Below, piece by piece: positions 1-55,487 of a DNA stretch of 55,487 nt (positions within the stretch are counted from its first letter, which is position 1; each line of letters begins with the position of its first letter). The DNA is taken from the NCBI GenBank assembly GCA_029779995.1, contig JAKOZM010000275.1:1-55487 (forward strand), read 5' to 3'. Position numbers and translations under genes: made by a program. The notes under the pieces were generated by a model. That model had not been told where the DNA came from. It made no database searches and saw nothing but the letters and a program-made list of their open reading frames with translations. The stretch is from Actinomycetes bacterium (lineage in GTDB: Bacteria > Actinomycetota > Actinomycetes > S36-B12 > UBA10799).

Positions 1-49
1 TCCGCCGCTCCACCTGATCGGATGGGACTCAATCACCAAGGAGGCTCCC

Positions 50-1993
50 ATGTCCGACGAAGCCCTTGAGAACCTGCTCCACGAGAACCGCACCTTCCCC
101 CCGAGTCCTGAGTTCGCCGCGCAGGCCAATGCGACTGCGCAGATGTACGAGCTGGCGGCAGCCGACCGGCTCGCGTTCTGGGACTCCCAGGCCAACCGCC
201 TGCAGTGGGAGACCCCGTGGGAGCAGACGCTGGACTGGTCGCAGGCCCCCTTCGCAAAGTGGTTCGTGGGGGGCAGGCTGAACGTGGCGGTCAACTGCGT
301 CGATCGCCACGTCGAGGCGGGCCTTGGCGACAAGGTGGCGATTCACTTCGAGGGCGAACGGGGCGACACTCGAACCATCACCTACAACGACCTCCAGGAG
401 CAGGTGTGCAAGGCGGCCAATGCCTTGACCGACCTGGGCGTGAGCGCCGGTGACCGGGTGGCGATCTACCTGCCGATGATCCCGGAGGCGGCAATCAGCA
501 TGCTGGCCTGCGCCCGCGTGGGGGCCGCCCACAGTGTGGTCTTCGGCGGGTTCAGCGCTGAGGCCCTGCGCAGCCGCATCGATGATGCGCAGGCCAAGGT
601 GGTCATCACCTCCGATGGCGGATACCGGCGCGGAGCGCCCGCGGCATTGAAGCCGGCGGTGGACGAGGCGGTGGCCGAATGCCCCACCGTCGAGACCGTC
701 CTAGTGGTGCGGCGCACCGGCCAGGACGTGGCGTGGACGGACAAGGACGTCTGGTGGCACGACGTCGTGGACGGCGCGAGTGCACACCACAGCGCCGAGG
801 CCTTCGACGCTGAGCAGCCGCTGTTCATCCTGTACACCTCGGGGACAACGGGCAAGCCCAAGGGCATCCTGCACACCTCGGGCGGATACCTCACCCAGGT
901 CGCGTACACGCACTACGCGGTCTTCGACCTCAAACCCGACGATGTCTACTGGTGCACCGCCGACGTCGGCTGGGTGACCGGACACTCCTACATCGTCTAC
1001 GGTCCGCTGGCCAACGGTGCCACCCAGGTCATGTACGAAGGCACTCCCGACACCCCGCACAAGGGCCGTTGGTGGGAGATCATCGAGAAATACCAGGTCA
1101 GCCTGCTGTACACCGCGCCAACCGCCATCCGCACCTTCATGAAGTGGGGCAATGATATTCCCGCGCAGTTCGACCTCTCGTCCCTGCGGTTGCTGGGCAG
1201 CGTCGGTGAGCCGATCAACCCGGAGGCCTGGATCTGGTACCGCGATCACATCGGTGGGGGTTCGGCGCCCATCGTGGACACCTGGTGGCAGACCGAGACC
1301 GGCGCGATGATGATCAGCCCACTTCCCGGCGTCACGGCCTGCAAGCCCGGCTCCGCGATGCGGCCGCTGCCCGGTATCCGGGCTGACATCGTCGACGACT
1401 TCGGCGAGCCGGTCGGCGACGGCGGTGGCGGCTACCTCGTGCTGTCCCAGCCGTGGCCCGCCATGCTACGCGGCATCTGGGGTGACCCGCAGCGGTACAT
1501 CGACACCTATTGGTTCCGCTGGCCGCAGTACTACTTCGCCGGCGACGGCGCCAAGTACGACGAGGATGGGGCGATCTGGCTATTGGGCCGGGTGGATGAC
1601 GTCATGAACGTCTCCGGGCACCGGATCTCCACCACCGAAGTGGAGTCCGCTCTGGTGAGCCACGAACTGGTCGCGGAGTCCGCGGTCGTCGGGGCGGCCG
1701 ACGAGACCACCGGTCAGGGCATCGTGGCCTTCGTGATCCTGCGCAGTGACATGCCGGTGCCCGACGACATCATCGCGCAGCTGCGCAACCACGTCGGCAA
1801 GGAGATCGGACCGATTGCCAAGCCGCGCCAGATCATGGTGGTCAATGAACTGCCGAAAACCCGGTCTGGGAAGATCATGCGACGGCTACTGCGCGATGTG
1901 GCCGAGAACCGGAACCTCGGGGACGTCACCACATTGGCCGACCCATCGGTGATGAATCTGATCAGTGAGGGTTTGAACAAGGGTGGCGACTAA
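50..1993 (+). CDS. acs: acetyl-CoA synthetase (AMP-forming)
   Basis: Activates acetate with ATP and CoA to acetyl-CoA through an acetyl-AMP intermediate; cytoplasmic. The 647-residue length is normal for the family. The P-loop-like AMP-binding motif YTSGTTGKPKG lies near residue 265, the WWQTETG motif follows, and the C-terminal PKTRSGK motif ends in Lys608, which corresponds to the catalytic lysine that is acetylated in other Acs enzymes. The ATG is preceded by an AAGGAGG ribosome site at 38-44, which fixes the start. The stop overlaps the nhaA start by 11 nt, so acs heads a four-gene unit with nhaA, a holin-like gene and a hydrolase. In M. tuberculosis the same gene (Rv3667) sits at the same end of this conserved block. 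Confidence 0.97.
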   Translation: MSDEALENLLHENRTFPPSPEFAAQANATAQMYELAAADRLAFWDSQANRLQWETPWEQTLDWSQAPFAKWFVGGRLNVAVNCVDRHVEAGLGDKVAIHFEGERGDTRTITYNDLQEQVCKAANALTDLGVSAGDRVAIYLPMIPEAAISMLACARVGAAHSVVFGGFSAEALRSRIDDAQAKVVITSDGGYRRGAPAALKPAVDEAVAECPTVETVLVVRRTGQDVAWTDKDVWWHDVVDGASAHHSAEAFDAEQPLFILYTSGTTGKPKGILHTSGGYLTQVAYTHYAVFDLKPDDVYWCTADVGWVTGHSYIVYGPLANGATQVMYEGTPDTPHKGRWWEIIEKYQVSLLYTAPTAIRTFMKWGNDIPAQFDLSSLRLLGSVGEPINPEAWIWYRDHIGGGSAPIVDTWWQTETGAMMISPLPGVTACKPGSAMRPLPGIRADIVDDFGEPVGDGGGGYLVLSQPWPAMLRGIWGDPQRYIDTYWFRWPQYYFAGDGAKYDEDGAIWLLGRVDDVMNVSGHRISTTEVESALVSHELVAESAVVGAADETTGQGIVAFVILRSDMPVPDDIIAQLRNHVGKEIGPIAKPRQIMVVNELPKTRSGKIMRRLLRDVAENRNLGDVTTLADPSVMNLISEGLNKGGD

Positions 1994-3284
1994 GCAACCG
2001 GCGAACTCCGAGCTCTTCCAGCGACTGCCGCTGACCGAGCGGCTGTGGGTTCTGCGTCAACTCCAGGACGAAACCGTCGGCGGGGCCCTGCTGATCCTGG
2101 CCGCAGTGATCGCTCTGGTCTGGGCGAACTCCCCGTGGGGGGATACCTACTTCGAGATCGCAAACATCACCGTCGGTCCGGCCGCCCTGCATCTGAATCT
2201 CACCCTGGCTACGTGGGCCGCCGACGGGCTCTTGGCGGTCTTCTTCTTCGTGGCGGGGCTCGAACTCAAACATGAACTTGTGAAGGGATCGCTGAGCAAA
2301 CCAGCTCAGGCGGCAGTCCCGGTCGCCGCAGCATTCGGGGGCATGGCCATTCCCGCAGCGATCTACTTCGCGATCAACGCCACTTCTGCCGACGGCCAAA
2401 CCGCTGGCTGGGGAATCCCGATGGCCACCGACATCGCCTTCGCCCTGGCCGTGCTGGCAGTGTTCGGCCGCCGGCTGCCGGTGGCCCTCCGCGCGTTCCT
2501 GCTGACCCTGGCTGTCGTCGACGACCTCGGGGCGATCATGGTGATCGCGGTCTTCTACTCCGAGAAGTTCGCCGCACTGCCCTTCCTGGGGTCGCTGGTG
2601 TGCATGTTCGCGTACTGGCTCGCGCAACGTGCCCGCATCACAACACCCCTGCTCTATGTGCCGTTGGCGCTGCTGACCTGGGTACTGATGCACGAGTCGG
2701 GGGTGCACGCCACGGTCGCGGGTGTGGCCCTGGCGCTGCTGACCCGGATCAAGGAGGATCCCGGGGAGCAGGAGGCGCCGGCCGAGCGTCTGCAGCATCG
2801 CATTCACCCCTTCTCGGCGGGATTCTGCGTACCGGTCTTCGCCTTCTTCGCCGCGGGTGTGGATCTGCGAGGCCAGAGCCTGATCGAGTCGTTCAGCACG
2901 CCGGTCGCCATCGGAGTGATCCTGGGTCTGGTCGTCGGTAAGCCCCTCGGCGTGCTCCTGGGCGCCGGCGTGACGGCCCGGTTCACCCGGGCCTCGTTGT
3001 CGAAGGGCCTGTCCTGGCTGGACGTGGCCGCCATCGGCCTGCTGGCCGGGATCGGGTTCACCGTGTCCCTGCTCATCGCCGAACTGGCCTTCCCGTACGG
3101 ATCGCAGGAAGCGGAGGCGGCCAAGATCGCGATCCTGGGGGCCAGCGTCATTGCCGCCCTGCTGGCGATCGTGGCCCTGCGGGTCCGGGCCCACAGGTAC
3201 CGGGCCCTGCACGCTGTGGAGGAACGCGACGACGACAAAGATGGCATTCCAGACGTCTACAACAGCGAGCGCGGACTACCCTGA
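1983..3284 (+). CDS. nhaA: Na+/H+ antiporter NhaA
   Basis: Sodium/proton antiporter of the cytoplasmic membrane, used in pH and sodium homeostasis. The 433-residue protein has the NhaA pattern of about 12 helices; the ion-binding Asp pair is visible in the segment LAVVVDDLGAIMVIAVFYS near residue 180. It starts with GTG inside the 3' end of acs (11-nt overlap), so it is probably translationally coupled. Unusually, the hydrophilic C-terminus (residues 416-424, DDDKDGIPD) matches the Asp-rich calcium-binding loop of thrombospondin type 3 or EF-hand-like repeats, which is not part of the core NhaA fold. NhaA is not in the equivalent mycobacterial locus, so it is an insertion in the conserved block. 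Confidence 0.95.
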   Translation: MATKQPANSELFQRLPLTERLWVLRQLQDETVGGALLILAAVIALVWANSPWGDTYFEIANITVGPAALHLNLTLATWAADGLLAVFFFVAGLELKHELVKGSLSKPAQAAVPVAAAFGGMAIPAAIYFAINATSADGQTAGWGIPMATDIAFALAVLAVFGRRLPVALRAFLLTLAVVDDLGAIMVIAVFYSEKFAALPFLGSLVCMFAYWLAQRARITTPLLYVPLALLTWVLMHESGVHATVAGVALALLTRIKEDPGEQEAPAERLQHRIHPFSAGFCVPVFAFFAAGVDLRGQSLIESFSTPVAIGVILGLVVGKPLGVLLGAGVTARFTRASLSKGLSWLDVAAIGLLAGIGFTVSLLIAELAFPYGSQEAEAAKIAILGASVIAALLAIVALRVRAHRYRALHAVEERDDDKDGIPDVYNSERGLP

Positions 3285-3289
3285 AGCCC

Positions 3290-3679
3290 ATGGCGATCGA
3301 TACCCGCAACAGCGACCCCAGCATCGTCGAGCTCGTGCGCTCGGCCGCTGCAGACACCACCGAACTGGTCAAACAGCAGATCGAGCTCACGAAGGCCGAG
3401 CTGCAGCAGACGGTCAAGACCGCCGGATCCTCCTTCGGGCTGCTGGCCGCGGGGGCAGCCATCGTCTTGCTGGGCGCGGTCTTCCTGCTCGTGACCATCG
3501 CCTACGTCCTCGTCCAGCTGGGCCTGCCCACCTGGGCCGGGTTCGGCATCGTCACCCTCTTCCTGTTCATCGTGGGCGCCATCCTGCTGCTGGTCGGCCG
3601 CAAGCGCGCCAAGACTGTGCAGGGCCCGGAGCGGACTGTCGCCGCGCTTGAGGCGACCAAGGCCAGCTTTCGAGGCTAG
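3290..3679 (+). CDS. holin-like small membrane protein (DUF1469 / actinobacterial holin-X type)
   Basis: A 129-residue protein with an amphipathic, charged N-terminal helix (about residues 10-45, rich in Glu/Lys/Gln) followed by two hydrophobic helices at about 48-75 and 80-105 and a short basic tail. This is the layout of the phage_holin_3_6/DUF1469 family, which despite its name is a common chromosomal family in actinobacteria with no shown lysis role. It starts 5 nt after the nhaA stop and abuts the downstream hydrolase with no gap, so it is operonic. M. tuberculosis Rv3669, at the same place, is also a small membrane protein. Confidence 0.8.
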   Translation: MAIDTRNSDPSIVELVRSAAADTTELVKQQIELTKAELQQTVKTAGSSFGLLAAGAAIVLLGAVFLLVTIAYVLVQLGLPTWAGFGIVTLFLFIVGAILLLVGRKRAKTVQGPERTVAALEATKASFRG

Positions 3680-4594
3680 GTGACCCTCACCCTCACTCCC
3701 TACGAGGCGATTCACGCGGAAGGGCCCTGGACGCATCGCTACCTGTCCGCCAATGGGGCACAGTTCCATGTCGTAGAGGCCGGCACCGGTCCGCTGATCC
3801 TGCTGCTGCACGGCTTCCCGCAGTACTGGTGGACATGGCGGGAGTACCTGCCCGCATTGGCGTTGGCCGGATACCGGGTGGCAGCCATGGATCTGCGGGG
3901 ATACGCGGGCTCAGATCACGCCCCCCGCGGCTACGACCCCATCACCTTGTCCAACGACGTCCTGGGGGTGGTGGCCTGCCTTGGTGAACAGTCCGCGGTC
4001 ATCGTGGGTCACGGTTGGGGTGGGCATATCGGGTGGACCGCCGCGCGCCGTTCGCGGATCGTGCGTGGGCTGGTGTCGCTGTCAGCACCCCATCCGGTCC
4101 GCCTGCGGGAGGCCGCCCGCACCCAGCCGCAGGTGCAGGCCTGGCGCTACGCCCTGCGCTATCAGTGGCCATGGTTACCCGAGCGTGACTTCGCCGCGGA
4201 CGGAGCGCTGCGCGTGGCCGACGTACTGCGCGACTGGTCCGTGCGCCAGGAGTGGCTGACACCCACGGTCAGTGAGCACTTCCGGGCAGCGTTCCTGGAG
4301 GCCAACACTGCCCACTGCGCGATGGAGTACCACCGCTGGGCGTGGCGGTCCTATCTGCGCGCCGACGGTCGGCGCTACAACACCCTGATGGCAGCCGAGC
4401 CCATCCGGCAGCCCGTTCTGCTGATCCACGGCGCTGCCGACCCCACGGTGCTGCCAGCCACCACGACCGGCTCCGAACAGCACGTCGCGGGCGGCTTCGA
4501 AGCGATGTCACTGGACGGATGCGGCCACTTCCCGCATGAGGAACGCACCGACGTCGTGCTGGCGGGCCTGCGGGACTGGTTGGCTCACATCTGA
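3680..4594 (+). CDS. alpha/beta hydrolase, EphE-like, with altered nucleophile elbow
   Basis: A 304-residue alpha/beta-hydrolase fold protein resembling epoxide hydrolases. The oxyanion motif HGFPQYWWTW (residues 44-53) and the DLRGYAGSD segment are well kept. The nucleophile elbow reads GHGWGG (110-115), with Gly112 where epoxide hydrolases carry Asp, while a relay Asp (in the ADPTVLP segment) and the C-terminal His (GCGHFPHEE) are present. So the fold is clear but standard epoxide hydrolysis is doubtful. The gene starts with GTG directly after the preceding TAG, closing the acs operon, and converges with marP 8 nt away. Its position matches ephE (Rv3670) of M. tuberculosis. Confidence 0.85.
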   Translation: MTLTLTPYEAIHAEGPWTHRYLSANGAQFHVVEAGTGPLILLLHGFPQYWWTWREYLPALALAGYRVAAMDLRGYAGSDHAPRGYDPITLSNDVLGVVACLGEQSAVIVGHGWGGHIGWTAARRSRIVRGLVSLSAPHPVRLREAARTQPQVQAWRYALRYQWPWLPERDFAADGALRVADVLRDWSVRQEWLTPTVSEHFRAAFLEANTAHCAMEYHRWAWRSYLRADGRRYNTLMAAEPIRQPVLLIHGAADPTVLPATTTGSEQHVAGGFEAMSLDGCGHFPHEERTDVVLAGLRDWLAHI

Positions 4595-4602
4595 AGTAGT
4601 GA

Positions 4603-5787
4603 TCAGCGCGCGCAGGGCCCGGTGCTCACTGGGATGGTCCGACCGACCGCCCGGTCGAGGACCTGGTTGACGGTCTTGTTCGTCAGCGCGAACCCCGTCC
4701 GGTCGTACTCCCGGCTACTCGCGAAGACGATGCCCGCGTACTGACCGTCGCGCGTCAGCAGGGGGCCGCCCGAGTTGCCCGGGATGACCCGACCGCGGAC
4801 CACGTAGATGTCACGCGGTGAGGTGGCCTGACCGTAGATGTCGTCACTGAACACCGGGCTTTCGGAGGTTCTGGTGACCACCCGGGCGCTGCGCAGGTCC
4901 AACGGTCCGCCACCGGGGTAACCCGCGATGACGGCCGCATCCCCGTCAGCCAGCCGCGCCGGGGACAGCGGCGTCACGCCCAGACCAGGGACGAACAGGA
5001 CGGCTACATCGAGCTCCGAGTTGAACGCCACCACATCAGCACCCCAGGAGCGGCCGTCGGAGGAGACCACCCGGACCTGGCTCATGCCCGCGACCACATG
5101 GGCATTGGTCGCGATGTGGTCGGTGGTGTAGACGAAGCCGGACCCGGTCGATCCTTGCCCGCAGGCGGGCGTCGGGCCGGAGACCCGCACTACCGACTGG
5201 CTGGCGATGGCCGCCGCCTGCGAGATGTTCTTGGGTGGCGGTGCGACCTTGGAGCCGGGCAGACCCTCGAGGCCGAAGAAGACGTCCGGGAGATTGACCT
5301 GATCCAGGAACTGCCGCACCGAGTAGGCGAGATCGGAGGCCTGACTGGGCGCCATCCGTTCGACCTGTTTGAGCAGGACGGAGGAGCGGACCGCCGCGGA
5401 TAAAGTGGGCGAGGGCAGCGAGGCAACCGTCGCGGCGATCAACCAGAAGACCACCAGGCCTGCCACAACGCTGACCAGGGCGCCAGCCGCCGCGTCGACG
5501 GCACGCCCCGGCCCGTGCTGCAGGGCCATCCACAGCGGGCGGCCCACGAAGATGGCCAGCGCGTTGCCCACGCCGACACCGAGCAGCAGGACACCGACGC
5601 TGACGGCCGCAGCCGCCGGCCCCAGGATGGCGAAGCGGTCCAGGATCCACGGCAGGGCCGCCGACGCCGCAATGGCGCCGAGGATGGTGCCCGTGACCGA
5701 GAGCACGCTGCGCACCAGGCCTCGGTACCAGCCGATCATGCCGAGCAACAGCAGGAGCCCGATGATGATCAGATCAACGGCGCCCAT
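4603..5787 (-). CDS. marP: membrane-anchored trypsin-like serine protease, MarP family
   Basis: Periplasmic serine protease tethered by N-terminal helices; in mycobacteria MarP supports acid and oxidative stress resistance by acting on cell-wall enzymes. The 394-residue protein has four hydrophobic helices in residues 1-125 (CvpA-like), then a chymotrypsin-fold domain with His230 (TNAHVV), Asp260 (SELDVAV) and Ser339 (PGNSGGP). Cys209 and Cys392 are positioned like the disulfide pair described in M. tuberculosis MarP. It lies 10 nt downstream of the NUDIX gene on the same strand, so nth, NUDIX and marP form one operon. Confidence 0.93.
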   Translation of the reverse strand: MGAVDLIIIGLLLLLGMIGWYRGLVRSVLSVTGTILGAIAASAALPWILDRFAILGPAAAAVSVGVLLLGVGVGNALAIFVGRPLWMALQHGPGRAVDAAAGALVSVVAGLVVFWLIAATVASLPSPTLSAAVRSSVLLKQVERMAPSQASDLAYSVRQFLDQVNLPDVFFGLEGLPGSKVAPPPKNISQAAAIASQSVVRVSGPTPACGQGSTGSGFVYTTDHIATNAHVVAGMSQVRVVSSDGRSWGADVVAFNSELDVAVLFVPGLGVTPLSPARLADGDAAVIAGYPGGGPLDLRSARVVTRTSESPVFSDDIYGQATSPRDIYVVRGRVIPGNSGGPLLTRDGQYAGIVFASSREYDRTGFALTNKTVNQVLDRAVGRTIPVSTGPCAR

Positions 5788-5797
5788 CCGCTCCTCC

Positions 5798-6421
5798 TCA
5801 TCCGGTCCATCCGATATCGACTATGTGGCTGGAATCCCATGGTCGCTCCCAACCGGCCAAAGCGATGATGCGATCGAGTAAACCTGCTGTAAAACCCCAC
5901 ACCAGCATCCCGGCAACCGAGAAACCACTACCGATGTAGCCGCTGGGATGCCGCACGCTGACCCGATTCGCAGGGTCAGTCAGATCGGCCAACGGAATGC
6001 GGTGCACAGACTCCACCTCGGCCGGGTCCATGGCGGACACCGCACACGGTTCGCGCCAATAGCCCAGCACAGGAGTGACGACGAAGTTGGACGGTGGCAG
6101 CCAGAGGTTGGGCAACGTGTGCAGCACCTGCACACCGGCCGGATCCAGTCCGGTCTCCTCCTGGGCCTCCCGCAATGCGGCGGCGACGGCGTCCTCGTCC
6201 CCCGGGTCGACCGCCCCACCGGGGAAGGCCGGCTGGCCTGCGTGGCTGCGCATGTCGGCCGCCCGCTGGATGAGCAGCACGTCGGGGCCGTCCCCGAACA
6301 GGATCAGGACAGCGGACTTCCGGCCGGAGTCATCCGGAGGCAGGAACGGCGACAGGGCCTTGCCATCCAGATCGGCGGTGGCGCTCACCAGCGGCAGCAG
6401 CCAGTCGGGAACCTCATTCAT
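5798..6421 (-). CDS. NUDIX hydrolase, CoA pyrophosphatase-like
   Basis: A 207-residue NUDIX protein that probably hydrolyses a nucleoside diphosphate derivative such as CoA. The NUDIX helix is visible in GGAVDPGDEDAVAAALREAQ, followed by the EETGLD core. I take the ATG at 6421, not the longer reading frame, because it overlaps the nth stop as ATGA, and because the residues upstream of it lie inside nth. It corresponds to Rv3672c in the M. tuberculosis order. The operon is nth, this gene, marP. Confidence 0.9.
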   Translation of the reverse strand: MNEVPDWLLPLVSATADLDGKALSPFLPPDDSGRKSAVLILFGDGPDVLLIQRAADMRSHAGQPAFPGGAVDPGDEDAVAAALREAQEETGLDPAGVQVLHTLPNLWLPPSNFVVTPVLGYWREPCAVSAMDPAEVESVHRIPLADLTDPANRVSVRHPSGYIGSGFSVAGMLVWGFTAGLLDRIIALAGWERPWDSSHIVDIGWTG

Positions 6422-7107
6422 GGCCGCTTGATCATCTTCTCGGCCTTGCTGGCATCCTGCTCGCCGATGTCGTGGGACGGACACAGATGCCGGATCGGGC
6501 ACGCGGCGCAGGCGGGCTTACGAGCGAAGCAGCACCGCCTGCCGTGGAAGATGAGCCGGTGACTGACCATCGTGCGGTCCTTGCGCGGGAACAGCGCATC
6601 CAAGTCGTACTCGATACGCACCGGGTCGGAGTTCTCGGTCCAGCCCAGCCGGTTGCTCAGCCGGGTCACGTGGGTGTCGACCGTGAATCCGGGCTGGTCG
6701 AAGGCATTGCCGCGCACGACATGGGCGGTCTTGCGGCCCACACCGGGCAGGGTCGTCAGCGCTGACATCGGCCGCGGTATCTGCCCGCCGTACTTGGCGC
6801 AGACCCGCTGCGCCATGGCCTGCAACGAAGCCGCCTTGTTGCGGAAGAAGCCGGTGGAACGGATCAACTCCTCCAGCTCCGCGCGGTCCGCGGCGGCCAG
6901 CGCGGGCGGGTCGGGGTAGCGGGCGAACAGCCCGGGTGTCACCTGATTGACACGTTCATCAGTACATTGCGCACTCAGAATCGTGGCCACGAGTAACTCG
7001 TAAGGGTTGCGAAAATCGAGTTCGCAGTGGGCGTCGGGGTAGGTCTGGGCGAGCAAACGATCCACCGCACGCGCTCGTCGCACGAGGGCAAGCGGGGGTT
7101 TCGGCAT
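6418..7107 (-). CDS. nth: endonuclease III
   Basis: Base-excision repair glycosylase/AP lyase acting on oxidised pyrimidines. The 229-residue protein shows the helix-hairpin-helix LPGVGRKTAHVV with the catalytic Lys, the downstream catalytic Asp in FTVDTHVTRL, and the C-terminal iron-sulfur ligands with spacing C-x6-C-x2-C-x5-C (CFARKPACAACPIRHLC). The start at 7107 (MPKPPLAL) is chosen because the longer frame adds a low-complexity 27-residue extension, and a G-rich stretch precedes this ATG. It heads an operon with the NUDIX gene and marP, divergent from the RsiG-like gene. Confidence 0.96.
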   Translation of the reverse strand: MPKPPLALVRRARAVDRLLAQTYPDAHCELDFRNPYELLVATILSAQCTDERVNQVTPGLFARYPDPPALAAADRAELEELIRSTGFFRNKAASLQAMAQRVCAKYGGQIPRPMSALTTLPGVGRKTAHVVRGNAFDQPGFTVDTHVTRLSNRLGWTENSDPVRIEYDLDALFPRKDRTMVSHRLIFHGRRCCFARKPACAACPIRHLCPSHDIGEQDASKAEKMIKRP

Positions 7108-7240
7108 CCCCCCAGGGTAATCGCGGCGGCTGTTGGGTGCACCGGGCGGCGTCGAGCAGCCCGCCGGCCGAAGGTCATCGTGGGCCATATCACCCGTTCA
7201 GGCGGTTAGGGCTGCCGTACCGGGGGCCGATATCTCCACC

Positions 7241-7720
7241 ATGACCACGCTGCACGACGCGCCCCCCTCACTGCGCGACCTCGCACTCGATGATGTGCGG
7301 CGCCTGCGGCAGCACCTCACGGATGAGGAAGGGCGGGTCTCCTACTGGCGACGTCTGTTCCAGGCCCGCATGGACATGCTCAACGATGCTGACTCCGCCG
7401 ACACCGGCGACGTGCGCAAAGTCCTGGAGGACGCATCCAGCGCCCCTCGTCGCTGGCAGGCGCTGGGACTGCACCCGGCCGACATCGACACCACCATGCC
7501 GGAGGCACAGCAACTGTGGAGCCGAGTGGTGGACCTTAATGATGAGCAGCAGCGCGATGCCTACATGGCCCTGTTGATGCAGATGGAGACATCGCTGTCC
7601 CGCAACCGCCGTGCCCTGCACCAGCAGATCGATGCCGTCACCACCGAACTCATCGCCCGGTATCGGGCCAACCCGGCGCTGGCCCTGACCGCGCTACCGA
7701 CCCGGCGCAAGCCGGTCTGA
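7241..7720 (+). CDS. rsiG: RsiG-like c-di-GMP-responsive anti-sigma factor
   Basis: A 159-residue helical protein. It carries the RsiG signature E(X)3S(X)2R(X)3Q(X)3D exactly at Glu30, Ser34, Arg37, Gln41 and Asp45, and a second copy at Glu116, Ser120, Arg123, His127, Asp131, with His in place of Gln. In Streptomyces, RsiG binds c-di-GMP with two such helices and then holds the sporulation sigma factor WhiG; that role is known for the family, not shown here. I start at the ATG at 7241; the longer frame adds a proline- and arginine-rich stretch overlapping the divergent nth leader. It sits alone between nth and crp. No WhiG-type sigma factor is in this window. Confidence 0.8.
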   Translation: MTTLHDAPPSLRDLALDDVRRLRQHLTDEEGRVSYWRRLFQARMDMLNDADSADTGDVRKVLEDASSAPRRWQALGLHPADIDTTMPEAQQLWSRVVDLNDEQQRDAYMALLMQMETSLSRNRRALHQQIDAVTTELIARYRANPALALTALPTRRKPV

Positions 7721-7764
7721 GCGTTACCGGGCCACACCCGGCGATTGTGGGACAAACTAGGGGG

Positions 7765-8439
7765 GTGGATGACGTCTTGCGCCAAGCCCCCCTGTTCGCT
7801 GCCCTCGATGACGACGCTGCCGCCGCCCTGCAGTCGTCCACTGTGGAGGTGCGGTTGTCCAAAGGGCAGGACCTCTTCATGGAGGGCGAACGCGGCGATC
7901 GCATGTTCGTCATCACCGAGGGCAAGGTGAAACTCGGGCACACCGCCTCCGATGGCCGGGAGAGCCTGCTGGCCATCCTGGGGCCCGGGGAACTGCTCGG
8001 CGAACTGAGCCTGTTCGACCCCGGCCCGCGGACCGCGACGGCGACTGCTCTGACCGATGCCACCCTCATCGCCGTGGGCCACTCCGCCCTGCGCCCCTGG
8101 CTCACGGGACGTCCCGAGGTCGCTGAGGCGCTGCTGCAGGCGCTGGCACAGCGGCTGCGCCGCACGAACGAAGCCATGGCCGACCTCGTCTTCTCCGACG
8201 TGCCGGGCCGCATCGCCAAGATCCTGCTCGAGCTCGGGGACAAGTTCGGCCGGCAGATGCCCGATGGCCTGCACGTGACCCACGACATGACCCAGGAGGA
8301 GTTGGCCCAGCTGGTGGGCGCCTCCCGCGAGACGGTGAACAAGGCCCTGGCCGACTTCGCGAGCCGGGGCTGGATCCGGCTGGAGTCGCGCTCGGTCGTC
8401 CTCATCGACGTCGATCGCCTGCAGAAACGTGCCCGCTGA
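7765..8439 (+). CDS. crp: Crp/Fnr family transcriptional regulator
   Basis: Global cyclic-nucleotide-type regulator. The 224-residue protein begins VDDVLRQAPLF, the conserved N-terminus of actinobacterial Crp, which is why the GTG at 7765 is preferred to the one 18 nt upstream. A cNMP-binding beta-roll spans about residues 10-115, with the phosphate-binding cassette GELLGELSLFDPGPRTATA, followed by the dimer helix and a winged helix-turn-helix (MTQEELAQLVGASRETVNKA, about 170-190). The 3' end overlaps the next gene by 11 nt. The gene position between nth and the metallo-beta-lactamase matches Rv3676 of M. tuberculosis. Confidence 0.94.
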   Translation: MDDVLRQAPLFAALDDDAAAALQSSTVEVRLSKGQDLFMEGERGDRMFVITEGKVKLGHTASDGRESLLAILGPGELLGELSLFDPGPRTATATALTDATLIAVGHSALRPWLTGRPEVAEALLQALAQRLRRTNEAMADLVFSDVPGRIAKILLELGDKFGRQMPDGLHVTHDMTQEELAQLVGASRETVNKALADFASRGWIRLESRSVVLIDVDRLQKRAR

Positions 8440-9586
8440 GGTCCGACGTGCGATCGGGTGGGTGGCCGTCGGGGTCGCCGTCGCCCTGTGCTGGCACTAC
8501 CTGACCAAGGCCTCCACGGCCTATCTGCTCGACCTCGACGTGTACCGAGAGGCGGCCGCCGTCGCCTGGGACGGTGGCGATCTGTACGGGCAGGTGTACA
8601 CCGGCGTCGGGCTGCCGTGGCTGTACCCGCCGTTCGCGATCCTGTTCCTGACGCCCATCTCGGTACTCTCCGATGTCAGCGCCCAGGTCGTCTGGACCGC
8701 GATCACCCTGGCGGCGGTGATCGTGTTCGCGGTGGTCTGTGTGTGGAACTTCGCGGCCGACCGTTTCCACACCCTGCCGGTCTATGCGATCACCATCGCG
8801 TTCACCCTGATGATGGAACCCACGGAGTCGAACATCAACTTCGGGCAGATCAACATCCTGCTCGCTGTGTTCCTCGTGCTGGACCTTTCGTACCGCACGG
8901 GCCGCCTGCCGCAGGGAGTACTCACCGGGATCGCCGCGGCCGTCAAACTCACCCCCTTGCTCATCGCTGTCTACTACCTGGTCACCCGCCGCGTCCGATC
9001 AGCGCTGTGGACGATCGGCACCTTCATCGTCTGCAGCATCATCGCGTGGCTGGTGTTCCCGCAGGCCTCCTGGATCTACTGGACGGGCACGTTCCTGGAA
9101 TCCGACCGGGTCGGTGTCTCCTACATCAGCAACCAGTCGCTGAACGGAATGTTGCAGCGGGCGATCTCCGATCCGGACATCGCCCGGCTGGGGTGGCTGG
9201 CGGTGGGCGGGCTCGTAGCCATCGCCGTGCTCGTCATGGCTCACCACCTCTTCGGCACGTACCCGCACCTGACCGACGCGCTGGTTCTGGCGGCCATCCT
9301 GCTGGTGTCACCGATCAGCTGGACGGCGCACTGGATCCTGATCCTGCCGTTGCTGCTGGTGGCGGCGCTGCCTGATCGGCCGGTCCCCCTGCTGCAGGGA
9401 CTCGCGGCGGTGCTGGGGGTGGCGCTGATCTATGGCGTGGTGCGACCCTCCGAGACCGCGCAACGCCTGATCGAGCCGCAGACCGACAACCTGCTGTTCG
9501 CTAATACCTTCACCTGGCTCACGCTGGCGCTAGGCGCTGCCTGCACGATCTGGTACTGGCGGCGGGTGGACGAACCCGCGACCTGA
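8429..9586 (+). CDS. GT87-type (DUF2029) membrane glycosyltransferase
   Basis: A 385-residue polytopic membrane protein of the GT-C fold. It has about ten hydrophobic helices; the first loop contains DLDVYREAA and a WLYPPFA motif, typical of GT87/DUF2029 polyprenol-phosphate-mannose-dependent mannosyltransferases such as PimE-like enzymes. It should act on a lipid-linked acceptor at the outer face of the membrane; the acceptor cannot be read from sequence. The GTG start lies within the crp 3' end, suggesting coupling to crp. It is absent from the matching mycobacterial locus. Confidence 0.85.
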   Translation: MPAEVRRAIGWVAVGVAVALCWHYLTKASTAYLLDLDVYREAAAVAWDGGDLYGQVYTGVGLPWLYPPFAILFLTPISVLSDVSAQVVWTAITLAAVIVFAVVCVWNFAADRFHTLPVYAITIAFTLMMEPTESNINFGQINILLAVFLVLDLSYRTGRLPQGVLTGIAAAVKLTPLLIAVYYLVTRRVRSALWTIGTFIVCSIIAWLVFPQASWIYWTGTFLESDRVGVSYISNQSLNGMLQRAISDPDIARLGWLAVGGLVAIAVLVMAHHLFGTYPHLTDALVLAAILLVSPISWTAHWILILPLLLVAALPDRPVPLLQGLAAVLGVALIYGVVRPSETAQRLIEPQTDNLLFANTFTWLTLALGAACTIWYWRRVDEPAT

Positions 9587-9592
9587 CGTTCG

Positions 9593-10402
9593 TCAGAGAT
9601 GCCCCAGGTACTGCAGTTGGGCGCGCACACTCAGTTCCGCCGCCGGCCACAACACCTGCGGCACGTCGGCGTACACCCGCTCGACGACAGCGCGGGCCAG
9701 TGCGGGGCCGGGGGGCAGGTCGGCGGCCGCCGCGGCAACCTCGGCCAGGCGTTGCTGCCGATGCTCGAGGTAGGCGTCGATCACCGCTACCGCGTCGGGC
9801 AGCGCCGGCCCATGGCCGGGCCAGACGGCTGTGACGTGGCGCTGCGCCACCAGATCCCGCAGCCGCTGCAACGATTCCAAGTAGTCGGCCAAGCGGCCAT
9901 CCGGATGGGCGACCACAGTGGTGCCGCGGCCCAGGATCGTGTCCCCGGTGAGCAACGCACCCGCAACCGGCAGGTACAGGCTCACGGAGTCATGGGTGTG
10001 CCCCGGGGTGCTGACCACATGCACCTGCGCCTGCGGGTAGACCAGGACTTCACCGGGTGCCAGCCGGTCGTGGCCGGGCTGAGGGTCCAGCGCGCGCACC
10101 CCGGCCCGGAGGGCCTCGGCGAACAGGTTGGCGCCGGCACTGTGGTCGAGGTGGCCGTGGGTCAGCACGATGTCGCGGACCCATCGGTCACCCAGGGCCG
10201 CGCGCACCGCCTGCAGATGTGCGGGGTCATCGGGTCCGGGATCCACCAGGATCACCGACTCCGCATCCACGTCCAGCAGCCACGTGTTCGTGCCATCCAA
10301 GGTCATGGGACCGGGATTGCCGGCCAGCACACAGACCGCCCCGTCGAACGCACCGCCCGCCCAGGGCCCCATCGTCCCGGGCATTGCCACAAATCCACTC
10401 AC
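9593..10402 (-). CDS. metallo-beta-lactamase fold hydrolase
   Basis: A 269-residue MBL-fold hydrolase, RNase Z/glyoxalase II-like branch. The metal motif HGHLDH is at about residues 102-107, with further ligands in HTHDS and in the GDTILG and WPGHGP segments. Substrate unknown. The GTG start overlaps the upstream NUDIX stop as GTGA. It is the last gene of the run DUF4177, ridA, NUDIX, MBL and corresponds to Rv3677c. It converges with the GT87 gene 6 nt away. Confidence 0.93.
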   Translation of the reverse strand: MSGFVAMPGTMGPWAGGAFDGAVCVLAGNPGPMTLDGTNTWLLDVDAESVILVDPGPDDPAHLQAVRAALGDRWVRDIVLTHGHLDHSAGANLFAEALRAGVRALDPQPGHDRLAPGEVLVYPQAQVHVVSTPGHTHDSVSLYLPVAGALLTGDTILGRGTTVVAHPDGRLADYLESLQRLRDLVAQRHVTAVWPGHGPALPDAVAVIDAYLEHRQQRLAEVAAAAADLPPGPALARAVVERVYADVPQVLWPAAELSVRAQLQYLGHL

Positions 10403-11100
10403 AACCGGCGCCCCGTCCTGGCGTCAACCAGGATCCAAGCCACGTCGCCGTCGCGCGCCACGGGGTGCGGCATGATCGGCACCGGATCGCGGCGCACGGC
10501 CAGCACGTCGGCCACCGTGTCGAACTGGGCCAGTTCGGCCAGCACCGCAGCCGTCGGGGGCAGCATGGGCAGATCCTGGGCGCCGGCCGGGGTGTACCAG
10601 CCCACGTTCTGATGCTCAGTGGTGAAGCTGGCGAGGTCCTGTCCGGCCGGCAGGGCGGCGGCATAGAACCGGGTGTCGTACCGGCGGGTCTCCACCTCCG
10701 GGGTCACCCAATGGGCGAAGGGGTGCAGGGCCTGCACATCGGGGACCGCGGCCCACATGGCCAGCACCTGCGCGAAGTCACGGTCGCGCAGATCCGCCAC
10801 CTCTGCGGGCGGAGCGGGACGGGTGAGCAGCACCCCGCACTCCTCGAATGTCTCCCGGATAGCGGCCACCAGCCAGGGGTCCCCGAGGTCGGCGTCGGCA
10901 GCGTCAAGAGCACCGCCGGGGAACACATACATGTCTCTTGCAAAGGCCAACGTCGTGGCCCGCTGGAGCAGGGCGACCTGCAAGCCATCCGCGTCACGCA
11001 GCAGGACCAGCGTCGACGCCGGACGGGCCGACGGCGGGGTCCAATCCCCGCCGTACACGATCGCCCGGGCCCGCTCGACCAACTGCGCAGGCATCCGCAT
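10399..11100 (-). CDS. NUDIX hydrolase
   Basis: A 233-residue NUDIX-family protein. The box is visible as GGALDAADADLGDPWLVAAI followed by RETFEECGVLL, with the REUXEEXGU core intact. The start at 11100 is selected because it shares one base with the ridA stop (TGATG), and the longer open frame upstream runs through ridA. Such NUDIX genes next to an MBL gene are common in actinobacteria, but the substrate is not known. Stop/start overlaps tie it to both neighbours, so the four genes are probably one mRNA. Confidence 0.9.
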   Translation of the reverse strand: MRMPAQLVERARAIVYGGDWTPPSARPASTLVLLRDADGLQVALLQRATTLAFARDMYVFPGGALDAADADLGDPWLVAAIRETFEECGVLLTRPAPPAEVADLRDRDFAQVLAMWAAVPDVQALHPFAHWVTPEVETRRYDTRFYAAALPAGQDLASFTTEHQNVGWYTPAGAQDLPMLPPTAAVLAELAQFDTVADVLAVRRDPVPIMPHPVARDGDVAWILVDARTGRRL

Positions 11101-11555
11101 CACAGCACCTCGGCGATGACCTCGACCTCGACCGGAGCGCCGAGCGGCAGCTGCGCGACCCCGACAGCGGAGCGAGCGTGGATTCCGTTGTCCCCGAGCA
11201 CCGCTCCGATCAGTTCCGACGCTCCGTTGATCACCTGCGGCTGCGCGGTGAAGCCGTCGGCGCTGGCGACGAAGCCCACCATCTTGATGATCCTGATCCC
11301 GTCCAGCGACCCGGCTTGGGAGGCGAGGGCCGCCAGGGCGTTCAGAGCACACTGCCGGGCGCAGGCAACCGCCTCGGAAATGCTCACCTGCGCACCCACG
11401 AGCCCAGTGTGCAGCAACTCCCCCGCCACGAACGGCAGTTGCCCGGACGTGTAGATCATCGCGCCCGATCGCACCGCCGGGACGTACGCGGCGACCGGCG
11501 CCGGCACCTCGGGCAGGACCAGGCCGAGGTCGTGCAGGCGCTGGCCGGCACTCAT
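11100..11555 (-). CDS. ridA: RidA/YjgF/YER057c family protein
   Basis: A 151-residue RidA-superfamily protein; family members deaminate reactive enamine/imine intermediates from PLP enzymes, or have other small-molecule roles. The conserved YTSGQLPF segment is near residue 35 and the trimer-forming VEVEVIAEVL strand closes the protein; the usual catalytic Arg near residue 105 is not in its textbook context (SAVGVAQLPLGAPVE), so activity may differ from canonical RidA. The ATG overlaps the DUF4177 stop as ATGA. It corresponds to Rv3678c. Confidence 0.9.
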   Translation of the reverse strand: MSAGQRLHDLGLVLPEVPAPVAAYVPAVRSGAMIYTSGQLPFVAGELLHTGLVGAQVSISEAVACARQCALNALAALASQAGSLDGIRIIKMVGFVASADGFTAQPQVINGASELIGAVLGDNGIHARSAVGVAQLPLGAPVEVEVIAEVL

Positions 11556-11707
11556 GCCCGGGGCCGCTTGAAATAGGCCACCAGGTTCTCCGGCGTGGGG
11601 CCGGGGACGACCTGAACGAGCTCCCAGCCGTCGGCCCCGAAGTTGTCCAGGATCGCCTTGGTGTTGTGGATCAGCAGCGGCGCGGTGAGGTACTCCCAGG
11701 TAGTCAT
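11552..11707 (-). CDS. small DUF4177 family protein
   Basis: A 51-residue protein. Reading the minus strand from 11707 gives a start MTTWEYLTAPL, a central DNFGADGWELVQVVPG and an end VAYFKRPRA. This is the DUF4177 pattern (WEY near the N-terminus, GWELV in the middle, K-R at the end) conserved in actinobacteria upstream of ridA (Rv3678A in M. tuberculosis). Its function is unknown. The stop overlaps the ridA ATG, so it leads the four-gene operon and is divergent from the ArsA-like pair. Confidence 0.88.
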   Translation of the reverse strand: MTTWEYLTAPLLIHNTKAILDNFGADGWELVQVVPGPTPENLVAYFKRPRA

Positions 11708-11818
11708 GCCATGACCCTAGGACACCCGGACCTGCGGCGCATCCAGCCCTGTCGTGGCTGCCGCTGACACCTCACCTGGCAGGGATCAGCGTTCGACATC
11801 CGGGCACACGTTCCACAT

Positions 11819-12838
11819 ATGAACACCCCTAGGCTGGAATTTGTGAGCAATCGTGCCCAGAACTGGTCGCGTGTACGCCTCCACGTGGTATCGGGCAAGG
11901 GTGGCACCGGCAAGACGACGGTGGCGGCCGCCCTTGCGCTGGCCCTGGCCCGCGGCGGCAAACGTGTCCTGCTGCTGGAGGTCGAGAACCGGCAGGGCAT
12001 CGCCCAGCTCTTCGACACCGCGCCGCTGCCCTACCGGGAGACGAAGATCGCCGTCGCCGAAGATGGCGGCATCCTGTATGCCCTGCCGATCGATCCAGAG
12101 GCCGCTCTGCTGGAGTACCTGGAGATGTTCTACGGCCTGAAGCGGGGCGGCTACGCACTGCGCAAACTGGGCGCCATCGACTTCGCCACGACCATCGCTC
12201 CCGGCCTGCGCGACGTGCTGCTCACGGGCAAGGCCAGCGAGGCCGTCAAGCGCGGGGAGAAGACCGGACGCCCGGAGTACGACGCGGTCGTGATGGACGC
12301 ACCACCCACGGGCCGGATCACTCGCTTCCTCAACGTGAACACCGAGATCGCCGGGCTGGCCAAGGTCGGCCCGATCCGGTCCCAGGCCGACTCCGTCATG
12401 GGTGTGATCCGATCGGCCCGCACGGCTGTGCACTTGGTGACGCTGCTGGAGGAGATGCCGGTGCAGGAGACCCTGGACGGCATCGCGGAACTGCGAGCGG
12501 CCGGTCTGCCGCTCGGCTCGGTGATCATCAACCAGTCCCGCCAATCGGAGCTGCGCACGGCTGACCTGGCGTTGGCCGCGGCCCGGTCCCTGCCCGACGA
12601 CGTGCTCGTGGCCGGCCTGCGACGAGCCGGGATCGACCCGGCCCCAGCGGTGGTCAAGGCCCTCGAGGACGAGGCGGCCGACCATGCCACCCGGGTCGAG
12701 TTGCAGAACACTGAACGGCAACGCCTCGTTGACTCGGGGTTGCCCATTCTTGAACTCCCCCTGCTGGCCGGTGGCGTCAACCTCGGCGCCCTGTATGCCC
12801 TGGCCGCGGACCTGCATGCCCAAGGACTGCCGGCATGA
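11819..12838 (+). CDS. ArsA-family ATPase, first of pair
   Basis: A deviant-Walker-A (SIMIBI class) ATPase. The P-loop GKGGTGKTT starts near residue 26 and the switch/DxxPTG motif is MDAPPTGRI near residue 160. Paired ArsA-like ATPases next to wblA are typical of actinobacteria (Rv3679/Rv3680 form a complex in M. tuberculosis and have been linked to glycerol metabolism, not arsenic). The ATG at 11819 has no clear ribosome site. The GTG at 11843 has a TANNNT-type -10 (TAGGCT, 11830-11835) seven nt upstream and could be a leaderless start, shortening the protein by 8 residues. Confidence 0.9.
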   Translation: MNTPRLEFVSNRAQNWSRVRLHVVSGKGGTGKTTVAAALALALARGGKRVLLLEVENRQGIAQLFDTAPLPYRETKIAVAEDGGILYALPIDPEAALLEYLEMFYGLKRGGYALRKLGAIDFATTIAPGLRDVLLTGKASEAVKRGEKTGRPEYDAVVMDAPPTGRITRFLNVNTEIAGLAKVGPIRSQADSVMGVIRSARTAVHLVTLLEEMPVQETLDGIAELRAAGLPLGSVIINQSRQSELRTADLALAAARSLPDDVLVAGLRRAGIDPAPAVVKALEDEAADHATRVELQNTERQRLVDSGLPILELPLLAGGVNLGALYALAADLHAQGLPA

Positions 12839-13956
12839 GCGCTCACTTGGATGTCGACGCGTTGCTCGATGATCGTGCGGTGGGCGTGATCGTGTGCTGC
12901 GGTTCCGGCGGAGTGGGCAAGACGACCACCGCAGCAGCTCTGGCGTTGCGGGCAGCCGAGCGCGGACGCACCGTCTGCGTGCTCACGATCGACCCGGCGC
13001 GCCGGCTGGCCCAGAGTATGGGTCTGACCGAACTGGACAACACCCCACGCCCGGTACCAGGCATCGAGGGCGGTTCGCTGAGCGCCATGATGCTGGACAT
13101 GAAGCGGACCTTCGACGAGATCGTCGAGGCCCACGCCGAACCGGAGCGCGCCGCAGCGATCCTGGAGAACCCCTTCTACCAAGCGCTCTCGAGTTCCTTC
13201 GCCGGCACGCAGGAATACATGGCCATGGAGAAACTCGGTCAATTGCGCCAGCTCGGGGTATGGGATCTGATCATCGTTGACACCCCACCCTCCCGATCGG
13301 CGCTGGACTTCCTGGATGCCCCAAAACGCCTCGGCTCATTCCTCGACGGCCGGCTCATCCGGGTGCTGGCGGCCCCGGCCCGCGGTGCCGGCCGGATGAG
13401 CGCCCGGGTGCTCAGCGCGTCGTTGAGCCTGTTCACCGGCGCGATGAGCAAGATCCTCGGAGCGCAGGTCCTGCGGGACGTGCAGCTCTTCGTGACCAGT
13501 TTCGATGCGCTGTTCGGGGGATTCCGGGAACGGGCCGAACAGACCTACGCCCAGCTCCAGGCACCCGACACCCGGTTCCTGGTGGTGGCGGCTCCGGAGT
13601 CGGACGCCCTGCGCGAGGCCAGCTACTTCGTGCAGCGTCTGGAGGCCGAGCGGATGCCCCTGGCGGGCCTGGTGCTCAACCGGGTGCAGGAGGTGCGACT
13701 GCCCCAGTTGACGGCGTCGACAGCCCGGGCCGGTGCCGAGCGGCTCGGCGACGACGACATCCTGGTCGCTGAACTACTGCGCTTGCATGCCGACCGCATG
13801 GAGGCTGCCGAGCGCCAGTCGCAACTGACCCGTTCCTTCACCGGCGCCCACCCCCGGGTGCCGATCACCGAGGTCATCGCCCTTGCCGATGACGTCCACG
13901 ACCTCGCTGGCCTGGATCTGGTCGGCCAACTGATGGCCACGCCCGGAACACCATAG
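12835..13956 (+). CDS. ArsA-family ATPase, second of pair
   Basis: Partner of the preceding ATPase; its ATG overlaps the upstream stop as ATGA. The 373-residue protein has the deviant P-loop GSGGVGKTT near residue 23 and IVDTPPSRSALDF near residue 145, where the first copy has PPTGR. The two copies are diverged enough to be separate subunits of a heteromer, as described for Rv3679/Rv3680. No arsenite-binding cysteine cluster is visible, so an arsenic pump role is unlikely. Confidence 0.92.
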   Translation: MSAHLDVDALLDDRAVGVIVCCGSGGVGKTTTAAALALRAAERGRTVCVLTIDPARRLAQSMGLTELDNTPRPVPGIEGGSLSAMMLDMKRTFDEIVEAHAEPERAAAILENPFYQALSSSFAGTQEYMAMEKLGQLRQLGVWDLIIVDTPPSRSALDFLDAPKRLGSFLDGRLIRVLAAPARGAGRMSARVLSASLSLFTGAMSKILGAQVLRDVQLFVTSFDALFGGFRERAEQTYAQLQAPDTRFLVVAAPESDALREASYFVQRLEAERMPLAGLVLNRVQEVRLPQLTASTARAGAERLGDDDILVAELLRLHADRMEAAERQSQLTRSFTGAHPRVPITEVIALADDVHDLAGLDLVGQLMATPGTP

Positions 13957-13993
13957 CCCAAAGCGCCATTTTCGATCTTCCGCACGGTTCCTG

Positions 13994-14023
13994 TTGACAT
14001 GCTCCGAAGGCTCGGCTAATAAT
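13994..14023 (+). promoter_or_regulatory. near-consensus sigma-70-type promoter of yceI
   Basis: TTGACA at 13994-13999 is followed after 17 nt by TAATAA at 14017-14022, an excellent -35/-10 pair in a high-GC genome. The yceI ATG with an AGGAG ribosome site follows about 35 nt later. This suggests strong constitutive transcription. Confidence 0.75.
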
Positions 14024-14056
14024 AATGTTGAACTTTCAATCACTTAGGAGACAGCA

Positions 14057-14605
14057 ATGGCCGACCTCACCCAGTACACCGGCACCTGGACCATCGATCC
14101 GACCCACACCCGCCTGGGCTTCGTCGCCCGGCACGCGATGGTGACCAAGGTCCGTGGCTCGTTCACCGACTTCGAAGGCTCGCTGACCCTGGATGGCGCC
14201 AACCCCGCCGCCTCGAGCATCAGCCTCACCGCCCAGCTGGCCAGCGTGGACACCGGCAACGCCGACCGCGACGCCCACCTGCGCAGCCCCGACTTCTTCG
14301 ATGTTGAGAACAACCCGGCCATGACCTTCGCGAGCACCTCGGTCAAGCAGAGTGACGACGACGAGTTCGTGCTGGTCGGCGACCTGACCATCAAGGGCGT
14401 CACCCGCTCGGTCGAGGTCGAGGTGGAGCTCGACGGCATCGTCACCGACCCGTTCGGGAACACCCGCGCCGGCTTCGAGGGTGAGGCGGAGATCAGCCGC
14501 AAGGACTTCGGTCTGACCTGGAACGTGCCGCTGGATGCCGGCGGCGTGCTCGTCAGCGACAAGATCAAGATCCAGCTGGACGTCTCGGCCACCAAGAACG
14601 CCTGA
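14057..14605 (+). CDS. YceI family lipocalin-like protein
   Basis: A 182-residue YceI-domain protein: a beta-barrel that binds polyisoprenoid or other hydrophobic ligands in studied members. The start has the family pattern WTIDPTHTRLGFVARHAMV, and the conserved GDLTIKGVTRSVEVEVE lies near residue 115. No signal peptide is present, so it is probably cytoplasmic, unlike the E. coli periplasmic form. The gene has its own strong promoter and a perfect terminator, so it is monocistronic. Confidence 0.93.
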   Translation: MADLTQYTGTWTIDPTHTRLGFVARHAMVTKVRGSFTDFEGSLTLDGANPAASSISLTAQLASVDTGNADRDAHLRSPDFFDVENNPAMTFASTSVKQSDDDEFVLVGDLTIKGVTRSVEVEVELDGIVTDPFGNTRAGFEGEAEISRKDFGLTWNVPLDAGGVLVSDKIKIQLDVSATKNA

Positions 14606-14615
14606 TCCAGACAAG

Positions 14616-14660
14616 AGAACTGGGGCCACCCGCTGTGTGCGGGTGGCCCCAGTTCTTTGT
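14616..14660. terminator. bidirectional terminator between yceI and wblA
   Basis: A perfect 18-bp stem (14616-14633 pairing with 14639-14656) with a 5-nt loop, followed by TTGT on the + side. It lies between convergent yceI and wblA and can serve both. Confidence 0.88.
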
Positions 14661-14667
14661 CTTGGGC

Positions 14668-14994
14668 TCAGATGCCGGCGAAGGCCGAGTGCCGCACGCC
14701 GATCTGCTCAGGAATCTGCTGGGCCGCTGCTGTGTGCAGCAGGTCGGTCCAGGAATCCACGTGCGGACGCTTGCGCAACAGGGCGCGCCGTTCGCGTTCG
14801 GTCATGCCTCCCCACACACCGAACTCGATCCGGTTGTCCAGTGCATCAGCCAGACACTCCATCTTCACTGGACACCCATTACAGATCTGCTTGACACGGT
14901 TCTGCGCTGCCCCCTGGACAAACATCTCGTCGGGATCGGTCTCCCGGCATGCTGCCTGCGCGCTCCATGCACCTACGTTGAGCACTATCGTCAT
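14668..14994 (-). CDS. wblA: WhiB-family transcription factor, WblA/WhiB4 type
   Basis: A 108-residue iron-sulfur WhiB-like protein. The four cluster cysteines are Cys16, Cys38, Cys41 and Cys47 (C-x21-C-x2-C-x5-C), followed by the GVWGGMTERERR turn and a basic segment for sigma/DNA contact. The motif DELFVQGAAQNR-like DEMFVQGAAQNRVK and the extended C-terminus match WblA of Streptomyces and WhiB4 of mycobacteria, redox-responsive regulators of development and oxidative stress. A good AAGGGG ribosome site precedes the ATG. The gene is divergent from the penicillin-binding protein, as in both model genera. Confidence 0.93.
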   Translation of the reverse strand: MTIVLNVGAWSAQAACRETDPDEMFVQGAAQNRVKQICNGCPVKMECLADALDNRIEFGVWGGMTERERRALLRKRPHVDSWTDLLHTAAAQQIPEQIGVRHSAFAGI

Positions 14995-15326
14995 CCCCTT
15001 GTCCGGTCTCGGTTAACCCGGCGAAAGCTCTTGGTAACTCTAAGCAACCCGTGGACTACGAATGAGGGCCATTCGTACTACATAACCTAGGTCTTTAGTA
15101 CTATTTCTACTTACTAATCGCCGTGTCGCGGATGTCTCCATGGCACGTCCTGGTATCCAGCATGGCGTATGGCGGAGATCGCCGATGACACCGGGGGTAT
15201 ACCTTTCTGTGACCTACGCGACCCCAGTCAGACGCCGAGAAGTGGATCACGGTTCCGGGCTGCCCTGCCTGCCGGAATGAGGCTGCTGAAGGCGGGCGGA
15301 ACCAACGTCACTTACCCTTACATCTA
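14995..15326. promoter_or_regulatory. wblA / PBP divergent regulatory region
   Basis: This 332-bp non-coding stretch is notably AT-richer than its surroundings from about 15010 to 15120. It contains nested inverted repeats: GTACTA (15075-15080) and TAGTAC (15096-15101) flank the palindrome ACCTAGGT (15085-15092). It should hold the promoters of both genes; a TANNNT-type -10 (TACCCT, 15313-15318) lies 8 nt before the PBP ATG. No small gene is evident. Confidence 0.55.
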
Positions 15327-17474
15327 ATGGCCGTGTCAGAAGAACCCCCGAAGAAGTCCGCCGGCGCTGGTATCGCCCGCATCGCACGTGTAGGCGCCGT
15401 GGGCGTGGTTGGTGGCGCCATCTTGGCCGCCATGGCCGTACCCATCGTCGCCGGGATCGGCAAAGCCTCCGAGGTTGCCGCCGAGCAGATCGGCTCGCTG
15501 CCCAACGAGTTAGCCACCCCGCCGCTGCCCGTGCGCACGACCATGCTCGACGCCGACGGCAACAAGATCGCGACCCTATTCGAGGAGAACCGGCTCGAGG
15601 TCCCGCTCGACCAGATCTCCCCGTACATGCAGAAGGCGATCGTCGCCGTCGAGGATGAGCGGTTCTACGAGCACAACGGCGTTGACATCCAAGGGTTGAT
15701 CCGCGCCCAGCTCGAGAACACGGCCAGCGGCTCCGTGCAGCAGGGTGCTTCGACGCTCACCATGCAGTACGTGCGTAACGTCCTGGTGACTGCCGCCCGC
15801 ACCCCGGACCTCGTAGCAGCGGCGCGTGAGCGCACCAATGCCCGCAAACTGCAGGAGATCCGCTATGCCGTCCAGCTCGAACGGGAACTGAGCAAGGACG
15901 AGATCCTCAACAGGTACCTGAACATCGTCTACTTCGGCTCCGGCGCGTACGGGGTCGAGGCGGCCAGCCGCCGGTACTTCGGCCACAGCGCCAAGAAGAT
16001 GAGCCCGGCCGAGGCCGCCCTGCTCGCCGGCCTGGTGCAGTCCCCGGTCGGTTACGATCCGTTGATCAACCCGGGGGCGGCGACCACCCGGCGCGATGAG
16101 GTGCTGACCAAGATGGAGCAGCAGGACTTCATCACCCCGGAGCAGTACGAGAAGGCCGTCGGCACTCCGGTCACGGACATGCTCGATCCCCGCAAGGTCA
16201 GCAATGGCTGCGCGGCCAGCGCCTACCCCTTCTACTGCGACTACGCGGTCAAGACGATCCTGAACGACCCCAACTACGGCAAGACCAAGCAGGACCGCGA
16301 GGACTTCCTCAAACGTGGTGGCGTCGTCATCCACACAGCTATGGATCCGACGGCTCAGGATGCTGCGACAAATGCCGTGATGAACCGGATTCCGCCGACG
16401 GACGCTAGCGGCAAGGCTGCGGCGATCGCGATGGTGACCCCGGAGACCGGCGAAGTCGTGGCGCTGGCGCAGAGCCGCTACTGGGGCACCAAGGGCAAGG
16501 GCAACACCACGTACAACTACGCGGTGGATCTCAAGGACGGCGGCACCACTGGCATGCAGGCAGGATCGACGTTCAAGATCTTCACCCTGGCAGCCGCAAT
16601 GGAGGCCGGCATCTCCCCCTACGAGGTGCTCGACTCCAGTGACGACAAGACGTTCGCGGCCGGCCCCTGGGGCTGCTACGACAACTACTTCGGCCCCTAC
16701 ACCGTGAGCAACTCCACGGCCTCTGGGCAGTTCAACATGCTGCAGGGCACGGCCTTCTCGGTGAACACCTACTTCGTGGGCCTGGAGCAGATGGCCGGAC
16801 TGTGCCGGACAGTGGATATCGCCAAGCGCACCGGCATGACCCTGGCCAATGGCGGGGAACTGCCGGAGGTGCAGTCCTTCACCCTCGGATCGGTCGAGGT
16901 CTCGCCGTTGGCGCTGGCCACGAGTTATGCCACGATGGCCAACCACGGTGTCTACTGCAAGCCGCACGCGATCACCCGCATCGTCGATGAGAACGACGAG
17001 AGCAAGAAGGTGGTCGCCAAGGTCGAACCACAGTGCACCGAGGCCGTTTCCCGGGAGGTCGCCGACTCGGTGACCGCCATCCTGACCCATGTGGTCGACG
17101 GCGGGATCGGTGGCCGCACCGGCGCGGCGATGACGCTGGGCCGCGATGCCACGGGTAAGACCGGAACCACCGACACCTCGGCAGCTGTCTGGTTCGCGGG
17201 CTACACCCCCGAACTGGCTGCAGCGGTCTGGGTCGGTGACCCTCGCGGCGGGTTCCAGTACCCGATGAAGAACGTCTACATCAACGGCTCGTACTACGGT
17301 CAGGTCTTCGGCTCCAGCCTGCCGGGGCCGATCTGGCGCGATGCGATGCTCGGTGCCCTTGCCGAGACCCCGGCGACCTCGTTCGAACTGCAGACGCTGT
17401 TCGGCCTTGGAACGGCGCGTGGTGGCAGTTCGTACGTTCCCCCGGCGACCCCGACGCCGCTGCCCACGCCCTGA
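15327..17474 (+). CDS. ponA2: class A penicillin-binding protein (bifunctional)
   Basis: Peptidoglycan glycosyltransferase/transpeptidase of 715 residues. A membrane helix lies at about 22-45. The GT51 domain has the catalytic Glu region VEDERFYEHNGVD (about 108-120) and the QGASTLTMQYVRN motif. The transpeptidase domain has Ser414-x-x-Lys417 (GSTFKIF), Ser478-Val-Asn480 and Lys611-Thr-Gly613. A Pro/Thr-rich tail ends the protein; no PASTA repeat is seen, unlike mycobacterial PonA2. No ribosome site precedes the ATG, and a -10-like TACCCT sits 8 nt upstream, so the mRNA may be leaderless. Position next to wblA matches Rv3682 and SCO3580. Confidence 0.95.
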   Translation: MAVSEEPPKKSAGAGIARIARVGAVGVVGGAILAAMAVPIVAGIGKASEVAAEQIGSLPNELATPPLPVRTTMLDADGNKIATLFEENRLEVPLDQISPYMQKAIVAVEDERFYEHNGVDIQGLIRAQLENTASGSVQQGASTLTMQYVRNVLVTAARTPDLVAAARERTNARKLQEIRYAVQLERELSKDEILNRYLNIVYFGSGAYGVEAASRRYFGHSAKKMSPAEAALLAGLVQSPVGYDPLINPGAATTRRDEVLTKMEQQDFITPEQYEKAVGTPVTDMLDPRKVSNGCAASAYPFYCDYAVKTILNDPNYGKTKQDREDFLKRGGVVIHTAMDPTAQDAATNAVMNRIPPTDASGKAAAIAMVTPETGEVVALAQSRYWGTKGKGNTTYNYAVDLKDGGTTGMQAGSTFKIFTLAAAMEAGISPYEVLDSSDDKTFAAGPWGCYDNYFGPYTVSNSTASGQFNMLQGTAFSVNTYFVGLEQMAGLCRTVDIAKRTGMTLANGGELPEVQSFTLGSVEVSPLALATSYATMANHGVYCKPHAITRIVDENDESKKVVAKVEPQCTEAVSREVADSVTAILTHVVDGGIGGRTGAAMTLGRDATGKTGTTDTSAAVWFAGYTPELAAAVWVGDPRGGFQYPMKNVYINGSYYGQVFGSSLPGPIWRDAMLGALAETPATSFELQTLFGLGTARGGSSYVPPATPTPLPTP

Positions 17475-17491
17475 CCTTTGGTGCAGGGGCC

Positions 17492-18187
17492 TCACAGCCC
17501 AAGCAGGCGCGCCAGCGTGTCGAGTTCGAACTGGAAGTAGGTGCGCCGGTCTGCCGGCGATGAGCCGACCACATTGTGCCGGTGGCCGAAGAGTTCGAAG
17601 GAGATCGCGCCGATGATGTGCGTCCAGGCCAGCAGACCCACGGCCAGACCGGCCTCGTCGAGGTCGTGCGGCGCAGTCCATTGCTGCGCGGCGGAGAGCA
17701 GGGGTCGCAGGCTGCGCGCGACCCGGGGGGTGAAGTCGGGGCTCGCCGGGACGGGGCCGTTGGCCACCAGTACCTCCACGAGCAGCACTGGGATCCGGGT
17801 GGCGGGCACGATGGTGTCCTGTGGCGCGGCGTAGCCGAGAACCGGTGAGCCGTAGATCAGGGCGAACGTACGGGGATCAGCAAGTGCCCACTCCCGGCAA
17901 GCGAGTCCGATCGCCCGGAAGCGCTTGGCCGGTTCCCGGACCCGCGCCACCTTGCTCTGCACCTCGTCTGCCAGGTCGTTGTAGCCGTCGATGATCAGCA
18001 TCGTCAGCAGCTCGTCGCGAGAAGTCACGTAGCGGTACACGGCGCTGGACGCCATCCCCAACTCCCGCGCGATCGCGCGTAAGGACAGCTCCTCCGGACC
18101 GACCTGCTGCAGCTGCTGTTTCGCGGCGGCGGTGATCGCGGCCAGGATCGCCTGTCGATTGCGGGCACGGATTCCGGAAACCTCCAT
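17492..18187 (-). CDS. TetR-family regulator with WHG-type C-terminal domain
   Basis: A 231-residue TetR repressor. The N-terminal helix-turn-helix (SLRAIARELGMASSAVYRYV, about 33-52) is followed by a ligand domain containing GSPVLGY and WTHIIG, as in TetR_C_13/WHG proteins. The start is the ATG at 18187, not the longer frame, because a -10-like TATACT lies exactly 7 nt upstream (leaderless) and the extension crosses the operator region. It is divergent from an epimerase-like gene, with two matched operators between them, so it very likely controls itself and that gene. Confidence 0.88.
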   Translation of the reverse strand: MEVSGIRARNRQAILAAITAAAKQQLQQVGPEELSLRAIARELGMASSAVYRYVTSRDELLTMLIIDGYNDLADEVQSKVARVREPAKRFRAIGLACREWALADPRTFALIYGSPVLGYAAPQDTIVPATRIPVLLVEVLVANGPVPASPDFTPRVARSLRPLLSAAQQWTAPHDLDEAGLAVGLLAWTHIIGAISFELFGHRHNVVGSSPADRRTYFQFELDTLARLLGL

Positions 18188-18194
18188 GGACGCC

Positions 18195-18256
18195 AGTATA
18201 TGCGAGCAGTGCTCTTGAATTCTCGTGAGCGATGATCTATATTGTGAGCACTGCTC
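18195..18256. promoter_or_regulatory. divergent promoter with two inverted TetR operator sites
   Basis: GAGCAGTGCTC (18204-18214) and its exact reverse complement GAGCACTGCTC (18246-18256) are each near-palindromes, with centres 42 bp apart, about four helical turns. Between them are TTGAAT (18215-18220), a 17-bp spacer and TATATT (18238-18243), a near-consensus promoter for the epimerase gene. On the other strand TATACT (18195-18200) serves the TetR gene. Confidence 0.8.
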
Positions 18257-18271
18257 TCGAAAGGAACTTCC

Positions 18272-19180
18272 ATGGCCATTCATTCGATCGTCGGTGCCGG
18301 CCAAGTCGGCAGTCGACTCGCTGATCTCCTCGTCGCCGACCGCCATCAGGTACGCCAGATCAGCCGGCGGGGACAGCACGTTCCCGGCGCTGCCGGGATT
18401 TCTGCCGACGCCAGTGATCTCGCGGCACTCACCGCAGCAACAGCTGGCTCGGACGTGATCTACAACTGCGTGAATCCCGCCTATCACCGCTGGCCGCAGG
18501 ACTGGCCCCCGATCGCCGAGAACCTGCTACAGGTTGCCCGCGACAAGGTCCTCGTCACCTTGAGCAATCTCTACGGCTACGGACCGGTCGCGGGCACGAT
18601 CACGCCGGATCTGCCCCTGGCGGCGACTACCCGTAAGGGTCAGGTGCGCGCCCAGATGTGGGACCGCGCGCTGCAGGCACATGCCGCCGGTGACGTGTGT
18701 GCCGTAGAGGTGCGCGGCAGCGATTTCATCGGCGAGACGGGCCAGCAGGTCACTTTCGGTTCCCGCGTGGTGGGCAACCTGCGGGTGGGCAAGTCCGTGA
18801 CGCTCCTGGGTCGCTTGGACATGCCGCACACCTGGACCTACACCGGCGACGTCGCCACCACGCTGGCTGTGGTCGCCGCCGACGACCGTGCCTACGGCCA
18901 CGCCTGGCATGTGCCCAGCAATGCCCCACGCACCCAGGCGCAGGTGGTCGCCGACCTTGCCGACGTGCTGGAGGTCCGGGTGCCGAAGGTCCGCACTGTC
19001 GGTCCGGTGATCCTGCGGACCATGGGGCTCGTGAACCCTGCAATGGGCGAACTCGTCGAGATGCTCTATGAGTTCGAGCAACCCTTCGTCATGGACTCCA
19101 CACCCACGCAGTCGGCGTTCGGCCTCAAACCCACGCCGTGGGAGACGGTGATCGAGCAGACAGTGCGAGTGAATCCCTAG
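18272..19180 (+). CDS. NAD(P)-dependent epimerase/dehydratase-like (extended SDR-like) protein
   Basis: A 302-residue Rossmann-fold protein. The dinucleotide motif GAGQVGSRLADLL is at residues 8-20, and the later LSNLYGYGP segment stands where NAD-dependent epimerases carry their active-site Ser/Tyr region; the typical YxxxK is not obvious, so the activity could be non-redox. It has an AAAGGAA ribosome site. It is transcribed from a promoter flanked by TetR operators and is probably induced by a ligand of the divergent repressor, perhaps its own substrate (inference). Confidence 0.85.
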   Translation: MAIHSIVGAGQVGSRLADLLVADRHQVRQISRRGQHVPGAAGISADASDLAALTAATAGSDVIYNCVNPAYHRWPQDWPPIAENLLQVARDKVLVTLSNLYGYGPVAGTITPDLPLAATTRKGQVRAQMWDRALQAHAAGDVCAVEVRGSDFIGETGQQVTFGSRVVGNLRVGKSVTLLGRLDMPHTWTYTGDVATTLAVVAADDRAYGHAWHVPSNAPRTQAQVVADLADVLEVRVPKVRTVGPVILRTMGLVNPAMGELVEMLYEFEQPFVMDSTPTQSAFGLKPTPWETVIEQTVRVNP

Positions 19181-19183
19181 CGC

Positions 19184-19642
19184 TCAGGCCAAGCGGCTGC
19201 GCACGATGCCGGAGACGGTCTTGCCGTCCGCCCGGCCCCGGGTCGCCGCCGTGACCTTCTGCATCACTGGGCCCATGGCGGCCATCCCGGTCTTGCCGGA
19301 TTCAGCGACCTCGGCGATGGCGGTGTCGATGATGGCGCTGACCTCGTCCTCGGTGAGGGGTTGCGGCAGGTAGGTGGCCAGCACGGCCAGTTCGGCGTCC
19401 TCGCGCTCTGCGAGTTCCGGCCGGTTCGCATCGCGGTAGGCCAGGGCGGACTCCCGGCGCTTCTTGGCCTCTTTGTCGAGCACCAGCAGCACCTCATCGT
19501 CGGTGAGTTGCGTGGCCTGCTTGCCGGCCACCTCCGCGTTGGTGATCGCGGTCAGCGACATCCGCAGAGTCGCCGCCGTGAGCTCGTCACGGGACTTGAT
19601 CGCTGCCTGCAGGTCCGACTGCAGGGTCTCCTTCAATGCCAT
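19184..19642 (-). CDS. GatB/YqeY domain protein
   Basis: A 152-residue helical protein matching the YqeY family, which resembles the tail domain of the GatB amidotransferase subunit. The conserved pattern is seen in ETLQSDLQAAIKSRDEL, the KEAKKRRESALAYRDANR segment, YLPQPLTEDEV and the final GRADGKTVSGIVRSRL. Function uncertain; a tRNA-related role is often proposed. The start at 19642 is preferred because GGGAAG lies 9 nt upstream; an ATG at 19651 is too close to that site. Confidence 0.92.
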   Translation of the reverse strand: MALKETLQSDLQAAIKSRDELTAATLRMSLTAITNAEVAGKQATQLTDDEVLLVLDKEAKKRRESALAYRDANRPELAEREDAELAVLATYLPQPLTEDEVSAIIDTAIAEVAESGKTGMAAMGPVMQKVTAATRGRADGKTVSGIVRSRLA

Positions 19643-19709
19643 GCCGATCATCTTCCCATGGGACTTGCAGTCATGACCCCTCACTTTCCGGGCGTGCGAC
19701 CATGGATGG

Positions 19710-20597
19710 ATGCACACAGCAGTGAAGACGGGCGCCGCTGGCGTCGGAGTCGGGGCCGCTGTCCTCGCGTACTCCCTTTGGGAGGCGCACCAGTTCCGTC
19801 TGCGCCAGGTTGAGGTTCGGGTCTTGCGTGCGGGTTCCCGGCCAGTGCGGGTGTTGCAACTGTCCGACCTGCACATGACGCCGAAACAGGCCGACAAGAT
19901 GGCGTGGGTGCGCAGCTTGGCCGCGCAGGAACCTGACTTCGTGATCCTCACCGGGGACCTGCTGGCCCACCAGGACTCCGTCCCGTTCGTGGCCAAGGCC
20001 CTGGCGCCCCTGCAGGGAACACCGGGCGTGTTCGTCTTCGGTTCCAACGACTACTACAGCCCGAAGGTCATCAACCCGCTCAAGTACTTCCGCACCAAGC
20101 GAGACCTGCGCATGAGTACGGCGCGGCTGCCGACCGACGACCTGACGGCGGAGTTGCGCAACGCGGGCTGGACAGACCTGAACAACGCCCAGGCGCAGAC
20201 GGTGGTGCGGGGAAATCGGTTCGACATGCGCGGGGTGAACGACCCGCACATCCGCTTCGACCGGTACGACGAGGTCGCCGGCGCCTTTGACGCCGACGCC
20301 GCACTGTCGCTGGCCGTGACGCACGCCCCGTACCGACGGGTGCTGGACCCGATGTCCGACGACGGCGCCGACCTGATCGTCGCTGGGCACACCCATGGTG
20401 GCCAGGTCTGTGTGCCGGGGGTGGGCGCCCTGGTGACCAACTGCGACCTAGACCGTTCGCAGGCGAAGGGCCTGTCCTCGCATGGTCAGGCGGCGTTGCA
20501 CGTCAGCGCTGGCCTGGGCACCAACCCGTTCACACCGGTTCGGCTGGCCTGCCCGCCGGAGGCCACGATCCTGCACCTGCTGCCGCGCGGGACGTAG
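19710..20597 (+). CDS. membrane-anchored metallophosphoesterase
   Basis: A 295-residue calcineurin-like phosphoesterase. A short hydrophobic N-terminus (about residues 6-24) may anchor it. The metal motifs are SDLH, GDLL, GSND (in place of the usual GNHD), THAP and GHTHGGQ in the expected order. It matches Rv3683 at the end of the conserved block next to ponA2; a role in cell-wall or lipid phosphate metabolism is possible but unproven. tRNA-Pro follows 26 nt downstream. Confidence 0.93.
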   Translation: MHTAVKTGAAGVGVGAAVLAYSLWEAHQFRLRQVEVRVLRAGSRPVRVLQLSDLHMTPKQADKMAWVRSLAAQEPDFVILTGDLLAHQDSVPFVAKALAPLQGTPGVFVFGSNDYYSPKVINPLKYFRTKRDLRMSTARLPTDDLTAELRNAGWTDLNNAQAQTVVRGNRFDMRGVNDPHIRFDRYDEVAGAFDADAALSLAVTHAPYRRVLDPMSDDGADLIVAGHTHGGQVCVPGVGALVTNCDLDRSQAKGLSSHGQAALHVSAGLGTNPFTPVRLACPPEATILHLLPRGT

Positions 20598-20623
20598 TCG
20601 CTGCGTATCATTGCTCAGGAGTG

Positions 20624-20683
<60 letters not shown>

Positions 20684-20697
<14 letters not shown>

Positions 20698-20816
20698 CGC
20701 ATGAAGAGAGGGACTCCCTGCTTTCGGGAGTCCCTCTCTTCATGCGTCGGGCTTTGGCCAGGATTTGTGAGGAGGTCGGCCCCCAGGCCGACCGACGGCT
20801 CCCGCCACCCCAACGC
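20684..20816 (+). repeat. imperfect direct repeat of tRNA-Pro 3' end (att-like)
   Basis: The 17-nt tRNA 3' end and flank at 20684-20700 recurs at 20800-20816 with one change (CCCCGACGC versus CCCCAACGC). The similarity does not extend upstream into the T-arm, so it is a 3'-end-only duplication, as made when an element integrates at a tRNA gene. No integrase remains nearby. Confidence 0.55.
20693..20751 (+). terminator. 26-bp perfect hairpin overlapping the tRNA-Pro 3' end
   Basis: Positions 20693-20718 pair perfectly with 20726-20751 around the loop TGCTTTC. The 5' arm starts within the 3' acceptor strand of the tRNA, so the hairpin and the mature acceptor stem are mutually exclusive folds. 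No long U-run follows, which is common for actinobacterial terminators. Confidence 0.8.
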
Positions 20817-20856
20817 TCACTACCCCGGCGCCGCTCACAAGGCGCCAGCGAACAAT

Positions 20857-20999
20857 CGTCCACATCTGGTTGGCGACCCACCATGATCAACCAAACGTGG
20901 ATATGCCACGCGGTGCAAAATGCGGCTAGTCGGACACCGAAGGGTGTGTCGTAGGTTGAGATTTCCTGTGTTGGCCGTCCCGCCAACCAGATGTGGACG
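20857..20999. mobile_element. 143-bp element with perfect 19-bp terminal inverted repeats
   Basis: CGTCCACATCTGGTTGGCG at 20857-20875 is repeated as its exact reverse complement at 20981-20999. The 105-bp interior is AT-richer and has no gene. It could be a miniature inverted-repeat element or the ends of a deleted transposon. No clear target-site duplication is visible beside the repeats. The rest of 20752-21043 has only short hairpins, such as 20774-20781 with 20786-20793. Confidence 0.5.
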
Positions 21000-21043
21000 T
21001 CGTGAGCAGTGGACCCAGGCATCCTGTCTGCAGATGCGAGCCC

Positions 21044-21871
21044 TCAGAACCCGTTCGGGGTGACCGCCACCGCGCCCACGAACGGGTTACTCGCCTCGAC
21101 GACCACGAACAGCATCACCGCCGTGATCGTGGCCATCACGCCCATCAAGAAGAGATTGGGTCCCAGCCGGGCGGGCTGGAAGGTCGCGGCCAGGGCCAGG
21201 TTCGTCACCCCCAGCGCGAAGATCAGAGCCAGCACTCCAGGAGCGGCCGGGTTGGGGACCGCATCGATCCGGTCACGCGATTGAGTCAGCATGTCGTTGA
21301 TGGCGGACGCGAGTTGCGGCCACTCCGGCGTCCTGGACAACTCCGGCTCCATACGCAGCAGGGCGGAGCTCAGCTGCTGACCGACTTGAGCCTGTATCCG
21401 CGACGCCGCAGAGACGTCGGCCTTCTGCATCAACGGCCACTGCTCACCTATCACCGACGCCCTGTAGACCTCCAGGGCGGCGACGATCGGCTCCCCTCCA
21501 TCCGCTGCATTGGCCAGCACCAGCGCGCGGGTCAGGTCGGCGGCCTCCGCCTCCGTGGCGGACCTGCCGTCGGCCGTGTTTCCCCAGAAGTTGCCCAAAG
21601 TGAACGCCAGCAAGAACACGAACCCGGTGCTCACGAGCCCCAGTACCCGGTTCGACAGGTTGTAGGTCTCCGGCGGCAGCACCGGCAGGTCGGTCTCCCC
21701 TGCTTCCTCACGCTGCTTGCGCGCGTCCTTGTCCTGCCGGTCCTTGTCATTGAGTAGCACCAGCCGGCCGTGCAGGATCCGGACCAGGGACAGGGTGATG
21801 CCTACGGTGATGACAACAGCGAGGAACAGGCGCACTGGCGGCGGCACGTTCACCATGAACGAGGAAAACAC
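21044..21871 (-). CDS. membrane protein with DUF4239-like (bestrophin-like) layout
   Basis: A 275-residue membrane protein. Helices are seen at about residues 10-30, 78-98, 217-236 and 240-262, with a large charged loop between the second and third that holds an Arg/Glu-rich segment. This matches the DUF4239 'bestrophin-like' proteins, whose role is unknown. I am only fairly confident in the family. The start is uncertain: GTG at 21871 has AAGGG almost adjacent, and an in-frame ATG lies 15 nt downstream. It stands alone between the tRNA region and a divergent oxidoreductase. Confidence 0.6.
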   Translation of the reverse strand: MFSSFMVNVPPPVRLFLAVVITVGITLSLVRILHGRLVLLNDKDRQDKDARKQREEAGETDLPVLPPETYNLSNRVLGLVSTGFVFLLAFTLGNFWGNTADGRSATEAEAADLTRALVLANAADGGEPIVAALEVYRASVIGEQWPLMQKADVSAASRIQAQVGQQLSSALLRMEPELSRTPEWPQLASAINDMLTQSRDRIDAVPNPAAPGVLALIFALGVTNLALAATFQPARLGPNLFLMGVMATITAVMLFVVVEASNPFVGAVAVTPNGF

Positions 21872-21920
21872 GCCCTTAACCTACGCTTTCGGACAGGTGT
21901 GACGTCCGCGGGGCGAACCA

Positions 21921-21955
21921 TTGACAACTGCCGCGTCGGCTGATCGGCTGAGCCC
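21921..21955 (+). promoter_or_regulatory. probable leaderless promoter of the oxidoreductase
   Basis: TTGACA (21921-21926), 17-nt spacer, then TCGGCT (21944-21949) ends 6 nt before the GTG at 21956. There is no ribosome site, so transcription probably starts at or next to the start codon. Confidence 0.45.
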
Positions 21956-22867
21956 GTGACTCGCAGCGTCTTCTACACCCAGCACGGCGGCCCCGATGTC
22001 TTGCAGGTCGGCGAGGTAGAACCGCTGCCCCTGGGACCCGACTGCGTGGAGATCGAAGTGGCCGGGGCAGGCATCAACCCGGTGGATTGGAAGGTCATGC
22101 GGGGCTATCTGACCGGAGCCTTCGATCATCACTTCCCGATCGTGCCGGCCTGGGATGTGGCCGGCGAGGTGACGGCGGTCGGTCCAGCAGTGACGGAGGT
22201 GGCGCGCGGCGATCGGGTGTTCGGCTATGGCCGGCTCGACGTGATCGGGCACGGCACAGCCGCAGACATGGTCCGGCTCCCGGCGCGAGTGGTGGCCCGG
22301 GCACCCGAATCGGTGGCCCTGTCGACGGCTGCGGCGGTGCCGCTCGCCGGCCTGACTGCCTACCAATTGCTCACCGCGCTGCAGGTCACTGCCGGCGAAA
22401 CGGTGCTGATCCACAACGCGTCGGGCGGGGTGGGACAGTTCGCGGTGCAGATCGCGGTGTCGCTGGGCGCCCGGGTGATCGGCACGGCGTCGGTGAGCAA
22501 CCACGAACATCTGCGGGCCCTGGGAGCGCAACCTCTTGCCTACGGCCCGGAGCTGGCGTCCGCCGTGGCGCAAGCAGTTCCCGAAGGGGTGGATGTCGTG
22601 GCCGATCTCATTGGTGGGGGTGCCTTGGAGCAGGTGCCGGGCCGCCGGTACGGATCGATCGCCGACGCCGTGGGCGTGCACGCGCTCGGCGGGGTGTACG
22701 TGTTCGTCAGGCCGTCCCCGAGCGGCCTGGAGACGCTGGCACAGCTGATCGATCAGGGCGACCTGCGGGTGGATGTGGCGCAGACGTACCCCTTCGATGC
22801 AGCGGCCACTGCCTACCGGCGACTTGAGCAGGGGCACGTCCGCGGCAAGATCGTGCTGGTGCCCTGA
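21956..22867 (+). CDS. NADP-dependent zinc-free alcohol dehydrogenase / quinone oxidoreductase (MDR family)
   Basis: A 303-residue medium-chain reductase of the quinone oxidoreductase branch. The N-terminal GroES-like domain contains AGINPVDWKVMRG and the cofactor domain has the VLIHNASGGVGQFAVQIA loop near residue 150. Zinc ligands of classical alcohol dehydrogenases are missing, as expected for QOR-type enzymes. Substrate unknown; likely a quinone or enal. It starts with GTG directly after a probable promoter and ends 3 nt before the convergent M15 peptidase gene. Confidence 0.9.
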   Translation: MTRSVFYTQHGGPDVLQVGEVEPLPLGPDCVEIEVAGAGINPVDWKVMRGYLTGAFDHHFPIVPAWDVAGEVTAVGPAVTEVARGDRVFGYGRLDVIGHGTAADMVRLPARVVARAPESVALSTAAAVPLAGLTAYQLLTALQVTAGETVLIHNASGGVGQFAVQIAVSLGARVIGTASVSNHEHLRALGAQPLAYGPELASAVAQAVPEGVDVVADLIGGGALEQVPGRRYGSIADAVGVHALGGVYVFVRPSPSGLETLAQLIDQGDLRVDVAQTYPFDAAATAYRRLEQGHVRGKIVLVP

Positions 22868-22870
22868 GCG

Positions 22871-23572
22871 TCACCAGGGGCGGGAGGGATACCCGGTGTC
22901 GAAGTGCTGGTAGTCCGGCGTGGCCAGATCCTGCCAGATCCACCCTCGCCGGGTGAACGCCCGCCACACTGGCCCGCCCGCGAGGATCTTTCCCTTCCCG
23001 GGCGTCCGCACCGCGTACTTGGCGGAGGGCTGGAAGCAGTCACACCGGGGGTCCAGCCAGGGATTCTGGACCGGGTTGATATCCACGGCCCGGCCGTTGG
23101 CATGGGGTGACTCCAGCGCCCCGCTGTTGGCCTGTGCCGCGTTGCGGCAGTTGTACGCCGAGGTGTTGTTGGCGGCCATGCTGGCGTTGTCGTCACCGCC
23201 GAACTCCTCGATCGGGCGGATCGACCTCATGGGGAAACCCGCCCGGAAGATGTCGGTGAAGATCGCCGCGACGTCGCGGGACACATCCCGGTTCACCACC
23301 AGCACACCACGTTTGACCCCGCCGTCGAACGTGTGGAAGTTGACGTCCACCCGCCGCAGGTCGGCGCGCGCCAGAGGACAGCCCGGCCGCACCACGCCCG
23401 CGCGAACCATCGCTTGCCACTGCCGGTCCGGGATGCGGGCGATCCGGGCATCGGCACCTACCGGGGCCTGCGGGGCCGGCACCGCGGCGCTCGGCGTGGG
23501 CGGCACGGGCGCAGGCTCGGAGACCACCGAAGCACAACCTGCCGTCAGCAGCACCGCGAGCGCCCACCTCAT
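22871..23572 (-). CDS. M15-family D-Ala-D-Ala carboxypeptidase-like lipoprotein
   Basis: A 233-residue exported zinc peptidase. The signal peptide ends in the lipobox LTAGC, so the mature protein starts at a lipidated Cys near residue 16, followed by a Pro/Ala-rich linker. The metal motif H-x6-D is in SPHANGRAVDINP and the second His is in YQHFDTGYP, as in VanY/M15 enzymes that trim peptidoglycan stems. The start at 23572 is chosen because the longer frame lies inside the upstream transporter and the ATG overlaps its stop (ATGA). It is co-transcribed with the DMT transporter. Confidence 0.85.
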   Translation of the reverse strand: MRWALAVLLTAGCASVVSEPAPVPPTPSAAVPAPQAPVGADARIARIPDRQWQAMVRAGVVRPGCPLARADLRRVDVNFHTFDGGVKRGVLVVNRDVSRDVAAIFTDIFRAGFPMRSIRPIEEFGGDDNASMAANNTSAYNCRNAAQANSGALESPHANGRAVDINPVQNPWLDPRCDCFQPSAKYAVRTPGKGKILAGGPVWRAFTRRGWIWQDLATPDYQHFDTGYPSRPW

Positions 23573-24429
23573 CGTTCCCGCACCCCCACCACCGCCACGG
23601 CGGCCAGGATCAGGGCGCACCCGGCCCATGCTGTAGCGCTGAGCCGTTCCCCCAGCAGAACGACCCCCCATACCGTCGCGCCGACCGGTTCCACGAGGGT
23701 CAAGGTGGCGATGTGGCCGGGCTGAAGCACTGGCAGGCCGAGGCCGAACAACAGGTACGCAAGGGTCGTGGCTCCCAACCCCAGCCAGCCCGCCAGCACC
23801 AGTCCGGGCCCGCTGAATACCCACCCGGCAGCCGTGAGGAAGGGCAGGAGCATCACCGCACCAAGGGTGAAAGCGGCCGCCAACACGGCACTCGGGTCAT
23901 GCCCGGTGCGGGCCAGGCGCGCCCCGAACACTGTGTAAATGGCATAGGACGCGGCAGCGGCCAGCGCCGCGAGTACGCCCACCAAGGCGGCGTCACTGGA
24001 GCCGGTGAGCAGCACCAGCCCGGCGATTCCGATGGCTGTCGCCCCCGCCCAGACCCAGCCCGGGGCACCTTCGCCCACCACCCAGCCCAGCAGGCCCGCG
24101 AGGAAGGGGGCCGAACCCAGCGCCACCAGCGTGCCGGTCGCCACCCCCGCCACGTGCACCCCCACGAAGAAGAATGCCTGGTACCCGGCCACCCCGACCG
24201 CCATCAGCCAGACCAGCGGCCGCCGCAGCAGCACCCATGACTGCGGTCCCAGCCCGCGCCAGGCGACGTACGCGACCATGCCCATCGCACCCACCAGCAG
24301 CCGGACCGCCGCAACGCTGGGCGGCCAGGCCTCAGGGGCGAGCAGCGCCTGAGTCGTGCCTGAGGTACTGAAGAGCAGGGCCGCACCGACCACTCCGGCG
24401 ACTGCGAGCACAGCCCTGTCACGCGCCAC
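23569..24429 (-). CDS. EamA/DMT-superfamily transporter
   Basis: A polytopic membrane protein of about 286 residues with ten hydrophobic helices in two EamA repeats, the layout of drug/metabolite exporters (RhaT/YdcZ-like). The second repeat ends with the usual PVGATVWGVVLLGE motif. The exported compound is unknown. I use the GTG at 24429; a TTG at 24438 is also in frame but has its ribosome-like bases immediately adjacent. The stop overlaps the M15 start. Confidence 0.88.
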   Translation of the reverse strand: MARDRAVLAVAGVVGAALLFSTSGTTQALLAPEAWPPSVAAVRLLVGAMGMVAYVAWRGLGPQSWVLLRRPLVWLMAVGVAGYQAFFFVGVHVAGVATGTLVALGSAPFLAGLLGWVVGEGAPGWVWAGATAIGIAGLVLLTGSSDAALVGVLAALAAAASYAIYTVFGARLARTGHDPSAVLAAAFTLGAVMLLPFLTAAGWVFSGPGLVLAGWLGLGATTLAYLLFGLGLPVLQPGHIATLTLVEPVGATVWGVVLLGERLSATAWAGCALILAAVAVVGVRER

Positions 24430-24541
24430 ACGGATCAACCTAGTGGCACGGCTTCGGCTACTTCGTTGATCGGGGCTAAAGGTCGTGCACGCAAGACCCG
24501 ATCACCTGTTTGGAGCACAAATTCTCGAGGAGGCGGTTGCG

Positions 24542-25801
24542 ATGCGGTGGATGGCGACCCTGGGGGCATCGATCACGATCGGACTACTGGGCGCAGGCCT
24601 CACCCCAGCCGCGGCCGATGACACCGTCCCCAGCACCACCAGCACCGCCGATCTGCAGAAGATCCTCACCGCTGCTGCTCCCGGTTCGACCGTGCAACTC
24701 GGGGCCGGCGTCTTCTCCATCACCAAACCCCTCAAGGTTCCGGCCAACGTCACCCTGGCCGGAGTCGGGACCGCCCAGACCACATTGCAGCTGGCCGCCG
24801 GTGCGTGGAGTGCCTTCTCCTACGGGTTTGTGCTGATGCCCGCCGGCGACAACGTCACGATCAGCAACCTGACTGTGGACGGCAATCGCAGCAGCAATAC
24901 CGCCCCGCCGACCAACAGCGGCGGCGGGATCAAACTGGGCAACGGCTGGACTGTCAGCAACGTCCGTCTCACCAACCTCAACTACTTCAAAGTCTGGATC
25001 CATCAGGTCAGCGGCGTGACCGTGCGAAAGAGCCAGTTCGACGCCCTCGCAGGCACCTCGGGCAATGAGGACAACATCGGCGGGGGTCGTTCAGCCAATG
25101 TGACGATCACCGGCAACACCTTCGACGCGAGTACCCGCGGCAACGCGATCGACCTCCTGCGCAGCCGGGACCTCACCGTGACGGACAACGTCTTGGCTGC
25201 TGCCCCCGGCCTGGAGCGCAACATCTACCTGGAGGCCGTGCAGGGCGCGCTCGTGAGTGGCAACACCCTGACCAACGGCAGCATCACCGCGAAGTCCGAC
25301 AAGTCGTACTCGGGCACGGACGCGAACACGATGCCGGCCAACATCCGGATCACCGGCAATACAATCACAAGCGCCGTCTCCCAAGGGATCGGGATCGTGT
25401 ACGACACCGACGCCCGCGGGTCGGTGCCTGGTGGCGGCAACGAGGTCTCCAACAACGTCATCAACGGCAGCGGCCGCAGCGGCATCGTCATCATCCACTG
25501 TGCACCGGGCCTGGCTAGCACCTCCGATCGCATCACCGACAACTCCGTCACCAACGCCTTCGGCAAGGGCGGCACCTCCTGGGGAACTGGCTGTGGAACC
25601 GTCCAAGCCGCTGGGATCGCCATCACCGCTGGTACCGACACCATCATCACGGGCAACGCCGTGCGGGACACGCGGTCCCCGGCACTGATGGCCTACGGCG
25701 TCTGGGCCGGCAGCAAGAATGCCAAGGCCCCCCTGGTGAACCCGGTCATCTCCGGGAACACGGTCAGCCCGACCATGAAGGTCAGCGGAATGCAGGTCTA
25801 G
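24542..25801 (+). CDS. secreted right-handed parallel beta-helix protein
   Basis: A 419-residue exported protein. A signal peptide (residues 1-26, cut after PAAA) is followed by repeated short beta-helix coils, seen as the recurring NVTISNL, VTIRITGN and ISGNTV patterns spaced about 22-25 residues, as in pectate-lyase-like and Pel/NosD-type folds. Catalytic residues of pectate lyases are not evident, so it may bind or cleave a polysaccharide or act as an adhesin. The start has GAGGAGG 9 nt upstream. It is divergent from the DMT gene, with a 112-bp gap. Confidence 0.8.
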   Translation: MRWMATLGASITIGLLGAGLTPAAADDTVPSTTSTADLQKILTAAAPGSTVQLGAGVFSITKPLKVPANVTLAGVGTAQTTLQLAAGAWSAFSYGFVLMPAGDNVTISNLTVDGNRSSNTAPPTNSGGGIKLGNGWTVSNVRLTNLNYFKVWIHQVSGVTVRKSQFDALAGTSGNEDNIGGGRSANVTITGNTFDASTRGNAIDLLRSRDLTVTDNVLAAAPGLERNIYLEAVQGALVSGNTLTNGSITAKSDKSYSGTDANTMPANIRITGNTITSAVSQGIGIVYDTDARGSVPGGGNEVSNNVINGSGRSGIVIIHCAPGLASTSDRITDNSVTNAFGKGGTSWGTGCGTVQAAGIAITAGTDTIITGNAVRDTRSPALMAYGVWAGSKNAKAPLVNPVISGNTVSPTMKVSGMQV

Positions 25802-25868
25802 GACCCCGCTGCCCGACCCCTGATGCCCGCAGTCGGACACCACGCGCCAAACCGGCCACAATGACGTC

Positions 25869-27944
25869 ATGCCTTTGAAGGATCTGCTGCGCGGCACCCT
25901 GCGCCACTTCACCACGGACCAGGCGGTGCGCACCGGAGTCATCACCGCTGCCTGGGCCGCCGGTGCCAGTTACGGCCGGGGGCTGCGGCCACGCACAGCC
26001 GTCCAGCAGGCAGGCATCACCGGTGTCAGCGCGACCGCCTACTACGCCCTAGGCACCACCACGTGGGCGACCGTCTCGAGTGTGGCCGCGGGCACCCCCG
26101 GCCATCGCCCGGGGGTGCGGGCACGGCTGGTTGCCGCCGGCGTCACCGCTGCCGGCGGCAAGGTCGCCGAGCAGGCGTTACTGCCCAGCAGTGGTGAGAA
26201 CCTGCTCGCAGGAATCGCCTGGTCGGAGATGAAACTGCTCTCGGTGTCCGGGCTGGCCGGCGGGCTGGTCACGGTCAGCGACATCATCGCCCACGAGATG
26301 TTCCACCGCCGGCGCACGCCGGCCACCACCTTGGCGTTGGACCTCGCCATGGGCATGATCATGGCTGGCGGCACCCTGGCCCGCCGGATGCGCAGGGCGC
26401 GGCGCTACGGTGCCGACGACCACTTACTGGTCGCAGTGAAGAAGGCGAAGGAGGGGACCGCGCTGAGCATCCGGGCCCGTACCGCAGCCGTGGCCGCGGC
26501 CACCGTCGCCGGGTCCGCTGCAGGGCTCACCACACTGGCGATCACCGAGCAGGCGGGGGCGCGCGGGGTCACTAAAGGGATCAACGCGATGGCCCGCCGG
26601 GATCTCGGCGAGTTCAGCGATTTCCTGGGCCACGGTGTCATGTTCACCGGTTTCGCGGCCGCCGGTGTGGGTGGCCTGCGGTACGTGCGGCGCATGACCC
26701 AGGCGAAGCAGGAGGTCATCGAGCCGGGCTACAGCGATCCCCCAACCTGTCCGTACGTGTCCAGTGGGCCCACCAGCGAGGTTGCCTTCGATGAGATCGG
26801 CAAGGAGGGCCGGAGGTTTGTGCTGATGCGCCTCAGCCCGGCCGAGATCGAAGCGGTGATGGGCGGCAATGCCGAAGAGCCGGTCCGGATCGTCATCCCC
26901 CGTGAAGGCACCATCGAGGAGCGCGCGGAGTTGACCGTGCGGGAGCTGATCGCGACGGGCGGCATCAACCGGGCCGTGATCTGCATCGCCTCACCGACCG
27001 GCGTCGGCTACGTCAATTACGTGATGGCTGAGGCGTTGGAGTACCTCACCCGCGGGGACTGCGCAGTGGTGGTACCTCAGTACGCCTACGTCCCCAGCGC
27101 CCTGGCATTGAACAAGACCCGCGAGGGGTCGGCGCTGCAGTGTGCCGTCATTGAGGCTATCGATCGCCGGCTGGACGAGCTGCTGCCACCCGTGCGGCCC
27201 CGGCTGGTCAACTTCGGAGAGAGCCTGGGCGCCCAGTGTGCCGCCGACGTCGGGTGGCCGGACGGGGTCCCGCTGTTCGATGCCGTGGGCCTGGATTCCG
27301 GCCTGTACCTGGGCGTGCCGTTCCGCTCCGAGCTGTGGGGGGAGTGGCTGGCCGATCCGCAGACGATGACCCACGACGGCAGGTTGCTCAACGTCGCGTC
27401 GTCCGCCGAACTCACCCAGGGTGAGCGCCGCCATGTCATGCTCAACCACGACGACGATCCCATCAACAAGTTCTCCTACGACATGGTGGTGCGCCGGCCA
27501 TGGTGGATGGGCACGCCGTCGACCCGGCCGCCACTGGTACCCCGGGAGACGATTTTCCGTCCCGTCATCAGTTTCGTGATCGCCCTCGTCGACCTGGTCA
27601 ACGGCATGGACACCAAGCCCGGGGAGTTCCGTCGAGAAGGCCATGACTACCGTGCGGACCTGCGCGAGGCGTTGGAGAAGACCTACGACCTGCCCGCCAC
27701 CGCTGATCAGCGCGATCGCATCGAGTCCGCCCTGCGCCGGCGTGAGCAGGAGTGGGCCGAACGCCGCCTGATCGCGCGTACCGGGGAGAAGGCCCTGCGA
27801 CAACTGCGCGACACCATCAACTCGTGGGGACAGGACATGGTGAACATCCCGGTGGATGAACAGGGCAGCGACAGCGCTAGCGACCGGTTGATCGACTACC
27901 TGAATGCGCGGCTGGGCCAGTCAGGCAGTTCAGGACAAGTGTGA
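25869..27944 (+). CDS. membrane alpha/beta-hydrolase family protein (DUF2319-type)
   Basis: A 691-residue protein. The N-terminal half (about 1-290) has several Ala/Gly-rich hydrophobic helices, matching the Abhydrolase_9_N region; the C-terminal half is an alpha/beta-hydrolase (Abhydrolase_9), with the nucleophile elbow NFGESLGAQ near residue 446 and a relay segment at HDDDPINKF. Homologues are common in actinobacteria and uncharacterised; a membrane lipid esterase is plausible. It stands alone, followed by a repeat-containing intergenic region. Confidence 0.85.
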   Translation: MPLKDLLRGTLRHFTTDQAVRTGVITAAWAAGASYGRGLRPRTAVQQAGITGVSATAYYALGTTTWATVSSVAAGTPGHRPGVRARLVAAGVTAAGGKVAEQALLPSSGENLLAGIAWSEMKLLSVSGLAGGLVTVSDIIAHEMFHRRRTPATTLALDLAMGMIMAGGTLARRMRRARRYGADDHLLVAVKKAKEGTALSIRARTAAVAAATVAGSAAGLTTLAITEQAGARGVTKGINAMARRDLGEFSDFLGHGVMFTGFAAAGVGGLRYVRRMTQAKQEVIEPGYSDPPTCPYVSSGPTSEVAFDEIGKEGRRFVLMRLSPAEIEAVMGGNAEEPVRIVIPREGTIEERAELTVRELIATGGINRAVICIASPTGVGYVNYVMAEALEYLTRGDCAVVVPQYAYVPSALALNKTREGSALQCAVIEAIDRRLDELLPPVRPRLVNFGESLGAQCAADVGWPDGVPLFDAVGLDSGLYLGVPFRSELWGEWLADPQTMTHDGRLLNVASSAELTQGERRHVMLNHDDDPINKFSYDMVVRRPWWMGTPSTRPPLVPRETIFRPVISFVIALVDLVNGMDTKPGEFRREGHDYRADLREALEKTYDLPATADQRDRIESALRRREQEWAERRLIARTGEKALRQLRDTINSWGQDMVNIPVDEQGSDSASDRLIDYLNARLGQSGSSGQV

Positions 27945-28019
27945 CCATCGGGTGGCGGCCCCCACCTGTGCCGTGGCCAATCATCAGGGACGCCGTCCGA
28001 CTGGTATCCGCGGGCGATG

Positions 28020-28158
28020 TCAGCAAAACTCCGCACGCTCCCGGCCAGAAATCCAGATCTTGCGGCGAAATGCTGACTCCGTGCCCGGTATAGGATGTTT
28101 TGTCCGCATCATTTTCAGCAAAACTCCGCACCGAATCGGCCCGCGTGCGGAGTTTTGC
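28020..28158. repeat. triple copy of a 14-17-nt repeat forming a terminator-like hairpin
   Basis: The 17-mer TCAGCAAAACTCCGCAC occurs at 28020-28036 and 28115-28131; its 14-nt core is inverted at 28145-28158 (GTGCGGAGTTTTGC). The last two copies form a perfect 14-bp stem with a 13-nt loop. It lies between convergent genes in a 258-bp gap, which otherwise shows nothing coding. Confidence 0.7.
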
Positions 28159-28202
28159 CGATCGATCGCCGTACCGAAGCGTCCAACCCTCGAAGTGGTC
28201 CG

Positions 28203-29072
28203 TCACCCTGCGACCGGAACCGCCTCCGCGGCGGGCGCCCGCCGCTTGATCACGAAACCGAACGCGGCCGCGATGAAGAACATCAGTACGCCGTAGATCG
28301 CGGCAGGCAGCGACATCTCGGTGCTCAGCAGCACCGACTGGGCGACCACGATGGCCAGCGTGGCGTTGTGGATGCCCACCTCGAACGCTGTGGCAATCGA
28401 CTCCCCCTCGGTCACCATGAATAGACGCGGCACGACGTAGCCGATCGTCAGGCTCAGGATGCAGAACAGCGACGTGATACCCGCCAACGACGCGAAGTTG
28501 TCGCGCAGCAGTTCCAGGTTGTTGAGCACCGCCCCTACGATCACGACGGCCAGGATCACCGCGGATCCGATCCGCACCGGCTTGTCCATCCGCAGGGCGA
28601 ATCCCGGACGCCAGCGGCGCACGAGCATCCCGAGGAACACCGGCACGAGAACGATGGCGAAGACCTCCAACGTCTTCTGGAACTGCAGACCCACCCGGTC
28701 ACCCTCGGCGGCGAAGTAGTTGATCGCGAGGTTCACCACGATCGGCAGCGTGAACACCGAGAGCACGGAGTTGATGGCAGTGAGGCTGATGTTCAGGGCC
28801 ACGTCACCGCGGAACAGGTGACTGTACAGATTGGCCGTCGTCCCGCCCGGCGACGCCGCCAGCAGCATCATGCCGACCGCAAGGATGGGCGGCAGGTTGA
28901 ACAACTCGATCAATCCGAAGCAGATCAGGGGCAGGACAAGCACCTGGCAGGTCAATGCGATCGCCACCGCTTTTGGGTGGCGTGCAACCCGCGCGAAGTC
29001 GTTCGTCGTCAGACTCAGCCCCAGGCCGAACATGATCAGGCCGAGGGCGATGGGTAGGGCAGTGGTCTCCAT
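28203..29072 (-). CDS. bile acid:sodium symporter family transporter
   Basis: A 289-residue membrane protein with nine to ten helices of the BASS/SBF family (bile acid:Na+ or organic anion symport). The segments LIMFGLGLSLTTNDF (about 10-24) and SPGGTTANLYSHLFRGD (about 71-87) match its sodium-site motifs. Bacterial substrates include pantoate and other organic acids; the one here is unknown. The start at 29072 has a GGGAG ribosome site 5 nt upstream; the longer frame adds a charged 27-residue extension. Confidence 0.9.
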   Translation of the reverse strand: METTALPIALGLIMFGLGLSLTTNDFARVARHPKAVAIALTCQVLVLPLICFGLIELFNLPPILAVGMMLLAASPGGTTANLYSHLFRGDVALNISLTAINSVLSVFTLPIVVNLAINYFAAEGDRVGLQFQKTLEVFAIVLVPVFLGMLVRRWRPGFALRMDKPVRIGSAVILAVVIVGAVLNNLELLRDNFASLAGITSLFCILSLTIGYVVPRLFMVTEGESIATAFEVGIHNATLAIVVAQSVLLSTEMSLPAAIYGVLMFFIAAAFGFVIKRRAPAAEAVPVAG

Positions 29073-29207
29073 GGCGACTCCCACTCTGATCGATGATCTG
29101 TCCGACCGAGCGTAGTGCCTACTTGCCTGAATGTCAGTTCTGCCATTAGGCACTGATCGCTGCCGAGCGCTAGGCTGCGCGGACGGGGACGGCCCACGGA
29201 GGAGACC

Positions 29208-30761
29208 ATGCGCGCAGCCTTGCTGGGCCTGTCAGCAGCGACCCTGCTCATCGCCGGCTGCGGCTCGTCGCAGCCGGCGTCGGACGTATCCGGGTTGAAC
29301 CAGACCGCCGTCGACATCATGAACGCGCCACCCTACGCCGGTGCCACCTGGGCGGTTCGCGTGCAGGACGCCGAGTCCGCAGAGGTGCTCGTCGATGAGA
29401 ACTCGACAGCGCTGCTGGAACCGGCGTCGGTGACCAAGACCTACAGCGTCGGCAGCGCCTGGCTGAAGTTCGGGCCGGACTCGCGGATCACGACCCCGGT
29501 CGTGCGGCAGGGGCGCGTCGACGACGGGACGCTGAACGGCAGCCTCATCCTGGTGGCCCAGGGTGACATCCTGATGGGAGGCCAGACCGGTCCCGACGGC
29601 GACGTCGTCTTCACCAACATGGATCACAACGACGCGAATCTGCTGCCCGGCGCCACCATCGCTGACAACAACCCGCTGGCCGGCCTCGATGACCTGGCAC
29701 AGCAGGTGAAGGAGTCAGGGATCGACCGCATTTCAGGGGAGGTGATCGTTGACGATCGGCTGTGGCGCACGCAGGACCTAGGACTCAACGACGGGCCCGT
29801 CTCCCCCATCATCATCAACAACAACCTCATCGATCTCGTCACGACACCCGGCGAGCCCGGCGGCCCAGCCCGCGTGCGGATGCGCCCGGACGTGGCACCG
29901 TGGCGGGTGATCAATCGCGTCCGCACGATCGCGGCCGGTGAACAGGGCAGGATCGAGATCACCAGCCCCCGATACGGCCGCATAGTGCTGCGTGGGACGA
30001 TCGCCGCCGACAGTGATCCCCAACTGAAGGTGGAGCACTTCACCGATCCACCCCGGTTCGCCCGCACCGCCTTCATCGAGGCCATGCAGCGAGCGGGCAT
30101 AACGGTCGAGGCGGCGCCCACTGCGTCCAATCCCCGCCAGGAACTGCGGGCCCGCAAGCGCGTCGCGACACTGCCGGTAGCGGCCAGTCTGCAGGGTCTG
30201 CCGCTTTCCGAGAACGCCACGTACATCCTCAAAGTCAGCTACAACCGGGGGGCGCAGACGCAGGTGTGCCTGCTCGCCGCCTCCGTCGGCAGTCGCGACT
30301 GTGACGACGGCCTCGCCGAGATGGCTCGCGTGCTGTCCGCAGCTGGCGTGGACCCCCGCAACGCCAGCCTGGTCGACGGCTCGGGCCTGCCTGGCAACTT
30401 CGTGACCGCCACGTCCGTGACTGATCTCATGGTCACCTTCAACGGACGCCCCGATGCCCAGCTGTGGCAGGACGCGATGCCGATCATGGGGGTGGACGGC
30501 TCCGTGGCGACCGTGCAGACCGACAGCCCGGCCAAGGGCCAGGTGTTCGCCAAGACCGGAACCCTGGCCGACCAGGACCTGCTGAACCAACGGCTGCGCC
30601 TGGAGACCAAGGCCCTCGGCGGTTACATCGTTGCCAAATCCGGCCGGAAACTGGCCATTGCGATCATCGTCAACCAATCGATGTTCGATGACCTCGAGGG
30701 GGTCTTCGCCGCGAACGAGGACCTCGGAAGGATCGCGACGAGCATCTGGGAGTCCTACTGA
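29208..30761 (+). CDS. dacB: D-alanyl-D-alanine carboxypeptidase/endopeptidase, S13 family lipoprotein
   Basis: A 517-residue penicillin-binding protein of the PBP4/S13 type, which trims and cleaves peptidoglycan cross-links outside the membrane. Active-site motifs are Ser74-x-x-Lys77 (ASVTKT), Ser344-Tyr-Asn346 and Lys449-Thr-Gly451, with the large S13 insert between the first two. The signal peptide ends in the lipobox LIAGC (Cys18), so it is a lipoprotein, which is less usual for DacB. GGAGGAG precedes the ATG. The stop overlaps by 7 nt the end of a small convergent gene. Confidence 0.93.
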   Translation: MRAALLGLSAATLLIAGCGSSQPASDVSGLNQTAVDIMNAPPYAGATWAVRVQDAESAEVLVDENSTALLEPASVTKTYSVGSAWLKFGPDSRITTPVVRQGRVDDGTLNGSLILVAQGDILMGGQTGPDGDVVFTNMDHNDANLLPGATIADNNPLAGLDDLAQQVKESGIDRISGEVIVDDRLWRTQDLGLNDGPVSPIIINNNLIDLVTTPGEPGGPARVRMRPDVAPWRVINRVRTIAAGEQGRIEITSPRYGRIVLRGTIAADSDPQLKVEHFTDPPRFARTAFIEAMQRAGITVEAAPTASNPRQELRARKRVATLPVAASLQGLPLSENATYILKVSYNRGAQTQVCLLAASVGSRDCDDGLAEMARVLSAAGVDPRNASLVDGSGLPGNFVTATSVTDLMVTFNGRPDAQLWQDAMPIMGVDGSVATVQTDSPAKGQVFAKTGTLADQDLLNQRLRLETKALGGYIVAKSGRKLAIAIIVNQSMFDDLEGVFAANEDLGRIATSIWESY

Positions 30762-30961
30762 GCCGGACGTTCGGCGGTGACGTAGGTCCGGAAGTCCTCT
30801 GCATCGCTGCGCAGGCGGGCCATCTCCTCCCCACCGCTGCAGGTCAACAGCGCAACCTCCACGGCAAGCCCGGACACCGCCAGGATGCGCCAGGTGCCAC
30901 CGGCGCCCTCCCACCGGAGCAGTTCGCCGAGGACCGCGGACGCCATACCTGAGCCTGCCAT
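30755..30961 (-). CDS. small hypothetical protein downstream of permease
   Basis: A possible 68-residue protein. The codon pattern is good (Leu/Val/Glu-rich, alternating beta pattern GTWRILAVSGLAVEVALLTC, then an acidic helix MARLRSDAEDF). It resembles small actinobacterial hypotheticals but I do not recognise a family. It begins 23 nt after the permease stop, on the same strand. An in-frame ATG at 30946 is an alternative start. Confidence 0.5.
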   Translation of the reverse strand: MAGSGMASAVLGELLRWEGAGGTWRILAVSGLAVEVALLTCSGGEEMARLRSDAEDFRTYVTAERPAQ

Positions 30962-30984
30962 GAGATGGCACTCGCCGGCCAGAC

Positions 30985-32256
30985 TCAGCAGCCGGGATCC
31001 GTGCCCCGCCACCGTCCCAGGGCAGTCATCCCGTGGTAGACCACGATGGCCGCAACCGTGCCGAGCGCGATCCCGTTGAACGTCATCACGGAGTAACTCC
31101 AGGTGAAGTCGGCCACCGCGATCACCAGCGCGATCGCGGCCGTGAACTGGTTGGCGGGCCGCGAGAAGTCCACGTCGTTGTCGATCCAGATCTTGAAGCC
31201 GATGACCGCGATCAGGCCGTACAGCGCGGTCGTCACCCCGCCGATCACGCCAGGGGGGATCGTGTTGACTACCGCCCCGATCTTCGGCGACATCCCCAAG
31301 CAGATGGCCGCGATGCCCGCGACCCAGTACGCGGCCGTGGAATAGATGCGGGTGGCCGCCATAACGCCGATGTTCTCGCCGTAAGTGGTGGTTCCGGAGC
31401 CGCCGAACGACCCGGCCAGTACGGTGGCGGCGCCGTCGGCGAACAACGCCCGGCCCGTCAACTCCGTCAAACGGGGGTCGGTCATCTGCGCCACACCACG
31501 AACATGACCGACGTTCTCGGCGACGAGGACAAGGACCACCGGCAGGAATGCCGGGATCATGCCCCAGGCGGCTGGGTCGGTGAACGAGGGGCCCTGCAAC
31601 GGTGGGACGCCGAACCAGGCGCTGGTATCGATGATCGAGAAGTCCACCTGACCGGAAACGGCGGCCACGGTGTACCCCACCACCACACCGACGAAGATCG
31701 ACAACCTGCCGAGCAGCCCGCGCAGCAGCACCGTCGCCAGCACGACCGCAGCAAGGGTGATGGTGGCCGTCAGGGGCTGCTGAACGAAGTTGCTCTTCGC
31801 CGCTGGTGCCAGGTTGAGCCCGATCAGCGCCACGATCGTGCCGGACACCACCGGCGGCATCAGCGCGTCGATCCAACCCTTGCCCCGCCACATCACCATC
31901 GCGCCCACGACGGCCAGCAAAGCCCCGGTCACCACCAGACCCAGCAACGCACTGCCCGTCCCGCCCTCCACCTTGGCAGCCGTGATGGGCGCGATGAACG
32001 CGAAGGACGAGCCCAAGTAGCTCGGCAGGCGATTGCCCGTGATCGTCAGGAAGAGAAGCGTGCCGATACCGCTGAAGAGCAGCGTCGTGGTCGGCGGGAA
32101 GCCGGTGATGACGGGCACGAGGAACGTTGCCCCGAACATCGCGACGACATGCTGCACTCCGACGCCGACCGTGCGCGGCCACGTCAGCCGTTCACCGGGC
32201 CAGACGATGTCGCCGGGGCGCACGGCTCGGCCGTCACCATGGATCGTCCATGGCAT
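30985..32256 (-). CDS. uracil/xanthine permease, NCS2 family
   Basis: A 423-residue nucleobase:cation symporter with about 12-14 helices. The NCS2 signature AENVGHVRGVAQMT (about 253-266) and the SFGGSGTTTYGENIGVMAATR region (about 292-312) match the UraA/UapC substrate loops; Glu in the first and Glu in the second are the base-binding acids. Sequence fits uracil permeases best. The neighbours (dacB, ACT protein) give no pathway hint. Confidence 0.9.
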   Translation of the reverse strand: MPWTIHGDGRAVRPGDIVWPGERLTWPRTVGVGVQHVVAMFGATFLVPVITGFPPTTTLLFSGIGTLLFLTITGNRLPSYLGSSFAFIAPITAAKVEGGTGSALLGLVVTGALLAVVGAMVMWRGKGWIDALMPPVVSGTIVALIGLNLAPAAKSNFVQQPLTATITLAAVVLATVLLRGLLGRLSIFVGVVVGYTVAAVSGQVDFSIIDTSAWFGVPPLQGPSFTDPAAWGMIPAFLPVVLVLVAENVGHVRGVAQMTDPRLTELTGRALFADGAATVLAGSFGGSGTTTYGENIGVMAATRIYSTAAYWVAGIAAICLGMSPKIGAVVNTIPPGVIGGVTTALYGLIAVIGFKIWIDNDVDFSRPANQFTAAIALVIAVADFTWSYSVMTFNGIALGTVAAIVVYHGMTALGRWRGTDPGC

Positions 32257-32265
32257 GCCCGGCCC

Positions 32266-32769
32266 CTAGGAGACGTCGATGTCGACGAGCAGTTCGGCCG
32301 TCAGCCGTTCCAGGTCCTTCTGCACAGCCCGCAGATCGCCGTCCGGCCCCACCCCCACCACGATGTGCGCCTCGAAGAGTTGCCCGCCGGCCATGGGCGC
32401 CTCCCGAGTGCTCGTGTCCATGGTCCGGATCGACAGGCCATGACGCAGCAGGACCGAGGACACCTCCCGGACGATACCCGGCCGGTCATTACCGAGCAGA
32501 TCGATGGTGAAGCTCCCGCCTGCCGGCGCCGCCTCGGATCCGCCGTAGGCTGCGACGTCGAGCAGACCGTCCAACGCGTTCAGGGCCACCGCGAGCTCGT
32601 CGGCGCGCGACGGCGGCACGGCCACCACCACGATGCCCGCGAACTTGCCCGCCAGCTCGGCCATCTGGCTGCGCTCCCAGTTGCCGTCATGGTCGGCGAT
32701 CACCGCGGCCAGGCGCGCCACCAACCCCGCCCGATCGTCGCCGATGACGGTCAGGACGAGTTTGCGCAC
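32266..32769 (-). CDS. tandem ACT-domain regulatory protein (GcvR-like)
   Basis: A 167-residue protein made of two ACT domains: residues 3-80, starting KLVLTVIGDDRAGLVARLAA, and about 86-167, starting FTIDLLGNDRPGIVREVS. ACT pairs bind amino acids or related ligands; GcvR-like proteins with no output domain regulate through protein contacts. The ligand here is unknown. It ends 9 nt upstream of the permease on the same strand, so the two may be co-transcribed. Confidence 0.88.
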   Translation of the reverse strand: MRKLVLTVIGDDRAGLVARLAAVIADHDGNWERSQMAELAGKFAGIVVVAVPPSRADELAVALNALDGLLDVAAYGGSEAAPAGGSFTIDLLGNDRPGIVREVSSVLLRHGLSIRTMDTSTREAPMAGGQLFEAHIVVGVGPDGDLRAVQKDLERLTAELLVDIDVS

Positions 32770-32847
32770 GCCTGCATCGTAGCGAGTCGCCCGATTGCGC
32801 CGACTCCGCAGGGATGATGCCGGGTGCAGGAATGGGTTCCCCGCGCC

Positions 32848-33594
32848 TCAACTGCCCGGCACGAGTCCGGCGTCCCCGAAGTCGGCGGTCTTCGGCAGTT
32901 CGACGTGCCAGGTGCGCGTTTCGTCGGTCACCACCTGCAAGTCCGAGGCGCTCATCTGCAGGACGTGGCCGCCGGCCTTGCCGTTCTTCGTGATGAAGTG
33001 CCAGTGGTACCCAGGCACATTCATCGATCCCACATACTCGGGGCAACGAATACCCACCAGGGTCCCCCGCACATCTCGCAGGTCGAACGTGCGCTGCCCG
33101 GCCACCGCCGTCGCCAACGCGGGGTAGGGCTTGGTCTGCTTGGCCACACTGCGGGTCTGCAGAGCGGCGAACGTGCCGGTGACCCGGATCGCATAGAAGT
33201 AGTTCGCAGATGCCAGCCGGCGATCCACGGCTGTTCCCAAACCGGCCAGGTCCACCGACCGGCGCACCCTGAAGCGCTGGTCGGCATCAAAGAACGTGAC
33301 CGCTGCGAAGGGAGTGCTCTGCTGGCCCCGCGCGGCCCGCGCCCGGCCACTGAACGGAACCTGGAACACGGTGCCCCGGTCAACGATCATCTCGCCGTCC
33401 AGACCCTCATACGTGCCGAGGCCGAAGTCACCGTGCCGGCGCAGGTCGGTGATGCTCAGCGCGGGCTGGTACAGGCCGACCTGCAGCGCACCGAGGGTCG
33501 ACACCTGGTACAACGTGTCCCGATCCTGTGCCATGGCAGGACCGCCGGACACCACAAACGCTACGCAGAGGACGACCGCCTGCCGGGCTTTCAC
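32848..33594 (-). CDS. budA: exported alpha-acetolactate decarboxylase
   Basis: Converts acetolactate to acetoin. The 248-residue protein has a signal peptide (about 1-22, ending GPAMA) and the conserved core LYQVSTLGALQVGLYQP, then HGDFGLGTYEGLDGEM. The zinc ligands are His197, His199 and His210 (GYHWHF...GGH), with spacing as in the Brevibacillus enzyme, and Glu68 and Arg148 fit its active-site Glu and Arg. The C-terminal Glu described there has no clear counterpart here because the protein ends early. Secretion is known for some Gram-positive forms. No acetolactate synthase gene is nearby. Confidence 0.9.
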   Translation of the reverse strand: MKARQAVVLCVAFVVSGGPAMAQDRDTLYQVSTLGALQVGLYQPALSITDLRRHGDFGLGTYEGLDGEMIVDRGTVFQVPFSGRARAARGQQSTPFAAVTFFDADQRFRVRRSVDLAGLGTAVDRRLASANYFYAIRVTGTFAALQTRSVAKQTKPYPALATAVAGQRTFDLRDVRGTLVGIRCPEYVGSMNVPGYHWHFITKNGKAGGHVLQMSASDLQVVTDETRTWHVELPKTADFGDAGLVPGS

Positions 33595-33620
33595 GACAGC
33601 AGACTACTCACGGCCCGGCC

Positions 33621-34289
33621 TCACGTGGCCGCGCCCTGCAGGGCGCGCGCACTGCCCACCCGGATCACATACCCGACGAGGTCCTCGGCCTGGCGCATCT
33701 CGACCGACAGCACAACCCACGTTCCGGCACGATGCCGGAAGCGGGCCTCGTAGATCATCGGACCACCCGTCAGCTCGCACGCGGAACGGACACACTCCTG
33801 GTCATCGGGATGCACGAACTCGTCCACCCGGCGCCCGATCACGTCGGTCTGATCCCAGCCGAGCAGGTCCCGCACCGACGCCGAGATCCATTCCAGCCGC
33901 CCACCGCTGACTTTGAACACAAGATCCCCGGCGTTCTCCGCCAGCAGCCGGTAGCGACACTGGCTGTCCATGAGCGCTTCTCGCGACAGGTGCTGCAGGG
34001 TGACGTCGATCAACGTCAGGGAAACCCGTGCGTACAACGCCCGGATGCGCACGTCGAACCACCGCTGCTCGCCGGGCCAGTGCACGTCGGCCAGATTGAT
34101 CGGCACCCCGTCATCCCACACACTGCGGCAGCCGGCGACGATGGCACCCACCGCGGGCAGGCGCAGATTCTGACCCAGCAAGGACCGCGCGGACAGATTC
34201 GCATGACTCACATGCCACTGGTCACCGTGCGGCACCAGGAGCACTTGCGAATCCAGTTCCGCATCGACGATCACCTGCAACTGATCCAT
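33621..34289 (-). CDS. PAS-domain protein without visible output domain
   Basis: A 222-residue protein. A canonical PAS domain spans about residues 104-215 (YRLLAENAGDLVFKVSGG, then VRDLLGWDQTDVIGRRVDEF with VHPDDQ). The N-terminal 95 residues look like a second, degenerate PAS-like sensor. Nothing resembling a kinase, GGDEF or DNA-binding domain follows. The start at 34289 has GGGAGG 8 nt upstream; longer frames run into the MMPL gene. A partner protein or a ligand-sensing role is inferred. Confidence 0.85.
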   Translation of the reverse strand: MDQLQVIVDAELDSQVLLVPHGDQWHVSHANLSARSLLGQNLRLPAVGAIVAGCRSVWDDGVPINLADVHWPGEQRWFDVRIRALYARVSLTLIDVTLQHLSREALMDSQCRYRLLAENAGDLVFKVSGGRLEWISASVRDLLGWDQTDVIGRRVDEFVHPDDQECVRSACELTGGPMIYEARFRHRAGTWVVLSVEMRQAEDLVGYVIRVGSARALQGAAT

Positions 34290-34411
34290 GGTGAATGCCT
34301 CCCCCGTAGGCATCGCGTTCGGCGCATGTCGGCGCACTCTGCTTAAGACGGTCACACTCTGCGCTTCGGCAACTGATCGCACCGCCTTGATCACATGGGC
34401 GCAAATACCCC

Positions 34412-36715
34412 CTAATGGGCGGCGATCAGTTCGGGGTCGTCGTCGACGATCTCGTCGTCGGAGCCTTCTGCTTCCATGTGGACCTCGGGCAGGAAGCCCA
34501 GCCACTTGGGTAGCCACCAGGTGGCGGGCCCGATCCAGCTGATCAGCGATGGCACTAGCACGAGGCGGATGATGAAGGCGTCGACCAGCACGGCGGTGGC
34601 CAGGCCCACCCCGAAGAGTTTGATGGTGTCCTCGGGGGTGGGGATGAAGGCGAGGAAGACGCTGGCCATGATGGCGGCGGCGATCGCGACGACGCGCCCG
34701 GATCCGGCCAGGCCGCGGCGCACGCTCAGGGCGTTGTCCTTGGTGTGGCCCCATTCCTCGTGCATGCGGCTGACCAGGAACACTTGGTAGTCCATGGACA
34801 GGCCGAACAGGATCGCGAAGACCATGATCGGCAGGAACGGCAGGATCGGTCCGGTGGAGGTCAGGCCCAGCAGGTCGGCTCCCCAGCCCCATTGGAAGAC
34901 CGCGGTGGTGACCCCGAGGGCGGCGCCCAGGCTGAGCAGGCTGGTGACCGCGCCGATCAGGGGCACGATCAGCGACCGGAACAGGATGGTCAGGGCCACG
35001 AAACCCAACCCCACCACGACTGCCAGGAACACGGGCAGGGCGTCACGTAGGACGGCCGTGAAATCCGCTGTGACCGCCGCTTGCCCCCCGACATAGGCCC
35101 GCATGGTGGTGCCCTGCTCGGCCTGCGGGATGGTCTCGGTGCGCAGGCGCTGCAGCAACTCCTCGGTGGCCGGGTCCTGCGGCGCCGTCTCCGGGATCAC
35201 CTGGATGGCTGCCACGGTCTGATGCTGCGTCACGGAGATCGGCACCATGGCCTCGTTCGGGATGGTGCGGGCCACCCCGGGGGTCTCATTGAGGTCCTGG
35301 ATCAGGCTGCGCAGGGAGTCCTCGTCCAAGGCATAGGGCAGTTGTACGGCCACGTAGAAGGGGCCGTTGGCGCCCGGGCCGAAGCCTTCGGCGGTCAGGT
35401 CGTAGGCGATCCTTGCGGGGCTGCCGACCGGCTGGCCGCTGTCGTCGGGGAAGCCCAGCCGCACTCCGAAGAAGGGGATGGCCATCACCATGACCAGCAG
35501 GGCGGCACCGATCGTGTACACGGCCGGTCGCCTCTGCAGCACCCGGCCGTAGTGGGCCCACTTGCCGCCTTCGGGGTGCCAGGCTTTGGTCTTGCGGGCC
35601 CACGGCATCCTGATCGCCAGCGCCTTGTCGCCGAGCAGGCTCAGCAGGGCGGGCAGGAACCACACGGCAGACAGCATGACCATGGCCACCGTGAGAGAAG
35701 CGGCCACCGCCAATCCGTTGAAGAAGCTGACGCCCAGCACGAACAGCCCGAGCAACGCGATGATCACCGCGGTGCCCGCGAACTGGACCGCGCGCCCGGC
35801 GGTGTTCACTGACTCGTAGGCGGCGTCCTTGGGATTGTGTCCCGCTTGGACGGCCTGCCGGAAGCGATTCACGATGAACAGGGCGTAGTCGATGCCGACC
35901 CCGAGGCCGATCATCGCGGCCAGGGTGGGGGCGAAGGTGGCGACCGTGAAGAAGTTGGCGGTGAACGTCACCAGTGCCAGCCCGGCTCCGAGGCCGAACA
36001 TCGCGGTGACGATCGGCAGGCCCGCGGCGATCAGGGACCCGAACGCAAGCAGCATGATGATCACGGCCACGAGGATGCCGATCGCCTCGGATTTCGGAGG
36101 CTCGGTGCTGGCCAGGGTCAGGACTTGGCCGCTGGCGCCCATGGCGATGCCGTCGGTGCCGTTGATGGCCTCCACCTCGTCCAGGATCGTCTTCGCGGTC
36201 TCGGTGGGGATATCCGTACTGCTGGTGAAGGTGACCGTGGCGTAGGCCACGCGGCCGTTCTCGCTGATCGGGGAGGTCGCCTTCGCGGCAGCTGCGATCG
36301 CCTTGTCGATGCTGGCCTGGATGTCCGCCGGCAGGGGGAACGGGCTGGCCTGCGGGGGCTGCGGGCAATCCGTTCCGTAGGTCTGACCGTAGGGTGATGT
36401 CACACATCCCACACCGGGCAGCTGGGCGAACCGTTGCAGCGCAGGCACGACCGACTCCTTGATGCTGGCATCACTGACCTGCCCCTCGTCCACCCCCCAG
36501 ACGACCCGCACCGAGGCCCCGGAGGCCGCATCCGCCCCGGCGGTCTGGCTCAGCATGTTCTGGGCGACCTGCGACTCCGTGCCGGGCAGTTCAAAGGAGT
36601 CCTTCAAGTCTCCGGCGAACCGGGTCCCCAGACCGGCGATCGTGAAGAACGCCAGCAGGAACGAGATGATCGCGATGACCGGTCTGCGCACTGCCCACTT
36701 CGCGAGATGACCCAT
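34412..36715 (-). CDS. MMPL-family RND transporter
   Basis: A 767-residue exporter with two MMPL domains, each with a first helix, an extracytoplasmic domain and a five-helix bundle. The proton-relay Asp/Tyr motif GLGVGIDYALFIVNRFR (about 270-286) and its second-copy counterpart GLSMDYQVFLVSRMHEEW (about 628-645) are clear. MMPL proteins move lipids or drugs out of the cell; the cargo is unknown here. The gene is divergent from a TetR regulator with three direct repeats between them, so it is probably repressed by that protein. Confidence 0.93.
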   Translation of the reverse strand: MGHLAKWAVRRPVIAIISFLLAFFTIAGLGTRFAGDLKDSFELPGTESQVAQNMLSQTAGADAASGASVRVVWGVDEGQVSDASIKESVVPALQRFAQLPGVGCVTSPYGQTYGTDCPQPPQASPFPLPADIQASIDKAIAAAAKATSPISENGRVAYATVTFTSSTDIPTETAKTILDEVEAINGTDGIAMGASGQVLTLASTEPPKSEAIGILVAVIIMLLAFGSLIAAGLPIVTAMFGLGAGLALVTFTANFFTVATFAPTLAAMIGLGVGIDYALFIVNRFRQAVQAGHNPKDAAYESVNTAGRAVQFAGTAVIIALLGLFVLGVSFFNGLAVAASLTVAMVMLSAVWFLPALLSLLGDKALAIRMPWARKTKAWHPEGGKWAHYGRVLQRRPAVYTIGAALLVMVMAIPFFGVRLGFPDDSGQPVGSPARIAYDLTAEGFGPGANGPFYVAVQLPYALDEDSLRSLIQDLNETPGVARTIPNEAMVPISVTQHQTVAAIQVIPETAPQDPATEELLQRLRTETIPQAEQGTTMRAYVGGQAAVTADFTAVLRDALPVFLAVVVGLGFVALTILFRSLIVPLIGAVTSLLSLGAALGVTTAVFQWGWGADLLGLTSTGPILPFLPIMVFAILFGLSMDYQVFLVSRMHEEWGHTKDNALSVRRGLAGSGRVVAIAAAIMASVFLAFIPTPEDTIKLFGVGLATAVLVDAFIIRLVLVPSLISWIGPATWWLPKWLGFLPEVHMEAEGSDDEIVDDDPELIAAH

Positions 36716-36830
36716 GTCGACTCCCTACCTTGCCGGACGGCTAACTTCCCTCAGGTTAAACGGTCGGCTAAGTGTCAGCAACACGACCGGCTAACTATGC
36801 TGTGAGAGGTCGATCACACGAGGAGGTTCG
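36716..36830. promoter_or_regulatory. MMPL/TetR divergent control region with three CGGCTAA repeats
   Basis: CGGCTAA occurs at 36738-36744, 36765-36771 and 36788-36794, each preceded by a CGG-like half (GGACGG, GGTCGG, GACCGG). Spacings are 27 and 23 bp. These are candidate binding sites for the TetR protein next door. A TATGCT -10-like element (36796-36801) follows the third. Confidence 0.55.
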
Positions 36831-37394
36831 ATGGCTCGTCCTGTTGCCGCCCGCGGGGAGGCTCGGCAGCGGGTCCTCGATGCCGCCCTCGAACTGTTCT
36901 CGCAGAACGGCATCAGCGGCACCTCTTTGCAGATGATCGCTGATCACATCGGCGTGACCAAAGCCGCCATCTACTACCAGTTCCACACCAAGGACGCCAT
37001 CGTGCTGGCGCTGGTCGAGGAGCCGCTGCACGAGTTGCGGGAGACCCTGCGACGGGCCAGCGCCGCACCCACTCCTCGCAAACGGCAGGAGACGTTACTG
37101 GCCGGGTTCGTGGATCTGGTCCTCGAGAATCGCCGGGCTGCGGCGGTGCTGCAAGGTGATCCCAAGACACCCGCGATCGTGCAGTCGTCGGAACCGTTAA
37201 GGTCGGTCGCCGAGCAGTTCCGGGAGGTGGCCTTGGGGCCATCGCCCTCGGCCGCCGACCAGGTCGCGCTTGCGGTCCTCGCCTCCGGGGTGCTGATGGC
37301 CGGAGCCAATCCGGATCTGGCCGATCTCGATGACCCCACCCTGCACCGGGAACTGCTCGCCGTGGGCCGGCGGATCCTGCGGCTGCCTGATTGA
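36831..37394 (+). CDS. TetR/AcrR-family transcriptional regulator
   Basis: A 187-residue repressor. The helix-turn-helix is seen in GTSLQMIADHIGVTKAAIYY (about residues 30-49), followed by a helical ligand domain. GAGGAGG lies 5 nt upstream of the ATG. It is divergent from the MMPL exporter, the usual arrangement for a repressor that senses the exporter's cargo. Confidence 0.92.
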   Translation: MARPVAARGEARQRVLDAALELFSQNGISGTSLQMIADHIGVTKAAIYYQFHTKDAIVLALVEEPLHELRETLRRASAAPTPRKRQETLLAGFVDLVLENRRAAAVLQGDPKTPAIVQSSEPLRSVAEQFREVALGPSPSAADQVALAVLASGVLMAGANPDLADLDDPTLHRELLAVGRRILRLPD

Positions 37395-37407
37395 CCGGGC
37401 GAAACCC

Positions 37408-38832
37408 TCAGTCCTGTGCGATCGCGAAAGCAGCATCGGTGCCCTTGACGCTGTACATGGCACGGTCCGCTCCCGCCAACGCCTGCGCCACGACGCCCTC
37501 CGGATCGGCCGGAGATCCCCGCAGCCGGCAGATGCCCACACTGACCCGCACACTGATCTGCTCGCCGGCGATGATGACCGGCTGCTGCAGCGTGTCCGCG
37601 AGGCGAGCCGCGATCACCGCCGGCATATCAGCGGCGAAGGCGACCGCGAACTCGTCGCCACCGTAGCGCCCCACGATGTCATCGGCGCGGAGGGCTGAGC
37701 GCAACCTGCGGGCAGAGATCTCCAGCACGCGATCACCGACCAGATGGCCATACGTATCGTTGAGCCGCTTGAACTCGTCGACGTCCAGAATCCCCACGTA
37801 CCACCTGCCATGGCCCTGGCCGGCCACCGACAGCAGGGTCTGCTGGAAGGTGGCGCGATCGAGCAGACCCGTCAGCGAGTCATGGGTGGCACCGTGTTCG
37901 ATGCGCCGGAGAATCCCGTCCACCCGGAAGACGCTGAGCACAAGGATGACCACCGTGGCGATCATGGGCAACCGGGGGTCCACGGAGTCCCCCAGCAACC
38001 ACCCGATCCCCAGCAGTGCGGGTCCGATGTAGGCCAGGCACACCACCGTGAGTAATCGTGCCCGGCTGCCCAGGGTCGGCCGGGCGGGTGCGTACAACCG
38101 GGGGTCGGCCACGCCTGGGGACATCACCGCCGAAGCGAAAAGAGCCATCTTCAGCACTGAGAGTGCAGCCAGGATGGAATCGTAGGCCAGCATCCCATCG
38201 GCGGCCTGCCGGGCCCGAGGAATGTCAGATGCCACTGCCGCCAGCACCGTCGCGGTCAGCAGCAGCATGGTCGAGTTACGCACTCCGCCGGTCAGCAGGG
38301 CACGTACCACCGCGGCCAGCAGCACCACGGACGCCAGCGGGAACAGCACGGCGGTGACCGGCGGCACCCCGATCGGCTGGCCCTGAGCCAGTTGCCTGCC
38401 GAACATGAGTTGCACGATCAAGCTGCCACAACCCACAGCCACCATGAGCGCATCCAGCAGGTCGCCCCGGTCATGGGAGGGGTGGATCTGACCCAACAGC
38501 AGCACGGCCCCGACGATGACGACGCCGGACCCGACAACAAAGATCAGGTCGTAGGGCTGCGGATACTCCCTGCGCAAGTCGGGCCATCGTCCGGCGTCCG
38601 CGGCACTGATCACATATCCGATCGCCAACAGGCAGACACCCGCCGTCACCGTCCACCACGCTCGCCCCGCCGGGGGGCGCCAGGCCCGCAGCCCCCGCAC
38701 CGCCAGTGCGGCCGACAGCACTGCCACGCCCGGCACAAGGTAGAGCCGGGCTGCAGGCACCAGTAGCGCCAGAAGCAACCCCGTGAAGAGCAGGATCAAC
38801 CAGATCCGGCGGGATGTCGTGGACCGGCCCAC
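37408..38832 (-). CDS. membrane diguanylate cyclase (GGDEF)
   Basis: Makes c-di-GMP from two GTP. The 474-residue protein has about eight to nine hydrophobic helices over residues 10-300 (a MASE-like sensor) and a C-terminal GGDEF domain. The active motif GGDEF is at 391-395, and the inhibitory I-site RADD (Arg382, Asp385) lies five residues upstream, so product inhibition is expected. The HDSLTGLLDRATF start of the domain is intact. No EAL or HD-GYP domain is present. It may feed the RsiG-like protein elsewhere in this window (inference). Confidence 0.93.
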   Translation of the reverse strand: MGRSTTSRRIWLILLFTGLLLALLVPAARLYLVPGVAVLSAALAVRGLRAWRPPAGRAWWTVTAGVCLLAIGYVISAADAGRWPDLRREYPQPYDLIFVVGSGVVIVGAVLLLGQIHPSHDRGDLLDALMVAVGCGSLIVQLMFGRQLAQGQPIGVPPVTAVLFPLASVVLLAAVVRALLTGGVRNSTMLLLTATVLAAVASDIPRARQAADGMLAYDSILAALSVLKMALFASAVMSPGVADPRLYAPARPTLGSRARLLTVVCLAYIGPALLGIGWLLGDSVDPRLPMIATVVILVLSVFRVDGILRRIEHGATHDSLTGLLDRATFQQTLLSVAGQGHGRWYVGILDVDEFKRLNDTYGHLVGDRVLEISARRLRSALRADDIVGRYGGDEFAVAFAADMPAVIAARLADTLQQPVIIAGEQISVRVSVGICRLRGSPADPEGVVAQALAGADRAMYSVKGTDAAFAIAQD

Positions 38833-39034
38833 CCTCCCAGGGTGCCAGACGCCGCCAGTGGGGTGAGGGTCGAGATCGATATCTCACCCACCTTGATGAC
38901 ACCCGGAACAGCACCGAGTGCCTATGGCTACAAGGGGCCTGCACCAGCCGGCAGGCCCGATGATTGCCTCAAGAGTTCGTCAAGCGCGGCGTGTTCGCTG
39001 GTCCTGGGCGGCGATCGTGGGCGTTACTGGGAAC

Positions 39035-39142
39035 ATGACGCCCGGCTGGTACGACGACCCCTGGATTCCCGGGCATCAGCGGTGGTGGGATGGCCGCTCC
39101 TGGACTCATCGCAGCGAGACCGCCCCGGACGTCGGGGCGTAG
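39035..39142 (+). CDS. solo DUF2510 small protein
   Basis: A 35-residue open frame, PGWYDDPWIPGHQRWWDGRS and onward, that is essentially one DUF2510 motif (PGWYxDP...RWWDGxxWT). DUF2510 is normally a short N-terminal module of actinobacterial membrane proteins. A longer frame from 38918 would give 74 residues. It could be a remnant of a larger gene; the ribosome site (CTGGGAA) is weak. The region 38833-39034 has no other gene. Confidence 0.45.
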   Translation: MTPGWYDDPWIPGHQRWWDGRSWTHRSETAPDVGA

Positions 39143-39192
39143 CGCTCGATCCCCGCAGACTCACCGGATGCTTCTCTGCTTGAATCACCCCT

Positions 39193-40113
39193 GTGTCCAC
39201 CACTGCTGAGTCTCTGCGCGAAGAGCGCCGCATGCTGCGGGTTTCAATCGCCGCCGCGGTGGCGTTCGCTGTCCTCGGCATCGGCTGGGGCTGGCTAGCG
39301 GAGTCGTCGGTCATCCTGCTGGACGGCGCCTACGCCCTGATCGGGCTCGGCCTCGGTCTGTTGTCGCTGCATGCGGCGCGGCTGGTGGAGGGGGGCCCCA
39401 CGCCCAAGTACCCGTTCGGGCGCGAGGCCCTTGCCCCCTTGATGGTGGGCATCCAAGGCATGGTTCTGCTGGGCACGTTCGGATTCGCGTCGTTCGATGC
39501 CGTCGGTGTCATCCTGGAGGGAGGCAGCGAAACCGCGATCGGCTCCGCGCTGGGCTACGCGGCGGTGAGCCTGATTGGTTCGGTGGGCCTCTGGTGGTAT
39601 CTGCGATCCCGGGCCGCGGAGTCTGAACTCGTGCAGGCGGAGGCCTCCCAGTGGGCGGCGGGCTGGGTGCTGAGCGCAGGCATGCTGGTGGGTTTCGGCG
39701 TGGCGTTATTGCTCAAACAGACGACGTTCGCGGGGTGGGCCGCCTTCGCCGACCCCGTCCTGGTGCTGCTGGCGAGCGCAGTCATCGTGCCGACACCGCT
39801 GCGGATGATCAAGCAGATGTACACCGAGTTGTTGGAGGGCCGACCCGCGGCCGAGGTACGGGAGCCGATCGAGGAGGCAGTACTGGCCGTGAGCGCCGCC
39901 CACGGGCTGCCCGCACCCACCATCCGGCTCGGCAAACTCGGCCGCAAACTGTACCTGGAACTCGACTACCTCGTGGCCGACGAGTGGGGGGTTGGCGAGG
40001 CCGACGTCGTGCGCCGGGAGTTGCTGACCCAACTGTCAGAACCGGGTCGTTCCTTGTGGATCAACGTGGAGTTGCACAGCGACCCGCTGTGGGACGCCCC
40101 CGTGGAGGCGTAG
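39193..40113 (+). CDS. cation diffusion facilitator (CDF)-like transporter
   Basis: A 306-residue CDF-family membrane protein with six helices and a C-terminal cytoplasmic domain (about 220-300). It resembles the COG3965 branch (YPFGREALAPL motif). The metal-site residues expected in helix 2 and helix 5 (D-x3-D and H-x3-D) appear as Asp44/Ala48 and Gln153/Gly157, so the usual zinc site is largely absent. Transport of Zn/Co/Fe is therefore doubtful. It converges with the xylB-like gene. Confidence 0.85.
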   Translation: MSTTAESLREERRMLRVSIAAAVAFAVLGIGWGWLAESSVILLDGAYALIGLGLGLLSLHAARLVEGGPTPKYPFGREALAPLMVGIQGMVLLGTFGFASFDAVGVILEGGSETAIGSALGYAAVSLIGSVGLWWYLRSRAAESELVQAEASQWAAGWVLSAGMLVGFGVALLLKQTTFAGWAAFADPVLVLLASAVIVPTPLRMIKQMYTELLEGRPAAEVREPIEEAVLAVSAAHGLPAPTIRLGKLGRKLYLELDYLVADEWGVGEADVVRRELLTQLSEPGRSLWINVELHSDPLWDAPVEA

Positions 40114-40115
40114 CG

Positions 40116-41498
40116 TCACATGTCTCCGGCCGGCAGGCGCTGCACCCAGCGCTGGTAGGCCCCCTCCAGGTCCGGATTCGGCCGGGGTTCGAAGCACAGC
40201 GGCTGCCCGGACGCCACCGTGATGGTCTGGCCGATACCCGTGGCCGCCAGCATCGCGGCCCCCAGCGCGGACGCGCTGCGGTCGGGCACCACGCTGATCG
40301 TGGCCCCGAGCACGTCGGCCAGCATCTGGGCGACAAAGGGTTCCCGGACTCCGCCGCCGGACACCCGGACCTGCTGCTGGTCGCCGGCCAGCAATTCCAC
40401 CCCCTGGCGCACGGTGAACAGCATGCCCTCGATCGCGGCCCGTGCCAGGTGCGCCGGCGTGGTCGCATCGGACAGACCCAGCCAGGCACCACGGGTCGTG
40501 GGTTGCGCAACGCCCCCGCGTTCCCCCGACAGGAACGGCACCACGCAAACGCCCCCCGCACCGGTCGGTACGGACTCGGCGGCGGCGAAGAAGTCAGACC
40601 ACTGCAACCCGAGCCACTCCCGGGTCTTGTTCAGGGCCAGGCCTGCGTTCTGGATCGCTGCCATCCCGTACCAGCCGCTGGCCGCATCAGCGTACAGGTG
40701 GGTCAGCGGATCGGGGGTCGGTTGCGGATCAGCCACTCCGACCAGGATCTGGGCGCCGGTCCCGAGATTGATCTGCACCTGCCCCGGCAGCAGTCCCCCG
40801 GTCCCGAGCAGCGCCGCGGGCGTGTCACCCGCTCCGGCCACCAGGGCGGGGTCACCCGGCAGGGCGGCCTGGCCGACCACCCAGTGGCTTGAGACGACAT
40901 CGGGGAGCAGGTCGGCGGGCAGGCCCAAGGCGGCCACCACATCAAGATCCCAGGTGTCCCCCGGGATGTCCCACAGCAGCGTCGCCGAGGCGTCACTGCG
41001 TTCGGCGACCAGCGGACCACCGAGCCGGAAGCGGACGTAGTCCTTGGGCTGCAGCGCGACGGCCGCGCACTGCCACGTGACCGGCTCGTTGGCCTGGACC
41101 CAGCGCAGCATCGGCCCGGCCATACCAGCGACCAGCGGATTGGCCAGCCGCAGCCGTCGTGCGCTGCTCAACGCGCGCCAGGCGGTCAGTTCGCTCTGCG
41201 CCCGGCGATCGGGCCACAGCATCGCCGGCCGGCAGGGCGTGCCCTCGTCGTCGACGAGGACCAGCCCATGCATCTGACCCGCGATGCCGACACTGACGAA
41301 CCGCAGAGCGGCCAGCGGTGTCAACGCCGTCCGCAGGGCGTCGTCCCACTGCTGTGGTGCGATCTCGGCGTACCCCGGGCAGGGTCGCTCGACGGCATAG
41401 GAGGCCTCCGCCTGGGCCGCCACCGTACCGTCATCGCGCACAGCGGCCACTTTCACGCCGCTCGTGCCGAGGTCGATGCCCAGGTAGAGATCGCTCAT
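40116..41498 (-). CDS. xylB: FGGY-family sugar kinase, xylulokinase-like
   Basis: Phosphorylates a ketose, most likely D-xylulose to D-xylulose 5-phosphate. The 460-residue protein has the phosphate loop GIDLGTSGVKVAAV (about 7-20), the IAGQMHGLVLVDDEG motif typical of XylB, and PFLSGERGG and GARDGDTPAALLGTG-like loops in the second domain. The ATG at 41498 shares a base with the stop of the epimerase gene (TAATG), so it is the last gene of the sugar operon. The true substrate may be the ketose made by the epimerase. Confidence 0.9.
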   Translation of the reverse strand: MSDLYLGIDLGTSGVKVAAVRDDGTVAAQAEASYAVERPCPGYAEIAPQQWDDALRTALTPLAALRFVSVGIAGQMHGLVLVDDEGTPCRPAMLWPDRRAQSELTAWRALSSARRLRLANPLVAGMAGPMLRWVQANEPVTWQCAAVALQPKDYVRFRLGGPLVAERSDASATLLWDIPGDTWDLDVVAALGLPADLLPDVVSSHWVVGQAALPGDPALVAGAGDTPAALLGTGGLLPGQVQINLGTGAQILVGVADPQPTPDPLTHLYADAASGWYGMAAIQNAGLALNKTREWLGLQWSDFFAAAESVPTGAGGVCVVPFLSGERGGVAQPTTRGAWLGLSDATTPAHLARAAIEGMLFTVRQGVELLAGDQQQVRVSGGGVREPFVAQMLADVLGATISVVPDRSASALGAAMLAATGIGQTITVASGQPLCFEPRPNPDLEGAYQRWVQRLPAGDM

Positions 41499-42343
41499 TA
41501 CCGCAGATGCTCCGCCATGTACCCGTAGGCGTGTTCGGCGAGGTTCTCGCTGTCGTCCCACAAGTTGCGCCACACGGACAGGATGTTGCTCAGTTCCGGG
41601 TGCACGACCGCCGAGGAGAACGATTCGAAGGTCACCGGCCCGGTGTAGCCGGACTCGCGCAGGGCCGCGAAGAACGTCGGGAAGTCGATGGTCCCGGTCC
41701 CGAGGTAGCCGCGGTGCGACTCCCCGACGTGGACATAGCCGAGGCGTTGTCCAGCAGTCTGCACCGGCTCGATGAAGCCGTTCTCCTCAATGTTGGCGTG
41801 GTAGGTGTCCAGGTGCACCGTGATGTCGGCACCGGCCTCGTCGAGCAGCGTCAGCATGTCGGCGACGGTGTTGACGACGTTGGTCTCATACCGGTTGACG
41901 ACCTCCAGGGAGGTGGGCAGCTCAGCAGCGGCGACCTGGTCGGACAGCCAGGCGACACTCTCGACGACATGCTGTCGGGAGAGGGCCGTGATCGGTGCCG
42001 GGTACTTGGCCAACTGCGAGTAGAGCACACCACATAGATTCCCCGCACCGATGCCACTAGCCACCTCAATCGCCGCCGACAGCCGGTCACGGCCGCGGGC
42101 CACGATGGCGGGGTCCGCACTGGACACATCGGTGTCGGGTGACAACCCGAGCGAACAGGCGGCCAGCAGGCCGTTGTCCGCCAGAAGTTGCCGGGTCATC
42201 GCGATGTCAAAGGTCTCCGGCTCAAGGATGGGGATCTCGATGAGATCAAAGCCCACGGCCTTCGTCCGTTCGATCGCATAGCGAGCAGACTCGGGGGTCC
42301 ATTCACCGGTCCATACGAGGGCATGCAGACCCAACGGGTTCAT
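41498..42343 (-). CDS. ketose 3-epimerase family TIM-barrel protein
   Basis: A 281-residue xylose-isomerase-like TIM barrel. The residues of D-tagatose/D-psicose 3-epimerases are in place: Glu147 (SLEVVNRYE), Asp179 (HLDTYH), His205 (YVHVGESHRGYLG), Arg211 and Glu240 (TFESFSS), matching the metal and acid/base set of that family. It would interconvert ketoses at C3. Stop/start overlaps (ATGA with the ABC ATPase, TAATG with the kinase) place it inside the sugar operon. Confidence 0.88.
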   Translation of the reverse strand: MNPLGLHALVWTGEWTPESARYAIERTKAVGFDLIEIPILEPETFDIAMTRQLLADNGLLAACSLGLSPDTDVSSADPAIVARGRDRLSAAIEVASGIGAGNLCGVLYSQLAKYPAPITALSRQHVVESVAWLSDQVAAAELPTSLEVVNRYETNVVNTVADMLTLLDEAGADITVHLDTYHANIEENGFIEPVQTAGQRLGYVHVGESHRGYLGTGTIDFPTFFAALRESGYTGPVTFESFSSAVVHPELSNILSVWRNLWDDSENLAEHAYGYMAEHLR

Positions 42344-43119
42344 GCGGATTCTCCCTTCACGTAGTCGGGGTCGGCGGGGATGGCGCCGGTGACGAGGCCG
42401 ACGAGCTCGTCGCCAGTAGTGGTCGCGGCGCGCCGCGAGGCCACCGTGCGCCCGGAGCGCATGACGGTCACGGCGTCGGAGAGCCGGAGCACCTGGTCGA
42501 AGTTGTGACTGATCAGCAGGATGGAGATGCCGCGGGCGCGGAGGTCGTGGATGAGTTCCTCGACCTTGGCGGTCTCCTGGACGCCGAGGGCTGCGGTCGG
42601 CTCATCCATCATGACGATCTCCGAACCCCAGCCCGCCGCGCGAGCGATGGCCACGGCCTGCCGCTGGCCGCCGGACAACCGGCGCACCCTGGACTTCACG
42701 GAGGGAACGTTGATGGCCAAGGTCGAGACCATCGTGGTCGCCTCCTTGGTCATGGTTCGCCGGTTCATCAGCCGCAGCGGTCCGAAACCGGAGGTGAGCT
42801 CGCGACTGAGGAACAGGTTCTGCCACACCGTGAGATCCTCGACGAGCGCCAGGTTCTGGTGCACGGTCTCGATGCCGGCCTCGCGGGCCTGCTCGGGATT
42901 GCTGAACCGGACCGGGTTGCCGTTGACAGTGACCTGCCCGGCGTCTGGGTTGTGGATGCCGCAGATGCAGCGCACGAGCGTCGACTTGCCGGCGCCGTTG
43001 TCGCCGATGAGGGCGGTGACTTCGCCGCGCTGCATCGTCAAGGAGGCGTCCTTGAGCGCGTGGACATTGCCGAAGCTCTTGCGGATGTGGGTAGCGGTGA
43101 GTGCCGCGGACTCGGTCAT
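42340..43119 (-). CDS. sugar ABC transporter ATPase (single-domain, FrcA-like)
   Basis: A 259-residue ATP-binding subunit. Walker A is GDNGAGKST, the signature is RRLSGGQRQAVAIARA, Walker B is VMMDEPTAALG, and the His switch is ISHN. It has one nucleotide domain, like FrcA of the fructose system, whereas RbsA/AraG types have two. Its start at 43119 overlaps the permease stop (ATGA); the longer frame is a shadow of the permease. Confidence 0.94.
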   Translation of the reverse strand: MTESAALTATHIRKSFGNVHALKDASLTMQRGEVTALIGDNGAGKSTLVRCICGIHNPDAGQVTVNGNPVRFSNPEQAREAGIETVHQNLALVEDLTVWQNLFLSRELTSGFGPLRLMNRRTMTKEATTMVSTLAINVPSVKSRVRRLSGGQRQAVAIARAAGWGSEIVMMDEPTAALGVQETAKVEELIHDLRARGISILLISHNFDQVLRLSDAVTVMRSGRTVASRRAATTTGDELVGLVTGAIPADPDYVKGESA

Positions 43120-44096
43120 TTCTGGAACCTCGTGAGCAGGGCCGCCAGCACCACGACGATGCCTACGGCGAGCGGTTGGTAGAACTGCGACAGTCCAAGC
43201 AGGGTCAGCCCATTGACAAGGGCCGTCAGGAGGAGCGCTCCCATCACGGGTCCGATGATGGTTGCACGACCCCCGAACAGACTGACCCCGCCCAGGACCA
43301 CCGCGGCGACCGAGTTGAGCAGGAAGCTGGTGTTGCTCGCGGGCTCTGCAGCTCCGACGCGCGCCACCAGCAGGATCGCGGCCACCCCCGCGAGGACACC
43401 GCTGAGGGTGTACACCGCGATCTTGACGCGGGCGGTGCGCACTCCGACCGCCCGCGCGCTCTCCTCGGATCCGCCCGTGGCCAGAACATGCAGGCCGAAG
43501 CGGCTGTTGAAGAGCACGAAGTGCGCGACAACAGCCACGACAGCCGCGATGATGACTGACCAGTTGAAGGGACCGACACCGCTGGAGGCCAGCTTCAGCA
43601 TCACCTTGTTGAGCACGGTGATGGGCTTGCCGTCCGAGATGATCAGGGCCAGACCGGACGCCGCCGACAACGCACCGAGGGTGACGATGAAGTCGGTGAT
43701 CCGGCCTTTGGCGATGATGGTCCCGTTGATCAGGCCCACCGCCCCCGCCGCGGCCACACCAGCCACCATCGCCAACCAGATGTTGTCGGTCCCGGTGTAC
43801 ACCAGGCCCAAGACGATGGCACCCAAGGTCATGACGGACGCCATGGACAGATCGATGCCGGCGGTAGCGACGACGAAGGTTTGACCAACTGCCAGCACAA
43901 CCAGGATGGCGCTGGCCTGCAGCATCGCCTCGATGTTGCCACCCGACACGAAGGTCGGGTCCAGCACACCGAAGATGATGATGAGGGCGACCAAACCTAG
44001 TGGGGCTGCCAGTTCGGGCCACGGCGCCGAGGCGAGCCGGCTCCCTAGGCCGGCTTTCTCTTCAGCGTCGGTGACCGCGGGGGAAACAGTGGACAT
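43116..44096 (-). CDS. sugar ABC transporter permease (RbsC/FrcC family)
   Basis: A 326-residue permease with eight to ten helices of the BPD_transp_2 family. The EAA-like loop and the segment VVATAGIDLSMASVMTLGAI (about 75-94) are typical of ribose/xylose/fructose permeases. It pairs with the single-domain ATPase and the binding protein for a CUT2-type importer. It lies 6 nt after the binding-protein stop. Confidence 0.94.
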   Translation of the reverse strand: MSTVSPAVTDAEEKAGLGSRLASAPWPELAAPLGLVALIIIFGVLDPTFVSGGNIEAMLQASAILVVLAVGQTFVVATAGIDLSMASVMTLGAIVLGLVYTGTDNIWLAMVAGVAAAGAVGLINGTIIAKGRITDFIVTLGALSAASGLALIISDGKPITVLNKVMLKLASSGVGPFNWSVIIAAVVAVVAHFVLFNSRFGLHVLATGGSEESARAVGVRTARVKIAVYTLSGVLAGVAAILLVARVGAAEPASNTSFLLNSVAAVVLGGVSLFGGRATIIGPVMGALLLTALVNGLTLLGLSQFYQPLAVGIVVVLAALLTRFQK

Positions 44097-44102
44097 GTTT
44101 GA

Positions 44103-45141
44103 TCAGCTCCCGGACAGCGGGTTCTGGTACTCCTCGAACGGCGCGGGGAAGGCGGCGATGGCCTGTTCCGCGTTGTCCTTGGTCACCAGAGCCGTGGGCG
44201 ACTCGATATTGGTGGGGATCTCCTGCCCGGCCAGGACAGCTTCACACGCCTGCACACCGAGCGCGCCGATCTCGTACGGGTACTGCGCGACGGTGGCTGT
44301 CAGGTCACCCGCTGCGACGGACTTCAGCGCGTCCTCGTTGCCGTCGACACTGATCACCGCAATCTGGCCGGTCTTGCCCTCGTTGGCGACAGCGCGCGCG
44401 ATGCCGAGGCCCATGTCGTCATTGGCCGCGAAGAAGCCCTTGAGGTCCGGGTTGGCCTGCATGATGTCGGTCGCAGCCGTCAGCGCCTTCTGCCGCTCCC
44501 AGTCGGCAGCGGTCGTCTGGACGATCTCCAGCTTGCCGTCGACCGCGGCGGTGAAGCCGTCGAGACGGGCCTGGCTGGTCACGTCACCGGCGATGCCGCC
44601 GATCAGGGCGACCTGACCGCTGCTGACGGTCTCGACCATGTAGTCGCCGGCCTTGCCACCGGCGGCTTCGTTGTTGGTGCCGATGTAGGTCTTGGCGACG
44701 ACGTCGGCCTCCTTGGCGGCAGCCTCATCCAAGGGGCTATCGATGTTGACGATGGGCGTCCCCTCGGCAGCGACAGGCGCGAGCGCCTGCACCAGGTTGG
44801 TGCCCGAGATCGGGTTGATCACGAAGCAGTTGAAGTCCTGCTGCGCCATCGCGGTGAGCTTCTCAGCCTGGCCGGTCGTGTCGGTGATGCTGGTTGCAGC
44901 CTGCACGGTCACCTCGGCACCGGACTCCTGCGCCGATGCGTTGATGCCATCCTCCATGGCCTGGAAGAACGGATTGTCCAGTCCCTTGATGACCGCAGCG
45001 ATGTTGGCGGCGTCGCCGCCCGCGGACTCTGCCGGTGAGGCGGACGCCGTGCCCGCATCGTCACTGGAACTACTGCATCCGGTGAGCAGCAGGGCCCGCG
45101 ACTGCGAACCCACCCACCCACATACGTTTTCCCTTAATCAT
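44103..45141 (-). CDS. sugar-binding lipoprotein, ABC importer, with apparent frameshift in signal peptide
   Basis: A periplasmic-binding-protein-like lipoprotein (RbsB family) of about 340 residues. From the ATG at 45141, preceded 6 nt upstream by AGGAGG, the frame gives MIKGKRMWVGGFAVA; one base later, in another frame, it continues ALLLTGCSSSSDD with a perfect lipobox. Skipping one G in the GGG run near 45094-45098 joins the two into a textbook 22-residue lipoprotein signal. The mature domain (NPFFQAMEDGINASA, TNNEAAGGKAGDYM, VISVDGNEDALKSVAAGDL) is intact. As written, the intact downstream frame would have to start at a poor GTG at 45113. Confidence 0.85.
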
Positions 45142-45184
45142 TCTTCGCCTCCTTATTGGCTTGCACCAGACATTAATACTCCAT

Positions 45185-45226
45185 TTGATGCGTGTCAATA
45201 GACAGTTAAATTGCTATAGTCATTCC
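45185..45226 (+). promoter_or_regulatory. ROK-gene promoter (leaderless) with candidate operator
   Basis: TATAGT (45215-45220) lies 6 nt before the GTG at 45227 and 17 nt after GTGTCA (45192-45197). No ribosome site is present. The inverted repeat TTGATGCGTGTCAA (45185-45198) overlaps the -35 and is a candidate ROK-regulator site serving both divergent units. Confidence 0.6.
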
Positions 45227-46411
45227 GTGACCAACGAGACAGACGAGCTTTTCGCCGTCGACGAGGGGACTGTCGGATTGGTGCGTCTGGTACGCGGGGC
45301 AGACTCCCTGAGCCGCGCTGACATCGGGCAGCGGACCGGGTGGGCGCGGGTGACCGTCAATCAACGATTGGACCGCGCGGTCGAGGCGGGTCTACTGGTG
45401 GAGGTGGGAACCGCGTCCAGTGCCCGGGGCCGCCCGGCGGCGCGTTTCGCGCTCAACGCCAACCGGGCACAGATCCTGGTGGCGGACATCGGTGCATCGG
45501 GAATGCGACTGGCCGCGACCGACCTGCTGGGGACCGTCCTACGGCGCACTGATCATGCCATCCGGATCGCAGAGGGGCCGGACGTGGTGCTGCAACAGGT
45601 CAGCGACGGTTTGACGGCTCTGCGCGACGAGGAGCTCCCGCTGTGGGGAGTGGGGGTGTCGGTGCCCGGGCCGGTGGAGTTCGCGACCGGCACCGTCGTC
45701 AACCCGCCCATCATGACCGGGTGGGACGGCACCAATATCCCAGCCCGCCTGTCACAGTTCGGACCACTGATCTTCGTCGACAACGACGTCAATGCCATGG
45801 TGATTGGCGAGCGCGCGGCCAGTTACCCGGCTGTCGATGATCTCCTACTGATCAAGGTAGGTACCGGTATCGGTGCCGGCATCATCGCGACCGGTAGGAC
45901 TCTGCGGGGGGCGCAGGGCGCGGCCGGCGACATCGGTCACATCCGGGCCGACATAGCAGGCGCCGGCGAGCCTCCGCTATGCCGGTGCGGGCAGTTGGGA
46001 TGCGTGGAGGCCTATGCCGGCGGTTGGGCGATCCTGCGGGACATGGCCGCAGCCGGCCGTGACGTGCACACGGTCGATGATGTGGTGCTGGCCGTGCAGA
46101 ACGGCGATCCGGTGGCCACCCGGCTGGTCCGCGAGGCCGGGCGCACGCTGGGTGCCACGGTCGCCGATGCGGTGGGGCTGCTCAATCCGGCTGTGATCGT
46201 GCTCGCCGGCCAGTTGTCGAGCACTGGTGAACATCTGCTGGCCGGGATCCGGGAGCGCATCTACTCGCGGTCGCTGCCGTTGGCTATGCGCGATCTGCAC
46301 ATCGCCGCGAGTGACCTGCAGGGCGATTCCGGTGTCCGCGGTCTCGCCCATGGCGCACTCGACCGCCTTTTTGAGGCCCGGCACCTCAATCAGGCGCTGG
46401 CCGTCGGCTGA
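45227..46411 (+). CDS. ROK-family transcriptional regulator
   Basis: A 394-residue sugar-responsive repressor, XylR/NagC-like. An N-terminal winged helix (SLSRADIGQRTGWARVTVNQ, about 25-44) is followed by a ROK domain (IGASGMRLAATDLLG, VDNDVNAMVIGE). The zinc motif C-x-C-G-x2-G-C-x-E is present (CRCGQLGCVEAY). The phosphate loop is altered from active kinases, fitting a repressor. It is divergent from the sugar operon and likely controls it. Confidence 0.93.
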   Translation: MTNETDELFAVDEGTVGLVRLVRGADSLSRADIGQRTGWARVTVNQRLDRAVEAGLLVEVGTASSARGRPAARFALNANRAQILVADIGASGMRLAATDLLGTVLRRTDHAIRIAEGPDVVLQQVSDGLTALRDEELPLWGVGVSVPGPVEFATGTVVNPPIMTGWDGTNIPARLSQFGPLIFVDNDVNAMVIGERAASYPAVDDLLLIKVGTGIGAGIIATGRTLRGAQGAAGDIGHIRADIAGAGEPPLCRCGQLGCVEAYAGGWAILRDMAAAGRDVHTVDDVVLAVQNGDPVATRLVREAGRTLGATVADAVGLLNPAVIVLAGQLSSTGEHLLAGIRERIYSRSLPLAMRDLHIAASDLQGDSGVRGLAHGALDRLFEARHLNQALAVG

Positions 46412-46446
46412 GTGCCCCCTCCCATCCTGGCTGTCACACTGATGGC

Positions 46447-49056
46447 GTGGAGAACGAACTCACTCGCGAACTGCACCTGCTGGCCGGCGCACATGAGCAG
46501 GTTCTCCAGGAAGCTGGATTGCAGGCGATCGCCGAACAGGTGGCGGCCCTGCACGACGGGCGCCAGGTCGACCTCGCCGCGCTGCCTCTCGACGATGCGA
46601 TCCGGCTCGCCAACGCCCTGACCGTGCACCTGCATCTGGTCAATCTGGCCGACGAGCGGCACCGGGTGCGACTGCTCGATCTGCCCCACGCCCGCCCGGA
46701 CGCTGACGCTGGGGACGATCTCTGGCCGGCTGTCTCAGCGGCCGAGGGGGTCCGGGAGATGCTGGACCACCTGCGGATCCACCCCGTCCTCACGGCCCAT
46801 CCCACCGAAGCCAGGCGCCGGGCCATCGCCACCGCGCTGCGCAGGGTCAGCGAACAACTCCAGCGCCTGGAGAATCCGCGGCTCGGCCCGGAGGCCAAGG
46901 ATGTGGCCCGTCGCCGGCTGCTCGAAGAGGTCGAGCTGCTGCATCTCACCTCTGTGTTGCGCACGACACAGCCCGAACCGTTGGACGAGGTCCGCACCAT
47001 CATGACGGTCTTCGACCAGACGCTGATCCGCGCGGTACCGCGGTTGTACCGGGCCACCGAACGAGCCTTGATCGGTGAGGCCAGCGGAACTGTCCCGAGC
47101 CCGGTGCCGGCGTTCGTGCGGTTCGGCTCCTGGGTCGGTGGCGACCGCGACGGCAACCCCTTCGTGACTGCTGAAGTGACCCGGCGGACGGTGGCTGTGC
47201 AGTCCGAGCACGCGCTCACCGCTTTACAGGTCTCCGTCGAGCGGGTGGGCCGCACGCTGACCGCCGACCGCACCGACTCGCCCGGCTCGCGAGCGCTCAC
47301 CGAATCCCTGGAACGCGATGCGGTCGCGATGCCCGATGCGTTCGCCGAGATCAGTACGGGCTCTCCCGGGGAACCGCACCGGCAGAAGATGCTGGTGATC
47401 ACACAGCGGCTGCGGGCCACCCGCGCAGGCCGTGCGGAGCATTCCTACAGCGATGTGGAGGAACTGATCGCTGACCTGCGTCTGGTGCAGGACTCACTGG
47501 CTTCGGCAGGTGCCCGGCGGGCGGCGTTCGGTGAGCTGCAGCATGTCATCTGGTACGCGCAGACATTCGGCTTCCATCTGGCTGAGCTCGAAGTCCGCCA
47601 GCACTCCGAGGTGCACCGGGCAGCTCTGGCGGACCTCATCGGGCAGTTGCCCGACGCCCCGCCCGACGCCGCCGACGACGCGGCGTACCTGGACCACCTC
47701 GCCACGCAGGGCTGGCCGACTCATGTGGAAGCCCGCGAGCCGAAGACCCGGGAGGTTCTCGACACGCTGCGTGTCATGTCCTGGCTGCAGCAGCGCTGGG
47801 GGTCCGGGTGCTGTGGTCGCTACATCGTGTCGTTCTCCCACTCGCCGGCCAACCTGGTCGCCGTGCGTGCCCTGGCTCGGCTCGCCGTCGGGCAAGCGCC
47901 GCTGCGGTTGGATGTGGTGCCCTTGTTCGAAACCGGTGCCGACCTCGCTGCCGCCGGCACCGTGCTGGAGGAATGGCTCGGGTTGTCGTCCACGACCCAC
48001 TGGCTGGAGGGCACCGGACGGCAGGTCGAGGTCATGCTGGGTTACTCCGATTCAGCCAAGGATGTCGGGCCAACCGCGGCCACCCTGACGTTGGCGCAGG
48101 CGCAGACCGCAATGGTCGCCTGGGCGCGCGCCCACGACATCGAACTGACGATGTTCCACGGCCGGGGTGGTTCGCTGGGCCGTGGCGGCGGGCCCCTGCA
48201 CCGGGCGATCACCGCACAACCGCCGGGGTCGGTGGATGGCCGGTTGAAGGTGACCGAGCAGGGCGAGGTGGTGTTCGCCCGCTACGCCGACCCGACCATC
48301 GCCCAGCGACACCTCGAGCGCATCACCACGGCGGTGCTCCTCGCGAGCACGACGAAAGTTCAGCAGCGCAACGCCGTGGCCGCCGACAGGTTCGGGCAAC
48401 TGGGGCAACACCTCGCCCGAACCTCTCGGGCGTCGTATCGGGAGCTGGTCGAGATGCCGGGGTTCGCCGATGTCCTGGCCGAGGCGAGCCCGCTGGAGGA
48501 GATCGGCGACCTGCGCATGGGTTCGCGGCCGGTTCGCCGCAGTGCGGCCACGGCGGGCCGGGAGCTGTCGGACCTGCGAGCCATCCCGTGGGTCTTCGCG
48601 TGGTCACAGACCCGCGCCAACATCCCGGGGTGGTACGGGCTCGGAACGGCCCTGGCCGAGGTGGCAGACGTGGACCTGCTGCGGCAGGCGTACGCCGGTT
48701 GGCCCCTGTTCGCCTCGCTCATCGACATCGCGGAGATGAGCCTGGCCAAGAGCCACCGAGATCTGGCGGCCCACTTCCTGGCCTTGGGCGGCCGGCCCGA
48801 CATCGCCGACCGCATCCTGGGCGAGATGGACCTGACCATCTCGCAGGTGCTGACGGTGCTGGATCAGGACGAACTGCTGGAGCACAAGCAGGTGCTGGGC
48901 TCGGCGATTGCGCTGCGCGCCCCCTACGTCGACGCGCTGTCGCAGTTGCAGTTACGGGCGTTGACCCAGATGCGCGCCGGTGACCAGGAGGACTGGCGGC
49001 GGTTGCTGCTCCTGACCGTCAACGGGCTGGCGGCCGGGCTGCAGAACACCGGGTGA
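46447..49056 (+). CDS. ppc: phosphoenolpyruvate carboxylase
   Basis: Anaplerotic carboxylation of PEP to oxaloacetate. The 869-residue protein has the catalytic His in VLTAHPTEARRRAI (about 115), GGDRDGNPFVT, GYSDSAKDVGPTAATLTLAQ and FHGRGGSLGRGGGP (about 575), RAIPWVFAWSQTRANIPGWYG, and the C-terminal QNTG that closes the active site. It begins with GTG 35 nt after the ROK gene; CACACT lies about 6 nt before it, so it may have its own promoter. No other anaplerotic gene is near. Confidence 0.97.
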   Translation: MENELTRELHLLAGAHEQVLQEAGLQAIAEQVAALHDGRQVDLAALPLDDAIRLANALTVHLHLVNLADERHRVRLLDLPHARPDADAGDDLWPAVSAAEGVREMLDHLRIHPVLTAHPTEARRRAIATALRRVSEQLQRLENPRLGPEAKDVARRRLLEEVELLHLTSVLRTTQPEPLDEVRTIMTVFDQTLIRAVPRLYRATERALIGEASGTVPSPVPAFVRFGSWVGGDRDGNPFVTAEVTRRTVAVQSEHALTALQVSVERVGRTLTADRTDSPGSRALTESLERDAVAMPDAFAEISTGSPGEPHRQKMLVITQRLRATRAGRAEHSYSDVEELIADLRLVQDSLASAGARRAAFGELQHVIWYAQTFGFHLAELEVRQHSEVHRAALADLIGQLPDAPPDAADDAAYLDHLATQGWPTHVEAREPKTREVLDTLRVMSWLQQRWGSGCCGRYIVSFSHSPANLVAVRALARLAVGQAPLRLDVVPLFETGADLAAAGTVLEEWLGLSSTTHWLEGTGRQVEVMLGYSDSAKDVGPTAATLTLAQAQTAMVAWARAHDIELTMFHGRGGSLGRGGGPLHRAITAQPPGSVDGRLKVTEQGEVVFARYADPTIAQRHLERITTAVLLASTTKVQQRNAVAADRFGQLGQHLARTSRASYRELVEMPGFADVLAEASPLEEIGDLRMGSRPVRRSAATAGRELSDLRAIPWVFAWSQTRANIPGWYGLGTALAEVADVDLLRQAYAGWPLFASLIDIAEMSLAKSHRDLAAHFLALGGRPDIADRILGEMDLTISQVLTVLDQDELLEHKQVLGSAIALRAPYVDALSQLQLRALTQMRAGDQEDWRRLLLLTVNGLAAGLQNTG

Positions 49057-49227
49057 TTGCCGCCGTTATGGCGTGCCGACCTCCCAATTGGGCGGACGAA
49101 CGGATCCGTCAGCCCGGCAGCGTTGGGCAGAAGGTGCGAATTTCCCCGGCGTGTCGCAGCAACAACTGCCCAAACGCCGAGCCTGCGCGTCCACGCCCGT
49201 GCCCAACCAGATCAGGCGGCGTAACCG
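49057..49227. other. convergent gap with inverted repeats, possible terminator
   Basis: GCGTTGGGCAG (49120-49130) pairs with CTGCCCAAACGC (49166-49177) apart from one bulge. Short palindromes CCCAATTGGG (49083-49092) and ACGGATCCGT (49100-49109) precede it. Nothing coding is seen. Confidence 0.4.
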
Positions 49228-49539
49228 TCAGGCGAGGTCGCTGCCGTGAGTCGTCAGGGTGCCCGGGGCCGCCTCTACCAGGGTCTCGAAAGCACTCACG
49301 CGGTCGACGGCCGACAGCATCACCGGTGCTGCCGCAACCTTGGCGTCGAAGGTGCCGAACCCCCTTCGCATCGACCCGACATCACGCCAGGCCGTGAACA
49401 ACAACCAGGTGTCCGGGACGTCTGGGCTACGGGCGACCTGTCCGTGGACAAAACCCGGCGTGCCGGAGAGCACCTCGAGAAGCACGCGAGCGGGTTCGAG
49501 GAACTCCTCGCCCGCACGGTGCTCGGTCACGACGATCAC
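49228..49539 (-). CDS. ABM-domain (antibiotic biosynthesis monooxygenase-like) small protein
   Basis: A 103-residue ferredoxin-like-fold protein: IVVTEHRAGEEFLEP, then GTPGFVHGQV and WLLFTAWRDVGSMRRGF, the arrangement of ABM dimeric barrels. Members include heme-degrading and quinol oxygenases, many without known substrate. No cofactor-binding neighbour is present. The 171-bp gap to ppc has only inverted repeats. Confidence 0.8.
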   Translation of the reverse strand: MIVVTEHRAGEEFLEPARVLLEVLSGTPGFVHGQVARSPDVPDTWLLFTAWRDVGSMRRGFGTFDAKVAAAPVMLSAVDRVSAFETLVEAAPGTLTTHGSDLA

Positions 49540-49578
49540 GGTTTCAGCCTAGGGCAGGCCAGTGCACCCGGTGTGCCC

Positions 49579-50373
49579 ATGGCACCTACCCTGGAGGGCG
49601 TGCGCATCGCCCCTGGACATTGGAACACCGACGCCTGGTGGTGCTCCATGAAGGGGCATGTCGCCCCCGCCGCCACCGCCCGCTACCCGGGCCGGGAGCT
49701 GGCCCAAGACCTGCCGGACGGGACCCAACTGGCCAGGTGCCTGCGCTGCGATGCCTGGATCCGGACGGCTGTACCGAGCGTCACGGGCGACCCGGCAGAC
49801 CTCCCGACCCCCCTGCGCGGCAAGGCCCTCGACGAACTCGTAGTGATCCGTGCGATCAGCCTGGAACGCGGACTGCACGTGGTGTTCTTCCTGCTGCTGG
49901 GCCTGCTGCTCATACTCCTCGAGGTCGGGTTGCCCGCCCTGCAGCGCGACGCCCAACTCGTCCTACCCGTGCTGGATCAGACCCGCAGCGGGCAGCAACT
50001 GGCCTCCCGCTGGCTCAACGACCTGATCGCACTGGACGGCAACCACGTGTGGGTCCTGGCCCTCGTCGCATTGGCCTACGCCGCCCTGGAAGCGGTCGAG
50101 TGTATCTTCCTGTGGCGCGGCAAACGCTGGGCCGAGTATCTGACCGTGGTCGCCACCGCCGCCTTCCTGCCACTGGAGATCGTTGAACTCATCGACAAGG
50201 TCAGCGTGCTGAAGATCGTGGCGATGATCCTCAACCTGCTGATCCTGGCCTACCTCGTATGGACCAAACGGCTGTTCGGCGTCCGGGGTGGTTTCGGCCA
50301 ACTGGAGGCGGAACTGGCCCAGGATGTCAACTGGGCCCACCTGCACAGCAAGGCCCCCACCCTGACCGGCTAG
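49579..50373 (+). CDS. DUF2127-like membrane protein
   Basis: A membrane protein of about 264 residues. A soluble N-terminus (about 1-90) carries CLRCDAW, a small Cys-x2-Cys site that could bind zinc, and is followed by a core with helices at about 101-122, 155-180, 190-210 and 218-240, the DUF2127 arrangement. Function unknown. The start is uncertain: ATG at 49579 or GTG at 49600. It is divergent from the ABM gene and overlaps the convergent SHOCT gene by 4 nt. Confidence 0.65.
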   Translation: MAPTLEGVRIAPGHWNTDAWWCSMKGHVAPAATARYPGRELAQDLPDGTQLARCLRCDAWIRTAVPSVTGDPADLPTPLRGKALDELVVIRAISLERGLHVVFFLLLGLLLILLEVGLPALQRDAQLVLPVLDQTRSGQQLASRWLNDLIALDGNHVWVLALVALAYAALEAVECIFLWRGKRWAEYLTVVATAAFLPLEIVELIDKVSVLKIVAMILNLLILAYLVWTKRLFGVRGGFGQLEAELAQDVNWAHLHSKAPTLTG

Positions 50374-50669
50374 CCGAGCAACTTCGCCTTCTGCGCGGCG
50401 AACTCCTCATCGGTGAGAATGCCCTGCTCGTGCAGCGCTCCTAGTTGTTTGAGCTGCTCGATCTTGTCATCCATACTCGGCGCCGCCGGGGCAGCGGGTG
50501 CCGGGGCAGGCGCGGGCTGGGCGTACTGCTGCGGTTGTTGCTGTTGCTGCTGCTCCTCCGCCTTGCGTTCCCAGCGGCCGTATTGGCGCCGCGATACCCC
50601 GTTGGATACAGCGGTGGCCGTTCCGGCGATCACTGCGGTGCGGGCAACTCCACGAAGCAAACCGGGCAT
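50370..50669 (-). CDS. SHOCT-domain protein with poly-Gln/Pro-Ala linker
   Basis: A 99-residue protein. The N-terminal helix (GVARTAVIAGTATAVSNGVS) is followed by a QQQQQQ run and a Pro/Ala-rich linker, then a C-terminal SHOCT domain (DKIEQLKQLGALHEQGILTDEEF, about 67-89), a short oligomerisation or interaction module. Its start overlaps the DUF6325 stop (TGATG), so the two are translated together. Confidence 0.88.
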   Translation of the reverse strand: MPGLLRGVARTAVIAGTATAVSNGVSRRQYGRWERKAEEQQQQQQPQQYAQPAPAPAPAAPAAPSMDDKIEQLKQLGALHEQGILTDEEFAAQKAKLLG

Positions 50670-51106
50670 CAGGCGTTCTCCTCTTCCTCAAGTGCGGCCA
50701 GCAGGGCGTTGACGGGAATCCGGCCGCTGGCGATCATCTGCGCGCCGGCCTTGCGCAGTGCGGTGGCGAACGGCGCAGCCCAGGTGTTCTCGTAGACCAG
50801 CACCGCCCCGATCGCGCCAGGAGTCATGATGGCGCCGACCTCGGCAAGATCCTCGTCATCGAGCATTCCCGTAGCGGCCCCCTCGAACACGGCAAGCTCC
50901 CCTGCTTGCGCGAGTTGATCCATCCCCAGCACTGCCACGTCACCATCGGTGCTCTTGGCCAGAATCGCCACATCAAGAATGCGCACGATGCCGCGGTCGA
51001 CCAGGTCGATGAGATGGGGCAGCGCCGCCCCGGTCGGCTGGCTGTTCGCGTATTCGATGACCAGGTAGTCGATCGGACCCATTTGAACGTCGTCGGTCTC
51101 GGTCAT
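50669..51106 (-). CDS. DUF6325-like small protein
   Basis: A 145-residue acidic protein. The conserved pattern is GPIDYLVIEYANSQP, HLIDLVDRGIVRILD and GAIGAVLVYENTWAAPFA, the layout of DUF6325/DUF1269-related proteins that occur next to SHOCT genes in actinobacteria. Function unknown. GGAGAA precedes the ATG at 51106. It has one gene downstream, the SHOCT gene. Confidence 0.75.
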   Translation of the reverse strand: MTETDDVQMGPIDYLVIEYANSQPTGAALPHLIDLVDRGIVRILDVAILAKSTDGDVAVLGMDQLAQAGELAVFEGAATGMLDDEDLAEVGAIMTPGAIGAVLVYENTWAAPFATALRKAGAQMIASGRIPVNALLAALEEEENA

Positions 51107-51326
51107 ACGTTCTCCTTTCCTCGCTTGTGATCGTAAGGCCCCATCCTGCGCTACTCCTCCCCCAACACGGGCGATGCAACCCCCGCTCGCACGCCGCCAT
51201 ACTTCGGTCCATGCCGATGACCGGATTCCTGGCCACGCTGCGCGGGGCAGCGCAGTCATCGACCCTGCCGGTCGGCCTCCCCCTGGGATCCGCCACGGCC
51301 ACTTCCAACCCGCCCAAGGAGTCCGC

Positions 51327-52706
51327 ATGAACCGGCCATCGGTGACGTCCCGCAAGGAGCTGGGCCGGCAGGCCCGCGCCAGGATCTCGCGCTCCGGCCA
51401 CGCCGACTGGGAGCCCCGCACGGACCGGCGCGACCCCGTCCAGATTCTGGTGGCCCAGAACCAGCAGCGACTCCAGCAGTTGGTGCCCATCCGGCATGCC
51501 CGCATGGCCGTCTCCCCGTTCACCTTCTACCGTGGCGCCGCGGCGATCATGGCCGAGGATCTCAGCGGCACCACTGACAGCGGATTGTGGGTGCAGGCCG
51601 GGGGCGATGCCCACCTGTCCAACTTCGGGGCGTATGCCTCCCCGAGCCGGGAACTCATCTTCGACGCCAACGACTTCGACGAGACCCTACCCGGGCCATG
51701 GGAGTGGGACCTGAAGCGGCTGACCACCAGTCTGGTGGTCGCCGGCCAGCACCTCGGGTTCACCCGCGCCCAGCAACGGCAGCTCGCGGTCAGTGCCGTG
51801 GCACGTTACCGCGCAGCGATGACCGAGTTCGCGCAGATGCCCGTCATGGACCTCTGGTACGACTACCTGAATGTGGACAGGCTGGGCAGTGGCCCGCAGG
51901 TTACAAACAAGGACCTCACGAAACGGCTCAACCAGTTCCGCAATCAGGCCCGCGGCAAGACGAGCCTGCAAGCACTGCGCAAGCTAGCGACCCGCGAGTC
52001 CGGCGCCTTACGCCTTCGCTACCAGCCTCCGCTGCTCGTGCCTTTGCAGAACATGCCGGCCCACCTCGACCAGGACGAGATCCGTGAGGTCATCTCGCAC
52101 GCCTACTGCGAGTACGTCGACAGCACCCCTGACCACATGCAGGTTCTCCTCAACCGCTTCACCATGGTCGATGTCGCCCTGAAGGTGGTCGGGGTCGGCA
52201 GCGTCGGCACCCGGTGCTGGGTGATGCTGCTGGAAGGCCGCGACGACCAAGACCCGCTGTTCCTGCAGATCAAGGAAGCCGTGCCGTCCGTACTCGAGGA
52301 CCACCTGCGGCCCAGCCAGTACTCCCATCAGGGCCGTCGGGTCGTTGAGGGGCAACGCCTGATCCAGGCGCAGACCGACATCTTCCTGGGGTGGACCACC
52401 GGACGTAACGCCAAGCAGTACTACGTGCGGCAGTTGCGCGACTGGAAGGGCTCGGCCAACGTCGAACAGGGCACTGCGCTGGAGGCGGGCTTCTACGGCA
52501 ACATGTGCGCCCGCACGCTGGCACGCGGGCATGCGCGCTCCGGTGATGCCGTGGCCATCTCGGCGTACGCAGGCGTGTCCAGCAAACTCGATGACGCGAT
52601 CGCTGAGTTCTCGATGCGCTACGCCAGTCAGAACCTGCGCGATTACGCGGCGTTCACCCAGGCCATCGCCGAAGGGGTGCTGCCTGTCGCAAAGGCAGCC
52701 GTGTGA
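51327..52706 (+). CDS. DUF2252 family protein (kinase-fold-like)
   Basis: A 459-residue protein of the DUF2252 family, whose fold is kinase-like and whose function is unknown. The hallmark GGDAHLSNFGAYASPSREL (about 92-110) and IFDANDFDETLPGPWEWDLK (about 111-130) match the catalytic-loop-like H/N and D-x-D motifs. AAGGAG lies 7 nt upstream of the ATG; the longer frame extends into the leader. It is not obviously linked to its neighbours. Confidence 0.9.
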   Translation: MNRPSVTSRKELGRQARARISRSGHADWEPRTDRRDPVQILVAQNQQRLQQLVPIRHARMAVSPFTFYRGAAAIMAEDLSGTTDSGLWVQAGGDAHLSNFGAYASPSRELIFDANDFDETLPGPWEWDLKRLTTSLVVAGQHLGFTRAQQRQLAVSAVARYRAAMTEFAQMPVMDLWYDYLNVDRLGSGPQVTNKDLTKRLNQFRNQARGKTSLQALRKLATRESGALRLRYQPPLLVPLQNMPAHLDQDEIREVISHAYCEYVDSTPDHMQVLLNRFTMVDVALKVVGVGSVGTRCWVMLLEGRDDQDPLFLQIKEAVPSVLEDHLRPSQYSHQGRRVVEGQRLIQAQTDIFLGWTTGRNAKQYYVRQLRDWKGSANVEQGTALEAGFYGNMCARTLARGHARSGDAVAISAYAGVSSKLDDAIAEFSMRYASQNLRDYAAFTQAIAEGVLPVAKAAV

Positions 52707-53148
52707 ACATGTAGACCGGGCCCGAGAACCCGGGTACCGCCCGGTCATGGCCGCTGGTCTGCAGCCGTTCGTCCGCGGTACAGCCGTTCGTCCGTTCCGC
52801 CCCCACCGCCCGATACCGCAACCTTTTCCGGCTTTGTTGGGCCAAAACGCCGCGGGGAAGACCAACAACCCGGAAGACCGGCTCGCGGCCTGGTCGATCG
52901 ACAAGCCGATCGTCGGCGGTACAGCCGTCCGTCAGTCGCGGCCGCGCCACGCCGAACCGATGCGCACAAGACGAACGCCTGCGGTCAATGGCGCGACGCA
53001 CGCGCTGCGAGGTCCATACTTGCTGGCGAGCGACGCATTACCCGCGACCACCGGAACAGGGGGTTTGGATGACACACACTGGATTGTGGTCGCTGCCAGC
53101 TACCGCTGGAGGCCGCAGCAGCCCGGCACCGATCACCTGGAGGACTTC
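52707..53148 (+). repeat. 442-bp intergenic region with hairpin and short repeats
   Basis: A hairpin (52714-52721 with 52739-52746) probably ends the DUF2252 gene. The 14-mer CAGCCGTTCGTCCG occurs at 52762-52775 and 52781-52794 (19-bp spacing), and the related CGGTACAGCCGT recurs at 52917-52928. Open frames here are low-complexity and I see no convincing gene. Confidence 0.55.
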
Positions 53149-54402
53149 ATGAGTGAACAGCAGGGACCAGGCAGGCAACAGGGCGAGGGTGCGTTCGGCG
53201 ATGCCCTACCCCCCGAACCACTGGCAGTCGAACATCCCGCCGCACCCGATGGGGCCGCACCCCCGCCCTGGGTGATGCCGATGACCCGCAAGGTCATCTG
53301 GCGCGTCGTGTTCGTGATCCTGGCCACCCTGGCTGTACTGGTTCTGGCCAGCAAAGCGCGCAGTCTGCTCAGCATGTTGTTCATCGCCGCCTTCTTCGGC
53401 ATCGCCATGGAGCCCGCGGTGAACCACCTGCACATGAAACGCGGAATGCGCCGTGGTGCGGCCACCGGACTGGTCTTCTTGATCTCGGGGCTCTTCCTGA
53501 TCGTGCTGACGTTCATCATGATTCCGGGGCTGGTCAATGTCGCGGGGCAGATCTCCGACAGCCTCCAGAACGTCATCCCCCAGATCAACTCGCAGTTCGG
53601 GACGGATTTCCCCACGTCGAAGACGGATCCGGCTTTCGCGACGGCTGAGGAGAACATCAAGAACTGGGTGCAGGAGAACGCCCAGGACATCCTCGGTTTC
53701 GCGGGCAACACCATCGGCCTGATCTTCCAGTTCTTCACAATCGCGATGTTCGCGTTCTACTTCGCCGCGGACGCCCCCCAGATCCGCCGAGCCATCCTGC
53801 GCAAGTTCCCGCCGGCCACCCAGCAGCGCTTCGGGTGGGCGTGGGACACGGCCATCGAACAGACGGGCGGATATCTGTACTCCCGGCTGCTGCTCATGGT
53901 GATCAACGGTGGTCTGTTCTTCTTCGTGATGCTGCTGGTGGGTGTCGACTGGACGATCGCGTTGCCCATGTCGGTGTTCGAGGGCTTTGTGGCGGAGTTC
54001 ATTCCGGCCATCGGGACCTACATCGGCGCGGCGGTGCCGATCGTGCTCACCCTGGGGATCCAAGGGGTGAGCGCGGCGGTGATCCTGCTCATCTGGACGC
54101 TGATCTACCAGCAGATCGAGAACTACTTCCTGAGCCCCAAGATCAGCGCCAAGACGATGGAGATCAATGGTGGTGTGGCATTCGGCTCAGCCATCGCGGG
54201 CGGTGCGATCGGCGGGCCGATGTTGGCCTTCATGTCGCTGCCCATCGCCGCGCTGGTAACGAGTTTCCTGAAGAACTACTCGCGCAAATACCCCTTGGTC
54301 TACTTCTCACCGTACGACGGGGACTACACCGAGGCCGACGAGGAGGAGGTCATCGCGGATCGACCCCACCTCACGCTCACCGATCCATCTGACACATCTT
54401 GA
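53149..54402 (+). CDS. AI-2E family transporter (PerM-like permease)
   Basis: A 417-residue polytopic protein of the AI-2E/PerM family. After a Pro/Gly-rich N-terminus of about 40 residues there are around eight helices, with the conserved GIAMEPAVNHLH start and the family-typical LPMSVFEGFVAEFIPAIGTY (about 265-284). Exporter of a small molecule; AI-2 transport is shown only for a few members. The start at 53149 has a GGAGGA ribosome site. It is followed closely by a LuxR-type gene. Confidence 0.92.
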   Translation: MSEQQGPGRQQGEGAFGDALPPEPLAVEHPAAPDGAAPPPWVMPMTRKVIWRVVFVILATLAVLVLASKARSLLSMLFIAAFFGIAMEPAVNHLHMKRGMRRGAATGLVFLISGLFLIVLTFIMIPGLVNVAGQISDSLQNVIPQINSQFGTDFPTSKTDPAFATAEENIKNWVQENAQDILGFAGNTIGLIFQFFTIAMFAFYFAADAPQIRRAILRKFPPATQQRFGWAWDTAIEQTGGYLYSRLLLMVINGGLFFFVMLLVGVDWTIALPMSVFEGFVAEFIPAIGTYIGAAVPIVLTLGIQGVSAAVILLIWTLIYQQIENYFLSPKISAKTMEINGGVAFGSAIAGGAIGGPMLAFMSLPIAALVTSFLKNYSRKYPLVYFSPYDGDYTEADEEEVIADRPHLTLTDPSDTS

Positions 54403-54404
54403 TC

Positions 54405-54427
54405 TAGACTGTCGCGGTCGGCGACAG
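54405..54427 (+). promoter_or_regulatory. possible -10 and leader hairpin for the LuxR-type gene
   Basis: TAGACT (54405-54410) fits a TANNNT -10; CTGTCGC (54409-54415) and GCGACAG (54421-54427) form a 7-bp hairpin just before the AGGAAGG ribosome site. It could equally be the permease terminator. Confidence 0.3.
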
Positions 54428-54440
54428 GAAGGCTCCCGCG

Positions 54441-55487
54441 GTGGAACGTGAACAGGTGGTGGCCAGCACCACCCCACTGTCCAAGTTGCGCCCACCCCAT
54501 GTGCGGCACACCGAGATCACCCGCCATCGGCTCATCGACGACGAACGGCTGGCGACCCGCGAAGTGGTCACGTTCTGCGCCCCCGCTGGTTATGGGAAGA
54601 GCACGCTGGCCATTCAGTGGGCCTCCCGGTCGGCCCGGCCCGTGGCCTGGGTGACCTTGGACGAATCTGACAATGATCCGGTCGTGCTCGTGAACACGCT
54701 CAGTGCTGCCCTGGCGCATGCTGTAACCGGATTTGTGCCAGTGACTCAGGTTGCCGGCGATGAGCCGACCTTCACCCACGACGTCCTGCCCAGCTTCGCT
54801 TGCGCCGTGTCCGGCCTCGACAGCCCTGTCACCGTGGTGTTCGACGATGTCCACATCCTGGACAGTTCCGCCACCACCCGGGTCATCAAGACGCTGGTGG
54901 ATGCGCTGCCGATCGGTTCCCAGGTCGCATTCGCGGGGCGATCGATGAGTGTGGTGCCCTTACCGCTGTGGCGTGGTCAGGGCCGGACGTGGGAATTGTA
55001 CGCCGACGATCTGAGGTTCAGCGCATCTGAGACGGCTGCAGCCGTCGCAGGCTTCGGGCGCAAGGACCCAGGGGGTCAGGATATTCACGAGGCCTCGGCG
55101 GGCTGGCCCGTTGCCGTCTTCCTGCTGTCGCAGGCGTCCTCGGTGCGCAGCCTGACCAACGTCGAGGAATTCATCGAGGCCGAGGTGCTGGCTCCTATGG
55201 CCGCCGAAGTTCGAGACTTCGTCATGTGCACGGCGGCGTTGGGCACGGTCAACGTGGACCTCGCCACAGCGGTGACCGGGTCACCGACAGCGGCTCGTTT
55301 CCTGTCCGAGGCGATCACAACAGTGCTCATCGCGCCCGGCGAGCACGGCTGGTACCGGTATCACCCGCTGATGCAGGATGCGGTGCTCGACCTGTGGCGC
55401 CGAACGGATCCATATCGGCTGGCGCAGCTGCAAGCGGCAGCCGCGACCTGGTACCTGGGTCAGGGTCTCTTGGACACGGCGGTCTCG
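54441..55487 (+). CDS. MalT-like LuxR-family ATPase regulator (cut by window end)
   Basis: The 5' part (349 codons) of a large ATP-dependent transcriptional activator. Walker A is APAGYGKST (residues 47-55), Walker B is VVFDDVHIL (about 133-141), and the segment up to the window end resembles the STAND NTPase and winged-helix region of MalT/LuxR proteins. Tetratricopeptide and LuxR DNA-binding parts would follow beyond the window. AGGAAGG is 8 nt upstream of the GTG. The ligand is unknown. Confidence 0.85.
   Translation, partial: MEREQVVASTTPLSKLRPPHVRHTEITRHRLIDDERLATREVVTFCAPAGYGKSTLAIQWASRSARPVAWVTLDESDNDPVVLVNTLSAALAHAVTGFVPVTQVAGDEPTFTHDVLPSFACAVSGLDSPVTVVFDDVHILDSSATTRVIKTLVDALPIGSQVAFAGRSMSVVPLPLWRGQGRTWELYADDLRFSASETAAAVAGFGRKDPGGQDIHEASAGWPVAVFLLSQASSVRSLTNVEEFIEAEVLAPMAAEVRDFVMCTAALGTVNVDLATAVTGSPTAARFLSEAITTVLIAPGEHGWYRYHPLMQDAVLDLWRRTDPYRLAQLQAAAATWYLGQGLLDTAVS

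Follow-up and report, generated by a model that had tools for sequence, protein, structure and literature searches.

RsiG, known from Streptomyces, is an anti-sigma factor that is armed directly by c-di-GMP. The RsiG of Streptomyces venezuelae (PDB 6pfj, 6pfv) is a c-di-GMP-dependent anti-WhiG factor with two c-di-GMP motifs in one chain. The RsiG of Rubrobacter radiotolerans (PDB 7lq2) is a single-motif homodimer with a proposed role in the control of type IV pili, and a 2021 study places WhiG-type promoters before pil and DGC/PDE genes in Rubrobacter (PMC8325347). In the same study, which surveyed 134 genomes, Acel_1994 of Acidothermus cellulolyticus was the only second RsiG copy; the survey took reciprocal best hits to the Streptomyces protein, and 14 sequences that aligned poorly were removed (PMC8325347).

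Here we describe a protein encoded in a 55,487-nucleotide contig of an Actinomycetes bacterium (the window, by which we mean this whole stretch of DNA). It belongs to a second branch of the RsiG family, here called RsiG2, whose separation is ancient, and is not an RsiG ortholog. RsiG2 has in common with S. venezuelae RsiG the PF22802 family, two motifs per chain and a (predicted) antiparallel coiled coil, and both co-occur with WhiG. However, RsiG2 forms a separate clade, usually has Gln in motif 1 and His in motif 2, has a different linker and C-terminus, lies in another gene neighbourhood and is usually present in addition to canonical RsiG. Unlike the Rubrobacter protein, RsiG2 has both motifs in each chain, while the Rubrobacter outputs (pil and DGC/PDE genes) are those predicted here for the order to which the window belongs. 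Acel_1994 is likewise a second RsiG in one genome.

A twin-motif RsiG-like protein between nth and crp

A preliminary description of this DNA had proposed an RsiG-like c-di-GMP sensor with an exact motif near its N-terminus and a second copy with His in place of Gln. Both copies are present where it had placed them (Table 1).

Table 1. Features of the rsiG2 locus in the window
Feature	Position	Strand	Details and basis
rsiG2, twin-motif RsiG-like protein	7241..7720	+	159 aa; ATG at 7241, stop codon ends at 7720; ORF, PF22802 (60.7 bits), tree
Predicted helix alpha1 of the antiparallel coiled coil	7286..7387	+	residues 16-49; AlphaFold2 model
c-di-GMP motif 1, EGRVSYWRRLFQARMD	7328..7375	+	residues 30-45; sequence; branch signature ExxVSYWRRxxQARxD
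Predicted helix alpha5	7544..7669	+	residues 102-143; AlphaFold2 model
c-di-GMP motif 2, ETSLSRNRRALHQQID	7586..7633	+	residues 116-131; His for Gln; sequence
nth, divergent upstream neighbour	6418..7188	-	HhH-GPD and EndIII FeS domains
crp-like regulator, co-directional, downstream	7747..8439	+	cNMP_binding and HTH_Crp_2 domains; start may be GTG at 7767

The Pfam profile of RsiG-like proteins matches the window protein in two stretches (PF22802, E 1.1e-16, against a cut-off of 27 bits), and NCBIfam profiles gave no match to it. The top PDB chain in a phmmer search was 6pfj_T, S. venezuelae RsiG (E 6.6e-5), which was also the top PDB match by predicted fold. In the AlphaFold2 model (mean pLDDT 78) the protein forms an antiparallel coiled coil like that of 6pfj and 6pfv, with one motif on each long helix. 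These results support the kinship with RsiG and the twin motif in one chain, and the presence of two motifs per chain sets the protein apart from the single-motif RsiGs. When the protein sequence was shuffled 200,000 times, at least one motif E(X)3S(X)2R(X)3[Q/H](X)3D arose in 0.04% of the shuffles and two copies in none; the same motif was absent from all others of the 312 stop-to-stop frames (90+ codons) in the window. Its close homologs are encoded on contigs of environmental origin, of which a few carry the name Candidatus Nanopelagicales bacterium.

Domain matches confirm nth and crp as the neighbours of rsiG2. Elsewhere, the window encodes a sugar-uptake-like set at 40119-46408 (FGGY kinase, BPD_transp_2 ABC permease, periplasmic binding protein and ROK regulator), followed by a PEP carboxylase at 46447. 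A tRNA gene at 20624-20697 is the sole Rfam match of the window at the gathering threshold.

RsiG2 is a second branch of the RsiG family

Searching 119 genomes of one order (that of genome G001) with the window protein gave matches in 39, and these fell into two classes, strong (E < 1e-15) and weak; many a genome had matches of both classes. The strong matches, RsiG2, were found in 33 of the 119 genomes and canonical RsiG (RsiG1) in 32, with 25 genomes having both; G028, the nearest genome to the window in the sample, is one that carries both. In a tree of 110 rows, for which labels were preset by motif and by context, 24 of the 30 Streptomyces-type rows were omitted and the bootstrap had not settled, a branch with support 97/82 separates the 71 RsiG2 rows from 39 others, including Streptomyces-type RsiG. 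One long-branch row (L131) sits between this branch and another (100/99) that parts the remaining 38, and the inner branches are long (1.32, 0.38 and 0.45).

A profile (A1) built from 59 RsiG2 rows was run on 394 genomes of the class, a sample that overlaps the order sample in some genomes. RsiG2 proteins scored 151-218 bits, the next full-length match 74 and one partial match 89, so that the scores of RsiG2 and of other full-length matches do not overlap. RsiG2 was present in 76 of the 394 genomes, RsiG1 in 110, both in 60 and RsiG2 only in 16, where RsiG1 was assigned by sequence if fetched and otherwise by the PF22802 score together with the lack of an RsiG2-strength match at that place; two more genomes with weak PF22802 matches were left out of either class.

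The window protein did not group with canonical RsiG in the tree. Of the RsiG-like identity first proposed, membership of the family holds, while identity with RsiG itself does not, since the tree places the protein in a separate paralogous branch. The branch is apparently undescribed as such: a literature search covering open-licence papers found no mention of it among the entries listed, and database records already label some members ‘RsiG family protein’ or ‘anti-sigma-K factor RsiG’, so that the kinship itself is annotated. The reciprocal best-hit search of the 2021 survey and its removal of 14 sequences may be why the branch was missed.

Conservation of the motifs, linker and tail

Of the 71 RsiG2 rows, 66 have an intact motif 1 and 29 an intact motif 2; the corresponding figures for the 39 RsiG1 rows are 36 and 33. 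Motif 2 of RsiG2 loses mainly its His (replaced by Phe in 12 rows) and its Asp (another residue in 23). The E, S and R of either motif, like the D of motif 1, are each retained by 61-70 of the 71 rows. In the window protein both motifs are fully intact. Its motif 2 His, which had been proposed as a variant that could change ligand affinity, is the usual RsiG2 residue at that position (56 of 71 rows), just as Gln is in motif 1 (60 of 71). The 2021 study describes His, for motif 1, as suited to the same stacking contact (PMC8325347), and taken together with the row counts this rules out an unusual variant. RsiG2 also has a linker and tail of its own, different from those of S. venezuelae RsiG, with four invariant residues (R71, W93, R140 and P145), the linker consensus PPLPDLxxLW and the C-terminus ELIARYRExPxLALxALP.

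RsiG2 usually resides between nth and crp

Insertion of the gene between nth and crp in this genome, as had been suggested, does not stand. The order nth (opposite strand), rsiG2, crp (same strand) was found at 33 of 33 loci of the order, and of 48 further loci fetched from part of the RsiG2 genomes of the class, with two degenerate extra copies uncounted, 33 had both neighbours, two had one and 13 had neither. This conserved synteny across order and class rules out a single insertion in the window genome and identifies the nth-crp interval as the usual home of the RsiG2 branch. In M. tuberculosis this interval holds Rv3675, a small gene unrelated to RsiG2.

The 13 class loci with neither neighbour are made up of seven sigma-linked loci, described below, and six second copies in genomes that also have an RsiG2 at nth-crp. 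These second RsiG2-like copies (L257 in G150, L259 in G231, L261 in G167, L263 in G183, L264 in G126 and L266 in G198) carry L[RT]xSYWRR..Q.RRD, and the three that were annotated (L257, L261 and L263) adjoin a hisC-like gene, as judged by eye. The c-di-GMP motifs are degenerate in two extra RsiG2 copies, G060:C9:26448-26894 (L127) and G050:C184:12285-12725 (L128).

The location raises the possibility that RsiG2 has lost its hold on sigma factors while still binding c-di-GMP, and instead acts as an adaptor for another partner, for example by passing the c-di-GMP signal to cAMP control through the co-directional Crp. The crp gene lies co-directionally downstream at 33 of 33 order loci and at all 34 of the 48 fetched class loci that have crp, canonical RsiG is also present in 25 of the 33 order genomes, so that WhiG would need no second anti-sigma factor, and the RsiG2 linker is unlike that of canonical RsiG. 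However, gaps between rsiG2 and crp reach 1.8 kb in some class loci, which argues against a constant operon, WhiG is kept in 10 of the 16 RsiG2-only class genomes, and at the seven RsiG2 loci that are not beside crp, a WhiG-type sigma is linked or close by (in G184 it is on another contig). We consider such an adaptor unlikely.

RsiG2 co-occurs with WhiG and c-di-GMP enzymes

In the order sample WhiG (260+ bits) was found in 28 of 33 RsiG2 genomes versus 5 of 86 without RsiG2 (p 3e-17), and GGDEF domains in 33 of 33 versus 31 of 86. The class sample gave the same picture for WhiG over 240 bits (64 of 76 versus 50 of 318, p 6e-30); both tests are uncorrected for kinship, and many of the genomes are drafts. 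An RsiG is present in every one of the 114 class genomes whose WhiG exceeds 240 bits, and such a WhiG is missing in 12 of the 126 class genomes with an RsiG. RsiG2-only genomes with WhiG number 10 of 16 in the class and 5 of 8 in the order, so that in those ten class genomes RsiG2 is the only RsiG found for that WhiG. The whiG gene usually lies beside an xerC-like gene or rpsB (eight order loci, by eye). Among order genomes with a WhiG of 260+ bits, G063 (WhiG at C69:8274-8954) is the only one that yielded no RsiG.

In G028 the WhiG match scores 281 bits, and 16 GGDEF domains are among the matches listed, which supports a WhiG-type sigma as the likeliest partner. In the window, branch, motifs and neighbours can be read directly, and we infer the presence of WhiG and pili from G028 and the order.

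The frequent presence of both paralogs could also mean that RsiG2 is a decoy or anti-anti-sigma factor, which would promote WhiG activity by competing with canonical RsiG for c-di-GMP or by forming dead-end complexes. RsiG1 and RsiG2 occur together in 60 of the 76 class genomes with RsiG2, and 42 of 71 RsiG2 rows show a partial loss of motif 2. We nevertheless regard it as distinctly improbable, since no canonical RsiG was found for it to counter in the other 16 of the 76, and RsiG2 is paired with a sigma in genomes without canonical RsiG.

RsiG2 loci linked to sigma and pilus genes

In seven class genomes (G130, G152, G169, G184, G199, G256 and G456) RsiG2 lies away from nth-crp and RsiG1 is absent. 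Six of the seven have a FliA/WhiG-type sigma gene within 8 kb on the same contig, which is directly beside rsiG2 in G456 (co-directional) and G256 (divergent). In G130, G152, G169 and G199, rsiG2 is flanked on one side by pilB and on the other by a series of pilM, pilN, pilO and a prepilin peptidase gene, beyond which comes the sigma gene; the G184 contig stops behind pilO, and a similar sigma gene opens another contig. Five of the seven loci have pilB on one side of rsiG2 and pilM-N-O on the other. Pfam domains identify T2SSE, PilM, PilN, PilO, A24 peptidase and sigma in G199, and PilM, A24 peptidase and sigma in G130. Among named proteins, the nearest to the RsiG2 of G130 belong to Sporichthya brevicatena, with 96% identity, and to Sporichthyaceae bacteria.

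We compared the sigma factors themselves, with 66 of 70 sigma loci giving a sequence. From the part of the 2021 study that treats the solved complexes, we took K-x3-G-R as the WhiG residues that touch c-di-GMP (PMC8325347). This pattern is kept by all seven linked sigmas and by 48 of 51 WhiGs, the other three having Arg for Lys; among eight other sigmas it was present in one, absent in five and not readable in two. In a quick tree, five of the seven linked sigmas form a clade beside WhiG, and those of G456 and G256 are long branches of unsure placement. Another sigma might be the one held by RsiG2, for example the SigB/SigF-like one also carried by many of these genomes, but this seems very improbable: matches of about 110-135 bits do accompany WhiG in many order genomes (among the matches listed) and 5 of the 33 RsiG2 genomes of the order have no strong WhiG, but many genomes with no RsiG at all have matches of this kind as well (e.g. 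G007, G016 and G021), and the RsiG2-linked sigmas have K-x3-G-R and are nearer WhiG in the tree, with G456 and G256 unsure.

The three WhiGs in which Arg replaces the c-di-GMP-contacting Lys are those of L056 (G066), L060 (G057) and L213 (G130), all from genomes with RsiG2 and without canonical RsiG. In G274 (L253, about 8236-10452) a WhiG-type sigma with KYVAGR lies beside an EAL-like gene, as judged by eye; no RsiG was found within 20 kb of this sigma, nor by PF22802 in that genome.

Promoter-like elements ahead of pil and GGDEF-EAL genes

Within the order, PilM was found in 19 of 33 RsiG2 genomes versus 18 of 86 without RsiG2, and in 21 of 33 WhiG genomes. We read the sequence upstream of the PilM domain in 31 of the 37 PilM genomes. 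The element TCAAG-N-[GC]CCGA was present in 13 of 20 WhiG genomes and in 0 of 11 WhiG-less ones (0.04 expected from shuffles in each set), at a distance of about 100 nt from the PilM domain and once of 148. The form TCAAG-N-GCCGA was noticed while reading 12 of the 20 WhiG genomes, nine of which have the element; four of the eight read afterwards have it too. G028 has a TCAA variant upstream of PilM. In G037, copies on the same strand are also found ahead of a Robl_LC7 gene and of a second T2SSE ATPase gene, and in G008 ahead of a pilin gene; further same-strand copies in the G037, G008 and G042 clusters overlap called ORFs.

A related pattern, CTCAAG-N13..15-GCCGA, lies on the same strand within 1.5 kb upstream of 7 of 28 GGDEF domains from eight WhiG genomes, versus none on the other strand, none downstream and 0.12 expected, all among the matches listed. 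In five of the seven cases the element begins 14-73 nt before the called GGDEF-EAL start, the G050 element overlapping the called start, and the other two lie inside called ORFs. The elements at or just before called starts are those of L332 and L334-L337 (G008, G060, G050 and G042). Such elements before GGDEF-EAL genes point to a possible feedback loop. Genome-wide, the CTCAAG-type pattern exceeded its reversed control by a small margin in 12 WhiG genomes (220 versus 189) and fell below it in eight WhiG-less genomes (77 versus 102).

The exact flagellar consensus TAAA-N-GCCGATAA had no match in the window, and across 20 genomes it matched in six, with no clear excess over control. A scan allowing two mismatches gave one match in total at the seven sigma-linked RsiG2 loci, not above shuffles, and 2, 6 and 8 matches at the whiG, RsiG1 and RsiG2 loci of the order versus 7.0, 6.7 and 6.7 in controls; these counts give no sign that the three genes carry such promoters. 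The single TCAAG-N-GCCGA-like match in the window, at 34366-34390, was reached in 38 of 100 shuffles and is not claimed.

Discussion

Our results suggest that RsiG2 is a c-di-GMP-armed anti-sigma factor of WhiG-type sigmas that controls pili and c-di-GMP enzymes, a reading to which we assign a probability of roughly 0.6. Branch, motif conservation, predicted fold, synteny, co-occurrence, linkage and conserved promoter-like elements were all computed. We infer the binding of c-di-GMP and of the sigma, the direction of control and the presence of WhiG in the window genome. The pilus-linked loci and the elements before PilM suggest that the branch probably helps to control type IV pili.

In our model the two long helices of RsiG2 would pack as an antiparallel coiled coil, with the twin motifs gripping a c-di-GMP dimer. 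The loaded protein would then bind a WhiG-type (flagellar-clade) sigma through c-di-GMP and the linker and keep it away from RNA polymerase. A fall in c-di-GMP would free the sigma, allowing transcription of type IV pilus and GGDEF-EAL genes; since the freed sigma would transcribe GGDEF-EAL genes, the switch would close a feedback loop on c-di-GMP itself. In most genomes RsiG2 would work alongside canonical RsiG, both acting on one WhiG, and in the Sporichthya-like group it would serve the pilus-linked sigma.

A broader scenario can be offered only tentatively, and we lean against it as a whole: many actinobacteria would run two parallel c-di-GMP anti-sigma factors of ancient separation, RsiG and the crp-tied RsiG2, on one WhiG as a two-threshold or two-input switch. 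The ancestral output would have been type IV pili and the cell's own GGDEF-EAL enzymes, with the control of sporulation in Streptomyces a late re-use after loss of RsiG2. The RsiG2 branch, present in 76 of the 394 class genomes, makes it testable whether pili, and not sporulation, were the original target of the switch, and in what way a single sigma responds to two c-di-GMP sensors.
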